64,000 nucleotides of DNA from NCBI RefSeq assembly GCF_017313765.1, contig NZ_JAFLNC010000001.1, forward strand, positions 930,001 through 994,000. Direction: 5' to 3'. The notes under the pieces were generated by a model, which saw only the letters and a list, made by a program, of their open reading frames with translations, was not told the origin of the DNA and did not search any database. The DNA is from Sneathiella sedimenti. Its GTDB lineage: Bacteria; Pseudomonadota; Alphaproteobacteria; Sneathiellales; Sneathiellaceae. Shown one piece after another: positions 1 to 64,000 of this stretch. The position numbers and the translations under genes were made by a program. Position 1 is the first letter of the stretch. Each line of letters starts with the position of its first letter.

Positions 1-1
1 G

Positions 2-1417
2 GTCAATGGTGAGTTACCTAAGGTCGAGTTTCCGGATCCGCTGACGGTTATTTATTCCTGGTCGGTTCCTAACCCTAATTTCCTCGCTAATCTTGCCAGC
101 GCGGCGCCACTCCTTATTTATCGCCCCTCACATTACCTGAAAACCCATCATATCGACTATATTGACCGGTCGAAGTTGTCGCCGAAACAGAAGATCAAGC
201 TCAAGTCCTGGGCGGCGAACCATAACCGTCTCGATAATCTTTATAAATTCGATAACCCGGAACTACCGACACTTCAGCCCTGGCGCAACACGACCCCCGC
301 GCCGGCAAACCGGTTTGTGGGCAAGCGAAACCCCTATTTCCATCGGGTTGACCCGAATGGCCAGCAACTGCCCTATATCGATGAGCTGATCTACACGGTG
401 TCGGAGGGCAAACTGATCCCGGCCAAGGCTGCGTCGGGGGATACTGACCTTCAGGCCAGAGGGCTACGTCTGCAGGACGCCACATTTTTGAAGGAAAATG
501 AGACGCGCTCCAACTATAAAGTACTGCTCTGGGAAACGGCGCGCGGTTCCCATTTCACCTTATATCCAAACCTGAATAGTCAGGATCCGACCTGGCGCAA
601 GCTGATGCGGGATGTCCGGTTCCGGCGGGCGCTCTCCCTTGCCATCAACCGCGAGGAAATTAACGATATCCTCTTTTTCGGTCTGGCAGTAGAGGGCAAT
701 AACGCGGTCCAGAAGCAAAGCCCGTTTTATACCGAAGACCTGCGCACCAAGTGGGCAACCTTCGATATTGACAAGGCCAACAGTCTGCTGGACGAGATGG
801 GCCTGACGACACGCAATAATGATGGCACCAGAATGATGCCTAATGGCGAGCCGCTGGTCATTGTAATTGAAACCGCCGGTGAAGAGACGGAGCAGTCGGA
901 CATCCTGGAACTGATCAATGAGTCCTGGGAACAGATCGGTATCGAGGTGTTCACCAAACCGTCCCAGCGGGCAGTATTCCGGAACCGTATTTTTTCCGGG
1001 GAAACCGTGATGTCCGTGTGGTCCGGGTTTGAGGATGGCTTGCCGACTGCGCAATCCAGCCCGGCGGACCGGGCACCGACGAGCCAGACCAGTTATCAGT
1101 GGCCAAAATGGGGCCAGTATTTCGAAACGAAGGGCAAGTCAGGAGAACCTGTCGACCTGCCGGAAGCCCAGCAACTGTTCGATTTGTACAAAAGGTGGCT
1201 GGTCACAACGGATGATGATGAAAAAGCGGAAATTTGGCGGGAAATGCTGAATATCCACGTGGATCAGCAATTTACTATTGGTGTAATCGGGGCAATCTTG
1301 CAACCAATTGTCGTTTCCAACAAATTACGTAACGTACCCAGGGAGGGCATCTATAACTGGGACCCCGGGGCGCAGTTCGGTATTTATCATCCGGATCTGT
1401 TCTGGTTTGAAGATTAA
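2..1417 (+). CDS. ABC transporter substrate-binding protein, SBP_bac_5 family (5' partial)
   Basis: The reading frame is open from base 2, so the start and signal peptide lie upstream of the window; about 471 C-terminal residues are visible. The family (DppA/OppA-like, SBP_bac_5) binds peptides or similar solutes in the periplasm and delivers them to an inner-membrane permease. Typical features are the ending 'NWDPGAQFGIYHPDLFW', the RRALSLAINREEIN stretch after a 'DVRFRRA' motif, and the 'GKRNPYF' block. Two permease genes of the matching OppB/OppC type follow after a 158-base gap on the same strand, which supports an importer operon. The substrate cannot be told from the sequence. No ATPase gene is visible downstream; it may lie upstream of the window. 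Confidence 0.9.
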   Translation, partial: VNGELPKVEFPDPLTVIYSWSVPNPNFLANLASAAPLLIYRPSHYLKTHHIDYIDRSKLSPKQKIKLKSWAANHNRLDNLYKFDNPELPTLQPWRNTTPAPANRFVGKRNPYFHRVDPNGQQLPYIDELIYTVSEGKLIPAKAASGDTDLQARGLRLQDATFLKENETRSNYKVLLWETARGSHFTLYPNLNSQDPTWRKLMRDVRFRRALSLAINREEINDILFFGLAVEGNNAVQKQSPFYTEDLRTKWATFDIDKANSLLDEMGLTTRNNDGTRMMPNGEPLVIVIETAGEETEQSDILELINESWEQIGIEVFTKPSQRAVFRNRIFSGETVMSVWSGFEDGLPTAQSSPADRAPTSQTSYQWPKWGQYFETKGKSGEPVDLPEAQQLFDLYKRWLVTTDDDEKAEIWREMLNIHVDQQFTIGVIGAILQPIVVSNKLRNVPREGIYNWDPGAQFGIYHPDLFWFED

Positions 1418-1575
1418 GTGATCAAGGAGGTCGAGATTTTGGGGGGAGGCGACTTCGGTACAATCGCTGCATTTTTGAGAGCGCTGGTTGACGGCGTGCC
1501 ACATTTCGGCGAACAATGCGAAAATGATACGGGGCAGTACCGATGAAAAATCGGTTCCTCTCAGGGCAGAGTTGA

Positions 1576-2604
1576 ATGTTTACTTATTTCGTACACAGAG
1601 TGCTGATTATGATCCCCACCCTGCTGGTGATCAGTATTCTGACATTTGTCATCATCCAACTGCCACCGGGTGACTATCTCTCCAATCAGCTTGAAGAATT
1701 GCGGTCTCAGGGCGAATCCGCGTCAGCGATGGCGAAAATTGCCTTTTACCGGGAGCAATACGCCCTTGATAAATCGCCAATTGAGCAATATGCGCTCTGG
1801 ATGGGATTCTGGCCTGGCCCGAACGGTTTTTCCGGCTTGATACAGGGAAACTGGGGCCAGTCCTTTGCTTATGACTTGCCTGTGAAGGAAGTGGTGGGTG
1901 ACCGCCTTGGCCTCTCCTTCCTGATCAATTTCTCGACAATCCTCTTTATTTATGTTGTCGCGTTTCCCATCGGCGTTTACTCGGCGACCCGTCAGTATTC
2001 CATCGGGGACTACGGCTTTACCCTGATCGGTTATCTCGGTCTGGCGACGCCGAATTTCCTTCTGGCCATGGTGTTGCTCTACTATGCCAATGTCTATTTC
2101 GGGGTTTCCATTGGCGGATTGATGGACGACAAATATATCAATCAGCCCTGGAGCTTCGACAAGGCAATGTCGGTATTGGATCATATGATCGTGCCGGTGA
2201 TCGTGATCGGCACGAGCGGAACGGCCTCCATGATCCGGCGCCTTCGTGCCAACCTTCTGGACGAGTTGCAGAAACAGTATGTAACGACGGCGAAGGCAAA
2301 GGGCGTCCCGAGATTAAAGGCATTGATCAAATACCCGATCCGGATGTCGCTCAACCCGTTTATTGCCGATATCGGTAATCTTCTCCCCGATGTGATTTCG
2401 GGCTCGGTGATCGTCAGCATGGTCCTGAGTCTACCAACGGTTGGCCCGCTCCTCTTGGAGGCCTTGCGCAACCAGGATCAGTATATGGCGGGGTCCCTCC
2501 TGATGTTTCTTGCACTGTTGACGGTGGTGGGCATGTTTATCTCCGATGTATTGCTCGCGGTTCTCGACCCCCGCATTCGATTGACCGGGGGGGCGACGAA
2601 ATGA
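1576..2604 (+). CDS. ABC transporter permease, DppB/OppB type
   Basis: A 342-residue inner-membrane permease. It begins with a hydrophobic helix (IMIPTLLVISILTFVII) followed by the conserved 'QLPPGDY' segment that marks the OppB N-terminal domain, then a periplasmic loop and four to five further membrane helices. The coupling 'EAA' loop that touches the ATPase is visible near residues 235-260 (TTAKAKGVPRLKALIKYP). A weak ribosome site (GGGCAGAG) precedes the ATG. The gene overlaps the next permease by four bases (ATGA), implying translational coupling and equal stoichiometry. It should form the membrane channel with the 2601-3785 product for the solute captured by the upstream binding protein. 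Confidence 0.93.
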   Translation: MFTYFVHRVLIMIPTLLVISILTFVIIQLPPGDYLSNQLEELRSQGESASAMAKIAFYREQYALDKSPIEQYALWMGFWPGPNGFSGLIQGNWGQSFAYDLPVKEVVGDRLGLSFLINFSTILFIYVVAFPIGVYSATRQYSIGDYGFTLIGYLGLATPNFLLAMVLLYYANVYFGVSIGGLMDDKYINQPWSFDKAMSVLDHMIVPVIVIGTSGTASMIRRLRANLLDELQKQYVTTAKAKGVPRLKALIKYPIRMSLNPFIADIGNLLPDVISGSVIVSMVLSLPTVGPLLLEALRNQDQYMAGSLLMFLALLTVVGMFISDVLLAVLDPRIRLTGGATK

Positions 2605-3785
2605 CGGATACAACCGGACCGAACAAGGAACCGCCTCTCGAGCATTGGTACTCCCGCGAGCCATTCGATCCGCACTCGGTGGAGAAATTCACGCCCGAGC
2701 AGGAACGTTTCTACATGGCGTCGCAATGGCAGATGATGTGGTGGAAATTCCGTCGCCACCGGATTGCCGTGATCAGCGGCATCGTTCTGCTGCTTTTCTA
2801 TATCTCCATCCTGATTTCGGAGTTTCTGGCGCCGTATGATCTGCAAACACGGCATACGAAGTATATTTTTGCGCCGCCGCAGTCTATTCACCTGTTTCAT
2901 GAGGGCGAATTCGTCGGCCCCTTTGTGTATGGATACAAGCAGCGGCTTAATCGGGAAACGCTGAAGCGCGAGTATGAGGTGAACACCAGCAAGCCCTATC
3001 CCTTGCGCTTCTTCTGTGCCGGGGATGAGTATGAGTTCTGGAACCTGTTCAAGGCGAACCTGCATCTGGTCTGTCCGGATGACAAGAAACTGGCGTCCTT
3101 CTTCTGGCTAGGAACGGACCGGCTCGGGCGAGACATTCTCTCGCGCATTATATATGGCGCGCGCATATCACTCTCCATCGGGCTGATCGGTATCGCCATC
3201 AGCTTTACACTCGGAATCATTCTGGGCGGTATCTCAGGCTATTACGGTGGCTGGATCGACAATGTTATCCAGCGGACGATCGAACTGTTGAAATCCCTGC
3301 CACAGCTGCCCCTCTGGCTGGCTCTTTCGGCGGCGCTGCCGGTTACATGGTCGCCGATCCTCGTATTCTTCGGCCTGACGGTCATATTGGGGCTTCTTGA
3401 CTGGCCGGGGCTTGCCCGTGCGGTCAGATCGAAATTCCTTTCGCTTCGGGAGGAGGATTTCTGCACGGCGGCACAGTTAATGGGGGCGAAGCCAAAGCGG
3501 ATTATCGGGCGTCACCTGTTGCCGTCATTCGCCAGCCACCTGATCGCCAGCGCGAGCCTTGCCATCCCGAGCATGATTTTGGGGGAGACGGCCCTGTCGT
3601 TCCTTGGTCTCGGCCTCAGGCCGCCGATTACGTCTTGGGGTGTCTTGCTCAATGAAACGACCAATATCAATGCGGTGGCGACGACGCCCTGGCTGATCTA
3701 TCCGGTGCTGCCGGTGATTATCGTGGTGCTGGCGTTCAACTTCCTTGGCGACGGGTTACGCGACGCGGCGGATCCATACAAGTAG
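2601..3785 (+). CDS. ABC transporter permease, DppC/OppC type, with enlarged first periplasmic loop
   Basis: Partner permease of the preceding gene, 394 residues. After an N-terminal cytoplasmic stretch there is one helix around residues 55-75 (IAVISGIVLLLFYISILI). A long hydrophilic loop of about 90 residues follows, before the core motif 'FWLGTDRLGRDILSRIIYGAR' region (about 165-190) shared by OppC proteins. The EAA loop 'QLMGAKPKRIIGRHLLPS' lies near residue 295. OppC proteins are usually near 300 residues, so this is a long variant. The start overlaps the upstream stop (ATGA). The following gene is convergent, so no ATPase component follows in this operon. Confidence 0.92.
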   Translation: MTDTTGPNKEPPLEHWYSREPFDPHSVEKFTPEQERFYMASQWQMMWWKFRRHRIAVISGIVLLLFYISILISEFLAPYDLQTRHTKYIFAPPQSIHLFHEGEFVGPFVYGYKQRLNRETLKREYEVNTSKPYPLRFFCAGDEYEFWNLFKANLHLVCPDDKKLASFFWLGTDRLGRDILSRIIYGARISLSIGLIGIAISFTLGIILGGISGYYGGWIDNVIQRTIELLKSLPQLPLWLALSAALPVTWSPILVFFGLTVILGLLDWPGLARAVRSKFLSLREEDFCTAAQLMGAKPKRIIGRHLLPSFASHLIASASLAIPSMILGETALSFLGLGLRPPITSWGVLLNETTNINAVATTPWLIYPVLPVIIVVLAFNFLGDGLRDAADPYK

Positions 3786-3788
3786 GGT

Positions 3789-5147
3789 TCAGGGACGGAA
3801 GATTGCGAGGTCGACGGTGCCTTTGACCCCGTCAACATGTCGCCCCTCGCGAAGTTCCAGCTGCGCTTGCGGGGTATATCCCTGCGCCTTGGCAAGCTCC
3901 AGAGTGTCGCGCGTCGTGACGCCAGTGGCTTTTTCATCTTTCGCATGTTTGTCGAGTTTGGCGGCGAGATTGACCGGTTCCCCGATCACGGTGTATTCAA
4001 GTCGGCTGTTATCACCGACCGCGCCGAAAACGATTGCGCCAACGGCAGAGACAAAACGGACGGTCATAGCGGTCTTTCCCTCTGCTGTCCGATCCCTTGA
4101 CCAATCGGCGGCTTCCTTGTTCAGGTCCTCCATTGCACGCAGACAATCGGCTGCGTAATGCGCCGTCGGGACCGCCGCGCCGAAAGTCGCGAGGATACCG
4201 TCACCGAGAAATTTGTCGATGGTGCCCCCATGCTTCTGGATTACGGGCACCATGCGGGACTGATACTCAGCCAGGAGCGAAATCACTTCATTTGCCGGTC
4301 GTTCCATTGAGAGCTTCGTAAATCCCTGCAAATCGCAATGCAGGATCGCCGCCTGCCGGCTTTCGCCGGTGCCGGGCTCGATCCAGCTTTCTGAATGGGT
4401 AATCTGTGCTGCGATTTCGGGCGAGAAGAAGCGCGATAAATCCTCTGCTGCCGTCGCCTGTGCCACCGAATGGATCAGCAGCCGACGTGCCCGCACAATT
4501 ACAAGAGCGAGGATGAGCGTCACCACGAGAATGCTGATTACCTTGTCAAACTCGGCGCCGAGCAGAATCTTGTGGGACATAGTGAACTCGACATAGTTTC
4601 GCGTGATTTGCGCCATTCCCCCGTCAATCTGAACTGCATATCCAAGCAGGACAAGCCAGCCAATGGCCGCTGATGCGCCTGCCAGCAATACATAGGTTGC
4701 CTCGAACCGGAGGGCGCGAAGGGCGATGAAGATAAAGACATATAGAAGGGTTGGCGCCTTCAGGTAAAAGGACGGCGGTTGTTCATACTGGATATGAAAG
4801 CTCCAGATAAGGAACATCAGCAATGCCATGTCGGCGACCACCGAGAGAGCGATAAACCAGGCGGGCATCTTGCTGAAATAGGCGAGCAACAGGCGAAGGG
4901 CCGTGAACAGGCCATAAATCATCAAGGCATAGGGCACTGGCGCAAACATGGCGTCGGCCGCGAAGGTTTTTGGCGACAGGGCATAGAGGGTCGAGAATGT
5001 AACGACGATGAACACCTGTACCCAGGCGATCAGTATTTCCGACTGGGTTTGCTGCCGCGTAATGGCGTCCTGTACGCGGGCGGGGAGTTTCCCGTCGATT
5101 TCCTCACCGAGAATGGCTCTTTTTATGTTTCTCCACATTCCCACCAT
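3789..5147 (-). CDS. Membrane-anchored class III adenylate/guanylate cyclase
   Basis: Predicted to make a cyclic nucleotide from ATP or GTP at the cytoplasmic face of the inner membrane. Residues about 35-220 hold roughly six hydrophobic helices; the catalytic domain spans about 262-450. Metal-binding aspartates are D272 ('HCDLQGFT') and D316 ('FLGDG'). The base-reading positions are K312 and E390 ('IGEPVN'), where adenylate cyclases usually have Lys plus Asp or Thr. The transition-state asparagine N393 is present, but the usual arginine four residues later is a lysine (K397). The domain looks active but nucleotide choice is uncertain. It stands alone and is convergent with the permease operon, with a three-base gap. 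Confidence 0.85.
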   Translation of the reverse strand: MVGMWRNIKRAILGEEIDGKLPARVQDAITRQQTQSEILIAWVQVFIVVTFSTLYALSPKTFAADAMFAPVPYALMIYGLFTALRLLLAYFSKMPAWFIALSVVADMALLMFLIWSFHIQYEQPPSFYLKAPTLLYVFIFIALRALRFEATYVLLAGASAAIGWLVLLGYAVQIDGGMAQITRNYVEFTMSHKILLGAEFDKVISILVVTLILALVIVRARRLLIHSVAQATAAEDLSRFFSPEIAAQITHSESWIEPGTGESRQAAILHCDLQGFTKLSMERPANEVISLLAEYQSRMVPVIQKHGGTIDKFLGDGILATFGAAVPTAHYAADCLRAMEDLNKEAADWSRDRTAEGKTAMTVRFVSAVGAIVFGAVGDNSRLEYTVIGEPVNLAAKLDKHAKDEKATGVTTRDTLELAKAQGYTPQAQLELREGRHVDGVKGTVDLAIFRP

Positions 5148-5184
5148 ATGCGCCCATTTAAGGGAATTTAGAAAGCAAAAACCT

Positions 5185-6036
5185 TCATTTTTCTGTGATT
5201 GCCTGTTTTCTTAGCCAAAGACTTGTCTCAAAGGCGCCTTCAGGTAATGGCAGGTCCCCGACCGCGGATTGCGCCAGCCCTTCCTTCATACGGCTTGCCA
5301 CATAGGCGCTCGAAAATATCAGCTCATATCCGCCACCTAGAAACAGGGGGGCGGTGATCTGCTGCTCATTATATCCGCGCCAATCCCAGCTGTCCGGGTA
5401 GTCATCTGGCAGGAAAATATCATGGATATGGATAAACACCCCTGCCGGCAGGGACGGTAGAATATCCAGAAACAGGCGGTCAACATCGCTGCCCGGCATG
5501 GCGATATGGCTGCTGTCGATGAACAGGATATCGCCCGGCGCAAGGTTGGCGAATGAGTCATTTTTCGCTTCGTGCAGCGTCTTGCGGATCACCTGAATAG
5601 GCAGCGTTTCAATGGCGGCGCGCGGGGCGGGGTCAATCGCGGTAAATTCCGTTGAAAGAGCCTCATCCTTGATCGCACGGGCCATAAAGCGTGTCGAATG
5701 CCCCGAACCCACCTCAACAATTCTTGCCGGTTTTTCCTCTCTCACCATTGCATAGGCAATCGCGGCATCCAGCCGGGGAAACCAGTCCTGCTCGAACCGG
5801 GGCTCAGGCGGCGGCAGTGTGCCAAAGCTCTCTAACCTGTCCTTGTAGGTGGTCAGATTTTCAAGGCGTTTGGCAAAATCTCGTTCCCGTTCGGCCATGA
5901 ACCTTTCTATGGCGCGATAGCTCTTGCGCGCGGTCGCGTTTGGCAGGCTTGCCGCGTAGCGGTAGGGAATAAAAAAGCCCTCTTTCTTCAAGCCGAGGAC
6001 GGTATTGAGGCCCATGCGCAGGCGACGCAGGTTCAT
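5185..6036 (-). CDS. Class I SAM-dependent methyltransferase (Methyltransf_24-like)
   Basis: A 283-residue soluble protein with a Rossmann methyltransferase core. SAM-binding motif I is 'IVEVGSGHSTRF' near residues 110-121, followed by an acidic strand end 'FTAIDPAP' and 'ILFIDSSHIAMPGSD', which resembles family members acting on small or carbohydrate substrates. An N-terminal charged helical region (about residues 40-75) precedes the core. A second in-frame ATG lies at codon 8, so the exact start is unsure. It is on the same strand as the cyclase, 37 bases upstream of it, and may be co-transcribed. The substrate is unknown. Confidence 0.75.
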   Translation of the reverse strand: MNLRRLRMGLNTVLGLKKEGFFIPYRYAASLPNATARKSYRAIERFMAERERDFAKRLENLTTYKDRLESFGTLPPPEPRFEQDWFPRLDAAIAYAMVREEKPARIVEVGSGHSTRFMARAIKDEALSTEFTAIDPAPRAAIETLPIQVIRKTLHEAKNDSFANLAPGDILFIDSSHIAMPGSDVDRLFLDILPSLPAGVFIHIHDIFLPDDYPDSWDWRGYNEQQITAPLFLGGGYELIFSSAYVASRMKEGLAQSAVGDLPLPEGAFETSLWLRKQAITEK

Positions 6037-6141
6037 GACAGGTCTTTCCGAAAATCAATTGTTTGATTATTTTGCATGGCGTGGCTGTGGCAATCTCTTT
6101 ATGGTCGGCTCAACTCAAGAAAAGCAAAAAGGATACTGGTA

Positions 6142-6897
6142 ATGGGCGCATCTTTTCATATCACTGTTGAAAATACCACTCTTACAGTGCGCCTTGATAA
6201 TCCGGCGCAGCATAACAAATTGTCTCCCGCCACCATGAAGGCATTGCGTGAGGCGCTCACGGAGAAGGCGGAAGATAAATCACTGCGGGTGATGGTGCTG
6301 ACGGGAACCGGAAAAAGCTTTTGTGCGGGCGCCGATCTTGGCGAACTTGGCCGCTATAATTTCGATGAAAATCCATTGGAGCAGCTAACCGATGTGGTCG
6401 AGCGGCTTCCCTTCCCGACGATCTGTGCGTTAAATGGCGGGGTTTATGGCGGTGGCGCCGATCTTGCGCTGTCCTGTGATTTCCGGATCGGGATCACGAC
6501 CATGAGCTCCTTTATTCCGCCGGCGCGGATCGGCATTCACTATCCGCCTGCGGGTCTTGCGCGCGCGGTTGCCCGGCTTGGTCTCGGTCCGGCGAAACGT
6601 TTTTTCCTCGCCTGTGAAAAAATGTCGGCGGAGGAATTGAAGGCGATCGGGTTTCTCGACTATCTGGTCGCACCTGAGGAGCTGGAGGCGCGGACAGAAA
6701 CCCTTGTGCAGGAGATTGCCGGTCTCGCGCCACTCAGCCTTCGCGGGATGAAGGAAACGCTCAATGATATCGCCCGCGGGGAACTGGATGTGGCGAAAGC
6801 TCGCAAGTTCCAGCTTGAATGCCTGCAATCAGATGATTTTACCGAAGGCAAGCAGGCTCTCGCGGAGAAGCGCCCCGCCAAGTTCAAGGGCGCTTGA
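6142..6897 (+). CDS. Enoyl-CoA hydratase/isomerase (crotonase-fold) protein lacking canonical catalytic glutamates
   Basis: About 251 residues of crotonase fold. The ATG at 6142 is preferred over one at 6076 because an AAAGGAT ribosome site precedes it and the fold begins at once ('FHITVENTTLTVRLDNP'). The CoA/oxyanion segments are seen as 'FCAGADL' and 'GGVYGGGADLALSCDF'. In classical hydratases the second segment carries Glu (GGGCELA), here Asp; the second catalytic Glu of the 'PE' motif is Ala here ('FIPPARIG'). Water addition to enoyl-CoA is therefore doubtful; isomerase, thioesterase or another crotonase activity is possible. It stands alone between divergent and convergent neighbours. 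Confidence 0.82.
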   Translation: MGASFHITVENTTLTVRLDNPAQHNKLSPATMKALREALTEKAEDKSLRVMVLTGTGKSFCAGADLGELGRYNFDENPLEQLTDVVERLPFPTICALNGGVYGGGADLALSCDFRIGITTMSSFIPPARIGIHYPPAGLARAVARLGLGPAKRFFLACEKMSAEELKAIGFLDYLVAPEELEARTETLVQEIAGLAPLSLRGMKETLNDIARGELDVAKARKFQLECLQSDDFTEGKQALAEKRPAKFKGA

Positions 6898-6907
6898 CCA
6901 CATCAGC

Positions 6908-8218
6908 CTAGAGGATGAACTTGGAGAGATCCATATTCGTTGCCAGTTCACCAAGATGCTTCTCGACATATTCCTTGTCGATATCGACGACGGAACCGCC
7001 CTTGTCGGAGGCCTGAAAGCTGATTTCTTCCAGCACCCGTTCAAGTACCGTATGCAGGCGCCGTGCACCGATATTCTCCACGGCTGCGTTCACATCTGCT
7101 GAGATTGCGGCAATGGCCTCGATGGCGTCATCAGTGAAGTTCAGTTGGACTTCCTCTGTTCCCATCAGGGCGACATACTGCTTGATCAGGCTTGCTTCCG
7201 GCTCGGTCAGGATGCGCTTGAAATCATCCTTGGTCAGGGCTCTCAGCTCTACCCGGATCGGCAGGCGGCCCTGAAGCTCCGGCAGCAGGTCTGACGGTTT
7301 GGCGATATGAAAGGCGCCGGACGCGATAAACAGGATATGATCCGTGCGGACCGTGCCATATTTTGTGCTGACGATCGTGCCCTCGATCAGTGGCAGCAAG
7401 TCACGCTGCACGCCTTCGCGGCTGATGTCCGCACCCTGACGGTCGCTGCGGGCGCAAATCTTGTCGATCTCATCAAGGAAGACGATGCCGTTGTTCTCGA
7501 CGAGCTTGATCGCGTCGCGTACGACGGCATCTTCATCGAGCAGCTTGTCGCTTTCTTCATTGATCAGGATTTTATGGCTGTCCTTGACCTGCATTTTGCG
7601 GGGTTTCGTCCGCTGTCCACCGAGCTTGCCGAGCATGTCGTTGAGATTGAGCATTCCCATCTGGGCGCCCGGCATGCCAGGAATATCGAAGGTGGGGAGT
7701 CCGGAGCCGCCAGTATCGAGCAGTTCGAGCTCGATTTCCTTCTCGTCCAATTCGCCCTCGCGTAGCATTTTGCGGAATTTCTGCCGCGTGTCCGGGGAGG
7801 CCTTGGGGCCGACAAGCGCATCCAGAACCCGCTCTTCCGCGGCAAGTTCAGCCTTGGCAATGACCTGTTGGCGCTGATCCTCCCGCACCATGTTGAGGGC
7901 AATTTCCATCAGGTCGCGAACGATCTGTTCGACATCGCGGCCGACATACCCGACCTCGGTAAACTTTGTCGCTTCGACTTTCAGGAACGGCGCATGGGCC
8001 AGCTTGGCGAGGCGGCGGGAGATTTCGGTTTTGCCAACGCCGGTTGGTCCGATCATCAGGATATTTTTCGGCAGCACCTCTTCGCGCATGTCCTCGGGTA
8101 GCTGTTGTCGCCGCCAGCGGTTACGCAGGGCAATGGCGACGGATTTCTTGGCGTCCGATTGACCGATGATGAAGCGGTCCAGTTCGTAAACGATTTCCCG
8201 TGGGGATAAACTAGTCAT
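6908..8218 (-). CDS. hslU: ATP-dependent protease ATPase subunit HslU
   Basis: The AAA+ unfoldase that feeds proteins into the HslV proteolytic chamber. Walker A is GPTGVGKT at residues 57-64; Walker B is '[11 protein letters not shown]' near residue 250; the sensor/arginine region and the conserved C-terminal tail ending 'DLSKFIL' are intact. Length 436 fits the family. The I-domain insert (about residues 110-230) is present. Its start overlaps the end of hslV by eight bases, the normal hslV-hslU operon order, and both probably share the promoter region above hslV. Confidence 0.98.
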
Positions 8219-8771
8219 TCTTACCGATACTTTCGATGATCACACTTTCGTTTGTATAGACACAGATCTGGGCGGCGATAGACATGGCTTTCTGGGCAAT
8301 GTCTTTCGCTTCCATATCGTCGCGGTCGATCAGGGTCCGCGCTGCGGCCAACGCATAGTTGCCGCCCGATCCAATGGCAATGATTCCGTCTTCCGGCTCC
8401 AGTACGTCGCCGGTGCCGGTCAGGATCAGGGAAACATCCTTGTTGGCAACGGCCATCATGGCTTCCAGCCGGCGGAGATATTTATCTGTCCGCCAATCCT
8501 TTGCCAGCTCTACGCAAGCGCGGGTCAGGTTGCCCGGATGTTGCTCCAGCTTGCCCTCCAGCCGCTCAAACAGGGTGAAGGCATCGGCCGTGGCCCCGGC
8601 GAATCCGACGATGACATCATTATGTGTACCAATTCGGCGTACCTTGCGGGCATTGGATTTGATTACCGTCTGGCCAAGTGACACCTGACCGTCTCCGGCA
8701 ACCACCACGGTTCCGTTCTTGCGCACGGACAATATTGTCGTACCGTGCCAGCTTTCGATTTTTTCGGACAT
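8211..8771 (-). CDS. hslV: ATP-dependent protease peptidase subunit HslV
   Basis: Proteasome-related threonine protease, 186 residues, forming the double-ring chamber capped by HslU. The N-terminal nucleophile should be T11, exposed after removal of a ten-residue propeptide ending 'SWHG' before '[10 protein letters not shown]'. This short propeptide is common in alphaproteobacterial HslV, whereas the E. coli protein starts at residue 2. The '[11 protein letters not shown]' and '[15 protein letters not shown]' blocks are diagnostic. It is the first gene of the hslVU operon, with a possible heat-shock promoter about 40-60 bases upstream. Confidence 0.97.
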
Positions 8772-8804
8772 AAGGACTCTTCATTTTTTAAACTTGCCCT
8801 GACG

Positions 8805-8832
8805 ATGTAACTATTTTGCCGCACGGGTCAAG
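8805..8832 (-). promoter_or_regulatory. Possible RpoH-type promoter of hslVU (weak)
   Basis: On the minus strand CTTG (8832-8829) is followed after 17 bases by GTTACAT (8811-8805). The alphaproteobacterial heat-shock consensus is CTTG-N17/18-CYTATNT, so the -10 half matches at only five of seven positions. hslVU is a heat-shock operon in many proteobacteria, which is the main reason to propose it. Confidence 0.3.
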
Positions 8833-8945
8833 GTGCAAAGGGCTTTGTCCTTGAGTATCCATGTATTTTTGCCAGTACCACCCTTCACAATCGGGCAGGT
8901 GAAGCGTCTTTCCCCAGATAAGGACGCCCAACTCAGGAGAGAGTG

Positions 8946-9212
8946 ATGGAAACTGAAATAGACGCAAATGATGACGCTGCCGAACGCGCCTCGAACCTTC
9001 GCGCGATATTCGAGATATTGAGCTATATTCATGCAGACGCCTTGAAAGACAATTACAAGGAACTCGCCGACCGCATCGAGTTTGCCCTAAATCTCGCAGA
9101 AGAAGTCATCAAAAGCGGCGGAAAATCCGTATCGACCCCAGGACCGCAGTCAACCGACCAGATCGGAACAGCGGCTGTGGCATCGACCTCCAGTGAGGAC
9201 GTCGGCCTGTAA
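8946..9212 (+). CDS. Small acidic hypothetical protein upstream of hisB
   Basis: An 88-residue protein I do not recognise. The ATG at 8946 is chosen because AGGAGA (8935-8940) lies five bases before it; a GTG immediately upstream is too close to that site. The centre (about residues 18-60) is predicted helical with a regular heptad-like pattern of Leu/Ile/Ala. The last 25 residues are low-complexity Ser/Thr/Gly/Pro and probably disordered. There is no signal peptide or membrane segment. It is divergent from hslV and sits about 110 bases before hisB, so it could be the first gene of the his transcript or separate. Confidence 0.65.
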   Translation: METEIDANDDAAERASNLRAIFEILSYIHADALKDNYKELADRIEFALNLAEEVIKSGGKSVSTPGPQSTDQIGTAAVASTSSEDVGL

Positions 9213-9246
9213 CGCGGACTTTTGCACTTGCCGTTGTCTCTAAGGC

Positions 9247-9275
9247 TTGGTTTTCGGCACCGTACCTGCTATATC
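9247..9275 (+). promoter_or_regulatory. Candidate sigma-70 promoter for the his operon
   Basis: TTGGTT (9247-9252) and TATATC (9270-9275) are separated by 17 bases and end 46 bases before the hisB ATG. The -10 matches well and the -35 only partly. No run of histidine codons is seen upstream, so a his leader-peptide attenuator is unlikely. Confidence 0.35.
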
Positions 9276-9321
9276 CTCGCCAGTATTCGCGCGGTAAAGA
9301 GCCCGGCTGGAAGGATAGTTC

Positions 9322-9921
9322 ATGCGTGTAGGAACGGTAAAGCGAAAGACGAAAGAAACCAATATCGAGGTTGAAATCAACCTTGATGGCACGGGTATCT
9401 ATGATGTCAAGACAGGTATCGGCTTTCTCGATCATATGATGGAACAGCTATCACGCCATAGCCTGATGGACCTGAAAGTGCGCGCGGACGGCGATTTGCA
9501 CATTGATTTTCACCATACAACCGAAGATACAGGCATCGCCATCGGTGAGGCCTTTGCCCAGGCGCTCGGCGACCTGAAGGGTATCCGGCGCTATGCGGAG
9601 GCGCATATTCCGATGGATGAGACCTTGACGCGGGTGGCGCTTGATATCTCGAACCGCCCTTATCTGATCTGGAAGGTGGATTTCAGCCGCGATAAACTGG
9701 GGGAAATGGATACGGAACTCTTCAAGGAATGGTTCCAGGCGTTTGCCCAGGCGGCCGGCATCACCCTTCATGTGGAAAATCTCTATGGCACGAACAACCA
9801 CCATATCGTGGAGAGTTGTTTCAAGGCACTGGCGCGGTCATTACGCGACGCCATAGAAATAGATCCGCGCCGCGCAGACGCCATTCCCTCTACCAAGGGT
9901 GTCCTCGGCGGAAGCCTCTAG
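9322..9921 (+). CDS. hisB: Imidazoleglycerol-phosphate dehydratase HisB
   Basis: Catalyses the seventh pathway step (imidazole glycerol phosphate to imidazole acetol phosphate) in histidine synthesis. At 199 residues it is the monofunctional form without the phosphatase domain of the E. coli protein. The metal-binding His-rich motifs are present: '[11 protein letters not shown]', '[12 protein letters not shown]' and '[12 protein letters not shown]'. A good AAGGA ribosome site precedes the ATG. It opens a tight same-strand run hisB-hisH-GNAT-hisA-hisF-hisE. Confidence 0.98.
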
Positions 9922-9964
9922 TTTCGAACCGCCGCGTCATTACGCGGAAGAAATTGTACCGGAT

Positions 9965-10606
9965 ATGGAAACAGTAATCATTGACTATGGCTCGGGGAAC
10001 CTCCGCTCGGCCGCGAAAGCGTTTGAGCGTGCCTGCCGTGAGAATAATCTTTCCATGAAGATCAATGTCACCAGTGATGCGGCAGAGGTGGCCGCCGCTG
10101 ACCGGATTGTCCTACCGGGTGTCGGCGCGTTCCGGGCCTGCAAGAACGGCCTGCTCGCTGTGGATGGGATGGTTGAGGCCCTGCAGGAAGCTGTCATTGA
10201 GAAAGGGCGACCCTTTTTCGGTATCTGCGTCGGAATGCAGTTGATGGCGAGCCGGGGAATCGAGCATGGCACGACAGAGGGGCTTGGCTGGATCAAGGGG
10301 GATGTTGTAAAATTAACGCCCAATGATCCGGAGCTGAAAATCCCGCACATGGGCTGGAACGAGTTGCAGATTGATGCTGCTCATCCGCTCTTTAATGGGA
10401 TCAAAAGCGGCCAGCATGCCTATTTTGTGCATAGTTATCATCTGGCGGCACTTGAACCGGATCAGGTTCTGGCAACGGTGGATTATGCGAGCCCGGTCAC
10501 GGCGATTGTCGGACGGGACAATATGATCGGCACGCAGTTTCATCCGGAAAAGAGCCAGGAGACCGGCCTTAGGCTGATCGCGAATTTTTTAAGATGGAAT
10601 CCGTAA
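9965..10606 (+). CDS. hisH: Imidazole glycerol phosphate synthase glutaminase subunit HisH
   Basis: Glutamine amidotransferase that supplies ammonia to HisF; the pair makes imidazole glycerol phosphate and AICAR. The ATG at 9965 gives 213 residues starting '[15 protein letters not shown]', the normal N-terminus; the longer frame from 9899 adds unconserved residues overlapping hisB. The catalytic triad is C88 ('FGICVGMQ'), H193 and E195 ('QFHPEKS'). The partner hisF lies 1.3 kb downstream in the same operon. An unrelated GNAT gene starts one base after this stop codon. Confidence 0.97.
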
Positions 10607-10607
10607 C

Positions 10608-11180
10608 ATGGTGGACAAGACCAGACATATTCAACAGCCCGTTATCGAGGCGATCAAGGAATTCGATCCGGCCGATCTTGACGATCTTTGCGAAGCGGCA
10701 GAAGAAGCCATTCTCGATGGAAATGGGTTTGGCTGGCTGACGCCGCCACGCCGCTCGGTACAGGAGAATTTCTGGAAAGGCGTGTTGATGGTCCCGGTTC
10801 GGGAACTTTATTGTGCGCGCTTTGAAGGACGGATCGTTGGTTCCGGCCAGCTTGTTAAACCTTTTCCCAACAATGAGGCCGGCGCCCATATCGCTCAGGT
10901 TGCAACTTTCTTTATCGCACCTTACGCCCGCGGTTACGGCCTTGCCATCGGCCTGCTGGCGGTAATCGAGAACAGTGCACGAGAACAGGGCTTCAAAATC
11001 CTGGAAGTGGACGTGCGCGAAACGCAGACGGCGGCCATTTCGCTACTTGAAGCAAACGGCTATGACAAATGGGCAACCAAGACTAACTATGCCTGGAACG
11101 GGGAGCGGTATGTCGATGGGTATTACTATAAGAAAGAACTGGCGGAGCTAAAACGCGATGAATCTCTATCCGGCAATTGA
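10608..11180 (+). CDS. GNAT-family N-acetyltransferase inside the his operon
   Basis: A 190-residue acetyl-CoA-dependent acetyltransferase by fold. The acetyl-CoA-binding loop is visible as '[20 protein letters not shown]' (about residues 103-122; R/Q-x-x-G-x-G/A type). The later strand '[23 protein letters not shown]' is typical of GNAT motif B. It begins one base after the hisH stop and overlaps hisA by 23 bases, so it is translationally embedded in the histidine operon. The substrate is unknown; a link to histidine metabolism is inferred from position only. Confidence 0.85.
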
Positions 11181-11892
11181 CCTGAAAGACGGTAACTGCG
11201 TCCGCCTGATTCGCGGCGAAATGGAAGCGGCGACGGTCTTTAATACCGATCCTGCTGATCAGGCGCGAGCTTTCAAGAACGCAGGCTTCGAACGGCTGCA
11301 TCTTGTTGACCTGAATGGCGCGTTTGAAGGCAAGCCGGTGAATGCAGAGGCCGTGGAAAAAATTCTGGCGGCGACTGACGTGCCCGCGCAGCTTGGCGGA
11401 GGAATTCGTGATCTTGCCACCATTGCCATGTGGCTTGAAAAGGGCTTGAGCCGGGTTATTCTTGGGACCGTTGCGCTCCGGAATCCGGAGCTGGTGAAGG
11501 AAGCCTGCAGGGAATTTCCAGGGGCTATCGCCGTCGGGATTGATGCCCGGGGTGGCATGGTCGCTGTCGAAGGCTGGGCGGAGACAAGCGAGACCTCGGC
11601 CCTTGATCTCGCCCGCAAGTTTGAAGATGCGGGTGTTGAAGCGATTATCTACACGGATATCGACCGCGACGGCGCATTGCAAGGCGTGAATGTCGAGGCA
11701 ACCCGCGATCTTGCCGCGGCGATTTCGATTCCGGTGATTGCCTCTGGCGGCGTTGCCTCGATCGTCGATATCGAGAACCTTCTGGCGGTACAAGAAAGCG
11801 GAATCGAGGGCGTGATTATCGGCCGCGCGCTTTATGACGGACGGATTGATCCGGCCGCGGCGCTTGACCTCGTGAGGCGCCAAAATGCTTAA
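11158..11892 (+). CDS. hisA: ProFAR isomerase HisA
   Basis: 1-(5-phosphoribosyl)-5-[(5-phosphoribosylamino)methylideneamino]imidazole-4-carboxamide isomerase, 244 residues, a (beta/alpha)8 barrel. The acid/base aspartates are D8 ('YPAIDLKDG') and D129 ('VGIDARGG'). The phosphate-binding glycine motifs 'QLGGGIRD' and 'IASGGVAS' are intact. A GGAG site lies nine bases before the ATG, within the preceding GNAT gene. It overlaps hisF by eight bases. Confidence 0.97.
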
Positions 11893-12658
11893 GGCGCGGG
11901 TCATTCCCTGCCTCGACGTCAAGGATGGGCGAGTCGTCAAGGGTGTCAATTTCGTCGACCTGATCGATGCTGGCGATCCGGTGGAGCAGGCACGCGTTTA
12001 TGACGCACAAGGCGCGGATGAGCTTTGTTTCCTTGATATCACAGCAACCTCGGACAACCGTGACACCATCTATGACGTCGTGCGACGGACGGCGGAACAA
12101 TGCTTTATGCCATTGACCGTCGGCGGCGGCGTTCGACAGGTAGAGGACGTGCGCAAACTGCTGCTGGCCGGCGCGGACAAAGTGTCGATCAACAGCGCCG
12201 CGGTCAAGCGGCCGGACTTCGTGCGGGAGGCGGCGGAACAGTTCGGCAGCCAATGCATTGTCGTTGCCATTGACGCCAAGCAGACCGGCCCGGACAAGTT
12301 CGAGATATTCACCCATGGTGGCCGCGAACCAACCGGGATTGATGCTGTAGAATGGGCAAGAAGAATGACCGACTACGGCGCTGGCGAAATCCTGCTGACC
12401 TCCATGGACCGGGACGGCACGCGGTCGGGCTTTAATATTCCACTGACGCGTGCGGTGGCCGACGCCATTCCGGTGCCGGTCATAGCATCGGGGGGTGTGG
12501 GCACTCTCGATCATCTGGCGGAGGGTATTCGCGATGGTCATGCGACGGCAGTGCTCGCAGCCTCAATCTTTCATTTTGGCGAGTTTACAATTAAACAGGC
12601 GAAAGAGGCGATGCGCGACGCCGGCATTGCGGTTCGCCTGACAGAGGACGCGGCATGA
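11885..12658 (+). CDS. hisF: Imidazole glycerol phosphate synthase cyclase subunit HisF
   Basis: Cyclase partner of HisH, 257 residues, (beta/alpha)8 barrel. Catalytic aspartates are D11 ('PCLDVKDG') and D130 ('AIDAKQTG'). The phosphate loops 'TVGGGVRQ' and 'IASGGVGT' are present. It overlaps both hisA and hisE by a few bases, in line with a co-translated operon. Confidence 0.98.
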
Positions 12659-13008
12659 GTGAGAAAGAAGGAACCGGCCTGGACAGGCTATATGCAACGG
12701 TGGCGGCACGCAGGGGCGGCGATCCAGAGCAATCCTATACCGCCAGGCTCTACACAAAAGGGAGCGCCAAGATCGCGCAGAAAGTGGGCGAGGAAGCGGT
12801 TGAGCTTGCCATTGCTGCCGCGCTTGAAGACCGCGATGAAATTATTTCCGAGAGCGCAGACCTCCTTTATCATTTAAGTGTTCTGTGGGCCAATGCGGAT
12901 ATTGACCCCGCCGATATCTATGCCAAATTAGAGGCCCGTGAAGGTCAGTCGGGCCTGGCAGAGAAGGCGGCGCGAAATAATGAGGGAGAAAAGAACAATG
13001 GCGTATGA
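12655..13008 (+). CDS. hisE: Phosphoribosyl-ATP pyrophosphatase HisE
   Basis: Hydrolyses phosphoribosyl-ATP to phosphoribosyl-AMP, the second step of histidine synthesis. It is a 117-residue stand-alone form (not fused to HisI). The MazG-like metal-binding helices are seen in '[14 protein letters not shown]' and '[13 protein letters not shown]'. The start overlaps the hisF stop by four bases. The C-terminal tail overlaps the HIT gene's start region. Confidence 0.97.
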
Positions 13009-13375
13009 TAACGACAACGTATTTGCCAAAATCCTGAGAGGCGAATTACCAAATACCACCGTTTATGAGGATGAAAGCGTTCTCGCGTTCAACGATATCT
13101 CCCCAAGGACACCGATTCACGTGCTGGTTATCCCAAAACGCCCCTACATCGACATGGATGATTTCGTTATCAACGGATCTCCGGAAGAGGTTAGCAATTT
13201 TTTCGCAAAAGTTGTCGAGATTACGCACCAGCTCGGGCTTCGCGAAGACGGATATCGCCTGGTGGCCAACACGGGAAAGAATTCCGGCCAGCTGGTGCCG
13301 CATTTCCATATTCACATCATGTCCGGCAAGCCACTCGGTGAGGCGGGAATGACTGAAGGAATGACGGGCGACTGA
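12998..13375 (+). CDS. HIT-family nucleotide-binding protein (HinT-like)
   Basis: A 125-residue histidine-triad protein, probably a purine nucleoside phosphoramidate hydrolase of the HINT class. The triad 'HFHIHIM' is present near residues 104-110 and the N-terminus 'FAKILRGELPNTTVYED' matches HinT. The ATG at 12998 overlaps the end of hisE by 11 bases and has GGGAGA upstream; an earlier ATG at 12938 would read through hisE. A HIT gene at the end of his clusters is common, though its role there is unclear. The next gene is convergent, with stop codons abutting. Confidence 0.92.
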   Translation: MAYDNDNVFAKILRGELPNTTVYEDESVLAFNDISPRTPIHVLVIPKRPYIDMDDFVINGSPEEVSNFFAKVVEITHQLGLREDGYRLVANTGKNSGQLVPHFHIHIMSGKPLGEAGMTEGMTGD

Positions 13376-15094
13376 TCAGACCGTGAAATACGGGAGGCGG
13401 CGGGCGTTTTTTACAATGTAAATGCCGAGTGGTTCAACCCGACCGCGGATGTCCACGCTTTCATGTTGAAGTTCTGAAAAATCCTCCGCCACAAGATTTG
13501 CCACCTTGTCCGAGAAAATAAGCTGGCTGGAATATTCCTTGGTAAGTGCTTCAAGGCGGCTTGCCGTGTTAACTGGGTCGCCGATTGCCGTGACTGAAGT
13601 GGCGCTGCCATAACCCATCTGACCGACAATGACCTGCCCGACATGGATGCCAATCCCGATTTTTAGGGGGGCCGGTAGATCCAGTTTGAGGTTCTGGTTC
13701 ATGATCTCAAGCTCTTCGGCCATTGACCGTGCGGCATTTAAGGCCATGCGACTAGCAGTCTTGCTGTTTTCGTTGAGGCCGAAGAGCGCCATGACGCCAT
13801 CCCCAATGAATTTATCCAGATGCCCGCCATTTTGCTCGATCGCCTCGCCCATATGGCGGAAATACTGGTTGATTACGAACACCACATCATAAGGCAGCTT
13901 CTGTTCAGAGAATTTGGTGAAAGCCCGTAAATCAGCAAACAGGATTGCGATCTCCCTCTCCTGTCCCTGGAGATAGGCGGGTTGGTTGAAGGCTTGGCGT
14001 ACGGTTGCGGTGGCCGGCAGCAGCGGGATAACAGATATATCCCCGCTCGGAATGCTCTGGCAGGCGAGGCGGGTTCCCTCCGGGGCGCCCACGCGGCGAA
14101 GCACAGCAATTTCCTTGTCGCTTGGCGGGTTTAGTTTATCCCAACCCTCCGTGATGCGGACGCGACAAGTGGAGCAACGTCCACGTCCGCCGCAAACCGA
14201 CGCGTGTGGAATATTGCCAAGTTGGCTTGCCTCAAGGATTGAAAGACCAGGGGCGGCCAGAACGACTTTCTCTTCGGGGTAGGAAATGACATTAACCTTC
14301 CGTCGGCGATAGCGGATAGTCCAGTAGACCCGACTGATGACTAACAGGCCAAGAGCCGCAAACATCACTTGAAATCCGATATCCCGGGTCGAATACGCCC
14401 ATCCAATAAGGTCGGGGGGAAGATTGAGGCGGGCAAAAAACGCGTCTCGCCATTCTGTATCGGCGAATAGCCGTTCTGCCTCGTTTGCGCCGTTGATGAA
14501 TCCGCTTAACGAGAGAACCGGCAGTATCAGCGCAAGACTATAAAGGACAGGTAGTATTTTTCCATACCAGGGCTTTAGTCGGAGCCAGAAATGCACACCC
14601 AGACATCCGTGAACCCAGGCGATAATCAGCGCGACGCTTTGCAGCAGCGCCTGGATCGGGGTCGCTATCCACAGGCTGAACAGCACATAGCTATAGCTGT
14701 CTTCGATGCCATATACTTCATGGGCGACCCGTGTGCCGATGATATGCAGGACCAGCAGCGGCGGAATCAAAAGTCCGAGGATTATCTGAAATATATCCCT
14801 GCCAGCCAGGCGTCGGTACGAGCGATGCCGAAGAAGCTTGTAGAATACCAGGGCAATGTGAAGGATGATGGCGCCGAGCAATAATATGGTGCCGGGAACG
14901 CTGCGCCAGAAGGCTAGGAATATATCCCGGCCCACCTCCATCGCATTCAGCGAGATAAGCCCTAAGGCATGATTGAGAAGATGACCGGTTAGGAAGATCA
15001 TCAGCACAAGGCCGCTTGCCAGCCGAATCCGATCCGGCCGAAGGGCCATTCGGAACGATAGTGCGAAACGTTTCAGGCCCTTTGCTGTTTTCAT
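13376..15094 (-). CDS. Adenylate cyclase fused to SDH-like membrane anchor and 2Fe-2S ferredoxin domain
   Basis: A 572-residue three-part protein. Residues about 22-262 carry roughly six membrane helices with spaced histidines (H38, H42, H79, H117, H125, H162, H168), like the heme-b binding anchors of succinate dehydrogenase. Residues about 268-355 form a plant-type 2Fe-2S ferredoxin domain with C301, C307, C310 and C345. Residues about 378-565 form a class III cyclase with metal aspartates D388 and D432, adenine-selecting K428 and D506, and transition-state N509 and R513, so catalysis looks intact. Known relative: CyaC of Sinorhizobium, described as a quinone-responsive, heme-anchored cyclase. 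The inference is cAMP production under control of respiratory redox state. Confidence 0.88.
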   Translation of the reverse strand: MKTAKGLKRFALSFRMALRPDRIRLASGLVLMIFLTGHLLNHALGLISLNAMEVGRDIFLAFWRSVPGTILLLGAIILHIALVFYKLLRHRSYRRLAGRDIFQIILGLLIPPLLVLHIIGTRVAHEVYGIEDSYSYVLFSLWIATPIQALLQSVALIIAWVHGCLGVHFWLRLKPWYGKILPVLYSLALILPVLSLSGFINGANEAERLFADTEWRDAFFARLNLPPDLIGWAYSTRDIGFQVMFAALGLLVISRVYWTIRYRRRKVNVISYPEEKVVLAAPGLSILEASQLGNIPHASVCGGRGRCSTCRVRITEGWDKLNPPSDKEIAVLRRVGAPEGTRLACQSIPSGDISVIPLLPATATVRQAFNQPAYLQGQEREIAILFADLRAFTKFSEQKLPYDVVFVINQYFRHMGEAIEQNGGHLDKFIGDGVMALFGLNENSKTASRMALNAARSMAEELEIMNQNLKLDLPAPLKIGIGIHVGQVIVGQMGYGSATSVTAIGDPVNTASRLEALTKEYSSQLIFSDKVANLVAEDFSELQHESVDIRGRVEPLGIYIVKNARRLPYFTV

Positions 15095-15110
15095 TCGGTA
15101 TGCCTTTGTT

Positions 15111-16109
15111 TTAAACGGCTGCCAATTTCTGTTGTAGAAGCTCCTTCAAATCCGTTGTCGGCCGGGCGCCGTAATGGCTGATCACTTCTGCCGCCGCCAT
15201 GGCGCCTATCCGTCCGCTCATCGCGAGGTCGTGGCCATTGGTAAAGCCGTAGAGGAAACCGGCCGCAAAAAGATCGCCCGCGCCAGTGGTGTCGACAACC
15301 TCAATATCGGTATCCGCCGGGATGGCATGGACTTCCGACCCTTGAACGATGACGGAGCCTTTTTCACTGCGGGTAAGGCAGGCAATCTCCACCTGTCCAC
15401 GCACGGTATCTAGCGCGTCGTCAAAACTCTGCGTTTCATAGAGGGATTTAATTTCATCCTCATTGGCAAAGAGAATATCGACCCCTTCCTTGATAAACTC
15501 CTGAAATTCCGTGCGGTAGCGATCGACGCAGAAGCTGTCAGAGAGGGTAAGCGAGACCCGCTGTCCCGCGGCATGTGCAATTTCCGCCGCTTTGCGAAAC
15601 GCCTGCTTGCCATTTTCGGGATCCCACAGATAGCCTTCCATATAGGTGACTTTGGAGGCAGCGATGATCTCCGGGTCAATGTCTTCCGGCCCAAGCTCGA
15701 TACAGGCGCCGAGATAGGTGTTCATTGTGCGGTGCGCGTCCGGTGTCACGAGAATGAGGCTGCGGGCTGTTGCCGCGCCGTTCGTTGATTTCGTGGTTTC
15801 GAATGTGACGCCGGCGGCGCGGATGTCATGGGTGAAAATGTCCCCGAGCTGGTCATTGCGGACCTTGCCGATATAGGCACATTTTCCGCCAAGAGAGGCC
15901 ACACCCGCGGCCGTATTGCCTGCCGACCCGCCGGACATCTCGATCGCTGACTGCATCTTCGCATACAGCTCCTCGGCACGCGCCATATCGATCAGGTTCA
16001 TGGAATTCTTGGTCAGGTTTTCCGCTGCCAGAAAGGCATCGTCCGCTTTACTGATCACATCGACAATGGCATTGCCAATACAGGTTGTGTCAAACATCCG
16101 CTTCGTCAT
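15111..16109 (-). CDS. PfkB-family carbohydrate/adenosine kinase
   Basis: A 332-residue ribokinase-fold kinase. Signature 1 is 'GGSAGNTAAG' at residues 60-69; the catalytic base is D279 in 'DTTGAGDLFAAGF'. Alphaproteobacterial homologues are often annotated as adenosine kinase. A substrate of adenosine or another nucleoside is plausible but not decidable here; ribose or fructose derivatives are alternatives. The ATG at 16109 gives the normal start 'FDTTCIGNAIVD'; a longer frame to 16169 has no support. It is divergent from the amidase gene. Confidence 0.87.
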   Translation of the reverse strand: MTKRMFDTTCIGNAIVDVISKADDAFLAAENLTKNSMNLIDMARAEELYAKMQSAIEMSGGSAGNTAAGVASLGGKCAYIGKVRNDQLGDIFTHDIRAAGVTFETTKSTNGAATARSLILVTPDAHRTMNTYLGACIELGPEDIDPEIIAASKVTYMEGYLWDPENGKQAFRKAAEIAHAAGQRVSLTLSDSFCVDRYRTEFQEFIKEGVDILFANEDEIKSLYETQSFDDALDTVRGQVEIACLTRSEKGSVIVQGSEVHAIPADTDIEVVDTTGAGDLFAAGFLYGFTNGHDLAMSGRIGAMAAAEVISHYGARPTTDLKELLQQKLAAV

Positions 16110-16207
16110 AATATTCTCGCTCGTTACTCCGGCATCGGGCGAGTATAGTCGCTCGGCCCGCCGGGGCAAGAAAGCTTTGCGTCGTAGTGTGATTTATGGG
16201 GATATGG

Positions 16208-17629
16208 ATGTCGGATCTAGTAAAAATGACCGCAACGGAGGTTGTCGGCCTCCTGAAAGAGGGAAAAGTCTCGCCGGGTGAACTTCTGGACGCGTCCGAG
16301 GCGCGGATCAAGGAAACGGACGAAGCGGTCAATGCGATGCCGACATTGTGCTTCGATCGCGCGCGCGCCCATGCGGCCCGCCTGGAAAAGGAAAGTGTCG
16401 CCGATCGCCCGAATATGCATCTGCATGGCCTGCCGGTCGCCATCAAGGACCTGACCCCGGTCAAGGATGTGCGGTTCACCTCCGGCTCTCCTATATTCGC
16501 GGACCGATTTGCCGACTATTCCGATGTGATGGTCGAGCGGCTGGAAGAGCGGGGCGGCCTCGTCGTCGGTAAATCAAACACGCCGGAATTCGGTGCGGGG
16601 GGCCAGACTTTCAACGAGGTTTTCGGAACAACGACCAACCCGTGGAATACGGACCTGACGCCGGGTGGATCCTCGGGTGGTGCCGCTGTCGCGCTCGCCA
16701 CGGGCCAGGTTTGGCTTGCTCAGGGCAGTGATTTGGGGGGTAGCCTTCGCACTCCTGCGAGCTTTACCGGCATTGTCGGTCTTCGGCCTTCTCCGAAACG
16801 GGTGGCCCACGGCCCGCTTCGCCTGCCATTCTCGACTTATTCCGTGGAAGGACCAATGGGTCGCAACGTGCCCGATACAGCCTTGCTGCTGGACATGATG
16901 TCGGGTGCGCATACGCTGGATCCCAGTAGCTTGCCGGCACCGGAAGTGTCCTACGTCGACAGCCTGAAAAGCATCCCGAAATTCGGTCGTGTCGCGTACA
17001 GCCCCGACCTCGGCCAATGCCCTGTCGATCCGGAGGTTGCCGAGATATGCGCGAAGGCGGCGGCGGATTTTATTCGCTATTGCGACGGTGTTGATGAGGC
17101 CTGCCCCGACCTTCATGACGCAGAGGAAATTTTTCAGATTCTCCGTGCACAGATTTTTATCGCCAATCACGCGCCGCTTCTTGCAGAACATCGTGACAAG
17201 CTCAAGCCGGAAGTTATCTGGAATATCGAGAAAGGCGCGAAGCTTAATGCGGACGACATTGGCGCGGCACAGCGGGCGCAGGGCGATCTTTACCAGCGGG
17301 TTGTTAAATTTTTCTCCGAGTATGACTTTTTGCTCACGCCGACTTCCATCGTTCCCGCCTTTCCTCACAATATGCGGTATGTTGAGGAAGTAAACGGGGT
17401 GAAGTTCGACAATTACATGTCTTGGCTGGCGCTTCCTTCCATGATCACCGTGACCAATTGTCCGGCCATATCGATTCCTTGCGGGTTCACAAAAAGTGGC
17501 CTGCCCGTCGGGTTGCAGATCGTGGGGCCTAATGCGCGCGAAGACCGCGTGCTTCAGGCAGCCTATGCGTTTGAGCGCGACCATGACTATGCAGCGCGGG
17601 TGCCGATTGATCCGATTACACCGTCATAA
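16208..17629 (+). CDS. Amidase-signature family hydrolase
   Basis: A 473-residue amidase-signature enzyme that hydrolyses a carboxamide (or acts as a GatA-like amidase). With the ATG at 16208, favoured by GGGGA five bases upstream, the Ser-cisSer-Lys triad is K80 ('AIKDLTPV'), S155 ('PGGSSGG') and S179 ('GSDLGGSLRTPASF'). An ATG four codons earlier lacks a ribosome site. No gatB or gatC neighbour exists, so this is more likely a free catabolic amidase than the tRNA-dependent amidotransferase subunit. Confidence 0.93.
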   Translation: MSDLVKMTATEVVGLLKEGKVSPGELLDASEARIKETDEAVNAMPTLCFDRARAHAARLEKESVADRPNMHLHGLPVAIKDLTPVKDVRFTSGSPIFADRFADYSDVMVERLEERGGLVVGKSNTPEFGAGGQTFNEVFGTTTNPWNTDLTPGGSSGGAAVALATGQVWLAQGSDLGGSLRTPASFTGIVGLRPSPKRVAHGPLRLPFSTYSVEGPMGRNVPDTALLLDMMSGAHTLDPSSLPAPEVSYVDSLKSIPKFGRVAYSPDLGQCPVDPEVAEICAKAAADFIRYCDGVDEACPDLHDAEEIFQILRAQIFIANHAPLLAEHRDKLKPEVIWNIEKGAKLNADDIGAAQRAQGDLYQRVVKFFSEYDFLLTPTSIVPAFPHNMRYVEEVNGVKFDNYMSWLALPSMITVTNCPAISIPCGFTKSGLPVGLQIVGPNAREDRVLQAAYAFERDHDYAARVPIDPITPS

Positions 17630-17710
17630 ACCCTAAAAATCTTGCACAGGAGTCAGGTAGCGCTTACATGAACCGGAGTAAATTTGATTTAACAAGCAAG
17701 AGGACGCATT

Positions 17711-18397
17711 TTGTTTTCTGCAATTAGCAAGGCCATCAGGCAGCTCGATGACAAGGCGTTTCGCTCGGTTTTATTGAAAGCCCTGGCGTTGACCGCTGGT
17801 ATTTTCATTCTCGTCGGCTTTGGTGCGTCCGAGGCATTTTCACTTGTGCCCGAGTTCGAGTATGGCTGGCTTAACACGGTTATCAGCTTTCTGGCCGGCC
17901 TCGGGTTTCTGCTCGGCGGGTTTTTCCTTTTTCCACTGGTAATCAGTGCCCTGATCGGTCTCTTTCTGGATGATATCTCCGATGCGGTCGAGAGAAAGCA
18001 CTATCCACAGGATGATCCGGCGCATGATTTGCCGATCCTGTCGAGTATCTGGGATGCGGTTAAATTCCTCGCCCTAGTCATCGCCTGCAATCTCATTGTG
18101 CTGCCGCTCTATTTCATCCCGGTGATTAATCTTTTCGTCTATTACCTGTTGAACGGCTATCTGATCTCGCGCGAATATTTCCAGATGGTGGCGATCCGCC
18201 ACCACGATGTGGAGGAAGTGACCCGTCTTCGAAAGACCAATGCGTCGGAACTTTATCTGATGGGCATTGTCATTGCGTTCTCACTCACCATTCCGATCCT
18301 TAACCTGATCGCGCCGATCATTGCGACAGCGGCGATGGTCCATCTCTATAAGAAACGTGTCGGCAGCGTGCCCAAGAGCAGGGAACTGGTTGCCTGA
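17711..18397 (+). CDS. EI24/CysZ-like integral membrane protein
   Basis: A 228-residue membrane protein with about four hydrophobic segments (residues about 20-45, 58-85, 118-150, 178-210) and the family pattern 'LSSIWDAVKFLALVI...PVINLFVYYLLNGYLISREYF'. CysZ in E. coli is a sulfate permease, but many relatives are uncharacterised, so transport of sulfate is not claimed. The likely start is TTG, with AAGAGGA upstream and no in-frame ATG nearby. The stop codon overlaps the ATG of the next lipoprotein gene by one base (TGATG). Confidence 0.8.
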   Translation: MFSAISKAIRQLDDKAFRSVLLKALALTAGIFILVGFGASEAFSLVPEFEYGWLNTVISFLAGLGFLLGGFFLFPLVISALIGLFLDDISDAVERKHYPQDDPAHDLPILSSIWDAVKFLALVIACNLIVLPLYFIPVINLFVYYLLNGYLISREYFQMVAIRHHDVEEVTRLRKTNASELYLMGIVIAFSLTIPILNLIAPIIATAAMVHLYKKRVGSVPKSRELVA

Positions 18398-18897
18398 TGA
18401 AGAAGGCCCTTGCGATCTTTGTCGTACTCACCCTGGGGTTGTCGGCCTGTGCGCAATCACCTGCAACGGTAAAAACGGACGCCGCTCCTCCGAAAACTGC
18501 CGTTTCTTCTCAACCGGCAAAGCCTGCCGTGACTCAATCACCGACTCCAAAGGAAACTCCCAAGCCGCCGGTTGTTGCGGCGATTAAGCCCCGCGCCCAG
18601 ATAGAGCCAACGGTTGTTGTCGGTAAAACTGCAGTTGAGATACAAGGGGCGTTTGGCGATCCCAACCTAAGGCGAATAGATAGTCCCGCCGAAGTCTGGC
18701 AGTATCTCGCGCAGGAATGTGCGATGCATCTTTTCTTTTATCCCGGACCCTCGGGTAAGGGACTTGTAGTTCGCCATATCGCCATTAACGGTCGGAGTGT
18801 CGATACCTTCTCGGATCTTGACCGCAAGCAATGCTTCAATGATCATTTAAAGGCAGTCGGCGCGGAAGAAGCCTTTATCGCCAGGAAGGCGTCCTGA
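18397..18897 (+). CDS. Putative lipoprotein, proline/lysine-rich N-terminal linker
   Basis: A 166-residue protein with a lipoprotein signal peptide (lipobox LSAC, cysteine at residue 17). A low-complexity Ala/Pro/Thr/Lys spacer of about 45 residues (17-65) follows. The C-terminal region of about 100 residues has a SmpA/BamE-like start ('VGKTAVEIQGAFGDPNLRRIDSPAEVWQYL'). That pattern, together with two conserved-looking cysteines (C111 region and near the end), suggests a small folded periplasmic domain. It overlaps the upstream EI24 gene by one base and is probably co-expressed with it. The function is unknown. Confidence 0.72.
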   Translation: MKKALAIFVVLTLGLSACAQSPATVKTDAAPPKTAVSSQPAKPAVTQSPTPKETPKPPVVAAIKPRAQIEPTVVVGKTAVEIQGAFGDPNLRRIDSPAEVWQYLAQECAMHLFFYPGPSGKGLVVRHIAINGRSVDTFSDLDRKQCFNDHLKAVGAEEAFIARKAS

Positions 18898-18922
18898 TGC
18901 CAGACCGTCGCTGTGTCCTGTA

Positions 18923-19558
18923 TTACGCCAGAGTTTTGCCCTTGAAGGCGCAGAGATCGGCGACGATGCAGCGGTAGCATTCGGGCTTGCGAGCCTTGCA
19001 GATATAACGCCCATGCAGGATCAGCCAATGATGGGCATGACGGAGAAATTCCTTCGGGATTTTCTTCTCCAACTTCTTTTCGACTTCCAGCGGCGTCTTG
19101 CCCGGCGCAAGTCCTGTCCGATTACCGAGGCGAAATAAATGCGTGTCCACCGCAATCGTCGGATGCCCGAAGGCGATATTGAGCACGACGTTCGCCGTTT
19201 TTCGGCCCACGCCGGCCAGTTTCTCAAGTTCCTCGCGGGTTTCGGGCACTTTGCTGTCATGGTCCCGGATCAAGGCTTCACACAGCTTGATCACGTTCTT
19301 CGCCTTGGTCTTATAGAGCCCGATGGTCTTGATATAGTCGCGTAGGGTATCTTCCCCGAGCGCGAGAATTTTTTCCGGCGTATCGGCAACGGCAAACAGC
19401 GGTCCCGTCGCCTTGTTCACCCCTACGTCTGTGGCCTGCGCAGAAAGAACCACGGCAACCAGAAGAGTGAAGGCGTTGACGTAATTCAGCTCACCTTCCG
19501 GTTCGGGGTTGTTTTCCTCAAGGCGGCGAAAAAACTCGTGAATATCTGCTTTTTTCAT
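18923..19558 (-). CDS. nth: Endonuclease III
   Basis: DNA glycosylase/AP lyase that removes oxidised pyrimidines. The 211-residue length equals the E. coli enzyme. Catalytic K120 in the helix-hairpin-helix ('GVGRKTANVV') and D138 ('TIAVDTHLFRL') fall at the same numbers as in E. coli, and the 4Fe-4S ligands C187, C194, C197 and C203 are all present. The gene stands alone, convergent with the lipoprotein gene. Confidence 0.98.
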   Translation of the reverse strand: MKKADIHEFFRRLEENNPEPEGELNYVNAFTLLVAVVLSAQATDVGVNKATGPLFAVADTPEKILALGEDTLRDYIKTIGLYKTKAKNVIKLCEALIRDHDSKVPETREELEKLAGVGRKTANVVLNIAFGHPTIAVDTHLFRLGNRTGLAPGKTPLEVEKKLEKKIPKEFLRHAHHWLILHGRYICKARKPECYRCIVADLCAFKGKTLA

Positions 19559-19667
19559 GGCAATTTTTCCTGCCTTGAGTGAAATGACGTAAAATTGACG
19601 GCTTCTAATCCTTAGTTATTGGCATAGGCGGAATTTATGCGCAATAATCAATATGGAGGATCAAGCG

Positions 19668-20204
19668 ATGCCAACGGCAGATGACAGGACGACGGAGAAC
19701 GACGCGCAGACAAAAGCGGAAGGTTCCTTCTTTATGGCTCTTTATCCTAACCGGAGTTTGTCGCAGTCTGGTTTTGTATTCCTGATGAGCAGCGTTGCCT
19801 TGGTGAGTTTCATCTCGGGAATGGCCTTCCTGTCCATGGGGGCCTGGCCGGTTTTAGGCTTTTTCGGGCTGGACGCACTCCTGATCTACCTTGCTTTCCG
19901 GCTTAATTTCCGCGCCGCCCGGCGTTATGAGACGGTGGATATCCGAAATGATGTCTTCACCATTACGCGCATCGCGCCTGACGGTGCCGCGAAGGTGGAA
20001 GTGTTCGACGCCTATTGGGCGCGGGCGATGCTCGAGAAAGGGCGGCTCTGGGTGACGAACCGCGGAAAAGTCTACGAAATCGGTACCTTTCTCGGTGAAG
20101 ATGAAAAGATCGAGGTGCAGGAATTGATCGCGATGGCGCTTGAGACTTACCGCAAGGGTGGTCTTCTTCAGTCACCCAGCCCGAGAACGTCCATCATATC
20201 ATAA
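19668..20204 (+). CDS. DUF2244 integral membrane protein
   Basis: A 178-residue protein of the DUF2244 family, common in alphaproteobacteria and of unknown function. The family pattern includes 'LYPNRSLSQSGF', two membrane helices with 'GAWPVLGFFGLDALLIYLAFR' between and through them, and 'NFRAARRYETVDI'. The ATG at 19668 is chosen because GGAGGA (19655-19660) lies seven bases upstream; the ATG at 19653 has no such site. Its last 37 bases overlap the 3' end of convergent dapB. Confidence 0.85.
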   Translation: MPTADDRTTENDAQTKAEGSFFMALYPNRSLSQSGFVFLMSSVALVSFISGMAFLSMGAWPVLGFFGLDALLIYLAFRLNFRAARRYETVDIRNDVFTITRIAPDGAAKVEVFDAYWARAMLEKGRLWVTNRGKVYEIGTFLGEDEKIEVQELIAMALETYRKGGLLQSPSPRTSIIS

Positions 20205-20980
20205 TTTCCGGCCGGCTTGTCCTTCGCCCAGAGCGTGGCACGCACGGCACCTCGGGCAAAAATGGACCTGTCTCCTGCCTTGTGTGTCAGCTCGATCCGT
20301 TCATTCTCTGCGGCAAACATGACCGTATGATCGCCCACCACATTACCGCCGCGCAACACCGCATAGCCAATATCGCCGCGTTTGCGGGCGCCGGTAATGC
20401 CGTCCCGGCCGCGATCGGCAACACTATCATGGTCGACGTTGCGCCCAGCGGCGGCGGCCTTTCCGAACAGCAGCGCGGTTCCCGAGGGTGCGTCGACCTT
20501 GTGATGGTGATGCATTTCCAGAATTTCGACATCAAACTCATCATCGAGAATGGCGGCAACCTTGCGGGTGAGCTGGGCCAGCAAGTTGACACCAAGGCTC
20601 ATATTTGCGCCCTGGACAATGACAGCCTTGTCTCCGCAGGCGGTAATCTCGGCCTGTTGCTCATTGTTGATTCCGGTTGTCCCGATAACAAGAATCTTAC
20701 CGCTGTTTGCGGCCAGCTTCGCATGGGTAACAGAGGCTGCAGGTGTCGTGAAATCGATCACTGCATCGGCTTCTTCAAACAGTTTTTCAGTATTATCTTT
20801 GATCAGAATGCCCGAAGGCTCCAGTCCGGCGAGGGCATGGATATCCTTGCCGATGGCCGGGGAACTGGCGGGCTCGGTCCCACCGATTATCTCGCAGCCA
20901 GCCGTTGCAGTGACCTGCTTTACCAGCATCCGGCCCATCCGTCCGGCCCCACCGACGATACCAATTTTTAAGTCGCTCAT
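20168..20980 (-). CDS. dapB: 4-hydroxy-tetrahydrodipicolinate reductase DapB
   Basis: NAD(P)H-dependent reductase of the diaminopimelate/lysine pathway, 270 residues. The nucleotide-binding 'GGAGRMGRM' is at the N-terminus. The catalytic signature 'EMHHHHKVDAPSGTA' with its His-His pair and Lys is near residue 155. The C-terminus 'YDMMDVLGL' is conserved, so the 37-base overlap with the convergent DUF2244 gene is real. It follows dnaJ by about 80 bases on the same strand, the usual alphaproteobacterial dnaK-dnaJ-dapB order. lysA lies in this window too. Confidence 0.97.
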   Translation of the reverse strand: MSDLKIGIVGGAGRMGRMLVKQVTATAGCEIIGGTEPASSPAIGKDIHALAGLEPSGILIKDNTEKLFEEADAVIDFTTPAASVTHAKLAANSGKILVIGTTGINNEQQAEITACGDKAVIVQGANMSLGVNLLAQLTRKVAAILDDEFDVEILEMHHHHKVDAPSGTALLFGKAAAAGRNVDHDSVADRGRDGITGARKRGDIGYAVLRGGNVVGDHTVMFAAENERIELTHKAGDRSIFARGAVRATLWAKDKPAGNYDMMDVLGLGD

Positions 20981-21061
20981 GTCACAATACCTCTATTATC
21001 GCGCCACAGGATGTAGCACAGTCAGAAGAATGTGGCGAGATGGTAATATCGCGACGGTGCG

Positions 21062-22198
21062 TCAGTCCTTCAGGTCGGCGAGGAAATCCTTGACCCGGGA
21101 GAAGAAGCCTTCTGATTCGGGGCTATGGGCACCCTTGCCCTCCGCTTCGAATTCCTTCAGCAATTCCTTCTGGCGCTTGCTCAAGTTAACCGGCGTTTCA
21201 ACGATGGTATGGATATACATATCGCCGTGACTATGGGAGTTCATGATCGGCATACCCTTGCCGCGCAGACGGAACTTGCGCCCGGACTGGGTACCGGCGG
21301 TAATGCTGACCTTGGCGCGCGCTCCTTCCAGGGTCGGAACCTCGATATCGCCGCCCAAGGCCGCTGTCGTCAGCGGAATGGGAACGCGGCAATGGATATT
21401 CTGGCCATCACGCTGGAATATTCTGTGATCCTGAACGGTCAGGAAAATATAGAGATCACCGGGAGGTCCGCCGCGCATACCGGCTTCGCCTTCACCGGAA
21501 AGGCGGATGCGATTGCCGTCATCGACGCCGGCGGGAATATTGACAGAGAGGGTTTTTTCCTTGTTCACACGGCCCTGGCCACGGCAGGTTTTACAGGGGT
21601 TCTTGATAACCTGGCCCTGTCCCTGACATGTGGGGCAGGTGCGTTCAATGGTGAAGAACCCCTGCTGCGCCCGGATCTTGCCCATGCCCTGACAGCTGTC
21701 GCAGGTGGTTGGTTCCGAACCGGCTTCCGCACCTAATCCATCGCAGCTTTCGCAGGGGGCGGTTGTCGGGATCTTGAGTTCCATCTTTTTGCCGTGATAG
21801 GCATCTTCGAGGGAGATTTCGAGGTTATAGCGCAGGTCAGAACCGCGCGGTGCACGGGATCGCCCGCCACCTTGGGCGCCGCCCATGAAATCGCCAAAGA
21901 GGTCTTCGAAAATATCACTGAAGCCGCCGCCCATACCGCCAAATCCGCGTGCCCCGCCCGGGCCACCGCCATTTTCAAAGGCGGCGTGGCCATACTGGTC
22001 ATAGGCGCTGCGTTTTTGCGGGTCCTTCAGGATTTCGTAGGCTTCGTTAACTTCCTTGAAGGCGGCTTCGGCGCTGCTGTCATTGGGATTGCGGTCCGGA
22101 TGATATTGCATCGCCTTCTTGCGATAGGCGGATTTGACTTCAGCGGCGTCAGCATTGCTTTCCACCCCAAGTACTTCGTAATAATCGCGTTTGGCCAT
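21062..22198 (-). CDS. dnaJ: Chaperone protein DnaJ
   Basis: Co-chaperone that stimulates DnaK ATPase and delivers substrates; 378 residues. The J domain has HPD at residues 33-35, followed by a Gly/Phe-rich linker (about 75-115). Four CxxCxGxG zinc repeats follow, with cysteines at 149/152, 166/169, 188/191 and 202/205. The C-terminal substrate-binding region is complete. It is separated from dnaK by a 101-base gap that contains a strong hairpin. Confidence 0.98.
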
Positions 22199-22222
22199 CT
22201 TTTATCAATCACTTAACGAATG

Positions 22223-22255
22223 CCGCCCCGACCCGGATTTCCGGGATCGAGGCGG
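22223..22255 (-). other. Stem-loop between dnaK and dnaJ
   Basis: A stem of 13 base pairs with one mismatch and one bulge closes a four-base loop. The lower arms CCGCC (22223-22227) and GGCGG (22251-22255), and the upper arms CCCGG (22232-22236) and CCGGG (22241-22245), are visible directly. There is no T-run on the transcript's 3' side, so it is not a classical intrinsic terminator. It could attenuate transcription into dnaJ or protect the 3' end of a processed dnaK mRNA. Confidence 0.6.
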
Positions 22256-22299
22256 TATGTTAGAAGACAGGATTGTAGCGGGTTCCCCCTAAGAAATCC

Positions 22300-24219
22300 T
22301 TACTTGTCCTTTTTGTCTTCGTCGACTTCCTCGAAGTCCGCGTCGACAACATCATCATCGGAGGCGTTGCCCTGTTCCTGACCTTCGCCTGCGTTGCCTG
22401 CGTCGGCCTGGTCGCCCTGCGATTGCGCATAGAGCGCTTCGCCGAGCTTCATGGAGGCAGCCTGCAGAGCGTCCATCTTGGCCTTGATGGCCTCGATATC
22501 GTCGCCTTCCTTGGCTTCTTTCAGCTCATTGAGCGCAGTTTCGATCGGCGCTTTCACGTCATCGCCCACCTTGTCGCCGTTTTCCTCAAGGGTTTTTTCC
22601 GTCGCATGGACAAGGCTGTCTGCCTGGTTCATGATCTCGACTTTTTCCTTGCGGGCCTTGTCTTCGGCAGCATGCTCCTCAGCATCCTTGACCATCTTCT
22701 CGATATCATCTTCGCTCAGTCCGCTGGAAGCCTGAATCTGGATCTTCTGCTCCCGACCGGTACCTTTGTCTTTCGCCGAGACATTGACAATACCGTTCGC
22801 GTCGATATCGAAGGTTACCTCGATCTGCGGTACACCACGCGGTGCCGACGGGATCTCGGTCAGGTCGAAGTTGCCAAGCAACTTGTTGTCGGCCGCCATC
22901 TCGCGCTCACCCTGGAACACCCGGATGGTCACGGCCTGCTGGTTGTCTTCGGCAGTTGAGAAAGTCTGGCTCTTCTTCGTCGGGATCGTCGTATTCCGGT
23001 CGATGAGACGGGTAAAGACACCTCCCAGCGTTTCGATACCGAGGGAGAGCGGAGTCACATCGAGCAGCAGGACGTCTTTCACGTCACCCTGCAGCACACC
23101 GGCCTGAATGGCCGCGCCAATGGCGACGACTTCGTCCGGGTTCACACCCTTGTGGGGTTCGCGACCAAAGAAGGTTTTAACGGCCTCAATAACCTTGGGC
23201 ATACGGCTCATACCGCCGACCAGGATAACTTCGTCGATTTCACCTTTTTGCAATCCGGCATCTTTCAGTGCTTTTTCGCAAGGGGCGAGCGTACGCTTGA
23301 CCAGATCCTCGACCAGACGCTCGAACTGAGCGCGGGTCAGCTTCAACTGCATATGTTTCGGGCCGGAGGCATCCGCCGTGATAAAGGGCAGATTGATTTC
23401 TGTGGACTGGGAGGACGACAGCTCGATCTTCGCTTTTTCCGCGGCTTCCTTCAGGCGCTGCAACGCCATCTTGTCGGAGCGCAGGTCGATGCCCTGTTCC
23501 TTCTTGAATTCATCGGCGAGATAGTCAACCAGTTTCAAGTCGAAGTCTTCACCACCGAGGAATGTGTCACCATTGGTGGAGCGGACTTCAAAGACGCCAT
23601 CACCGATTTCAAGGATGGAGACGTCAAACGTACCGCCGCCAAGGTCATATACGGCAACGGTCTGGTTCGCCTTGTCCATGCCATAGGCGAGCGCGGCTGC
23701 TGTCGGTTCGTTGATGATGCGCAGGACTTCAAGACCGGCGATCTTGCCTGCGTCTTTCGTGGCCTGACGCTGGGCGTCGTTGAAATAGGCGGGTACCGTG
23801 ATCACGGCCTGGCTAACGGTTTCACCGAGATAGCTTTCCGCCGTTTCCTTCATTTTCTGAAGGATGAAGGCTGAAATCTGGCTCGGAGAGTATTTTTCGC
23901 CGCGGGATTCCACCCAGGCATCACCATTATCCGCCTTTACGATCTCGTAGGGGACCATTTCTCTATCTTTTTGAGTGGTCTTGTCGTCAAACCGGCGGCC
24001 GATAAGGCGCTTGATTGCGAAGAAAGTATTTTGCGGGTTTGTTACGCCCTGACGTTTCGCGGATTGTCCAACGAGTTTTTCGCCGTCTTCCGTAAAGGCA
24101 ACCATTGACGGGGTCGTCCGGGCACCTTCTGAATTCTCAATGACCTTTGCATTCTTGCCATCCATAACGGCGATGCAGGAGTTGGTCGTTCCCAAGTCAA
24201 TTCCGATTACTTTAGCCAT
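22300..24219 (-). CDS. dnaK: Molecular chaperone DnaK (Hsp70)
   Basis: ATP-driven Hsp70 chaperone, 639 residues. The N-terminus '[19 protein letters not shown]', the phosphate motif '[16 protein letters not shown]' and '[13 protein letters not shown]' define the ATPase domain. The substrate-binding domain starts after the linker '[16 protein letters not shown]', and the acidic disordered C-terminus ends in [10 protein letters not shown]. GrpE and HrcA genes lie on the same strand 1.3 kb upstream, beyond a RarD-like gene. A heat-shock-type promoter is visible 90 bases before the start. Confidence 0.99.
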
Positions 24220-24307
24220 CTTATCCTCTTTAATATTGGCAGATCTTCACAGCCACCTTATGCACCGTGGCGATCCCCAGGATTTAAAACGTGTAAGTCT
24301 GTTGCCG

Positions 24308-24339
24308 TGTATATAAGTTCGAAACAAATTCAGTGCAAG
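24308..24339 (-). promoter_or_regulatory. RpoH (sigma-32) type promoter of dnaKJ
   Basis: On the minus strand CTTG (24339-24336) is followed after 18 bases by CTTATATACA (24317-24308). This matches nine of ten positions of the alphaproteobacterial heat-shock -10 (CYTATNTNNG) with correct spacing. The predicted 5' leader is about 85 bases. Confidence 0.72.
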
Positions 24340-24405
24340 GGTCGGAGTGGTCCTGCACGGACATAATGTTGAATTCAAGAAACCAGATGTGGCGTGCAAG
24401 CCGCG

Positions 24406-24420
24406 GCATGGCTGCCATGC
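24406..24420. repeat. 15-base palindrome upstream of dnaK / rarD
   Basis: GCATGGC-T-GCCATGC, perfect arms of seven bases around one central base. It lies within the 281-base divergent region between dnaK and the RarD-like gene, about 80 bases before the latter. It may be an operator or chance; no known regulator is recognised. Confidence 0.35.
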
Positions 24421-24500
24421 TTAATCCTCTCTTTACCTTGTCAGCAGGCTCTGATACGTGCAATAGACGATATTTCTAGAGCCTATAACAGGGATTCCGT

Positions 24501-25460
24501 GTGACAACTGAACCGTCCAGCCGCGACAGCGGCGCCCCCTTCAGTTTTTTCTCTCCTGACGAGACCCGTGGACTATTGAGTGCGTTCGGCGCCTTTCTCG
24601 TTTGGGGCTGGTCCCCGGTCTATTTCAAGTGGCTCTCACATGTCTCCCCTATAGAGATTATTTCTCATCGTATCATCTGGTCATCGCTGTTTGTCCTGCT
24701 CCTGATCGCGTCAACGCGGAAAATCGGGCAGATTCTGGAAATTTATCGGGATCCGCGCCGGCTTTATGTTTTTGTCCTGACCACATTGTTGATTGGCGGG
24801 AATTGGCTGACCTTTGTCTGGGCCATTACCAATGACCGCATCCTGGAAGGAAGTCTCGGCTACTATATTAATCCCCTGGTTAATATCCTGCTCGGCATGA
24901 TATTTCTGGGTGAGCGGGTCAATAAATGGCAGACGGTGGCCATTTTATGCGCTGTAGCGGCAGTCACCATCCTGACGATACAGGTTGGCTACCTGCCTTG
25001 GGTTGCTCTTGTCCTCGCATTTTCTTTCGGGTTTTACGCCCTGCTTCGCAAGAAAGCCGGTGCGGACAGCGCTGTTGGCCTCGTCGTCGAGACGACTTTG
25101 CTGTTTCCGGTGGCACTCGGCTTCCTGTTGTATCTGACGTTCACGGCGGATCCCGCGACCTCATCGGAGGCGCCAACAGGGTTTCTGTTCGATACGGGCA
25201 CTTTGCTGCTGCTGATCGGCACGGGCGTGGTGACGGCGGTTCCGCTCATACTCTTTACCACTGCCGCAAAGTACCTAAAATTCACAACGATCGGCATCTT
25301 GCAGTATCTGTCGCCGACCATGCATGTCTTTATTGCCGTGTATCTTTATAACGAACCCTTTGATCAGTCGCGCCTGTTTGCCTTTGCGCTAATCTGGATC
25401 GGACTTATCATCTATAGTGTGGATGGTTACCGGGGGCGGCGTCGCCCCGCGGCAATCTAG
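24501..25460 (+). CDS. rarD: RarD-like DMT/EamA family transporter
   Basis: A 319-residue inner-membrane transporter of the drug/metabolite superfamily with about ten hydrophobic helices. The RarD signature 'FLVWGWSPVYFKWL' near residues 33-46, followed by 'EIISHRIIWS', distinguishes it from generic EamA proteins. The start codon is GTG. RarD was named for chloramphenicol sensitivity, but its physiological substrate is not established. It is monocistronic, divergent from dnaK and convergent with grpE. Confidence 0.85.
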   Translation: MTTEPSSRDSGAPFSFFSPDETRGLLSAFGAFLVWGWSPVYFKWLSHVSPIEIISHRIIWSSLFVLLLIASTRKIGQILEIYRDPRRLYVFVLTTLLIGGNWLTFVWAITNDRILEGSLGYYINPLVNILLGMIFLGERVNKWQTVAILCAVAAVTILTIQVGYLPWVALVLAFSFGFYALLRKKAGADSAVGLVVETTLLFPVALGFLLYLTFTADPATSSEAPTGFLFDTGTLLLLIGTGVVTAVPLILFTTAAKYLKFTTIGILQYLSPTMHVFIAVYLYNEPFDQSRLFAFALIWIGLIIYSVDGYRGRRRPAAI

Positions 25461-25475
25461 GGTGCAGCTTTAAGG

Positions 25476-26123
25476 TTACACCTTTTCATCGATATGTGTT
25501 TCAGCACGCTTCTGGCCGCCCTTTGAGACACCGACCATTGCCGGACGCAGGAGCCGGTCTGCAATCACAAAGCCAGCCTGGGTCACCTGTAAGACAGTGC
25601 CAGGTTCGACAGAGGGGTCTTCAATCTCGTACATCGCCTGATGCAGGTTGGGATTGAATTTTTCGCCCATGGGGTCGATCTTGCGGATCTGGTGTTTCTC
25701 TAACGTATTGAGCAGTTCCGATTCCGTCATTTCAATGCCCGGCAGCACATTCTTTACATCCGCATTCTCGCGTGCGGAATCGGGTATGCTCTCGATTGCG
25801 CGCCGAAGGTTATCGGCAACCCCCAGAATATCCCGGGCAAACTTGGTCACCCCGTAAGTATGCGCATCCTGCTTCTCGCGTTCAGCCCGGCGGCGCATAT
25901 TTTCAACATCCGCCATTGCCCGGAGCAGCTTGTCCTTCAGATCGGCAATCTCGGCATCCTTCTGCGCAATGATATCGACCTCGCCCGACTCTTCAGGCGC
26001 ACCAGTCTCTTGCGCTGGACTATCTTCATCCTGCGTCACGGCGTCAGCCGGGGCCTCTGCCTCGTTTGACAAATTTTCATTCTCCTCCTGATCATTCAGG
26101 GGGTGCTGCTTTGGTTCATTCAT
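25476..26123 (-). CDS. grpE: Nucleotide exchange factor GrpE
   Basis: Releases ADP from DnaK. 215 residues: an acidic disordered N-terminus (about 1-55), a long coiled coil ('KDAEIADLKDKLLRAMADVENMRRR', about 55-105), then the four-helix and beta domains with 'FNPNLHQAMYEIED' and 'GFVIADRLLRPAMV'. It follows hrcA by 12 bases on the same strand, so it is co-transcribed with the repressor gene. Confidence 0.97.
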   Translation of the reverse strand: MNEPKQHPLNDQEENENLSNEAEAPADAVTQDEDSPAQETGAPEESGEVDIIAQKDAEIADLKDKLLRAMADVENMRRRAEREKQDAHTYGVTKFARDILGVADNLRRAIESIPDSARENADVKNVLPGIEMTESELLNTLEKHQIRKIDPMGEKFNPNLHQAMYEIEDPSVEPGTVLQVTQAGFVIADRLLRPAMVGVSKGGQKRAETHIDEKV

Positions 26124-26135
26124 TGTGTCTGCTTC

Positions 26136-27164
26136 CTAATCCAGCAATTTACCGATTACCTTTGCCGTATAGTCCACCATCGGGACGATACGCGCATAGT
26201 TTAACCGCGCCGGGCCAATCACACCGATGGCGCCGACGACCTGTTCTTGGCTGTTATGATATGGAGAAATAATCATTGATGTGCCGGAAAGCGAGAAAAG
26301 ATTATTCTCCGAGCCAATAAATATTTTTACACCACTGCCTTTTTCAGCCAATTCCAGCAATTTGATCCGCTCTTTCTTGACTTCAAGCGTATCGAACAAT
26401 TCCCTGATTTTCTCAAGATCTTCAAGAGCCTGAACATTCTGCAACAGGTTCGCGTGGCCACGGACGATCAGGGTTTCCCCTCCACCCCAGCTCGCAATGT
26501 CGTGGGCGATGAGGTCCTGCGTCAGGTCATCGAGTTCGGCCTGATGATTGTCCAGTTCACGCTGGATGGCCTCTTTAGTCTCATGCAGCGTACGTCCGGC
26601 GAGTTTCGCGTTGAGGTAGTTGGCCGCTTCCCGCAGGCCGGAATCGGTGAGGCCCGGCGGAAGTTCGATGGCCCGGTTCTCGACCATCCCGTTGGCGGTT
26701 ACTATGATCACCAGCGCGCGGTCGACGCCAAGACGAACAAATTCAATCTGCTTGACCGAGCTATCGCTTTTCGGGGCAATCACCAGCGAGGCGCAATTTG
26801 AGAGACCGGAAAGCATCGTCGAGGCCTCAGTGAGCATTTCCTCCATATTGCGCCCATCAACGGCGCAGCGTGCCTTGATATCGGCGCGCTCCGCCTCCGT
26901 CAGGTTGCCAATCTCCAGTATACCATCCACGAACAGCCGCAGCCCCTGCTGGGTAGGTAGTCGCCCGGCCGAGGTATGCGGTGAGTAAAGGAGACCGGCA
27001 TCCGCCAGATCCGCCATAACATTGCGGATCGAGGCGGGCGAGAGGTCAAGTTCAGTGATCCGCGACAACGTGCGTGAGCCGACAGGTTCCCCGGTATGCA
27101 TATAGGTTTCCACTATATGCCGGAAAACGATGCGGCTGCGTTCATTAAGTTCCTGTATCGACAT
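26136..27164 (-). CDS. hrcA: Heat-inducible transcription repressor HrcA
   Basis: 342-residue repressor with an N-terminal winged-helix ('[29 protein letters not shown]') and the GAF-like dimerisation domain; the C-terminus '[23 protein letters not shown]' is typical. HrcA binds CIRCE elements (TTAGCACTC-N9-GAGTGCTAA). I find none before hrcA, grpE or dnaK here, which agrees with the alphaproteobacterial scheme in which HrcA acts mainly on groESL, outside this window. Confidence 0.97.
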
Positions 27165-27205
27165 GCCGATTTCGTCACAAAGTGGAAGTTCAGTTACTGT
27201 CCTTG

Positions 27206-27234
27206 AATGTAGTGACGCGGGAGGCTTGCGTCAA
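27206..27234 (-). promoter_or_regulatory. Sigma-70 promoter of hrcA-grpE
   Basis: On the minus strand TTGACG (27234-27229) and TACATT (27211-27206) are separated by exactly 17 bases. The -10 ends 41 bases before the hrcA start. The match is good (five of six and four of six). Confidence 0.6.
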
Positions 27235-27254
27235 TCTGGTGCAACAGGTACAAA
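27226..27254 (+). promoter_or_regulatory. Possible promoter of rph-rdgB-hemW
   Basis: TTGCGT (27226-27231) and TACAAA (27249-27254) with 17-base spacing, 37 bases before the rph ATG. It overlaps the divergent hrcA -35 region, so the two promoters may compete. The match is moderate. Confidence 0.4.
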
Positions 27255-27291
27255 TGGCGCCAATTCAAATATTCAAACTAAAGGAAGTTTA

Positions 27292-28008
27292 ATGCGCCCC
27301 TCTGGCAGAGCCCCCGACCAATTGCGTGAAATCATCATGGAGCCAGGCTATGCCAAGAATGCCGAGGGTTCCTGCTTCATAAAATGTGGCGATACCCACG
27401 TGCTCTGCACCGCGAGTGTCGAGGAACGGGTGCCGCCCTTCCTGCGTAATACCGGAAAAGGCTGGGTGACCGCGGAATATGGCATGCTGCCGCGCTCCAC
27501 CGGTTCGCGGATGGGCCGGGAAGCCGCGCGTGGAAAGCAGCAGGGCCGGACTGTGGAAATCCAGCGGCTGATCGGCCGTTCGTTGCGGGCGCTGGTCAAC
27601 TTCGAAGGCTTCGGAGAGCGGCAGATCACGGTAGACTGCGATGTAATTCAGGCTGATGGCGGCACGCGCACGGCGTCGATCACCGGCGCATATGTCGCGC
27701 TCTATCAGGCATTTGACAAACTAGTAGAGCAGGGGAAAATTCTTGAAATCCCGATGAAGGGCCAGGTGGCGGCTGTTTCCTGCGGTATTTATAAGGGAGC
27801 CCCCGTTCTCGATCTTGATTATCCCGAAGACAGCAACGCGCAGGCCGATGCGAACTTCGTCCTGACATCCGATGGACAGATTATCGAGATCCAGGGCACA
27901 GCGGAGGAAGATCCTTTTTCAGAAGCAGAATTCGGATCCCTATTCACGCTCGCCAAAAAGGGTGTTAAAGAGCTATGTGCCCTTCAGCGTCAGGTCCTCG
28001 GCATTTGA
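27292..28008 (+). CDS. rph: Ribonuclease PH
   Basis: Phosphorolytic 3'-5' exoribonuclease that trims tRNA 3' ends; 238 residues, the usual length. The ATG at 27292 has AAGGAAG upstream and gives the canonical start '[14 protein letters not shown]'; a longer frame from 27130 runs back across hrcA. Motifs '[19 protein letters not shown]' and '[20 protein letters not shown]' are complete. It overlaps or abuts rdgB, the common rph-rdgB-hemW order. Confidence 0.97.
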
Positions 28009-28628
28009 GTGACCATCGGAAATTTGACGGCGGCAAGCTGGTTGTCGCCAGCCACAATCCCGGCAAAGTCCGAGAAATTGGGGAGTTGCTGGCGGCCTTT
28101 AATGTAGAACCGGTCTCGGCAGGGGAACTCGGCCTGCCGGAGCCTGTTGAGGATGGCGATACCTTTATTGCCAATGCCGAGATTAAGGCGCTGGCCGCGG
28201 CAAAGAGTGCGAATATGGTGGCGCTCAGTGATGATTCCGGCTTTGCGCTGGACGCCCTTAACGGTGCGCCCGGTATTTATTCTGCGCGCTGGGCGGGCCC
28301 GACAAAGGACTTTTCCCTTGCTATGCAAAAGGTTGAGGATGAACTTCAAATGAGTGGCGCCGTGACGCCGGATAAGCGAACGGCGCACTTCATTTGCGCC
28401 CTCACCCTTGCCTGGCCGGATGGACATATGGAGAGTTTCGAAGGCCGTGTTGCAGGCACAGCCGTCTGGCCGCCGCGTGGTGACAAAGGTTTCGGTTATG
28501 ATCCGGTTTTCATGCCCGATGGCTACGATGTCACCTTCGCCGAAATGGAACCGGAGGCGAAGCATGCGATGAGCCACCGGGCTGATGCCTTCCGGCAATT
28601 GATCGATGCCTGCTTTAACAGACAATAA
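27975..28628 (+). CDS. rdgB: dITP/XTP pyrophosphatase (HAM1/RdgB)
   Basis: House-cleaning enzyme that hydrolyses dITP, ITP and XTP to monophosphates. Motifs '[14 protein letters not shown]', '[26 protein letters not shown]' and '[15 protein letters not shown]' are diagnostic. The start is uncertain. The ATG at 27975 overlaps rph by 34 bases; a TTG at 28005, overlapping the rph stop, would give a more typical N-terminus of about 207 residues. Its 3' end overlaps hemW by 23 bases. Confidence 0.95.
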
Positions 28629-29787
28629 CGCCCCTGATCCCGGCTTTGGTCTTTATTTTCACTGGCCCTTCTGCCGGAAAAAATGCCCGTACTGCGATTT
28701 CAACAGTCATGTGCGCGAGGCCGTCGACCAGCGACGCTGGACGATGGCGCTGCTGCGGGAGCTGGATTGGTTCGCGGAGCAAGCTTCCAGAAAGAGGCTC
28801 ACCAGCATCTTTTTTGGCGGCGGCACGCCATCGCTTATGGCGCCGGAAACCGTCGCGGCGCTTATTGAGGGGGCAAGGTCGCGCTTCACTTTCGCCGATG
28901 ATATCGAGATCACGATGGAAGCCAATCCGACCTCAGTTGAGGCGGCGTCTTTTGCCGCTTATCAGCGGGCAGGTGTGACCAGACTCTCCCTCGGCGTTCA
29001 GTCGATGCGGGATGAGGCGCTCAAATTTCTGGGCCGTGAGCACTCGGTGCGCGAAGCTCTGCAGGCCATCGAAACCGCGCGGGAGAATTTCCCCAATATA
29101 TCCTTCGACCTTATCTACGCATTGCCGGATCAGACTGTTGCGGATTGGCGGCGTGATCTGGAACAGGCGCTGTCTCTTGCGGGGGATCACCTTTCGCTCT
29201 ATCAGCTGACGATTGAACCGAATACCGGGTTTGCCGGCGCAGTCAGGCGCGGCGAATTCACGATGCCGGCAGAGGAGAATGCGGAAGAGCTTTTCGAGGT
29301 GACGCAATCCATTTGCGCTGCCGCTGGCCGACCGGCCTATGAAATATCGAATCATGCCAGATCGGGTTATGAATGCAGGCATAACCTCACCTATTGGCGC
29401 TATGGCGAATATATCGGCGTCGGCCCCGGTGCGCATGGACGGCTGCTCTGTGACGGCGTCCGGACGGCGTTTCAACAGAAGAAGCGCCCGGAAAGCTGGC
29501 TTGCTGCAGTTGAGGCGGCGGATCATGGCACCGAGATCACAGAACCGCTTACCCATCGGCTCGAATGCGCGGAGGAACAGTTGTTGATGGGACTACGCCT
29601 TGACGAAGGGGTTTGGTTCGAGAATTTTTCTGCTGCCATCGGGGCGCCAATGACGGACTTTCTGCAACGGGACAGGCTGGATCAGCTCATTCAGGCGGGG
29701 TTGATGCAAATGAATGAACAAAGGCTTCGCGCGACCGACCGCGGCCGCCTTGTCCTGAATAGCCTGCTGCCCGAAATCCTAGTTTAA
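28606..29787 (+). CDS. hemW: Radical SAM heme chaperone HemW
   Basis: A 393-residue HemN-like radical SAM protein. The cluster-binding CxxxCxxC is C23-C27-C30 ('FCRKKCPYC'). Glycine-rich SAM motif '[10 protein letters not shown]' and 'SLGVQSM' follow, and the HemN C-terminal domain is at the end. HemW inserts heme into respiratory enzymes rather than oxidising coproporphyrinogen. The three-residue N-terminal cysteine-containing extension of true HemN is absent, and the rdgB-hemW context favours HemW. Its last nine bases overlap the convergent lipoprotein gene. Confidence 0.92.
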
Positions 29788-31245
29788 CGCCGGAGCGAAA
29801 CTTTCGGGTTCCGGTTCAAGGACCAGCTGGCTTTTCGGGCCGACTTCCAGCACCGCAAGGCCGCGCTCGGCAATGCCATTCTCTGGAAAACGGAAAATTC
29901 CGTCATATCCCGTGAACCCGCTTGGGTTTTCAATGGCCTCGCGTGTAAACCGTATTTCCTTGGGATCCAACGCCATCACTCCGGCTAGCGCCATGGCATC
30001 ATAGGCAAGGCTGGCGATGCGGGACGGCTGATACCCGTAGAGGTCAGCAAACCGCTTTTGAAAGGCGGCTGCTTTTTTCGGAGCAGGAGCGGAGAACCAG
30101 CCGCCAACCAGTGCCGGCTCTGCCGAAAGCGACGGATCTTCCCACAGCCCCGTGCCAAGGAACTGCACAACCTCCGGATCGATATCGTAATAAGAGAGGA
30201 GGGAGGCCAGCTCTTTCAGTCGGGCACCACCTTCGGGGATAATCAGCGCATCAAAGGTGACTTCGCCAAATGTGTCCAGCTTTTCGAGGCGTTTGACGTA
30301 GGCCTTCGACTCATCATCTTCCTTCTTGCGGTAAAGCTCGATTTCTTTTTCCAGCTGCTTCTGGCGTAGCGTGTAATCCCCCAGGATTTTGGCAATCTCG
30401 TGCAGGTCCTGTGACCCGGAGGGAACGTCTGTCGGATATCGCACGGTCCGATCCAGAGACAGGCCGAGAGCGGTCGTCGTCTCGGTCACATTCTTGATGA
30501 CGGCGTCTCCATAAGGGGAGCTTGGGGCCAGGACGGCAAAATTAAACAGGCCCTGTCGGTAAGCGAATTCCATGACACGCTGAATTTGCTGGCCAACCGT
30601 CAGTCCCATGACATAAACGCCATCCCCGGCGACTGTCGTGTCCGTCGAAAAGGTTATGACATTGACGCCGCGTTCCCGTGCGAGGGGGCGCACCGTGGCG
30701 ACAGAGGAGGAAAAGAGGGGCCCGAGAATAAGCTCGGCGCCCGAGACCAGCGCTTCCGCTGCGGCACTTTCCGCCCCGCGCGGCGTGCCCTTGGTATCGA
30801 ATGGGAGCAGTTCCAGTTGGCTGTTTCCAAGATCGAAAAGGGCGATGTTCGCAGCTCGCAACAGGTCATTTCCGACGGCAGCCGTCGGTCCGGAGAGTGG
30901 TAACAGGAGAGCAATCTTTATCCGTTCATTCGCTACCTGTTTCGGTGCGCGCAGCCCGATTACCGCGGGAGCAGGATCTATCAGGCGGGTGAGCGGATCG
31001 ACAGTCGGGGTGTTTGACAGATCTTCAGTAGACGGTGTGCCTTCCGGCGGCAGCAGATCCTTCAGATCTTGGGTGCCGGTCGTCTTTGTGCTATCATCTT
31101 TGATATCTTTCTGGTCTGTCCCGGCAATTTTCGCCGGCTGACAGGCAGACAAGAACAAGGCGAGAAGGCCGACAAGGCCCACATAAGTAAGGGAGTTCCA
31201 ATTTCGTTTGAGGCGGGATGTCATGACAGAATTCGCGGGAAACAA
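29779..31245 (-). CDS. Penicillin-binding protein activator (LpoA/LppC-like lipoprotein)
   Basis: Periplasmic-binding-fold lipoprotein related to the C-terminal domain of LpoA, the outer-membrane activator of PBP1A. The signal peptide ends in a lipobox LSAC; the mature part starts with a disordered 70-residue linker, then a Leu/Ile/Val-binding-like domain ('KIALLLPLSGPTAAVGNDLLRAANIALFDL'). Two starts are possible: TTG at 31245, with GGAG seven bases before it, or ATG at 31224 without a clear site. The neighbouring yraN and BON genes match the E. coli lpoA-yraN-dolP region, which supports the call. Confidence 0.85.
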   Translation of the reverse strand: MFPANSVMTSRLKRNWNSLTYVGLVGLLALFLSACQPAKIAGTDQKDIKDDSTKTTGTQDLKDLLPPEGTPSTEDLSNTPTVDPLTRLIDPAPAVIGLRAPKQVANERIKIALLLPLSGPTAAVGNDLLRAANIALFDLGNSQLELLPFDTKGTPRGAESAAAEALVSGAELILGPLFSSSVATVRPLARERGVNVITFSTDTTVAGDGVYVMGLTVGQQIQRVMEFAYRQGLFNFAVLAPSSPYGDAVIKNVTETTTALGLSLDRTVRYPTDVPSGSQDLHEIAKILGDYTLRQKQLEKEIELYRKKEDDESKAYVKRLEKLDTFGEVTFDALIIPEGGARLKELASLLSYYDIDPEVVQFLGTGLWEDPSLSAEPALVGGWFSAPAPKKAAAFQKRFADLYGYQPSRIASLAYDAMALAGVMALDPKEIRFTREAIENPSGFTGYDGIFRFPENGIAERGLAVLEVGPKSQLVLEPEPESFAPALN

Positions 31246-31363
31246 ATTTTCACTCCGTAGGTCTTCTTGTGAAATTTCTGATCTGAAAGACTAGGTAACC
31301 CCCGTAACCGGGGCAAGCAAATTGTTGATGGTGGTACTTTAAACAGGATCATGGGGCGACATT

Positions 31364-31747
31364 TTGGCACATCTCTCGAAAGAAGCGCTGAAAAGAAAAC
31401 GCCGCCGCGCGTATTTTCGGGGTCGCGCGGCTGAATTCCTTGCGGCGAGCGCACTTCGGTTGAAAGGTTATCATATTGTCACCCGCGGCTATCGCAAGCC
31501 CTTCGGCGAAATAGATATCATTGCCCGGCGAAACAACATGCTTATCGCTGTTGAAGTCAAGGCCAGGGCGCGAATCGCTGAGGCAGCGGAAGCTGTCAGC
31601 CCGAAACAAAAACGCCGCATCACGCGCGCCCTCGAGGCGTTTGTCATGGAACGGCCGAAATTTACTGGTTTCAATGTGCGCTTCGATGTGTTGCTTGTTA
31701 CGTCCCTTTGGCACTGGCCGCGCCATATCGAAGGGGCCTGGGAATAG
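31364..31747 (+). CDS. YraN/UPF0102 family endonuclease-fold protein
   Basis: A 127-residue protein with a PD-(D/E)xK nuclease core visible as 'FGEIDIIARRNNMLIAVEVKAR' (acidic E-D then ExK). The N-terminus is very basic. The start codon is TTG, with only a weak GGGG upstream; no in-frame ATG is near. The YraN biochemical role is not settled. It is divergent from the LpoA-like gene. The methyltransferase gene rsmI that often sits between them is absent. Confidence 0.88.
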   Translation: MAHLSKEALKRKRRRAYFRGRAAEFLAASALRLKGYHIVTRGYRKPFGEIDIIARRNNMLIAVEVKARARIAEAAEAVSPKQKRRITRALEAFVMERPKFTGFNVRFDVLLVTSLWHWPRHIEGAWE

Positions 31748-31823
31748 GGGTGGAAGAGACTCTTTTATCCGGAACGAATTGGATTTATAGTAACGGGACA
31801 TTTATAGGTAAAGGCGTACCGGT

Positions 31824-32417
31824 ATGAAATTTGTTGTTTATGCTCTCCTTGCTCTGTCATCCCTTATTGCGTTAGGCGGCTGTGCTCCGACGGTTATCCT
31901 CGGCGGAGCAGCGATCGGTGGCGTCGCCGTGGCGGAGGAACGATCCGTTGGGACTGTTATTGATGACGCGACCATCAAAACGCAGGTGATGAACGCAATT
32001 TTCCAGAAAAGTGAACCGATGTTTACTTCGACTTCGACGACTGTGATCGATGGTGTCGTCCTGATAACCGGCGAAGTGCCGACTCCAGAGGATCGGATCA
32101 CGCTGACCCGCCTGATCTGGGGCGTGAAGGGCGTCAAGGAAGTGCATAACGAGGTTAAGGTCGCGAATGGCGAGTCGGTGGGTAACTTTGCTTCCGATAG
32201 TTTGATCACGACGAAGCTTAAATTGCAGCTCTTGCGCGACGCAGAGATTATGAACATCAACTATTCTGTCGAGACAGTGGATGGAACTGTCTATCTGATG
32301 GGGATCGCCCAGGATGAGGCGGAACTCCAGCGGGTAAAAAATCACGCCAAGGATATTTCCGGCGTCCGCAAAATCGTCAGCTATGTAAAAATGAAATCTG
32401 AACTGAACTCGGCTTGA
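31824..32417 (+). CDS. Dual BON-domain lipoprotein (DolP-like)
   Basis: A 197-residue lipoprotein with lipobox LGGC (cysteine at residue 20) and two BON domains at about 46-115 and 122-192 ('DDATIKTQVMNAIF...VVLITGEVPTPEDR' and 'ITTKLKLQLLRDAEI...VYLMGIAQDEAE'). This is the architecture of DolP/YraP, an outer-membrane lipoprotein that binds anionic phospholipid and supports envelope integrity. Position after yraN matches the E. coli arrangement with diaA missing. Confidence 0.88.
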   Translation: MKFVVYALLALSSLIALGGCAPTVILGGAAIGGVAVAEERSVGTVIDDATIKTQVMNAIFQKSEPMFTSTSTTVIDGVVLITGEVPTPEDRITLTRLIWGVKGVKEVHNEVKVANGESVGNFASDSLITTKLKLQLLRDAEIMNINYSVETVDGTVYLMGIAQDEAELQRVKNHAKDISGVRKIVSYVKMKSELNSA

Positions 32418-32493
32418 ACTGACGACCCGGGCAGGATAGGGTCCCTGCCAAGAAAATCAGCGGCGCATCACTTTATCGAAAAGGTCGGAAATA

Positions 32494-33450
32494 ATGAGTC
32501 TTGCCGTAGCCATTCAGATGGATCCCATCGAGAAAATTGATATCAACGGGGACAGCAGCTTTGTCCTTGGCCTGGAGGCGCAGGCGCGCGGCCATGGCCT
32601 GTTTCATTATGGCCCCCAGGACATGTCCTTCTCACAGGGGCGGATTGTCGCCAATGCCCGCCCCATCTCGCTCCGCCGTGAGCCGGGCAATCACTATACC
32701 GCCGGTGCGGTCGAACGCATCGATCTCGCAACTATGGATGTTGTGCTGATGCGACAGGATCCGCCCTTTGATATGTCCTATATTACCGCGACCCACCTAC
32801 TGGAACATATCCACCCACAGACCTTGGTCGTCAATGATCCGGTAAGCGTCCGGAATGCGCCGGAAAAACTTTTCGTCACTCATTTCGATGGCATCATGCC
32901 GCCAACGCTGATCTCCTCCAATCTTCAGGAGATCAGGGAATTCCGCGCTGAATTCAAGGATATCATCATCAAGCCGCTTTATGGCAACGGCGGCGCAGGC
33001 GTGTTTCATCTCAAGCCGGAAGATGAAAACCTGTCGGCACTGTGCGAGATGTTCACCCAATTCTACCGCGAACCGATGATTGTGCAGAAGTACTTGCCCG
33101 AAGTGCGCGAAGGTGACAAACGCATTATCCTCGTGGACGGGGACCCGGTCGGCGCCATCAATCGCGTCCCGCAGAAGGGGGAGGTTCGCTCCAATATGCA
33201 TGTGGGGGGGCAGGCCGTGAAATCCTCCCTTACGGCGCGCGAGGAAGAGATATGCAAAGCCATCGGCCCCGCGCTAAAAGAGCAGGGGCTGATCTTCGTC
33301 GGGATCGACGTGATCGGGGATTACCTTACGGAAATCAATGTGACTTCACCTACAGGGCTGCAGGAAATAAACCGGTTCGATGGCGTCAAGCTTGAGAGCG
33401 TTATCTGGGACTGCCTCGAGGAAAAAGTCGGCCGCTCCTCGTCTTACTAG
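32494..33450 (+). CDS. gshB: Glutathione synthetase GshB
   Basis: ATP-grasp ligase joining gamma-glutamylcysteine and glycine; 318 residues. The N-terminal '[29 protein letters not shown]' and the ATP-grasp segments '[14 protein letters not shown]', '[16 protein letters not shown]' and '[19 protein letters not shown]' match bacterial GshB. Glutathione use fits with the glyoxalase II gene at 55.6 kb. It lies 76 bases after the BON gene on the same strand. Confidence 0.97.
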
Positions 33451-33496
33451 GTAACATCTCCCAAATTTTAACCATGAAGATTTTTCGGACACATGC

Positions 33497-33518
33497 TATC
33501 GTTGTGCGCACAACGATA
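33497..33518. promoter_or_regulatory. Perfect 22-base palindrome upstream of comM
   Basis: Each half reads TATCGTTGTGC and its exact reverse complement follows with no spacer. It begins 46 bases after the gshB stop and ends 19 bases before the comM ATG. It could be an operator for a dimeric regulator or an RNA hairpin at the comM ribosome-binding region. It resembles no consensus I can name with confidence. Confidence 0.6.
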
Positions 33519-33537
33519 TATTGAACCGAAAATTGAT

Positions 33538-35061
33538 ATGCAGGCGAAGATTAAGACCGTGGCCTTTCAGGGCCTCGATGTGCGCGAGGTGGATGTACAG
33601 GTGATGATGGCCTCCGGGCTGCCTGCCTTCACCGTTGTCGGCCTTGCGGACAAATCCGTCGCCGAAAGCAGGGAGCGCGTGCGTGCGGCGCTGACGTCCC
33701 TCGGCATTGGTTTGCCGCCCAAGCGTATTACTGTCAATCTCGCCCCCGCCGACCTGCCGAAAGAGGGGGCGCACTATGATTTGCCCATTGCGCTTGGCAT
33801 CCTCGCAGCAATGGGCGTTCTCCCCTCCGACGCTCTGGATGACTATTATGTTCTCGGAGAGCTTTCCCTGGATGGAAGCTGCAATCCGGTGACCGGCATC
33901 CTTCCGGCCGCAGTGGCTGCCGTGGGCGAGGACAAGAATATCATCTGCCCGGAAGCATCGGGACCAGAAGCGGCCTGGGCCGGTGATCTTACGGTGCTCG
34001 CGCCTGCTAATCTTCTCGCGCTAATCAATCATTTTAAGGGAACGCAGGTCCTCACCCCGCCGACCCATGGGGACATTGTCGATGAAGCGTTATCTCTGAA
34101 GTTGGAGGATATCAAGGGTCAGGAAACAGCGAAGCGCGCCCTCGAAGTGGCGGCGGCGGGCGGGCATAACCTGCTCATGACTGGCCCGCCGGGGTCCGGC
34201 AAGTCGATGCTGGCGGCGCGGCTCCCCGGTCTGCTGCCCCCCCTCGATGCAGCGGAAGCGCTAGAGGTCAACATGATCGCCAGCATCGCCGGTGAAATGA
34301 AGGAGGGTCGGCTGTCCCGCCGGCGCCCCTTTCGCGACCCGCATCATTCGGCGTCGGTTGCGGCGATGGTCGGGGGTGGTCGTGGTGCGAAGCCGGGAGA
34401 GGTCTCACTTGCCCATCTCGGCGTTCTGTTCCTGGATGAGCTGCCGGAATTTAACCGGCAGGTGCTGGAATCCCTGCGTCAGCCGGTGGAAATCGGCAAG
34501 GCGGTGGTGGCGCGCGCCAATCTTCATGTCACCTATCCCGCAAGCCTGCAACTGATCGCTGCAATGAACCCTTGCCGTTGTGGCCATCTCGATGATCCAG
34601 CGCAGGCCTGCGCGCGGGCACCGAAATGTGCCCTTGAATATCGCTCCCGTATTTCCGGGCCAATGCTTGACCGGATCGACATTCATGTGGACGTACCTGC
34701 CGTCTCGGCAACCGATCTGACCCTTCCACCACCGACGGAGACAACGGAGATCGTTGCTGCCCGTGTTGCTCGCGCCCGGGAAATTCAGCGGGAACGTTAT
34801 CGCGATATCGATCACCCGACGCCGATGCGAACAAATGCGGACGCGGAAGGTGAGGTGCTGGAACGGTTTGTCCAGCCGGATAAATCCGCCACGGCCTTGT
34901 TGCAGGACGCCATCGGCAAACTGAAACTTTCCGCGCGCGGCTATCATAGGGTGTTGAAGGTCGCGCGCACCCTTGCCGATCTGGCGGAGAGTGAGCCGGT
35001 CACCAGGGCCCATATCGCCGAGGCGCTGGAATATCGCCGCCGCCTCGCAATGAATGGCTAG
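33538..35061 (+). CDS. comM: ComM/YifB-family Mg-chelatase-like AAA+ ATPase
   Basis: A 507-residue AAA+ protein. The N-terminal Lon-S5-like domain starts 'KIKTVAFQGLDVREVDVQV', Walker A is GPPGSGKS near residues 216-223, Walker B is 'LFLDELPEF', and a Cys cluster 'NPCRCGHL...C...C' marks the C-terminal zinc-like region. ComM in Vibrio is a hexameric helicase that promotes branch migration during natural transformation. The ATG at 33538 gives the normal N-terminus; an earlier ATG at 33493 would encode residues across the palindrome. Confidence 0.93.
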   Translation: MQAKIKTVAFQGLDVREVDVQVMMASGLPAFTVVGLADKSVAESRERVRAALTSLGIGLPPKRITVNLAPADLPKEGAHYDLPIALGILAAMGVLPSDALDDYYVLGELSLDGSCNPVTGILPAAVAAVGEDKNIICPEASGPEAAWAGDLTVLAPANLLALINHFKGTQVLTPPTHGDIVDEALSLKLEDIKGQETAKRALEVAAAGGHNLLMTGPPGSGKSMLAARLPGLLPPLDAAEALEVNMIASIAGEMKEGRLSRRRPFRDPHHSASVAAMVGGGRGAKPGEVSLAHLGVLFLDELPEFNRQVLESLRQPVEIGKAVVARANLHVTYPASLQLIAAMNPCRCGHLDDPAQACARAPKCALEYRSRISGPMLDRIDIHVDVPAVSATDLTLPPPTETTEIVAARVARAREIQRERYRDIDHPTPMRTNADAEGEVLERFVQPDKSATALLQDAIGKLKLSARGYHRVLKVARTLADLAESEPVTRAHIAEALEYRRRLAMNG

Positions 35062-35066
35062 CGCTG

Positions 35067-35843
35067 TTATTTATCCTTATTGACGTCGAGAGCTTCCAGG
35101 TGGCGCCGGGCTTCATCACCTGCGGGGGTATTGGTTGCAAGCTCCAGAACGCGCAGCCAGTCCTGTCGGGCCTGGTCCCGCTTACCGGATTTCTCGTAAA
35201 GAATGCCTCGCTCTATCAGGGCGTCCGGAAGATCAGGTTCTAAGGAGAGAGCCAATTCCACATCCTCAAGCGCGCGTGCGTCGTCGCCGAGATGACGCCA
35301 GACGGCGGCCCGGAACGTCAGAGCATCATGTCGCACCGGATCGAGCTTGAGGGCGAGATCGAGATCGTTGAAGGCCCCTTTATAGTCCCCGACTTTCGCC
35401 AGAATTCGGCTGCGGTCAATCAGCAGGTTGATGTTTTCGGGCTCGATTCCCAGCCCCGTTGTAGCCACTGCGTTGGCCCGGTCATATTGTTCAGCCAGCA
35501 GCCAGACATTGGCCGCCTGCGTCAATACCGGCACCAGGAGGGGGGAGCCGGCCCCCTGCATGTCTTCCGCCAGTTCTTCCAGTGTCAGCGCTGCATGATC
35601 ATATTTCTTCATGGCAACGAGCGCGAGGGCGACACAGTGGCGGGCAGGAAATCCTCCCCCGGCATCGCGCCAGGCAAGCGCGGATTCAAAGGCCTTTTCC
35701 GGCTCCCGCCGGGTCAAAGTCAGGCAGACCTCGTACTCGCTTTCCTGTGTACGCACGCCATCCAGCGCGCCGGCCGCCGACGTGAGGAGTGGCCGAGCGG
35801 CCAGCGATATGGTAAGTGCCATGAAAAAGGTTAAAAATCGCAC
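35067..35843 (-). CDS. Exported tetratricopeptide-repeat protein
   Basis: A 258-residue protein with an N-terminal signal peptide (hydrophobic residues 3-25) followed by about five TPR-type helical repeats, clearest at residues about 135-235 ('AFNDLDLALKLDPVRHDALTFRAAVWRHLGDDARALEDVELAL'). The start codon is GTG, with an ATG seven codons later. TPR proteins scaffold other proteins, here in the periplasm. No partner can be named. It is convergent with comM. Confidence 0.78.
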   Translation of the reverse strand: MRFLTFFMALTISLAARPLLTSAAGALDGVRTQESEYEVCLTLTRREPEKAFESALAWRDAGGGFPARHCVALALVAMKKYDHAALTLEELAEDMQGAGSPLLVPVLTQAANVWLLAEQYDRANAVATTGLGIEPENINLLIDRSRILAKVGDYKGAFNDLDLALKLDPVRHDALTFRAAVWRHLGDDARALEDVELALSLEPDLPDALIERGILYEKSGKRDQARQDWLRVLELATNTPAGDEARRHLEALDVNKDK

Positions 35844-35921
35844 GATTATAAAATGCCTTAAATTGGTCTTGATTCGATCCTACATGCCGAATACTGGACT
35901 GATTACATTGGGAGTTCTAAC

Positions 35922-36650
35922 ATGAACAGACTGGTTGTTGCCACTATCGCTTTTTTAAGTTTCGTCCCCCTTGCGGCGGCTGAAATGCCTCATAAGCCTG
36001 CTATGATGCAGGATCAAGTTGTCCTAAATTTGACGACGGAAGGATGGGTCAAGACAGATACGGCGCGAGTGTCGGTCTATGTAGAACTCGTGCAGCAGGA
36101 AGAAGCAGCCGCGGCCCTTAAAGACCGTATCGATGGATCGCTGCAATCTCTTGCGAAGGATGTGGACTGGCGTATTACCTCTTCCCGTCAGCAACTTGAC
36201 CAGACGGGGCTTAACCGCTGGTATGTAAGCGCGGAAGCGCGTATCCCCGAGGCGGCATTGGCAGGCCTGCAGGATCGGGCGAAAGACGCGAGCAGCCCGG
36301 GGTACAAGGTGACAATCTCGGATGTTGATTTCACGCCGTCCCTGGCGGAATTTGAAAAATTGCGCGCGGACCTGCGAGAGCAGATTTACCAGCAAGCCCT
36401 TGATGAGGCATCGAGACTGAACAAGGTGATGCCGGGCGCGGACTATCATGTCCGCAAGGTCGATTTTGTACAAATTTATGCGATGCCGGCGATGGAAGCC
36501 GCCCAGCGCCCGATGATGATGAAATCCGGCATGGCGGACGCAGCCTCCGGCTCGCAGGGGGGGGCCGAACTTCTAGTTTCCGTCAAGCAATCGGTTTCGG
36601 CGCAGGTCGTTCTGGGCCGGTCCGAGATGCCAGCGGCACCAAAGGAGTAG
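35922..36650 (+). CDS. Putative periplasmic SIMPL/DUF541-like protein
   Basis: A 242-residue protein with a cleavable signal peptide ending near 'PLAAAEM' (residue 20). The mature part begins 'VVLNLTTEGWVKTDTARVSVYVELV', which resembles the SIMPL (DUF541) opening pattern, and includes a long helical stretch (about 145-170). Methionine-rich segments ('AMPAMEAAQRPMMMKSGM', about residues 187-205) are notable. The assignment to SIMPL rests on pattern only. It is 1 base before the next gene, so the two are probably co-transcribed. Confidence 0.6.
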   Translation: MNRLVVATIAFLSFVPLAAAEMPHKPAMMQDQVVLNLTTEGWVKTDTARVSVYVELVQQEEAAAALKDRIDGSLQSLAKDVDWRITSSRQQLDQTGLNRWYVSAEARIPEAALAGLQDRAKDASSPGYKVTISDVDFTPSLAEFEKLRADLREQIYQQALDEASRLNKVMPGADYHVRKVDFVQIYAMPAMEAAQRPMMMKSGMADAASGSQGGAELLVSVKQSVSAQVVLGRSEMPAAPKE

Positions 36651-36651
36651 C

Positions 36652-37518
36652 ATGACCAACAGATTGTTCTGTTTTGGCTTCGGCTTTACGGCCCGCCAGA
36701 TTGCTATGGATTATCCTCATTGGCAGGTGATGGGCACGGGCCGGTCCCCTGCTGATGATGAGGGAAAAGGGGATATTCCCCTCTTTCCCTTCCGCCGGGA
36801 TCAACCTATCGGGAATTTCACGGATATTGCGGCGGATGTCAGCCATATCCTGCTCTCCATCCCACCTGACGAGGAAGGGGACCCGGTTTTTGACGTCATG
36901 GCGCCAGAAATCCTGCGCCTTAAAAACCTGAAATGGATAGGCTACCTCTCTACAACCGGCGTTTATGGTGACCTCGATGGGGGCTGGGTAGATGAAGCAA
37001 GTCCTTACAACCCTTCAGGCGAAAGGGGCAGGCGCCGCATGCGGGCTGAGCAGGCCTGGCGCGGGCTCCATGAGACGAAAGGCCTGCCGGTTCATATATT
37101 CCGCCTTCCCGGTATTTATGGCCCCGGACGGAACCAGCTGGTATCCCTGAAGAACGGAAAAGCCCGGCGAATCGCAAAGCCCGGCCAGATATTTTCGCGC
37201 ATTCATGTGGCCGATCTGGCGACAATTCTCGTGGCCTCGATGGAGATGCCGAACCCCGGTGCGATTTACAATGTTGCCGATGACGAGCCGTCACCGCCGC
37301 AGGATGTGGTTGCTCATGCGGCAAAACTTCTAGGAGTGGAACCGCCGCCCCTGATCGACTTCAAGACCGCGGATCTCAGCCCAATGGCGCGTAGCTTCTA
37401 TTCGGACAGCAAACGGGTCAGCAACGCAAAAATCAAATCAGAACTTGGGGTTTTGCTCAAATTTCCTACATATAGGGAGGGTTTGGCGGCTTTGCTTGAC
37501 GGCGGAATCGGTATATAA
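36652..37518 (+). CDS. Atypical extended SDR (NAD(P)-binding) family protein
   Basis: A 288-residue Rossmann-fold protein of the YeeZ-like SDR group. The nucleotide motif is 'FCFGFGFTARQIA', with 'SHILLSIPPDEEGDP' and 'IGYLSTTGVYGDLDGGWVDE' at the active-site strand and 'RLPGIYGPGRN' later. The classical YxxxK pair is not seen in its usual place, as is typical for this subgroup. The ATG follows the SIMPL-like stop after one base. Substrate unknown. Confidence 0.8.
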   Translation: MTNRLFCFGFGFTARQIAMDYPHWQVMGTGRSPADDEGKGDIPLFPFRRDQPIGNFTDIAADVSHILLSIPPDEEGDPVFDVMAPEILRLKNLKWIGYLSTTGVYGDLDGGWVDEASPYNPSGERGRRRMRAEQAWRGLHETKGLPVHIFRLPGIYGPGRNQLVSLKNGKARRIAKPGQIFSRIHVADLATILVASMEMPNPGAIYNVADDEPSPPQDVVAHAAKLLGVEPPPLIDFKTADLSPMARSFYSDSKRVSNAKIKSELGVLLKFPTYREGLAALLDGGIGI

Positions 37519-37561
37519 CCATTCTCTAGACTGTTTTTTTGACGTCCGTATGGATCGGTAA

Positions 37562-38146
37562 ATGGCTCGAACGAAATGCTTTAATCGCGACGAGGCGCTG
37601 GAAAAAGCCATGCAGGCTTTCTGGGCCAAGGGCTATGAGGCGACCTCGGTTCAGGACCTGGTCGACTGCATGGGCATCAACCGTGGTAGTCTTTATGATA
37701 CCTTCGGAGACAAGCACCAGCTGTTTCTGGAAGCGCTGGATCAATATGGTACCGGGGCGCTGCTGCGCACGGATGTGTTGCGTCATGAAGGCGATGCGCG
37801 CGAAATTCTCTCGAAATTCATGTATGTCTTTATGCAGAAGCAGGTCATGGACCCGAAACGTCGGGGCTGTTTCATGACCAATGCGGCGGTTGAGCTATGC
37901 TCCCGTGATGATGAATGCGCAGAAAGAGTGCGGGTCTTCTTCGAGGATATGGAAGATGCATTAAAAGAGTTGATCAGCCGTGGCCAGCGCGACGGCACCT
38001 TCAAGACAAAGCGCGACGCGGCCAGCCTTGCCGCCTTTTTTGTGGGTGTGATGCAGGGAATGCGGGTTGTTGGCAAAGTAAACCCGAACGAGAAAGTTCT
38101 CGGTCCCATGGTAGATGTGGCGCTGACGGTTCTGGACGGAGAATGA
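37562..38146 (+). CDS. TetR/AcrR family transcriptional regulator
   Basis: A 194-residue regulator with an N-terminal helix-turn-helix (about residues 8-55: 'EALEKAMQAFWAKGYEATSVQDLVDCMGINRGSLYDTFGDK') and a ligand-binding helical domain holding several cysteines ('RRGCFMTNAAVELCSRDDEC', about 100-120). The stop codon overlaps the ATG of a small membrane protein by four bases, so that protein is the likeliest co-expressed partner. The ligand is unknown; the cysteines make a redox or electrophile signal possible. Confidence 0.88.
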   Translation: MARTKCFNRDEALEKAMQAFWAKGYEATSVQDLVDCMGINRGSLYDTFGDKHQLFLEALDQYGTGALLRTDVLRHEGDAREILSKFMYVFMQKQVMDPKRRGCFMTNAAVELCSRDDECAERVRVFFEDMEDALKELISRGQRDGTFKTKRDAASLAAFFVGVMQGMRVVGKVNPNEKVLGPMVDVALTVLDGE

Positions 38147-38457
38147 CCGACCTTGGCATTGATCTGTGGGGCGCGGCGTTTCAGGCGGTGTCATTCCTCT
38201 GCCTTATGGCGATTCCCTGGACAGACGGTAAAATCCGGATATTTGTGGCTTTGATGGCGGGTGCCGGGATTCTTTCCATACTGGCTTTCCAATTCTATAT
38301 CGGCGTAGAAAAGCATGATTACGGGCTAGGAATGGACCTGATGATGATCACCTTCCTCAATGCCGTTTTCTATCTCGCGATTAGCTGGGGGGTGGAACGT
38401 GTGTTTCGCCTGTTTTTGCTCAAGCGAAAAAAGGACCGCTCGCCACCGCCGTCATGA
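38143..38457 (+). CDS. Small three-helix membrane protein coupled to tetR
   Basis: A 104-residue protein starting at ATG 38143 in the ATGA overlap with the regulator. Three hydrophobic segments are visible (about residues 9-22, 29-48, 65-90), then a basic tail 'LLKRKKDRSPPPS'. Frames extending further upstream run through the tetR gene and are not used. I do not recognise the family. Its last six bases overlap the convergent thioredoxin gene. Confidence 0.68.
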   Translation: MTDLGIDLWGAAFQAVSFLCLMAIPWTDGKIRIFVALMAGAGILSILAFQFYIGVEKHDYGLGMDLMMITFLNAVFYLAISWGVERVFRLFLLKRKKDRSPPPS

Positions 38458-39024
38458 CCCGCGTATCACATGATTGATCAGCGCCTTGGCTTCAGGCGCA
38501 TCCCATTCTGCCGGCCCGACAAGGCGGCCAACTTCCTCCCCCTTGGCATTAAGCAGTATGCTTGCCGGGAGGCCGAAAACCCCGGCGCTGCGACCGGATT
38601 TGACTGTTTTGTCGTTTAGCGGCGCAAGGTTTTTGATGTTCAGCTTTTCAAAGAAAGTTGTCACTTTCTCCATTCCCTGTAAATCCTGGCCAATCGCGAG
38701 CACTACAAATTCATCACCACCGAGCGCTTCTTGAAGCCGGTCAAGGCTCGGCATTTCCTTGCGGCAGGGCGCGCACCAGGTGGCCCAGAAATTCACAAGG
38801 ATCACTTTCCCTCGGTAGTCGGAAACCCGCTCCTCTTCTCCCTCGGCGTTCAGAAAGGTAAAATCCTTGAATGGACGTGGTGCGTCGTAAGGAGCAAAAT
38901 TCTGCATTTCGCCCGTGAGGAGCGCGCTCAGATTTTCAGAGAAAGCTGTTGATGTTCCCGCTACAAGCCCTGTAAATGTAAGCAAGAACAGCAGGCCTGT
39001 GAATTTCATGGGTTTTGTCGTCAT
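38452..39024 (-). CDS. TlpA/ResA-like periplasmic thioredoxin-family protein
   Basis: About 190 residues with the ATG at 39024 (another at 39009). An N-terminal signal/anchor (residues 7-27) precedes an AhpC-TSA/thioredoxin domain with 'VNFWATWCAPCRKEMPSLDRL'; redox cysteines are C84 and C87. A cis-proline region 'FGLPASILLNAKGEEVGRLVG' is intact. TlpA-type proteins reduce periplasmic dithiols, for example in cytochrome maturation. Divergent from argH with only 39 bases between, as in other alphaproteobacteria. Confidence 0.9.
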   Translation of the reverse strand: MTTKPMKFTGLLFLLTFTGLVAGTSTAFSENLSALLTGEMQNFAPYDAPRPFKDFTFLNAEGEEERVSDYRGKVILVNFWATWCAPCRKEMPSLDRLQEALGGDEFVVLAIGQDLQGMEKVTTFFEKLNIKNLAPLNDKTVKSGRSAGVFGLPASILLNAKGEEVGRLVGPAEWDAPEAKALINHVIRGS

Positions 39025-39063
39025 TAAATTTATACATCCACGTGTTACAAAGTGAGCCCGATT

Positions 39064-40464
39064 ATGAGCGCAAACGAGCTTTGGGGTGGCAGATTTGCCA
39101 AAGGCCCCGCCGAAATTATGGAACGGATCAATGCCTCCATTGACTTTGACCGCCGGCTCTATGCCCAGGATATAATGGGTTCGATGGCGCATTCCAGTAT
39201 GTTAATGGCCTGCAATATCATTTCCGAGGCTGATGGTCAGAAAATTCAGGAAGGCTTGCAGACAATTCTTCGTGAGATAGAGGCCGGGAACTTTAAGACC
39301 GACCCGGCGCTTGAAGATATCCATATGCATGTGGAAGCACGCCTGCGCGAGCTGATTGGCGATGCGGCAGGGCGGCTGCATACGGCACGTTCCCGCAATG
39401 ATCAGGTGGCGACGGATTTCCGGCTCTGGGTGCGGGATACCATGGATCATCTGGACAGAGAGCTCGCGGATCTGGTGGATGCACTGCTCGATCAGGCCGA
39501 GGCCGAGGCGGATACCGTGATGCCGGGATTCACCCACCTGCAGGCAGCGCAGCCGGTGACTTTTGGTCATCATATGCTGGCCTATGTCGAGATGTTCGCG
39601 CGCGATCGCGGACGACTTGCAGACGCGCGTTCGCGCCTGAATGAAAGCCCCTTGGGTTCCGCGGCACTGGCGGGTACCTCCTTTCCGATCGACCGGGAGA
39701 TGACGTCCAAGGCACTTGGATTTGACCGGCCAACCGCCAATTCCCTTGACGGTGTGTCGGACCGCGATTTTGCGCTGGAGTTTCTGAGTTTTGCCTCCAT
39801 CTGCTCGATGCATTTGTCGCGGTTGGCCGAGGAAATCGTTATCTGGTCGAGTGCTCAGTTCCGCTTTGTTGAATGTTCCGACAGCTTTTCGACCGGCTCC
39901 TCCATCATGCCGCAGAAGAAGAACCCCGACGCAGCAGAGCTGATCCGCGGGAAGGCCGGACGGAGCGCAGGTGCCTTCACCTCCCTCCTGATGATGATGA
40001 AGGGCCTGCCCATGACCTATGGCAAGGATATGCAGGAAGACAAGGAACCGGTCTTCGACGCGGCCGACAATCTGCAGCTTTGTCTTGCCGCCATGAGTGG
40101 GATGATCCGTGATATCAAGGTCAATGGCGAGGTGATGACAGCGGCCTCCGGCGCAGGGTTCACCACCGCGACAGACCTTGCGGACTGGCTTGTGCAGAAA
40201 CTTGATATGCCCTTCCGTCAGGCCCATCATGTGACGGGCGCTCTTGTAAAGCTGGCGGAAGAGAACACATGTGGGCTTGAAGATTTGTCCCTTTCGCAGA
40301 TGCAATCGGTGGAAGGCGGCATTACTGAGGAAATTTATAAAGTGCTCGGTGTTCAGAATTCCGTTGCCAGCCGCGTAAGCTATGGTGGCACGGCCCCTAC
40401 CAAGGTACGGGAGCAAATCGCACGCTGGAGAGAAAAGCTGGGCCAGGAAGGAGGCGGAAAATGA
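39064..40464 (+). CDS. argH: Argininosuccinate lyase ArgH
   Basis: Last enzyme of arginine synthesis: splits argininosuccinate into arginine and fumarate. 466 residues from ATG 39064 ('[18 protein letters not shown]'). The fumarase/aspartase signature '[16 protein letters not shown]' is near residue 280, and the His motif '[18 protein letters not shown]' is complete. The stop overlaps the ATG of a tiny lipoprotein gene, then lysA follows: the standard argH-lptM-lysA order. Confidence 0.98.
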
Positions 40465-40586
40465 AACGGGTGCTTCTTGGTGCAATCATGATGGTGGTTA
40501 CTGTCGGATTTCTTTCGGGCTGCGGCGTGAAAAGCCCGCCAAAATATTCACCGGATACGCAAAAGTCCGAACAGAAGAAAAGCTAG
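40461..40586 (+). CDS. LptM-like small lipoprotein between argH and lysA
   Basis: A 41-residue product, read directly from the sequence in the ATGA overlap with argH. The signal peptide begins MKRVLLGA, the lipobox is LSGC (cysteine 21), and the mature peptide [18 protein letters not shown] is short and Pro/Lys-rich. This size, the C-G-x-K-x-P-P start and the position between argH and lysA match the LptM (YifL) family. In E. coli, LptM binds the LptD-LptE outer-membrane translocon and helps its disulfide maturation. Function here is by family only. Confidence 0.82.
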
Positions 40587-40608
40587 TTTTAGAAAAGATT
40601 GCCGACAT

Positions 40609-41874
40609 ATGGACCATTTCACCTATAAAAATGGCGAACTCTATGCCGAGGATGTTTCCTTACGGACGATCGCCGAAACGGTGGGCACACCCTTTTATTG
40701 TTATTCCACCGCAACACTGGAGCGGCATTACAAGGTTTTCTCCGGCGCGTTTGATGGGGCGAATGCACTTGTCTGCTATGCGCTGAAAGCCAACTCCAAC
40801 CAGGCGGTGATCCGCACTCTCGCGGATCTCGGATCCGGGGCGGATGTGGTCTCCGAAGGGGAGCTTCGCCGCGCGATTGAGGCGGGCATTCCACCCGAAA
40901 AGATCGTTTTTTCCGGTGTTGGCAAGAAGCCGGCGGAAATGCGCTATGCGCTTGAGGTCGGTATTCACCAGTTCAATGTGGAATCCGAGCCCGAGGTTCA
41001 TCTATTGAGCGAAGTTGCAAGTAGTATGGGGCTGAAAGCGCCCATCACATTCCGCGTCAATCCGGACGTGGATGCGAAAACCCATGCTAAAATTTCGACC
41101 GGCAAGGCGGAAAACAAATTCGGTGTGCCCTGGCAGGATGTGTCCCGCATCTATGCCGAGGCGGCGGCCCTGCCGGGAATCGAGATCAAGGGCGTCGATG
41201 TGCATATCGGATCGCAATTGACGGACCTCGAGCCTTACAAGAACGCCTTCAATCGGGTGCGGGAGCTGGTTCAGCAGCTCCGGAGCGAAGGGCATGACAT
41301 TACGCGCGTCGATCTCGGCGGCGGACTCGGCATTCCCTACGATACAACGATTCCGCCTGCGCCGTCCGCCTATGCCGCCGTCGCGCTGGAGGCGATCGGC
41401 AATCTTGGTTGCCAGATTATTTTCGAGCCGGGCCGGCTGATTGTCGGTAATGCGGGCGTACTGGTGTCCGAAGTGGTTTATGTGAAACAGGCGACAAAGC
41501 GTAAGTTCGTTATTCTGGATGCGGCCATGAATGACCTGATCCGCCCGGCGATGTATGACGGCTACCACCAGATCGATCCGCTCCGGGAGGATCAAAAAAA
41601 CGGTGCTTATGCCCCCGCCGATGTCGTGGGTCCCGTCTGTGAGACCGGCGATACCTTTGCCCGGGAGCGGGACATGCCAGCTCTAGCCCGGGGCGATCTT
41701 GTCGCCTTTCGGAGCGCTGGCGCCTATGGTGCCGTGATGGCGTCCACCTACAATACCCGGCCGCTGGTGCCCGAGGTTCTGGTGAAAGGCGATCAATATG
41801 CGGTGATCAGGGAACGACCGAGCTTGGACGCTTTGTTGAAACTTGATATAATGCCGCCATGGATTGCAACTTGA
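40609..41874 (+). CDS. lysA: Diaminopimelate decarboxylase LysA
   Basis: PLP enzyme converting meso-diaminopimelate to lysine; 421 residues. The PLP lysine is K60 in 'CYALKANSN'. Motifs 'IGSQLTDLEPY', 'DLGGGLGIPY', 'FEPGRLIVGNAGVL' and 'GPVCETGDTFA' are in order. With dapB at 20 kb, two lysine-pathway genes are visible in the window. It is 22 bases after the small lipoprotein gene. Confidence 0.98.
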   Translation: MDHFTYKNGELYAEDVSLRTIAETVGTPFYCYSTATLERHYKVFSGAFDGANALVCYALKANSNQAVIRTLADLGSGADVVSEGELRRAIEAGIPPEKIVFSGVGKKPAEMRYALEVGIHQFNVESEPEVHLLSEVASSMGLKAPITFRVNPDVDAKTHAKISTGKAENKFGVPWQDVSRIYAEAAALPGIEIKGVDVHIGSQLTDLEPYKNAFNRVRELVQQLRSEGHDITRVDLGGGLGIPYDTTIPPAPSAYAAVALEAIGNLGCQIIFEPGRLIVGNAGVLVSEVVYVKQATKRKFVILDAAMNDLIRPAMYDGYHQIDPLREDQKNGAYAPADVVGPVCETGDTFARERDMPALARGDLVAFRSAGAYGAVMASTYNTRPLVPEVLVKGDQYAVIRERPSLDALLKLDIMPPWIAT

Positions 41875-41884
41875 CAGAGGATGA

Positions 41885-44389
41885 ATGCAACGCCGCGATG
41901 ACAGCCATGACAAAGGATATGGATTAGGGTTTGAAGTCCGCATTCTGCTTGCGAAAGTCAATCTTCTTCTGGAAGGGATCTGGCGGCGGGGTCGGCTGTT
42001 ATTTTGTCTCATCGGGTTGTTCGTCGGTCTGTCTCTGCTTGACTTATGGGCGTTTGCTACAGGATGGCTGCATGTTCTTGCGCTGATCCTGTTCGGGGGC
42101 GCGATTCTTTACAGCCTCTACAAGCTGGGGCGACATTTTCCGGCGCCAACACGAAGCCGTGCCCTACGGTATCTGGAAGGGCGTAACCGGTTGCCGCACC
42201 GACCGCTGCAATCACTTGGGGCGCATTCCGAAGCGGAAAAGATTAACAACACACCAACGAGCACGATGTGGCGGTTGTATCAGAAATCGCTACGCCGCAA
42301 GCTTTTGGGCCTGAAGACCGGGTTTCCGCGCCTTGATATGGGGATAGAGGACAGTTACGGCGTTCGGGCGTTCGTGGTCCTTCTCCTGGTGGCGGCTTTC
42401 GTCGTAGCGGGACCAAGATCAACGGACCGGCTTTACGCGGCGGTGACACCCTCTATTGGCACGCCGGCGATCCCGGTTGACGTAACCGCCTGGATCACCC
42501 CACCAGCCTATACTGGCCAGGCACCGATACTTCTGACCCATTCAAAAAGTGACGACGCAACGGTGCAGACATATATTGTACCGGTGCAAAGCAGCTTTAT
42601 CGCGAATGTTTTTGGTGGCGAACGCGATGCGCCCATCTTGGTGATCGGGGACAAGCGGGAGGAATTCGCTGTTTCGGATGCACGGAATTTCCAGATCCAG
42701 ACCACTTTCGATGAAACGACCAGCCTGAAAATTGAGAAGGATGGCGATGTCATCGCGAACTGGCAGCTGACAATAATCGCAGACGAGATACCAACGGTCG
42801 CCTTCATAGATGACCCCGAAGTCACGGAAAGAGCCGCCTTCAAGCTGCAGTATCAGGCGCGGGATGATTACGGTGTTGAAAGAATCGGCGGCGAAATCAC
42901 CCGTGATAATGGCGACGGAAAAATCGAGCTTATACTTCCGACCCCGGGGCGTGGCTCGAAACAGGTGGTCAGTAAAAGCTATCATGATCTAACGGCCCAT
43001 CCCTGGGCGGGGCTTCCGGTAAAGCTAACGTTGTTTGCAGAAGACCAGATTGGACAGCGCGGATATTCTGACGCCATGACCTTTACCCTGCCGGAACGGA
43101 AATTCACCCATCCGGTCGCCCGGGCCCTGATCGAGCAACGTAAAAACCTGGTCAATGATCCTGACGGCAACAAGGAAAATGTGGCGCTTGTACTGCAAAC
43201 ACTCGCCAGCCTTCCTGATAGCGTCAACAACGACGTAACGGTCATACTGGCTCTTTCGACGGCAAAATCAATTCTTGTAAACGGGACAAGCCGAACGGCC
43301 GTCGATGACGTCATAGAAATTTTATGGGATACGGCACTCCGGCTTGAAAATGGTGATTTGTCACTTGCAGAGGCGGCTTTGCGGGACGCGCAGGAAGCGT
43401 TAATGGAGGCGTTGAACAACAATGCGAGCGACGCCGAAATCAAACGCCTGGTCGAGGAATTGCGCGCCGCCATGGAGAATTTCCTCCAGGCTCTCGCGCA
43501 ACAGGCACCGCCCATGGATGAGCAAGCGGCAGGCGATCCAAACAGCGAGGATCGGCTTATTGAGTCGCAGGATCTGCAAAAGCTGCTTGATCGCATCGAT
43601 CAGTTCGCCCGTGGCGGCGCCCGGGATGCCGCGCGACAATTGCTCAGCGAGCTTCAGGATATCATGGAAAACCTGAAATCAGCTCAAGCGCGACAGCCAT
43701 CCGACAGCCAGCAGGCGGCGCAACAGATGCTCAACGAGCTTGGCAAGCTGATGCAGAAGCAGCAGGAGTTGCTTGACCAGACGTTCCGCAATTCGCAGGG
43801 CCAGCAATCAAAGCGGGGAACCCAGCCCGGCCAACAAGGTCAGCAATCGCAAAATGGTACACAGCCGGGCCAGCAAGGGCAGCAAGGCCAGTCGGGTCGT
43901 GGTAATCTGCAGGATCTCGCCGAGGTCCAGGAGGCACTGCGCCAGATGCTGGGCGATTTGATGGGTCGCCTTGGCGCGGACGGGGAAATTCCGGACGCCC
44001 TGGGGCGCGCGGAACGCTCGATGAAAAATGCGCGCGAGGCGTTGGAACAGGGACAGGGACAATCCGCCATGGAATCCGAAAGTGACGCGCTTGAAAACCT
44101 GCGACAGGGCACAGAATCGCTTGCCCAACAGATGATGCAGGACGGACAGGGCGAGGGAACGCAGTCCGCAGGCCCTGGTCGTCCGGGCCAGGGGCGGGAT
44201 CCACTTGGTCGATCGACTAGGGAAGAAAGTGGCCAGGGGCGAAATGCCGGCAATGCGTTGATGCGTGGCGAAGGGGGCGGCATTAACAAGAGTCGCTCCA
44301 TCCGAGACGAATTACAACGACGTCTATCTGATCCAGCGCGCAGCTATCTCGAACGGGATTATCTGCAGCGTCTGCTCGATATTTTCTAG
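41885..44389 (+). CDS. TIGR02302/DUF4175 family membrane protein with Gln/Gly-rich region
   Basis: An 834-residue protein of a family largely confined to alphaproteobacteria and usually placed after lysA. Two membrane helices lie near residues 35-80 and one near 160-180. A large extracytoplasmic part ('ARDDYGVERIGGEITRDNG', about 315-335) and helical segments follow. A low-complexity Gln/Gly-rich region (about 600-780) contains a 13-residue direct repeat. A conserved basic C-terminal end closes it ('RSYLERDYLQRLLDIF'). AGAGG lies four bases before the ATG. Function unknown; an envelope role is inferred from topology. Confidence 0.85.
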   Translation: MQRRDDSHDKGYGLGFEVRILLAKVNLLLEGIWRRGRLLFCLIGLFVGLSLLDLWAFATGWLHVLALILFGGAILYSLYKLGRHFPAPTRSRALRYLEGRNRLPHRPLQSLGAHSEAEKINNTPTSTMWRLYQKSLRRKLLGLKTGFPRLDMGIEDSYGVRAFVVLLLVAAFVVAGPRSTDRLYAAVTPSIGTPAIPVDVTAWITPPAYTGQAPILLTHSKSDDATVQTYIVPVQSSFIANVFGGERDAPILVIGDKREEFAVSDARNFQIQTTFDETTSLKIEKDGDVIANWQLTIIADEIPTVAFIDDPEVTERAAFKLQYQARDDYGVERIGGEITRDNGDGKIELILPTPGRGSKQVVSKSYHDLTAHPWAGLPVKLTLFAEDQIGQRGYSDAMTFTLPERKFTHPVARALIEQRKNLVNDPDGNKENVALVLQTLASLPDSVNNDVTVILALSTAKSILVNGTSRTAVDDVIEILWDTALRLENGDLSLAEAALRDAQEALMEALNNNASDAEIKRLVEELRAAMENFLQALAQQAPPMDEQAAGDPNSEDRLIESQDLQKLLDRIDQFARGGARDAARQLLSELQDIMENLKSAQARQPSDSQQAAQQMLNELGKLMQKQQELLDQTFRNSQGQQSKRGTQPGQQGQQSQNGTQPGQQGQQGQSGRGNLQDLAEVQEALRQMLGDLMGRLGADGEIPDALGRAERSMKNAREALEQGQGQSAMESESDALENLRQGTESLAQQMMQDGQGEGTQSAGPGRPGQGRDPLGRSTREESGQGRNAGNALMRGEGGGINKSRSIRDELQRRLSDPARSYLERDYLQRLLDIF
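43817..43894 (+). repeat. Two imperfect 13-codon direct repeats in the DUF4175 gene
   Basis: Codons 645-657 encode GTQPGQQGQQSQN and codons 658-670 encode GTQPGQQGQQGQS. The DNA copies differ at several third positions, so the repeat is held at protein level or is old. It sits inside a longer Gln/Gly-rich stretch and may vary in copy number between strains. Confidence 0.8.
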
Positions 44390-44422
44390 GGCGAAACGTA
44401 AATTCTGTTATAAATCCCCGCC

Positions 44423-45421
44423 ATGACCCAGGATCATCCTTTTGCGCAATATGTCCGCATACTCGGCAAAGGCCCGAAAATGTGGCGTGACATGACTTTT
44501 GACGAAGCGAGAGCCGCCATGAATATGGTGCTCTCCGGTGAGGCGGAACCATTGCAGCTTGGTGCCTTCCTGCTGCTGTTGCGGCGTAAGGGCGAGACGG
44601 GGGAAGAGCTTGCCGGGATGGTGGCAGCCGCACGCGATCATTTTGTTGCGCAGGATGTCACGGCTAAAGTCGATTTTGACTGGCCGTCTTACGCAGATCG
44701 CCATCGTCAGCAACCGTGGTTTATCCTTTCCGCCATTCTCCTTGCCGATCAGGGCTACAAAGTATTGATGCATGGCATTGAAGGCTATTCGGATGGTTAC
44801 GCTCCGACGCGGCCGGGACTTTCAGTCTTCAATGTGCCGCAAGCAACCTCCCTCTCCGACGCAGCAGCGCAACTCGGAGCGAAGAACCTTGTATATTTAG
44901 GTCTCGAAAAATTCTGTCCATCCCTGCAGATGCTTTTTGAACTGCGGCCCCTGCTTGGCGTGCGAACGGCGGTTAATACTTTTGCCCGGGATATCAACCC
45001 GTTTGGCGCTCCCTTTCAGCTACAGGGCGTGTTCCATCCGCCCTACAAGGCGTTGCATCTTGGAACGGTACAGGCACTAGGCCAACCCAACAGCCTAATC
45101 TTCAAGGGCGGCGGCGGGGAAGTGCAGCGCAACCCAATGAAACCTGTTCTCGTGGATGGGCTGGTAGAGGGCGAGCCGGTCGAGCAGGAATGGCCGGCGA
45201 TGACAGAAGAGAATGTCTATAAATGGCGAGAAGAGGATCTGGCACCGGTGCAGCTCCTTCGCCTCTGGCGGGGAGAGCTTGATCTGCCCGTCCCCATCCT
45301 CGCGATAATCGGGACCCTCGCCTTTGCCCTTAAACTGACGAAACCCACCCTCACGACCAACGAGGCCGAGGCACGCGCTCGCGAAATATGGGAAAGTCGT
45401 GATAAGGCCCGGTTCGGGTAA
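44423..45421 (+). CDS. TrpD2/YbiB-like glycosyl transferase family protein
   Basis: A 332-residue protein with the fold of anthranilate phosphoribosyltransferase (TrpD). The N-terminal helical domain is 'LTFDEA'-like ('MTFDEARAAMNMVLSGEAEPLQLGAFLLLLR') and the barrel-like domain follows. The glycine-rich phosphoribosyl site of real TrpD is altered ('LMHGIEGYSDGYAP'), as in the YbiB group, whose E. coli member binds nucleic acid. Tryptophan synthesis is therefore unlikely; no other trp gene is nearby. It stands 34 bases after the DUF4175 gene. Confidence 0.85.
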   Translation: MTQDHPFAQYVRILGKGPKMWRDMTFDEARAAMNMVLSGEAEPLQLGAFLLLLRRKGETGEELAGMVAAARDHFVAQDVTAKVDFDWPSYADRHRQQPWFILSAILLADQGYKVLMHGIEGYSDGYAPTRPGLSVFNVPQATSLSDAAAQLGAKNLVYLGLEKFCPSLQMLFELRPLLGVRTAVNTFARDINPFGAPFQLQGVFHPPYKALHLGTVQALGQPNSLIFKGGGGEVQRNPMKPVLVDGLVEGEPVEQEWPAMTEENVYKWREEDLAPVQLLRLWRGELDLPVPILAIIGTLAFALKLTKPTLTTNEAEARAREIWESRDKARFG

Positions 45422-45423
45422 CG

Positions 45424-47214
45424 TCAGCTATTTTTCTCATGCCACCATAAGTCCGGTCCGGTTCCCCAATAGGACGGTGTCGGTGGCAGCTTGATTTCCG
45501 GCCAATGTGCCAGCCATTGTTCGTCAGTGTAATAAAGCGGAATGACATAATACCCCGCGAGCAGCACCCGATCCAACGCGCGCGTCGCCGTGACAAGCGT
45601 ATCCCGGTCCCCTGCGGTGGCAATCCGTTCAATCATCGCATCGACGGCGGCGAGGCGAATTCCCGGATAATTACGTGTGCCCGGAGTCGTGGCCGCTTTT
45701 TGGCTCCAGTAAAATGCCTGCTCATTTCCAGGGGAGAGCGACTGGCCCCAGCTATTGATAATTATATCGAAATCATAGTCTGTCAGGCGGTTCTGGTAAC
45801 TCGCCGTGTCGATCTGGCGGATATTGCTCCGGATTCCCAGAAGTTCAAGGTTCCGCTGAAACGGGGAGATCAGCTTGATATAGTCTGTATTATTGATCAG
45901 GAACTCTATTTCGAAGGGTTGGCCGCTTTGCTGGTGAGTAAGAACGCCGTTTTTTATTCTGTAGCCCGCAGCGAGCAACAACCCTTGGGCTTCCTTGAGG
46001 TTATCGCGGGCGCGACCTGAACCGTCGGTCACGGGAAGGCGAAAACTTTTGTCAAAAACGGACGAGAGGAGTTCGTCGGTAAAGGGGGACAGCAATTCCC
46101 GCTCGGCTTTGGTAATTGTCCCTTTGGCGGCAAGTGGGGAATTTTCAAAATAGCTGTGGGTGCGCTTGTAAAGGCCATGCAGGATGTTTGCGTTTACCCA
46201 TTCGAAGTCAAAGGCGTGAGTGAGGGCTTGGCGGACGCGGAGATCAGAGAATTTTTCGTGCCGTGTATTGAAGACGAAGGCGAGCATAGGCGCGGGCAGG
46301 CTCAGTTTCGGAGTCGATTGTCGATATTCCACGCCGGATTGCCAGCCATATGCAGATGTCCATTTAGTCGCGCTATTTTCGAACCGGGCGTCGACGCGGT
46401 GGGACTTGAACGCCTCCAGCGCAACATCATCATCGCGGAAGTAGTCGTATATTATCCTGTCGAAATTGAAGCGGCCCTTGTTTTGAGGAAGCTCCCAGCC
46501 CCAGAAGTTCTCATTCCGGCGATAAATGATGCGTCGGCCGGGCTCGACTTTTTCAACCAGATATGGGCCCGATCCGATTAGGGGCGTAAGGGAGGACTTC
46601 TCGAAATCCGTCTTGAGACTCTCGGAGGCGGGCAGCACGCTCATCAGCCCGATAATAAGTGGCATCTCGAAACGGCCGTCCTCCTCAAAAGCGAACCGGA
46701 TCGAAAGAGGGGACTGGATATCGACCGCGGTTACCTTTTGATAATAGCTCTGGACATTGGGTCGGCCGGACTCACGGAGGATTTCGAAAGAAAAGAGCAC
46801 ATCTTGCGCTGTGATAGGGCTGCCATTGGAAAACCGGGCTTTCGGATTGAGATGAAAAACAATCCAGCTGCGATCCTCGGCGACCTCGATCGTCTTGGCA
46901 ATATTGGCGTAAAGAGTGAAGGGCTCGTCGCGGGAGCGTTCCAGCAGTGACTGATAGACATCGCCAAGCCCGCGTGGACTGACGCCTTTCAACAGAAAGG
47001 GGTTAAGGCTGTCAAAACTGCCGATGGCACTCAGTCGTAACGTGCCGCCAATCGGCGCGTCGGGATTGACATAGTCGAAATGCTGAAACCGGGGCGGATA
47101 CTTGGGCTCCCCATGCATGGCGATTGCATGATGTTTTTCCGCCGCCTCGGACAAGCCGCAATTGGCCAGAAAAAGGGCGATCAGGAAATGAAGGAATACA
47201 GGATATCTTTTCAT
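45424..47214 (-). CDS. Peptide ABC transporter substrate-binding protein (YejA-like), orphan
   Basis: About 596 residues from ATG 47214, with a hydrophobic signal sequence (residues 5-18). The SBP_bac_5 fold is seen in 'HHAIAMHGEPKYPPRFQHFDYVNPDAPIGGTLRL' (the YejA-like opening) and 'RIIYRRNENFWGWELPQNKGRFNFD'. A cysteine at residue 19 is in a poor lipobox ('LANC'), so lipidation is doubtful. No permease or ATPase genes flank it. It begins eight bases after the MocR gene stop, so the two are probably one operon. Substrate class: peptides or related compounds. Confidence 0.9.
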   Translation of the reverse strand: MKRYPVFLHFLIALFLANCGLSEAAEKHHAIAMHGEPKYPPRFQHFDYVNPDAPIGGTLRLSAIGSFDSLNPFLLKGVSPRGLGDVYQSLLERSRDEPFTLYANIAKTIEVAEDRSWIVFHLNPKARFSNGSPITAQDVLFSFEILRESGRPNVQSYYQKVTAVDIQSPLSIRFAFEEDGRFEMPLIIGLMSVLPASESLKTDFEKSSLTPLIGSGPYLVEKVEPGRRIIYRRNENFWGWELPQNKGRFNFDRIIYDYFRDDDVALEAFKSHRVDARFENSATKWTSAYGWQSGVEYRQSTPKLSLPAPMLAFVFNTRHEKFSDLRVRQALTHAFDFEWVNANILHGLYKRTHSYFENSPLAAKGTITKAERELLSPFTDELLSSVFDKSFRLPVTDGSGRARDNLKEAQGLLLAAGYRIKNGVLTHQQSGQPFEIEFLINNTDYIKLISPFQRNLELLGIRSNIRQIDTASYQNRLTDYDFDIIINSWGQSLSPGNEQAFYWSQKAATTPGTRNYPGIRLAAVDAMIERIATAGDRDTLVTATRALDRVLLAGYYVIPLYYTDEQWLAHWPEIKLPPTPSYWGTGPDLWWHEKNS

Positions 47215-47221
47215 ACGGAAA

Positions 47222-48715
47222 TTATGTTGCCTTGCTGCGGATGATGTCGGCAAGCTTAACGATCAATTGTGGCATTTCTTTCTCCGGCGTGCCCGCAAAT
47301 CCGAGAATAAGACCACTCTGGTCGGTCGGCAGATTGTAAAAACCGGAAAGCGCCCGCACCAGCATGCCTGCCTTGGCGGCATCGCGCTCCACCTCCTTGT
47401 CGTTAATGCCGGGCGATAGATAGACGACTAGATGCATGCCGGATTCCTGTGGTGCCACCATAATGAGGTCACCCAGTTTTTCCTGGAGTAACGTGAGCAA
47501 GCGTTTCTGCCGCGCCTCATATAACAACCTCGTCCGTCGGACATGGGCGGCGAGATAGCCCTCGTTGATAAAATCCGCAAGGGCTGCCTCGGGCACCGAG
47601 GGCGAATGGCTGTCAATATTTCGACGAAGCGCGAGAAATACATCCACCAGATCCTCCGGCACGACCATATAGCCGACCCGGAGCCCGGAAAACATGACCT
47701 TGCTCATGGTGCCGACATAAAGAACCCGACTATCATCATCGAGCCCCTGAAGGGAGGAAAGCGGCCGCCCAGCGTAGCGATATTCACTGTCGTAGTCGTC
47801 CTCGAGAATAAAGCGTCCTTCCTCCTTCGCCCAATTCAGGAGGTCCAGCCGCCGGGAAAGAGACATGGTCTGGCCGAGTGGATATTGATGTGAAGGGGAA
47901 ATACAGGCAAGGCGGGCGGCTGGCGCAAGGTTGCGCGCGTCGGCAAGGGAAAACCCCTCTTTATCGACAGGAACCGAGATCGGAACGGCGCCGGCAGAGA
48001 GAATGGCATCGCGTATGCCGGGGTAGCCGGGCTCCTCCATCCAGACGGCATCGCCAGGCTCGGCAAAAGCGCGAACCACCAGGTGGATAGCCTGTTGTGA
48101 TCCGGAAAGGATGATCACCTGTTCGGGATGGCACCGCACCGCGCGGGTCTGCCCGAGATAGGAGGCAAGCGCCTCACGCAGGACTTTCGCGCCCCCAACT
48201 GGGTTATCAACCAGATACTCGCGGCCCGGTCGGCGCCAGTGCCGGGCAAGAAGGCGGGCCCAGTCTTCAAATGGGAAAATCTCCAGTGCCGGAAGCCCGG
48301 GAGAAAACGGAAGGCTCCTCTTTTCGGAAAATCGCATCTTGCCCATGAATGGTGCCGCCATCTTGGAGAGGTAGATTTCCCGCGCCTGAACGCCAGAGGC
48401 GCGTCCTTCCGTCTTGCGTTGCAACAAATCGTCGGGAAGCTGATCAGATACGTAAGATCCCGCTCCAATACGGCTGATCAGATATCCTTCCGCAGTTAAC
48501 TGATCATAGGCGCTCAGCACCGTATTGCGGGAGACATTCAGGTCACTGGCAAGGGAACGGCTCGATGGCAGGCGCGTCCCGGGTGTCAGGCGGCCATCCA
48601 GGATTGCCTGACGCAGCGCGAGAAAAAGCTGCTGATGTAGGGCAATGACGTTTGCCGGATCGAGGGACAATGTAAGCAATTGCGCATTTTTAAGGCGACG
48701 GTGCATGAATATCAT
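47222..48715 (-). CDS. MocR-family (GntR-aminotransferase fusion) transcriptional regulator
   Basis: A 497-residue PLP-dependent regulator. A GntR winged helix lies at residues about 25-92 ('QAILDGRLTPGTRLPSSRSLASDLNVSRNTVLSAYDQL'), then an aminotransferase class I fold with the PLP lysine K339 in 'VGTMSKVMFSGLRVGY'. MocR proteins sense amino-acid-related ligands or PLP. Its own promoter region holds an inverted repeat and overlaps a promoter for divergent msrA. The downstream orphan binding protein is a likely target or partner. Confidence 0.92.
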   Translation of the reverse strand: MIFMHRRLKNAQLLTLSLDPANVIALHQQLFLALRQAILDGRLTPGTRLPSSRSLASDLNVSRNTVLSAYDQLTAEGYLISRIGAGSYVSDQLPDDLLQRKTEGRASGVQAREIYLSKMAAPFMGKMRFSEKRSLPFSPGLPALEIFPFEDWARLLARHWRRPGREYLVDNPVGGAKVLREALASYLGQTRAVRCHPEQVIILSGSQQAIHLVVRAFAEPGDAVWMEEPGYPGIRDAILSAGAVPISVPVDKEGFSLADARNLAPAARLACISPSHQYPLGQTMSLSRRLDLLNWAKEEGRFILEDDYDSEYRYAGRPLSSLQGLDDDSRVLYVGTMSKVMFSGLRVGYMVVPEDLVDVFLALRRNIDSHSPSVPEAALADFINEGYLAAHVRRTRLLYEARQKRLLTLLQEKLGDLIMVAPQESGMHLVVYLSPGINDKEVERDAAKAGMLVRALSGFYNLPTDQSGLILGFAGTPEKEMPQLIVKLADIIRSKAT

Positions 48716-48719
48716 TCAA

Positions 48720-48764
48720 ATTGGTTTGAGAAGTACTGGAATTTTAGGTAATATTCGAACCAAT
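48720..48764. promoter_or_regulatory. Inverted repeat, candidate MocR operator
   Basis: ATTGGTTTGA (48720-48729) and TCGAACCAAT (48755-48764) are reverse complements at nine of ten positions, with centres 35 bases apart. The repeat starts five bases before the mocR start codon and spans promoter elements of both divergent genes. An ATACCA hexamer, like GabR half-sites, lies next to it at 48763-48768. Confidence 0.5.
48726..48754 (+). promoter_or_regulatory. Candidate promoter of msrA
   Basis: TTGAGA (48726-48731), 17 bases, TAATAT (48749-48754). The transcript would have a leader of about 120 bases before msrA. The elements interleave with the opposing mocR promoter. Confidence 0.45.
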
Positions 48765-48769
48765 ACCAA
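48741..48769 (-). promoter_or_regulatory. Candidate promoter of mocR and the orphan binding protein
   Basis: On the minus strand TTGGTA (48769-48764), 17 bases, TAAAAT (48746-48741), 25 bases before the mocR start codon. One arm of the inverted repeat lies in the spacer, so a bound regulator could block it. Confidence 0.5.
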
Positions 48770-48882
48770 GATAAATTTCCATTGCCCTCTATTTCCGATC
48801 AAGTTTTCTTGTCCCCGGTTGCATTCTTTGAAAAATGCGCGAAATAATGAGGAGCGCCGAACTTGAGTGTGAGGAGACGAGG

Positions 48883-49365
48883 ATGACAGGAACAACAGAA
48901 ATTGCCTATTTTGCAGCGGGTTGCTTTTGGGGGGTCGAGGCCGCCTTTCGGCAGGTAAAGGGCGTGAAGGAAACGGTTGTCGGGTATCAAGGCGGCATCA
49001 CGGCAAATCCCTCCTACGAAGACGTCTGCACCGGCCGGACCCAGCATGCCGAAGTGGTTCAGGTAATGTTCGATCCGGCTGTGGTAAGTTTTGAAGATCT
49101 CCTCGATGTATTCTGGCAGAGCCATGACCCGACAACACTCAATCGGCAGGGACCGGATATCGGCACTCAGTATCGCAGCGCAATCTTCTGTCGAAATGAG
49201 GAGCAAAAGGCGATTGCGGAAGCCTCAAAGGCGGCACAGGGAAGCCGCGGGCTGTTCCGTCGGCCGGTTGTTACGGAAATTTCACCGGCACTCGATTTCT
49301 ATCCGGCGGAAGACTATCATCAGCAATATCTGGAAAAGCGGGGGCTTGCCACCTGCCGCATTTAG
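48883..49365 (+). CDS. msrA: Peptide methionine-S-sulfoxide reductase MsrA
   Basis: Repairs methionine-S-sulfoxide in proteins; 160 residues from ATG 48883, which has GAGGAG upstream. The catalytic cysteine is C14 in '[11 protein letters not shown]'. '[27 protein letters not shown]' and '[24 protein letters not shown]' are family blocks. A C-terminal C158 can act as the resolving residue. An upstream ATG at 48835 lacks support. It is convergent with a hypothetical gene. Confidence 0.96.
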
Positions 49366-49378
49366 CAGCCGGACTTGT

Positions 49379-49810
49379 TCAGGCTATCCGTTCCGCATGG
49401 CCGTCAAACCCAAGAAGGGTTACGGTCAGGCTGAGGCTGCTGTCGTAGGCAGAAGCCGCCCGTCGATGAGCTTGTGCTGGGTCAATCTCGACCGACATTG
49501 AGTCCTGTTGGGCCAGTTGTTGGGCCAGGAAAGGCGAGGAATAGGGGATGTGCGAAGAGGCGTGTGTCTCGCGGGACGAGACAAAGGTCGCCTGAATATC
49601 CTGGAGCTTAACGGGAGCCAGTGCCGTACTTTTTCCGGATTTGGTATCATCCTGGGCGTGACGTCGATGCGCGGCGATTGACGGCGCTTCCTCTACGCGC
49701 AGGTCATTTTCATCCGCAGAGGCATTCCTCCTGCCGAATAACAGGTCCCCGCCATCGTTGCGCTTTGCTGGTGGCGGAAGAATATTTGAAATGGGCCGCG
49801 TAACGTCCAT
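49379..49810 (-). CDS. Hypothetical protein with a 'PFLAQQLAQ' motif
   Basis: A 143-residue protein with ATG at 49810 and GGA six bases before it; a TTG one codon earlier is possible. It lacks signal peptide and membrane segments. The N-terminal half looks disordered (Asp/Arg/Ser-rich), and the motif 'SSPFLAQQLAQ' near residue 92 is followed by an 'AYDSS' segment. It is real-looking because it ends cleanly 13 bases from the msrA stop and has gene-like composition, but I do not recognise a family with certainty. Confidence 0.55.
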   Translation of the reverse strand: MDVTRPISNILPPPAKRNDGGDLLFGRRNASADENDLRVEEAPSIAAHRRHAQDDTKSGKSTALAPVKLQDIQATFVSSRETHASSHIPYSSPFLAQQLAQQDSMSVEIDPAQAHRRAASAYDSSLSLTVTLLGFDGHAERIA

Positions 49811-50015
49811 CAATATCCGTTCCCGGACTAGTTGTTATTTTCGGAAGTTATCGGTCTTCATTCTGAAGCCAAAAACAAGTAGAGCGTGACAGATTCTCCA
49901 TCAGCGCAAACTACGATGTAATGATAATGCCCGAAATTCGACAATTATTCCTTAACAAATCATGTAGTTATAAAAACAAATTAGCATAAAGTGATGGAAT
50001 TTGCAATTCCTGACG

Positions 50016-50630
50016 CTATTTCTTGCCACTCATTTCATCAATACGTTTTTGCATGGACTTCAGCTGATCCTGGAGTTCCTGCATCATTTCGGTGGTCGGA
50101 TCCGGTTTTGCCTCCGGCGAGCTAGATTGCTTCTCCGCTTCCGCGCCATTCTCGGTCCCGCTAAAAAAGCTGGGGGGAGAGAACATACGGACGGCCTGGC
50201 TGAACATTTCCATATTCTTGCGCCCCATCTCCTCGAACTGTTTGAACATGGGGTTTGCCGTCAGGTTCTCCGGCAGGACATCCCGCATTTTATCCTGGTT
50301 GTCCGAGAATGACCGCATCGACATTTCCAGATAATCGGGGACGACTGTTTGCAGCCGGTCACCATAAAAGCTAATGAGTTGGCGCAAGAAATTGATGGGG
50401 AGAAGATTTTGGCCCTTGGCTTCTTCTTCAAAGATAATCTGTGTCAGGACCGACCGGGTAATTTCTTCATTAGTTTTCGCATCGAATACGACGAACTCGG
50501 TTCCATCCTTTACCATTCGGCTCAAGTGATCCAGCGTGACGTAAGAGGAAGTTGCTGTATTGTATAACCTGCGGTTAGCATATTTTTTAATGACAATGGG
50601 TTTCTTGTCATCTGAAGTTTTATCAACCAC
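50016..50630 (-). CDS. phaR: Polyhydroxyalkanoate synthesis repressor PhaR
   Basis: 204 residues from GTG at 50630, chosen because AGGAG lies five bases upstream; the frame runs open further upstream without support. The PHB/PHA accumulation regulator DNA-binding domain is 'VIKKYANRRLYNTATSSYVTLDHLSRMVKDG' (residues about 13-45), followed by the PHB_acc region and a C-terminal coiled coil ('MMQELQDQLKSMQKRIDEM'). PhaR senses PHB granules and represses phasin and its own gene in other alphaproteobacteria. It is divergent from phaC-like and faces the PHB genes. Confidence 0.95.
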   Translation of the reverse strand: MVDKTSDDKKPIVIKKYANRRLYNTATSSYVTLDHLSRMVKDGTEFVVFDAKTNEEITRSVLTQIIFEEEAKGQNLLPINFLRQLISFYGDRLQTVVPDYLEMSMRSFSDNQDKMRDVLPENLTANPMFKQFEEMGRKNMEMFSQAVRMFSPPSFFSGTENGAEAEKQSSSPEAKPDPTTEMMQELQDQLKSMQKRIDEMSGKK

Positions 50631-50686
50631 GGCGTCTCCTAACTTCTGTTGGAAGAGATATTTGGAACCATTTTCACCTGTATTTG

Positions 50687-50699
50687 TTGCGCTGCGCAA
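50687..50699. promoter_or_regulatory. TGC/GCA-rich palindrome before phaR
   Basis: TTGCGC-T-GCGCAA, perfect arms of six around one base, 57 bases upstream of the phaR GTG. PhaR proteins of Paracoccus and relatives are known to bind TGC/GCA-type dyads near their own gene and phaP, so autoregulation is a reasonable inference. Confidence 0.45.
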
Positions 50700-50805
50700 G
50701 TTTATTGTGCAATGCCGTTGGTAAAAATACGCCACAAATGCGAAATAAACCTTCACCTAAAGTGGCAACCTATCAAGTCTGAGTATATATAGAGCAGTAT
50801 GATAT

Positions 50806-50816
50806 GCAGTGACTGC
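50806..50816. promoter_or_regulatory. GCAGT/ACTGC dyad before phaC-like gene
   Basis: GCAGT-G-ACTGC, five-base arms, 54 bases before the phaC-like ATG and just downstream of an A/T-rich TATATATA stretch (50784-50791) that could be a -10 element. Its half-sites share GCAG/CTGC with known PhaR sites but in the opposite order. Confidence 0.3.
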
Positions 50817-50869
50817 CGGAACAATGAGAGCCCAAACTGTAAACTTGCTGCCGGACCAGGTGTTGGCGG

Positions 50870-52114
50870 ATGACAACTAACTCGTCGGATATTGGTGCGG
50901 CCCCGTCGCGGATAGGACCCCGACCGTTAGCGCTGCATTTGGGATTGGCGACAACCACCGTTGCAAGCTCTCTGGCGGCTCTCCCACTTCATCAGAAAAA
51001 TAGCTTCGCTCGTTCAACGGATTCCTTGGCGTTGTCAAAAGGCCCGTTTGATCTCGAGTCTCTTGGGGGCGGGGCAGACCTGTTGCAGGAACTTGCCAAT
51101 CAGGGCAGCGAGCAGGTACAGAAGATGATTGACGGCATTCGCCTCTATCATATCCACCCCTATCGGCGGGAGCCGCGTCATCGACCGGTAATCTGGCAAC
51201 AGGGAACCACCCAACTTCTGGACGGTGCGCCGGAGGCCGCCACCACCGCTCCGGTCGTGCTGCTGGTCCCCTCCCTCATCAATCGTGCCTACATTCTTGA
51301 TCTCATGCCTGGGCGTAGCCTTGTTGATTACCTTGCCGTACGGGGGATCCGACCGCTCCTGCTGGACTGGAATGCCCCGGGGGACGCTGAACGTGAATTC
51401 GACGTCGCCGGCTATATAATCAACCGCATCTGTCCTGCGATTGATTTTGCGGCCGATGTTTTTTCAAGGGCCCCCCTGCATCTTGCCGGATATTGTATGG
51501 GCGGCACGCTATCGGTGGCCGCTGCACGACGAAAGCTTGATAAGATCAGCAGCTTTATTGCCATCGCGTCGCCATGGGATTTTCATGCGGAATTTGGCGG
51601 TGAGGCAAAGGCGCTTTTTGATCAGCGGGAAATGTGGGCGAATATTCTGGCCGGCTTCGGTGAACTCCCGGTCGATCTGCTGCAAACACTCTTCGCTAGC
51701 CTCGACCCTAACCTGGGGCTTCGGAAATTCAGAAAATTCGCGGAAATGGATATGGCGACTGACGCGGCGCAAGAATTTGTTGCCATCGAAGATTGGCTGA
51801 ACGACGGCTATCCACTCGCACAACATGTTGCAGCAGATGTCTTCGATAAATGGTATGGTCGGAACGAACCGCCTTCGATGCGATGGATGGTTGACGGGGA
51901 AATTGTTCGGCCGCAGGATATTACTATTGCGTCCCTTATCGCCGTACCAAAAACCGACAAGATCGTTCCGCGTCCCTCAGCGCTCGCGCTGGCATCCGCC
52001 TTACCGTCCGCGACAGTGATCACGCCACCTTCGGGACATGTCGGCATGATGGCCGGGGGAAAGGCGCAAGACGGGTTATGGCTTCAGTTGGGGGATTGGA
52101 TAGCGGCACATTGA
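50870..52114 (+). CDS. PhaC-like alpha/beta hydrolase with cysteine lipase box (short PHA synthase type)
   Basis: A 414-residue protein. The nucleophile motif is GYCMGG with C209, as in polyhydroxyalkanoate synthases rather than Ser-lipases; the rest of the triad fits D363 ('VPKTDKIVP') and H390 ('PSGHVGMM'). Class I PhaC is near 590 residues and class III near 355 plus a PhaE partner; this length is between, and no PhaE gene is seen. The phaR gene is divergent, phaA and phaB follow. The most likely role is PHB polymerisation, although a PHB-related transferase or depolymerase is possible. Confidence 0.82.
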   Translation: MTTNSSDIGAAPSRIGPRPLALHLGLATTTVASSLAALPLHQKNSFARSTDSLALSKGPFDLESLGGGADLLQELANQGSEQVQKMIDGIRLYHIHPYRREPRHRPVIWQQGTTQLLDGAPEAATTAPVVLLVPSLINRAYILDLMPGRSLVDYLAVRGIRPLLLDWNAPGDAEREFDVAGYIINRICPAIDFAADVFSRAPLHLAGYCMGGTLSVAAARRKLDKISSFIAIASPWDFHAEFGGEAKALFDQREMWANILAGFGELPVDLLQTLFASLDPNLGLRKFRKFAEMDMATDAAQEFVAIEDWLNDGYPLAQHVAADVFDKWYGRNEPPSMRWMVDGEIVRPQDITIASLIAVPKTDKIVPRPSALALASALPSATVITPPSGHVGMMAGGKAQDGLWLQLGDWIAAH

Positions 52115-52168
52115 GTTTTTGACCCGCGAGCCAAGAAAAGAGTTGCGACGAAGAAAAACTAAGGTTAT

Positions 52169-52211
52169 TTCGTATGAGTAGAAAAAATTGTTTTAAAATT
52201 TCTCATACGAA
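52169..52211. promoter_or_regulatory. Perfect 10-base inverted repeat upstream of phaA
   Basis: TTCGTATGAG (52169-52178) and CTCATACGAA (52202-52211) flank a 23-base A/T-rich spacer; centres are 33 bases apart, about three helical turns. It ends 47 bases before the phaA ATG. It may be an operator bound by a looped or tetrameric regulator, or a long-loop hairpin. Confidence 0.55.
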
Positions 52212-52258
52212 GTGAATTTTGAATTAAAATTACACAATCGAAACAGGAGAAATAGAAC

Positions 52259-53428
52259 ATGGATGTTGTCATTACCAGTGCAGTACGCACGCCGGTTGGT
52301 TCCTTCAATGGCGGCTTGGCCCCTTTGGCTGCGCATAAGCTTGGTGAGATTGTCATCAAGGAATCGCTGGCTCGATCAAAAACGGACGCGTCTGAAGTTT
52401 CCGAAGTTATCCTGGGCCAGATACTGAGTGCGGGTGAGGGCCAGAACCCGGCGCGGCAGGCCTCCGTCAATGCCGGTGTCCCTTATGAAGTTCCGGCATG
52501 GGGTGTAAACCAGCTTTGTGGTTCCGGCCTGCGTGCGGTGGCGCTTGGTTATCAGGCCATTCTCAATGGTGATTCGCAAGTAGTGGTTGCCGGTGGACAG
52601 GAAAGCATGAGCCAGGCACCTCATTGTGCCCATCTGCGAAATGGCCAGAAAATGGGTCCGCTCGAGTTTACTGATACCATGCTGAAAGATGGCCTTATCG
52701 ACGCCTTTCATGGCTATCATATGGGCAACACCGCAGAAAATGTCGCCGCTAAATGGCAGATCACCCGGGAAGCTCAGGACCAGTTTGCCGCGGAGTCGCA
52801 ACGTAAAGCGTCTGAGGCGCAGGCTGCCGGGCGCTTCAAGGATGAGATTGTACCGGTTACTATTTCCACGCGCAAAGGCGATATCGTTGTCGATCAGGAC
52901 GAATATATTCGTGGCGGAACCACGGTTGAAAAGTTGAGCGGCCTGCGCCCCGCCTTCTTGAAAGATGGTTCGGTTACGGCCGGGAATGCTTCCGGTATCA
53001 ATGATGGTGCCGCAGCTGTCGTACTGATGACGGCGGAGGCCGCCGAAGCAAAAGGGTTGAAACCACTCGCGCGTATTGTGTCCTGGGCGCAAAGCGGGGT
53101 TGATCCGGCAATTATGGGAACAGGACCCATTCCAGCGAGCCGCGCGGCGCTTGAAAAAGCAGGCTGGACAACGGATGATCTTGATCTCGTTGAGGCAAAT
53201 GAAGCTTTTGCCGCGCAGGCCTGCGCAGTGAATAAGGATCTTGGCTGGGATACCAGTAAGGTCAATGTGAACGGTGGTGCCATTGCCATTGGTCATCCGA
53301 TCGGTGCATCGGGTGCCCGCGTGCTGGTCACGTTGCTACATGAAATGCAGAAACGTGATGCGCATAAGGGACTGGCAACATTGTGTATCGGTGGCGGTAT
53401 GGGTATCGCGATGTGTGTTGAAAGATAA
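52259..53428 (+). CDS. phaA: Acetyl-CoA acetyltransferase PhaA (biosynthetic thiolase)
   Basis: Condenses two acetyl-CoA to acetoacetyl-CoA, the first step of PHB synthesis. 389 residues; nucleophile C87 ('[10 protein letters not shown]'), base H346 ('[13 protein letters not shown]') and C376 ('CIGGGMG') match the Zoogloea enzyme with a two-residue shift. AGGAG precedes the ATG. It is followed 28 bases later by phaB, forming a phaAB operon. Confidence 0.97.
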
Positions 53429-53456
53429 CAAGCCAATGACGTAAAGGGAGCAGAAA

Positions 53457-54179
53457 ATGTCGAGAGTAGCGATTGTAACGGGTGGGACCCGTGGAATTGG
53501 AGAAGCCATTTCCATCATGCTGCATGAAAAAGGTTACAAGGTTGCGGCAAACTATGGCGGAAATGACGAACGCGCGAAGGAGTTTTCGGACCGCACTGGC
53601 ATTTCCACCTATAAATGGGATGTATCGGATTTTGACGCTTGCACCGAAGGGGTGGCCAAAGTGAAGGCAGACCTCGGTCCGGTGGAGATTGTTGTCAATA
53701 ATGCCGGTATCACCCGTGATGGAACGCTGCATCGGATGGATCAAGATAATTGGCAAAAGGTGATTGATACCAATCTTGGCTCCTGCTTCAATATGTGCCG
53801 GGCAACAATCGACGATATGCGTGCTGCAAAGTTCGGTCGTGTCATCAATATCGGGTCGATCAACGGTCAGGCCGGTCAGTATGGACAGGTCAACTATGCC
53901 GCCGCGAAATCCGGTATTCATGGCTTTACCAAGGCCATGGCCCAGGAAGGCGCGGGGCAAGGGATCACGGTGAACGCCATTGCGCCGGGATATATCGATA
54001 CCGACATGGTTGCGGCAGTGCCAGAAAATGTCCTGGCGAAGATCGTTGCCGGTATTCCCGTCGGACGGCTAGGCAAGGCCTCTGAAATTGCCCGGGGGGT
54101 TTGCTTTCTCGCGGCGGATGATGCGGGCTTCATTACCGGTTCGACGCTCTCGATTAACGGCGGCCAGCATATGTACTGA
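53457..54179 (+). CDS. phaB: Acetoacetyl-CoA reductase PhaB
   Basis: NADPH-dependent reductase giving (R)-3-hydroxybutyryl-CoA. 240 residues, SDR fold. NAD(P) motif 'VTGGTRGIGEAI', catalytic S134, Y147 and K151 ('GQVNYAAAKSG'), and the C-terminus 'STLSINGGQHMY' typical of PhaB. A strong intrinsic terminator follows, ending the phaAB unit. Confidence 0.96.
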   Translation: MSRVAIVTGGTRGIGEAISIMLHEKGYKVAANYGGNDERAKEFSDRTGISTYKWDVSDFDACTEGVAKVKADLGPVEIVVNNAGITRDGTLHRMDQDNWQKVIDTNLGSCFNMCRATIDDMRAAKFGRVINIGSINGQAGQYGQVNYAAAKSGIHGFTKAMAQEGAGQGITVNAIAPGYIDTDMVAAVPENVLAKIVAGIPVGRLGKASEIARGVCFLAADDAGFITGSTLSINGGQHMY

Positions 54180-54208
54180 CCCCGATCTTTACGACGTTAA
54201 TTGAAGGT

Positions 54209-54244
54209 GGCATGATGTTGGGCAACCGGCATCATGCCCTTTTA
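54209..54244 (+). terminator. Intrinsic terminator after phaB
   Basis: GGCATGATG (54209-54217) pairs perfectly with CATCATGCC (54230-54238), extended inside the loop by G-T and G-C pairs, and is followed by CTTTTATT. It lies 30 bases after the phaB stop and is the best rho-independent terminator I see in the window. Confidence 0.85.
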
Positions 54245-54264
54245 TTAGGTACTTCCACAAACTA

Positions 54265-55176
54265 ATGAACAGTCAGGCAACGACAGGACGAACGATCGCG
54301 AGTCTTTGCGGACTCGGCGCTATTCTGCTTTGGGCGCTTCTTGCGTTATTTACTGCAGGAACCGCCCAAATTCCGCCGTTCCAACTCACCGCAATGACAT
54401 TTGGTATTGCCTTTGTTGGCGTTTCCCTGAAATGGCTTTTCTATCGTCAGAATATTCGACCCTTTTTTAGGATACCTGCAGGGCTCTGGGTGCTTGGAGT
54501 TGCGGGTCTGTTCGGCTATCACTTCTTTTATTTTCTAGCGCTCAAAAATGCCCCTGCGGCGGAGGCAGGCCTGATTGCCTATCTCTGGCCTCTGCTGATC
54601 GTCCTCTTCTCGACATTACTGCCAGGGGAACGGTTCTACTGGTTCCATTTGGTCGGCGGATTGATCAGTCTCGCAGGTGCCGGCTTGTTGATTACCAAGG
54701 GCGCGGCATTTGAGCTCAGGCCGGAATACAGCACTGGCTATCTCTCCGCCATCTGCTGCGCCTTCATCTGGTCCAGCTATTCGGTCCTCAGCCGGAGATA
54801 TTCCGCCGTCTCGTCTGACGTCATTGGGTTATTCTGCGGCATAACCGCTCTCTTGTCGCTCGGTTGTCACCTGCTTTTTGAAGGGACGATCTGGCCGGAG
54901 AACCTATTGCAATGGCTCGCAGTTTTCGGCCTCGGCTTTGGGCCCGTCGGGGCGGCGTTTTTCCTGTGGGACCGGGGAATGAAGCATGGGGATATCCAGA
55001 CACTGGGTGTTCTGTCCTATCTCTCGCCGCTACTCTCCACGCTGATCCTGCTAGTTGTGGGGGTCGCGAGCTTTTCATGGTCGCTGCTTTTCGGCTGTCT
55101 ACTGATCACTGCCGGTGCGCTTGTCGGCTCGCTGAAAATATTGCGTGCTTTATGGAAGCCTATCAACCCTGATTAA
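54265..55176 (+). CDS. EamA-family (DMT superfamily) transporter
   Basis: 303 residues with about ten hydrophobic helices and two EamA repeats (about 10-140 and 150-290). 'NAPAAEAGLIAYLWPLLIVLFSTLLPGE' is the typical mid-repeat motif. It lies after the phaB terminator, so it has its own promoter. Substrate unknown; metabolite export is the usual role. Its stop overlaps the convergent cupin gene by four bases. Confidence 0.88.
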   Translation: MNSQATTGRTIASLCGLGAILLWALLALFTAGTAQIPPFQLTAMTFGIAFVGVSLKWLFYRQNIRPFFRIPAGLWVLGVAGLFGYHFFYFLALKNAPAAEAGLIAYLWPLLIVLFSTLLPGERFYWFHLVGGLISLAGAGLLITKGAAFELRPEYSTGYLSAICCAFIWSSYSVLSRRYSAVSSDVIGLFCGITALLSLGCHLLFEGTIWPENLLQWLAVFGLGFGPVGAAFFLWDRGMKHGDIQTLGVLSYLSPLLSTLILLVVGVASFSWSLLFGCLLITAGALVGSLKILRALWKPINPD

Positions 55177-55607
55177 CGTGCGGGTGTCCAGTCCTTGGGT
55201 GCCATCTCGAAGCCTGTAAATTCGAAACCGGGGGCGACGGTGCAGCCTACGAGTGTCCAATGCCCATTTGAGTGGGCAGACTGCCAGTATCCGCGGGGGA
55301 TAATGATCTGCGGGCGCTCTTCTCGTTGAAAGTCCGCCCCTAAGATCCATTCTTCTCCCGGAGCACCATCTGCGGCCATGGAAAGGGTAAGCGACGCCCC
55401 TGCATAATAATGCCAGATCTCAACGGCGTCGACCCGGTGCCAGTGGGACCGATCCCCTTTTTCTAGCAGGTAATATATGGCTGTGGAGATAGCACGCTCC
55501 TTACCCGGCAGGGTCAGGTCATCGCGAAAGGTTTCAACGAAATAGCCGCCTTCGGGATGGGGCTGCATGTTGAGCTGCTGGATAATTTCGGCGGCGGATA
55601 AGGTCAT
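55173..55607 (-). CDS. Cupin domain protein of the DUF985 family
   Basis: A 144-residue cupin. The family blocks are 'LNMQPHPEGGYFVETFRD' at the start, 'SHWHRVDAVEIWHYYAG' and 'PRGYWQSA' and 'LVGCTVAPGFEF' at the end. DUF985 proteins fold as epimerase-like cupins but their substrate is not known. It follows gloB by three bases, so the two are co-transcribed. Confidence 0.9.
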   Translation of the reverse strand: MTLSAAEIIQQLNMQPHPEGGYFVETFRDDLTLPGKERAISTAIYYLLEKGDRSHWHRVDAVEIWHYYAGASLTLSMAADGAPGEEWILGADFQREERPQIIIPRGYWQSAHSNGHWTLVGCTVAPGFEFTGFEMAPKDWTPAR

Positions 55608-55610
55608 TGT

Positions 55611-56381
55611 CTAGAAGCTATCCTTGCGGCGACGAGTTTCGGCGAAAACCTCCACCGGATCCGCCCCGCTTAGGGCAAGTTCGGCGGCAAGTCCGGGATC
55701 ATCGGCGCGCATAAATGGGTTGGTCTCCTTCTCCTCCCCAAGCGTGGAGGGAACGGTCGGCAGCTTTTTTTTTCGCATCGCGACAATTTCCGCGAAGCGT
55801 TTTTTCAAGGCATCATTTCCGGGATTAACTGAGACCGCGAAGCGGCCGTTTGCCTCGGTATACTCATGGGCGCAATAGACTTTCGTCTGGTCTGGAAGGG
55901 CGCGAAACTTGCTTATGCTCTGCCACATCTGGGCCGGCGTTCCCTCGAACAGACGGCCACAGCCGAGGGCAAACAGCGTATCGCCACAGAACAGAGCGTC
56001 TGAATTTTCAAACCAGTAAGCAATATGTCCAACCGTATGGCCCGGCACTTCAAAGACGCGCGCGTTTTCATTGCCAAACTCGAAAATTTCGCCTTCTTCA
56101 ACCTTGATATCGATTCCGGGAATGCGCGACGCATCGTTCTTCGCACCGACAATCGTGCAGCCCGTCTTCTCTTTCAGTTCCAGATTGGCGCCGGTATGGT
56201 CCGGGTGATGATGCGTATTGATGATATGTGTCAGGGTCCAGTCGAGTTCCTCCAGCTTGTCGAGGACGGGGCCAGCAACCGCCGGATCAACGACGCCGAC
56301 CAGCCCGCTTTCGGGTTCCCGGAACAAATAAACGTAATTGTCACTCAGGACAGGAATCTGGTGAATTTCAAGCTTGCTCAT
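55611..56381 (-). CDS. gloB: Hydroxyacylglutathione hydrolase (glyoxalase II) GloB
   Basis: Hydrolyses S-lactoylglutathione in methylglyoxal detoxification. 256 residues from ATG 56381; an ATG six codons upstream is less typical. The dinuclear metal motif 'NTHHHPDHTGAN' gives H57, H59, D61 and H62, and 'PGHTVGHIAY' and 'CGDTLFALGCGRLFEG' follow. Glutathione supply comes from gshB, also in the window. Confidence 0.96.
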   Translation of the reverse strand: MSKLEIHQIPVLSDNYVYLFREPESGLVGVVDPAVAGPVLDKLEELDWTLTHIINTHHHPDHTGANLELKEKTGCTIVGAKNDASRIPGIDIKVEEGEIFEFGNENARVFEVPGHTVGHIAYWFENSDALFCGDTLFALGCGRLFEGTPAQMWQSISKFRALPDQTKVYCAHEYTEANGRFAVSVNPGNDALKKRFAEIVAMRKKKLPTVPSTLGEEKETNPFMRADDPGLAAELALSGADPVEVFAETRRRKDSF

Positions 56382-56449
56382 GTGGTGATCTTTCGGCATT
56401 CCGCTTTTTGTTAAGTGTCCAATCTCGTAATTTATGGCAGTATAACATT

Positions 56450-57214
56450 ATGCTCAGACCTGATGTTATTGATTTGCGAAATTTTTACCACAGCTCTCTT
56501 GGGCAGGTGGTGCGGCGAATAATTGGCCGTAAAATCAGGCAGATGTGGCCGGACCTAAAAAATTTCCGGGTTCTCGGTCTCGGCTACGCTACTCCTTACC
56601 TCAACCCGTTTCGTGGGGAAGCTGAACGCGTCATATCCTTCATGCCGCTCGAACAGGGCGTGATTCAATGGCCGCGAGAAGGAGGCAGTCTTGTCAGCCT
56701 TGTGGATGAGCACATCCTACCGCTTCCAGATGCCTCCATTGACAGGATAATCTGGGTACATGGACTTGAGAACTCGACGGATGTCGATTCGATCATGCAG
56801 GAGCTCTGGCGTGTACTTACCTCAACCGGAAAACTGATGGTGGTGGTTCCAAGTCGTCGCGGTCTCTGGTCTCGTACTGAAAATACACCGTTCGGCTATG
56901 GTCATCCCTATAGTGACAAGCAGCTTAACCGTTTGCTCAGGGATAACAGCTTTACTCCCGGGGACCGGCAGGGCGCACTTTATCTGCCACCCAGTAAATG
57001 GCGGTTGAATTTAAGGCTTGCCCGCGCGTGGGAGAATGTCGGCGAAAAATGGTGGGGCCATTTCAGCGGTGTCCGGATTATGGAGGCGGAAAAGCAGGTC
57101 TATGCGCTGACGGCCCTGCCCGAGCGGAAAACGCGCAAACGGCCAGTGATCCTTCCCGCCGCGCGCCCGGTCATCACAGGACGACAGGTCCGGCGCGCCA
57201 ATGAAAAGCTTTAG
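56450..57214 (+). CDS. SAM-dependent methyltransferase-like protein, divergent from gloB
   Basis: 254 residues from ATG 56450 ('LRPDVIDLRNFYHSSLG'); frames open further upstream run across gloB. A class I methyltransferase core is visible in 'FRVLGLGYATPYLNPF' and 'WVHGLENSTDVDSIMQELWRVLTSTGKLMVVVPSRRGLW', though motif I is G-x-G-Y-A rather than the usual acidic form. Divergent pairing with gloB is common in alphaproteobacteria. Substrate unknown. Its stop overlaps metW by four bases. Confidence 0.82.
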   Translation: MLRPDVIDLRNFYHSSLGQVVRRIIGRKIRQMWPDLKNFRVLGLGYATPYLNPFRGEAERVISFMPLEQGVIQWPREGGSLVSLVDEHILPLPDASIDRIIWVHGLENSTDVDSIMQELWRVLTSTGKLMVVVPSRRGLWSRTENTPFGYGHPYSDKQLNRLLRDNSFTPGDRQGALYLPPSKWRLNLRLARAWENVGEKWWGHFSGVRIMEAEKQVYALTALPERKTRKRPVILPAARPVITGRQVRRANEKL

Positions 57215-57849
57215 GTTTTTCTCGACAGCATGAAAATGCAGTCGGCGCCGAAGAAGTTGGCAAAGCTGCCATAGGTTGAGCGGGTCATGACATTGCCTGA
57301 CGCCTTGACGATCACGGATTGTTCAATCTTCACATCCATCTTCTCGCAAAGCGCCGTGAAATCCTTAAGCGTGCAGAAATGGATATTCGGTGTTTCATAC
57401 CAGGGAATATCCAGCGAATTTGTCATCGGCATCCGGCCTTTGAGGGCGAGATAGGCCCGGCAACGCCAGTAGGCGAAGTTCGGGAAGGAGACAATGGCGC
57501 GCCGCCCGATCCGCAGAAGTTGTTCCAGAACTACATGCGGCTGATGGGTGGTCTGCAAGGTCTTGCTTAAAATCGCATAATCAAAACTGTCATCGGGATA
57601 ATAGACGAGATCGGTGTCGGCATTGCCCTGCACCACGGAAAGCCCGTTTGCGACACAGATATTCACCCCATGCTGACTCAGTTCCAGTCCACGTCCATCG
57701 ACATTCTTGGTCTCGGTGAGATGGGCGAGAAGTTGCCCGTCATCGCACCCAACATCCAGAACCCGGCTGCCCGGTTCTACCATTTCCGCGATAAGCTGCC
57801 AGTCAACCCGGATATCCCGCTTGGGGACAAATTTAATGGGATCATTCAT
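57211..57849 (-). CDS. metW: Methionine biosynthesis protein MetW
   Basis: A 212-residue methyltransferase-fold protein found next to metX. SAM motif '[15 protein letters not shown]' is intact, and '[24 protein letters not shown]' is the MetW signature. It overlaps the metX stop by four bases (ATGA). MetW is thought to assist MetX or otherwise help homoserine activation; its chemistry is not settled. Confidence 0.95.
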
Positions 57850-58991
57850 GAAATCAGGCCCCGGCTTTTTGCGCTCGACTGTAAAAACCCGTCGATAGTC
57901 TTAAACATTTCCGGCGTATCCAGCAGGAAGGCGTCATGGCCCTTGTCGGTCTCCACCTCGACGAAACTTACGTTTGCCGCCGCCGCGATCAGCGCTTGGA
58001 CAATATCCTTGTTTTCCGATGTCGGAAACAGCCAGTCACTGGTAAAGGAAACGACACAAAAGCGGGTTTTCGTTTTCTCATAGGCCTTGGAGAGAGAGCC
58101 GCCATGGTCCTCCACAAGATCAAAATAATCCATCGCGCGGGTGATATAGAGATAGGAATTTGCGTCGAACCGGTCGACGAAGTTTATTCCCTGGTATCGA
58201 AGATAGCTCTCGACCTGGAAATCGGCATCGAACCCGTAGGTGAGATTTTCGCGATCCTGGAGATTGCGACCAAATTTCCGATGCAGAGCTGCCTCCGACA
58301 GATAGGTTACATGTGCGGCCATGCGCGCAACTGCGAGGCCCGACGTTGGCTTTTTGTCACTCGCGTAATAATCCCCTCCCAACCAGTTGGGGTCGGCCAT
58401 AACCGCCTGCCGCCCGACTTCGTGAAAGGCTATGTTCTGTGCGCTGTGACGAGCGGCACAGGCGATGGGGATCGCGCTAAAGACCCGCTCGGGGTAAGCG
58501 CTCGCCCACTGCAGGGTTTGCATGCCGCCCATGGAGCCGCCGATCACGCTGAACCAGCTTTCGATACCGAGATAGTCCTGCAACATCGCCTGCGCGCGGA
58601 CCATATCGCCGATGGTGATGATCGGAAAATTCAGGCCATAGGGTTTGCCTGTCTTGGGATCTATATCCGATGGTCCTGTTGTCCCCATGCATCCACCCAG
58701 GACATTGCTGCAGACAATGAAATATTTGTCCGTATCCAGAACCTTGCCCGGGCCGATCATCATTTCCCACCAGCCATTCTTGCCGGTGACGGGCTGGCGG
58801 CTGGCGGCAAACTGGTCACCAGTCAGGGCATGACAGACCAGAATCGCATTTGTCTTGTCCGCATTCAGTTCTCCATAGGTGCAATAGGCCATATTGATGG
58901 CCTCCATCGTCACGCCGCAATCCAGTTTGAGCGGCGTCTCCTTTCCAAGGATAACGGTCTGATTATCCGATAGTGGAGGTTTAATGGACAC
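57846..58991 (-). CDS. metX: Homoserine O-acetyltransferase MetX
   Basis: Acylates homoserine for methionine synthesis, 381 residues, alpha/beta hydrolase fold. The nucleophile is S153 in '[15 protein letters not shown]'; 'CHALTGDQ' and '[17 protein letters not shown]' are family motifs and 'FTSDWLFP' with '[10 protein letters not shown]' supplies Asp and His. The start codon is GTG. MetX proteins may use acetyl- or succinyl-CoA; which cannot be told here. Confidence 0.96.
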
Positions 58992-59052
58992 TTTTGCTTC
59001 TCTTTTCGCGCAAATGGATTAGAAAAATCTTTGTTTTGAATGACTTTGCTGT

Positions 59053-59082
59053 TAGCTAGTGCGGCGGGGCAAGGTCTGTCAA
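59053..59082 (-). promoter_or_regulatory. Candidate promoter of metXW
   Basis: On the minus strand a consensus TTGACA (59082-59077) is followed after 18 bases by TAGCTA (59058-59053). The leader would be about 60 bases. I looked there for a SAM-II riboswitch and did not find its conserved pseudoknot. Confidence 0.45.
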
Positions 59083-59154
59083 TATATTCTTTGCCAAATA
59101 CTGGGCTTTGTGGTCCAATTTTGACGAAACAGTCTGTATGTTCGGGTAACGATA

Positions 59155-60009
59155 GTGACAATAAAAAATACAAAACTGGAAGCGCTGAGGGCTGAAATCG
59201 ACCGGCTGGACGCGGAGCTATTGTCGGTTCTGGAAAAGCGGATCGCAATCGTTGAGGATATTGCCGCGGCGAAAAAAGTCGATGGCAAGGCTCTTGCGTT
59301 TCGTCCGGGCAGAGAGGCATCCATACTCCGCAATATACTAGAGGCCCATTCCAGCAAGTTGCCCGATACCGTTATCGCGGCGATATGGCGCGAATTGATC
59401 GCCGCAGTCGGCTGGATGCAAAAGCCGTATTCGGTTTCCATAACCGCGCCCGATAAATCCGTAGGCTACTGGGATTTGGCGCGGTTTCATTTTGGCTCGG
59501 CGACGCCGATGAAGCTGCATCAACTGCCGTCAGTTGTTCTGCGGGAGGTTTATGAGAATCCGTCGACCCTGGGGGTGCTTCCCTGGCTAACGCGGGAACG
59601 TGACACCTGGTGGACGCAGCTTGCCCAAGGTGGAGAGAATGTACCCAAGATTCTTGCCGCGCTTCCCTTCCTTGATAATCCGTCCGGTGAGTTTGAAGAC
59701 CTGAACTCCCTCGTGATCGGTCAGGCGGAGCCGGAGCCATCTGGCGACGACATAACTTTGATGGCGTTGGCGACCAAAGATGAGGTGAGCCGGGCCCGGC
59801 TAAATGAAAATCTTGCGAAAGCAGGGTTGAGCGGATACTGCGCGGATTCCCGTTCTCCCGATGCGGGGGATGGCGACTGGCTTCATTTAATTGAAATTCC
59901 GGAGTTTGTCGCGAAATCCGATCCACGCCTTGTCAAGCTTGGCGAGATTAGTGGCGACAGCTTCATCAAGGCAGTTATTCTTGGCGCCTACGCCGTACCC
60001 ATCAAATAA
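59155..60009 (+). CDS. Chorismate mutase with a C-terminal domain resembling a degenerate prephenate dehydratase
   Basis: 284 residues. Residues about 5-92 form an AroQ chorismate mutase: 'LRAEIDRLDAELLSVLEKRIAIVEDIA' with 'FRPGREASILRNI' and 'IAAIWRELIAA'. The remaining 190 residues resemble the start of a P-protein dehydratase domain ('YWDLARFHFG...LREVYENPSTLGVLPW') but lack its usual motifs, such as the TRF region. It likely supplies prephenate for the dehydrogenase two genes downstream. The start codon is GTG. It is divergent from metX. Confidence 0.85.
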   Translation: MTIKNTKLEALRAEIDRLDAELLSVLEKRIAIVEDIAAAKKVDGKALAFRPGREASILRNILEAHSSKLPDTVIAAIWRELIAAVGWMQKPYSVSITAPDKSVGYWDLARFHFGSATPMKLHQLPSVVLREVYENPSTLGVLPWLTRERDTWWTQLAQGGENVPKILAALPFLDNPSGEFEDLNSLVIGQAEPEPSGDDITLMALATKDEVSRARLNENLAKAGLSGYCADSRSPDAGDGDWLHLIEIPEFVAKSDPRLVKLGEISGDSFIKAVILGAYAVPIK

Positions 60010-60041
60010 TCCGTTCCACTATCCGAGTTGAGAGCAACCTC

Positions 60042-61130
60042 ATGACGACACCGGTTCCGCAACCAGGTATTATGACCATCTCCCCTTATGTTGGCGGCAA
60101 ATCCAAGGCAGGTGACAACCTGGAAGTCACCAAGCTTTCGTCCAATGAATCACCGCTTGGCCCAAGCCCAAAGGCGGTCGCCGCAATTGAGGCTGTGCTG
60201 ACGGATGCCCATCGATATCCAGACGGCGGCTCCCTTCTCCTGGTAGAGGCTATTGCGGAGGTTCATAACCTTGACGCCAGCCGTATCGTCTGCGGCAATG
60301 GGTCAGACGAGCTTATTTCTCTGTTGAATACGGCTTATGTCGGTCCCGGTGATGAAGTCCTTTTTACGGAACATGGCTTCTTGATGTATGCGATTTCCGC
60401 GACCGCCGCGGGAGCAACACCGGTGAAGGCGCCGGAGGTTGATCGCACCGCAGATGTCGACAACCTGCTGGCGGCGGTGACAGAGCGGACGAAGATCGTC
60501 TTCCTGGCCAATCCCAACAATCCGACCGGGACTTATATACCGACTTCGGAAGTAGAGCGCCTGCGTGCTGGCCTGCGTGAAGATATCCTTCTCGTACTTG
60601 ACGCAGCATATGCCGAATATGTTACCCGCGATGACTATCGTCCGGGCGCGGAACTGGTCGAATCGCATGACAATGTTGTCATGACCCGGACTTTTTCAAA
60701 GATTTATGGCCTGGCCGCATTGCGTCTCGGCTGGGCCTATTGCCCTCCGGCGATTGCCGACGTGTTGCACCGGGTGCGGGGACCGTTTAACGTCAACGCC
60801 CTTGCCCAGGCAGGCGGGGTCGAGGCGGTGCGCGATCAGGCGCATATTGAATTGGCACGGGAGCATAACGAGAAATGGCTCCCGATCCTGACACAAGGTT
60901 TCCGTGGAATGGGACTTGGCGTTACACCGAGCGTCGGCAATTTTCTGCTCCTCGATTTCGACGGGAGTGGAAAATCCGCATCGGACGCCGAGGTATATCT
61001 CGCAGAAAAAGGCTTGCTGCTGCGGGCTGTCGCAGGGTATGGCCTACCGACCTGCCTGCGCATGACGATCGGGCGGGATAACGAGAACCACGCAGTGATA
61101 GAGGCGTTGAGGGAATTCCTCAGCAATTAG
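60042..61130 (+). CDS. hisC: Histidinol-phosphate aminotransferase HisC (or aromatic aminotransferase)
   Basis: 362-residue PLP aminotransferase. PLP lysine K220 in 'TRTFSKIYGLAALRLGW', 'NPNNPTGTYIP' and 'LDAAYAEYV' for PLP contact. The N-terminus 'ISPYVGGKS' is HisC-like. Being between chorismate mutase and prephenate dehydrogenase, it may serve aromatic transamination as well as histidine synthesis; these enzymes are often bifunctional. The main his genes are 50 kb away. Confidence 0.93.
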   Translation: MTTPVPQPGIMTISPYVGGKSKAGDNLEVTKLSSNESPLGPSPKAVAAIEAVLTDAHRYPDGGSLLLVEAIAEVHNLDASRIVCGNGSDELISLLNTAYVGPGDEVLFTEHGFLMYAISATAAGATPVKAPEVDRTADVDNLLAAVTERTKIVFLANPNNPTGTYIPTSEVERLRAGLREDILLVLDAAYAEYVTRDDYRPGAELVESHDNVVMTRTFSKIYGLAALRLGWAYCPPAIADVLHRVRGPFNVNALAQAGGVEAVRDQAHIELAREHNEKWLPILTQGFRGMGLGVTPSVGNFLLLDFDGSGKSASDAEVYLAEKGLLLRAVAGYGLPTCLRMTIGRDNENHAVIEALREFLSN

Positions 61131-61133
61131 TGT

Positions 61134-62075
61134 ATGACGGAAGTGAAATTCAAACGGCTGGCATTGATCGGCATCGGTCTAATCGGGTCATCGATCGCCC
61201 GCGCCGCGCGCAAGCACAAGCTCGCCGACGAAATAGTCTGTGCAGCACGTACGGCTGACAGCCGGCGGGTTGCGAAGGAACTTGGCATCGTCGATATGGC
61301 GTTTGAGAGCCCGGCAGACGCGGTTAAAGGCGCGGACCTGGTCATTTTTTGTACGCCGGTCGGTACCTATGAAAAGCTGGCGGAGCAGGTAGGGTCGTCG
61401 CTTGAAAAAGGCGCCATTGTTACCGATGTCGGGTCCGTCAAGAACACGGTTATCAAGGCCATCGGCCCGCATATGCCAGACTATGTCGATTTTATTCCGG
61501 GGCATCCGGTTGCGGGTACGGAAAAATCCGGTCCCGCTGCGGGCTTTGCCGAATTGTTTATCAATCGCTGGTGCATCCTGACACCGAACGGGCAGGCGAG
61601 CGAGCCGGCGGTTGAAAGGCTCACGGCATTCTGGACCGCGATGGGCAGCAAGGTGGAGATCATGGATGCGGAACATCATGACCTTGTCCTCGCCATCACG
61701 TCCCATATCCCGCATCTGATTGCCTATAATATTGTCGGCACGGCAGATGATCTGGAAGATGTGACCCAGTCGGAAGTGATCAAATATTCAGCCGGTGGTT
61801 TTCGCGACTTTACCCGTATCGCCGCATCCGATCCAACCATGTGGCGCGACGTGTTCCTGCACAACAAGGACGCGGTGCTGGAAATGCTCGGCCGGTTTAC
61901 CGAGGATTTGACTGCGTTGCAGCGGGCTATCCGGCGGGATGATGGAGAGACCCTGTTTAATATCTTCTCGCGTACACGGGCTATTCGTCGCCAGATTATC
62001 GATGCCGGGCAGGAAACGCCGGAACCGGATTTCGGTCGTGTTCATACATCGGACGAAACACCGAAGAAGTCCTGA
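61134..62075 (+). CDS. Prephenate/arogenate dehydrogenase family protein
   Basis: 313 residues, NAD(P)-dependent TyrA-type dehydrogenase of tyrosine synthesis. The Rossmann motif is 'LIGIGLIGSSIARAA'. 'VTDVGSVKNTV' and 'FIPGHPVAGTEKSGPAAGFAELF' are the active-site blocks, with the helical dimerisation domain containing 'AITSHIPHLIAYNIV'. It starts three bases after the hisC stop. Whether prephenate or arogenate is used cannot be decided. Confidence 0.94.
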   Translation: MTEVKFKRLALIGIGLIGSSIARAARKHKLADEIVCAARTADSRRVAKELGIVDMAFESPADAVKGADLVIFCTPVGTYEKLAEQVGSSLEKGAIVTDVGSVKNTVIKAIGPHMPDYVDFIPGHPVAGTEKSGPAAGFAELFINRWCILTPNGQASEPAVERLTAFWTAMGSKVEIMDAEHHDLVLAITSHIPHLIAYNIVGTADDLEDVTQSEVIKYSAGGFRDFTRIAASDPTMWRDVFLHNKDAVLEMLGRFTEDLTALQRAIRRDDGETLFNIFSRTRAIRRQIIDAGQETPEPDFGRVHTSDETPKKS

Positions 62076-62081
62076 CGACGC

Positions 62082-63128
62082 CTATTTGTTCCCGATAACG
62101 GAGCCGAGACGCATCAGATAGACGGGTCCAAGATAAACCCCGCCATCCTGTGCGGAAAGGGGCAGCGCGATATAGCGTTTGCCATCATCGCCCTCCTTGG
62201 CGAGCAAACTCAAACCGAAGCCAATGGTGCGTGCCGCATTTGCATCGATTTGACGCGTTTCTGTAAGAGCCGCCAGAATTGCCTCATATCCGGAAATGCG
62301 GGTCTCGAGCTCCCCTTTTGGTCTCAGGCGATCATCGAGGGTCAGCGCGCCTTTGCCGGAAATGGCGCCATGGCCCCAATCGATATTGATCGCCTGGATA
62401 TCAACGTAGCCGCCTGTGTCCCGCCATTCGGCAAGGGTGTCGGATGCGGGAAGTTTGCGCACCGTGCCATAGAGAATAGAGGAGAGGGAGAAATCCTCGA
62501 TCCGTTTTCCGAGGGGGAAATCATCGATCCCCTCGATGATCATATTGTCAGCGCGAACAGCGATCTGCTGACCCCCGCCTTCCTCATTTCCTTTCTTGTC
62601 GCCCGTATTCTCAGGTGATTTGGGGCGGCCATGTATTTGTAATCGCTCCGCTGTGACTGGCGGACGCCAAGATGGCCGCGCCGACAGTTCCGAAATGTCG
62701 ACGGCGACGGTACGTATCCTTCCGCGGGTGTTGAATGTCGCGCTGCCAAGGGCGGAAGAGGCCGTGAAATCCAGGCCTTTTTTCTCGCCTCCTTCCAGCC
62801 AGTCAGCCCGCCCGCCACCTTCCACGCCAAAAATCACGTGATTAATGCGCCATGGTTGCACAACAGCCCAAAAGACAGGAATGTCAACTCGGGGTGCCTG
62901 CACATGGGTCGGGTTAGCAATAGAGACCGCCTCTGCTGTTATCCTGACGCGATAGGGAAAACCGGACGTGACCAGTGGATTATGACGAATTTCATAGCCT
63001 TCGCTAATCCGCTGTTCTCGCCAGTTTTCAGCCATATCCACCAGCCGGTCGGCGACATGGTGCCACCAGTAGACATAGCCGCCTATAATGAGGAGGAGAG
63101 CCATAATGCCGCCAAAGAGAATACGCAT
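62082..63128 (-). CDS. DUF2125 family protein
   Basis: 348 residues from ATG 63128, which starts directly at a membrane anchor ('ILFGGIMALLLIIGGYVYWW'); a TTG start at 63191 would add 21 basic residues. The rest looks like a repetitive beta-rich periplasmic domain ('GYEIRHNPLVTSGFPYRVRITAEAV'). DUF2125 is widespread in alphaproteobacteria and of unknown function. It is convergent with the dehydrogenase gene, six bases away. Confidence 0.85.
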   Translation of the reverse strand: MRILFGGIMALLLIIGGYVYWWHHVADRLVDMAENWREQRISEGYEIRHNPLVTSGFPYRVRITAEAVSIANPTHVQAPRVDIPVFWAVVQPWRINHVIFGVEGGGRADWLEGGEKKGLDFTASSALGSATFNTRGRIRTVAVDISELSARPSWRPPVTAERLQIHGRPKSPENTGDKKGNEEGGGQQIAVRADNMIIEGIDDFPLGKRIEDFSLSSILYGTVRKLPASDTLAEWRDTGGYVDIQAINIDWGHGAISGKGALTLDDRLRPKGELETRISGYEAILAALTETRQIDANAARTIGFGLSLLAKEGDDGKRYIALPLSAQDGGVYLGPVYLMRLGSVIGNK

Positions 63129-63225
63129 CGCCGGTCCGGGTTGATTGCTTGTGAAACGCTTACGCACTCTATATAGAAAGAATTGCAGCAATTACAGAAA
63201 ATCCTGATCCCGGCCCGCATGTGAA

Positions 63226-64000
63226 ATGACAGATAATTTCAACCAGCCCTCTACCGGCCTGTTCGTAAAAGCGATGCCGATCATATTCGTCTTTTTATGG
63301 AGCACCGGCTTTATCGGCGCGAAAATGGGCCTCCCCTTTGTCGAGCCGATGACTTTTCTTGCCATACGATTTGGCATTTGCGTGTTGCTTATGGTGCCAT
63401 TTGTGTTGATTACCCAGACCCAATGGCCTGCCCGCTGGATTGATTATATTCATATCTCTATCGGCGGGCTCTTGATGCATGGTGGGTATCTGGGGTTTGT
63501 CTTTCTCTCCATATCGAAAGGGACACCGGCGGGAATTTCCTCGCTCATTGTCGGTATTCAGCCCCTTATCGTGGCCGCGCTCGCGGGGGTCTTGCTGAAG
63601 GAGACAGTTTCCTTGCAAAAATGGATCGGTCTGTTGCTGGGGCTTGCCGGTGTTTTTCTGGTGGTATCAAACAAACTCTCAATCGGGGAAGGGACGCTTT
63701 TCGGCATGAGCCTTTCCTTCATCGCCCTCGTCAGCATTGCCGCGGCGACCCTGTATCAGAAGAAATTCTGCTCCCAGATGAATATCAAAAGCGGGAACCT
63801 GATCCAGTTTGCGGTTGCGGGGGTTTATTTCTATCTCACCTCGCTCCTGTTCGAGACGGGAGAGGTGATTTGGTCCGGGGAGTTGATCTTCGCGCTGCTC
63901 TGGCTCGTGATCATTTTGTCACTTGGCGCCATGACGCTTCTATACATGCTTTTGCGGACGGGGGCTGCGGCGAATGTATCCAGTCTTTTTTATCTGACGC
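63226..64000 (+). CDS. EamA-family (DMT superfamily) transporter (3' partial)
   Basis: The frame opens at ATG 63226 and stays open to the window edge; 258 codons are visible and the end lies outside. EamA motifs include 'IIFVFLWSTGFIGAKMGLPFVEPMTFLAIRF' and 'GTPAGISSLIVGIQPLIVAALAGVLLKE'. Eight or so hydrophobic helices are visible. It is the third DMT transporter in the window. Divergent from the DUF2125 gene. Substrate unknown. Confidence 0.85.
   Translation, partial: MTDNFNQPSTGLFVKAMPIIFVFLWSTGFIGAKMGLPFVEPMTFLAIRFGICVLLMVPFVLITQTQWPARWIDYIHISIGGLLMHGGYLGFVFLSISKGTPAGISSLIVGIQPLIVAALAGVLLKETVSLQKWIGLLLGLAGVFLVVSNKLSIGEGTLFGMSLSFIALVSIAAATLYQKKFCSQMNIKSGNLIQFAVAGVYFYLTSLLFETGEVIWSGELIFALLWLVIILSLGAMTLLYMLLRTGAAANVSSLFYLT

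Follow-up and report, generated by a model that had tools for sequence, protein, structure and literature searches.

The window analysed here, 64,000 nucleotides of Sneathiella sedimenti (contig NZ_JAFLNC010000001.1, positions 930,001 to 994,000 of the forward strand), encodes a protein that, by its sequence, is a further CyaC-type enzyme, in which a six-helix membrane anchor, a [2Fe-2S] ferredoxin domain and a class III adenylate cyclase are joined in one chain. A sequence-only reading had proposed that this protein reports the state of the quinone pool as cAMP; that proposal was right in outline, a quinone-to-cAMP readout by the window protein is plausible, and the enzyme belongs to an already known kind. 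Outside the window, homologues were found that lack the cyclase and overlap a gene for an MscS-type channel, and this channel-linked form of the sensor appears to be new.

The gene, its domains and its neighbourhood

The whole gene for the CyaC-type 6TM-ferredoxin-adenylate cyclase lies on the reverse strand (13376..15094), starts with ATG and yields a product of 572 amino acids, as defined by the list of open reading frames, Pfam and the orthologues. Pfam places a Fer2 domain (PF00111, E 1.7e-8) at residues 275-349 (14048..14272, reverse strand), which also resembles TIGR02007 and NqrF, and a Guanylate_cyc domain (PF00211, E 1.4e-19) at residues 379-560 (13415..13960, reverse strand), with both matches exceeding the curated Pfam cut-offs. 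Together with the six-helix model of the anchor, these matches upheld the earlier claim of three modules on one chain. Orthologues with 56-88% identity occur in 18 Sneathiella/Sneathiellales genomes, and the surrounding gene order is conserved, running GNAT-hisA-hisF-hisE-HIT, the window gene and a PfkB-type kinase gene on the other strand, and amidase-EI24. Ligand invariance, the orthologues and this conserved neighbourhood mark the open reading frame as a real gene, far beyond chance.

A second class III cyclase gene lies in the same window (3789-5147, reverse strand, 452 amino acids), and the host genome contains 20 cyclase-domain matches. Candidate cAMP receivers in the host comprise four matches to cNMP-binding domains. 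A cNMP-binding domain in a 159-amino-acid open frame, located on the same contig about 11 kb outside the window (G000:C1:918940-919188), is a possible receiver of the cAMP signal.

Membrane anchor and predicted heme ligands

The anchor (residues 20-262; 14309..15037, reverse strand) was assigned from an AlphaFold model, hydropathy, loop charge and its relation to TIGR02046. The model, built from 18 sequences (mean pLDDT 70.5, mostly 58-87 in the membrane part), contains six membrane helices at residues 20-46, 66-89, 98-128, 146-171, 177-210 and 229-262. Charges on the loops placed inside were +6, +3, +2 and +4, compared with two positive and two negative, none positive and two negative, and two positive and four negative on those placed outside, suggesting that both termini are cytoplasmic and hence that the ferredoxin and cyclase domains are cytosolic. 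Four histidines sit on helices 1 to 4, bearing out the earlier description of about six membrane helices with spaced histidines. Two are predicted ligands of a distal heme on the outer side, H38 on helix 1 (14981..14983; invariant in the complete members of an alignment of 145 sequences) and H117 on helix 3 (14744..14746; invariant), while two on the inner side are predicted ligands of a proximal heme, H79 on helix 2 (14858..14860; invariant) and H162 on helix 4 (14609..14611; invariant except in the broken frame L026), all with codons on the reverse strand. In the model, H38 and H117 would thus pair at an outer heme, and H79 and H162 at a heme on the cytoplasmic side, next to the ferredoxin domain.

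The proposed likeness of the anchor to succinate dehydrogenase was supported at the level of profiles, though with all scores below the cut-off. The NCBIfam profile TIGR02046 (b558, diheme SdhC) was matched by 23 of 51 diverse anchors (best E 1.4e-5), and the match of one of these anchors (L075) covered profile positions 7-209 of 212, but the best anchor scored 24.8 bits against a curated cut-off of 96 bits. The profile evidence therefore supports the anchor family as probable distant kin of the diheme b558 SdhC rather than as a member of TIGR02046. With the diheme b558 SdhC/FrdC proteins (TIGR02046, Bacillus subtilis type) it shares this distant profile match, and its four histidines on membrane helices are candidate counterparts of the SdhC heme ligands; SdhC/FrdC anchors have five helices and are paired with SdhA/SdhB, whereas the CyaC-type anchor has six and is fused to signalling domains. 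In single-sequence scans, the window anchor alone matched neither TIGR02046 nor Sdh_cyt, and its sole match was to Cytochrom_B_C (E 0.0044, below cut-off). The anchor profile had no match among PDB sequences, no TIGR02046 match was present in 200 Pseudomonadota genomes at E<=1e-10, and the matches listed by a structure search with the full model were all cyclase folds. A structure prediction for the anchor alone, made without an alignment, was set aside (pLDDT 57).

Ferredoxin and cyclase domains

Three cysteines of the [2Fe-2S] site, C301, C307 and C310 (14165..14194, reverse strand), are invariant in all complete members of the family, and the fourth cluster ligand, C345 (14060..14062, reverse strand), is invariant in 145 of 145. 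The sequence-only reading had located these four residues exactly but had assigned them to the wrong type. Plant-type [2Fe-2S] ferredoxins have the spacing C-X4-C-X2-C, whereas the window protein has C-X5-C-X2-C-X34-C, of which CX5CX2C is the spacing of adrenodoxin, putidaredoxin, NqrF and AcsV. The best matches of the domain were to ISC-type ferredoxin, NqrF, AcsV, terpredoxin, adrenodoxin and putidaredoxin. It shares CX5CX2C, the additional distal cysteine and the Fer2 fold, as assigned by Pfam, with the adrenodoxin/putidaredoxin and NqrF domains, and differs from these in its placement inside a sensor cyclase and in the 34 residues ahead of the last cysteine. AlphaFold confidence was low across the domain (pLDDT ~40-60), so the modelled geometry lends no support to a relay.

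The window cyclase has the complete set of catalytic residues (D388, K428, D432, T502, N509 and R513), as had been claimed for it, and its K-T-N-R spacing (0/+74/+81/+85) is that of K410/T484/N491/R495 in the published CyaC. The modelled domain superimposes on S. platensis CyaC (1wc1) with a Z of 24.9 and an rmsd of 2.3 over 185 residues (VIA-align). Across the 133 cyclase domains in the family alignment, the metal-binding Asp pair is invariant (133/133), while the substrate-specifying position is Lys in 105, Gln in 18 and Ala, Gly, Ser, Thr or Asp in the remainder. In about one-fifth of members, including L057-L063, L067, L068, L071, L075, L174, L176 and L177, this Lys is replaced and all redox ligands are intact. 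Members without it may have an altered nucleotide specificity or be pseudo-cyclases.

Relation to CyaC and earlier descriptions

The three-module design is not new, contrary to what the earlier reading had implied, since the architecture has been reported previously (PMC4821796) and CyaC is identical in layout. A cluster of 30 class IIIb cyclases, all alpha- or beta-proteobacterial, was described in 2016 as having four spaced membrane histidines and a ferredoxin that separates the membrane domain from the catalytic one, and two hemes were predicted for it from sequence only (PMC4821796). In members of this Cluster 1 of 6TM class IIIb cyclases, such as Q132R4 of Rhodopseudomonas palustris, the ferredoxin lies between a cytochrome-b-like anchor and the cyclase, with the same four spaced histidines (PMC4821796). 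For CyaC of S. meliloti (SMc01818), the cofactors given in PMC10463352, citing Wissig et al. 2019 (10.1111/mmi.14251), are two hemes B plus a [2Fe-2S] cluster, the latter drawn in its Fig. 6. According to the same account, ubiquinone oxidises or reduces CyaC and so affects its activity, and the enzyme is active after oxidation by quinones (PMC10463352). The published cyaC gene is adjoined by a TetR gene, cycR.

A homologue from Sinorhizobium sp. K101 (L079), when read from a TTG start, has exactly the published CyaC numbering (K410/T484/N491/R495), contains Fer2 and Guanylate_cyc domains with all eight redox ligands, and is adjoined by a TetR gene as published for cyaC/cycR. The numbering, the TetR neighbour and the Fer2 domain together indicate that CyaC has the same architecture, and is not a relative without the middle module; judged from these sequences, S. 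meliloti CyaC is a three-module protein like that of the window. The earlier reading of CyaC as a quinone-responsive, heme-anchored relative therefore stood as to kinship but not as to CyaC being merely heme-anchored, since it has the ferredoxin module as well (L079; PMC10463352). The window protein and CyaC of Sinorhizobium meliloti share the 6TM tetra-His anchor, the [2Fe-2S] domain, the class III cyclase and the K-T-N-R spacing, with ~41% identity to Sinorhizobium CyaC over the anchor and Fer2 domain. They differ in that cyaC has its TetR (CycR) neighbour, whereas the window gene has none and lies between HIT and PfkB-type kinase genes. By analogy, the Sneathiella protein would carry the same cofactors as CyaC, with the cluster as a relay.

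Conservation and distribution of the redox module

H38, H79, H117 and H162, together with C301, C307, C310 and C345, are kept in every complete member of the 145-sequence alignment, the exceptions to the eight-ligand set being two truncated or edge fragments, the broken frame L026 and the anchor-less L080. All 24 alignment columns with at least 97% identity fall in the anchor and ferredoxin and none in the cyclase, although this comparison is biased by the ~12 sequences that have no cyclase. As the histidines and cysteines are invariant while the substrate-specifying Lys varies, the redox ligands appear to rank with the residues under the strongest constraint in the whole protein.

The search for the domain architecture across genomes that had been suggested as a check found the anchor-ferredoxin module in 111 of 385 alphaproteobacterial genomes (~29%; E<=1e-20), compared with the 30 sequences of Cluster 1. 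In a sample of the phylum Pseudomonadota, the module was present in 45 of 398 genomes, 14 of them outside the Alphaproteobacteria. A plasmid of Hymenobacter volaticus (L080:2977-3903) encodes a soluble Fer2-cyclase that has the four cysteines but no anchor, with Asp at the aligned Lys position. In Rhizobium sp. ACO-34A (L081:2499-5674), genes for a cyclic-nucleotide-binding protein and an MBL-fold hydrolase precede the family gene on the same strand.

Cyclase-less modules beside MscS-type channel genes

The first homologues without a cyclase (L072 and L074) were each followed by a large MscS-family gene (Pfam MS_channel). A search of relatives gave eight genomes with a cyclase-less anchor-ferredoxin module (G049, G415, G131, G431, G446, G460, G435 and G427), from two families, in which module and MscS gene lie together (L074:2920-6008 and L157:1-2940, forward strand; L158 and L152-L156, reverse strand). 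In all eight, a start codon in the frame of the adjacent MscS-type gene overlaps the TGA stop of the module by exactly four nucleotides. All eight redox ligands are kept in the cyclase-less members, with H38 of G415 lying beyond the start of its contig. In a tree, the seven cyclase-less members whose sequence could be used fall into a single clade (support 0.93), within which the six from one genus group together with a support of 1.0 and L074 sits on a long branch. Within the genus of G131, a close homologue of the channel (58-72% identity over the full length) accompanies the cyclase-less module in all six genomes that carry it and is absent from the 30 others examined, which contain only more distant MscS genes (at most ~47% identity). 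At cyclase-bearing loci, no MscS-type gene was present in the retrieved flanks, which exceeded 2 kb at about 40 loci and were under 1 kb downstream at the others, where one could be missed. No report tying an MscS gene to a ferredoxin or to heme or quinone was found in the literature searched, which covered few subscription journals.

Since the cyclase-less modules all overlap an MscS-type gene, the module appears to be a portable sensor that can serve at least two kinds of output. On this tentative interpretation, to which we give slightly less than even weight, the anchor and ferredoxin would form a quinone/heme/Fe-S sensor that acts either on a fused cyclase or on a translationally coupled MscS-family channel gated by respiratory redox.

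Several other candidates were rejected as cyclase-less forms and are not counted above. In L112 (G354) and L113 (G064) the cyclase continues in another frame, and L049/L100, G194 and G242 are explained by contig edges. The frame breaks in L112 and L113 fall between ferredoxin and cyclase and may reflect sequencing or assembly error, or decay.

Proposed mechanism

By analogy with CyaC, the window protein probably senses the quinone pool through two b hemes and a [2Fe-2S] relay or reporter, such that cAMP would track respiratory redox. The six-helix anchor would bind one heme near the outer face (H38 and H117) and one near the cytoplasmic face (H79 and H162), and these hemes would equilibrate with the ubiquinone pool. 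The cytosolic [2Fe-2S] domain would sit between the inner heme and a homodimeric class III cyclase, where it could either relay an electron or report the redox state of the anchor by conformation, and the cAMP output would follow the respiratory redox state, with the oxidised form active as reported for CyaC. We infer from this arrangement an electron path from quinone through heme and Fe/S to the cyclase. The retention of the ferredoxin with the anchor even where there is no cyclase is as expected if it is part of the redox pathway.

That same retention bears on the alternative that survives best, in which the hemes sense the quinone pool while the [2Fe-2S] cluster provides a second, independent input. 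The cluster would then exchange electrons with reductants of the cytosol, such as NAD(P)H or ferredoxin reductase, or respond to NO, oxygen or the availability of iron, and the cyclase would integrate membrane and cytosolic redox. The Hymenobacter fusion (L080) indicates that the ferredoxin-cyclase joint can work without hemes; however, no anchor in the family of the window gene, even among cyclase-less members, occurs without a ferredoxin, which links this domain to the anchor no less than to the cyclase, although the query included the ferredoxin and so was biased against finding such anchors. On balance, a second input is somewhat unlikely. Less likely still is a purely structural role, in which the cluster (or the hemes) would shape the linker into a stiff coupling element and would carry no electron flow, regulation being conformational. 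The linker that joins the ferredoxin to the cyclase is short and shows little conservation (mean column identity 0.37 versus 0.63 for Fer2), which is compatible with mechanical coupling, but the eight ligands are fully invariant across very divergent anchors, and nearly every adrenodoxin-type domain characterised so far serves as a redox carrier. Finally, it is highly improbable that the anchor is mainly a transmembrane electron-transfer enzyme, passing electrons from quinol or an external donor to a cytosolic acceptor with the cyclase as an accessory, because, although anchor-Fer2 proteins without a cyclase could be self-standing redox units, this standalone form is rare (the eight genomes above) and always accompanied by a channel gene, which is itself a candidate output, and in most members the module is joined to a cyclase whose metal sites are intact.

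Implications

The distribution of the module suggests that quinone-to-cAMP signalling is widespread in the Alphaproteobacteria and not a rhizobial speciality, and, because none of the eight ligands varies, the function of the iron-sulfur domain is open to direct test. The occurrence of the same putative sensor with a different output offers a natural experiment that could reveal where in the protein the signal is carried, and, if the coupling to the MscS-type gene is real, it would represent an unreported redox-linked channel of the mechanosensitive type.
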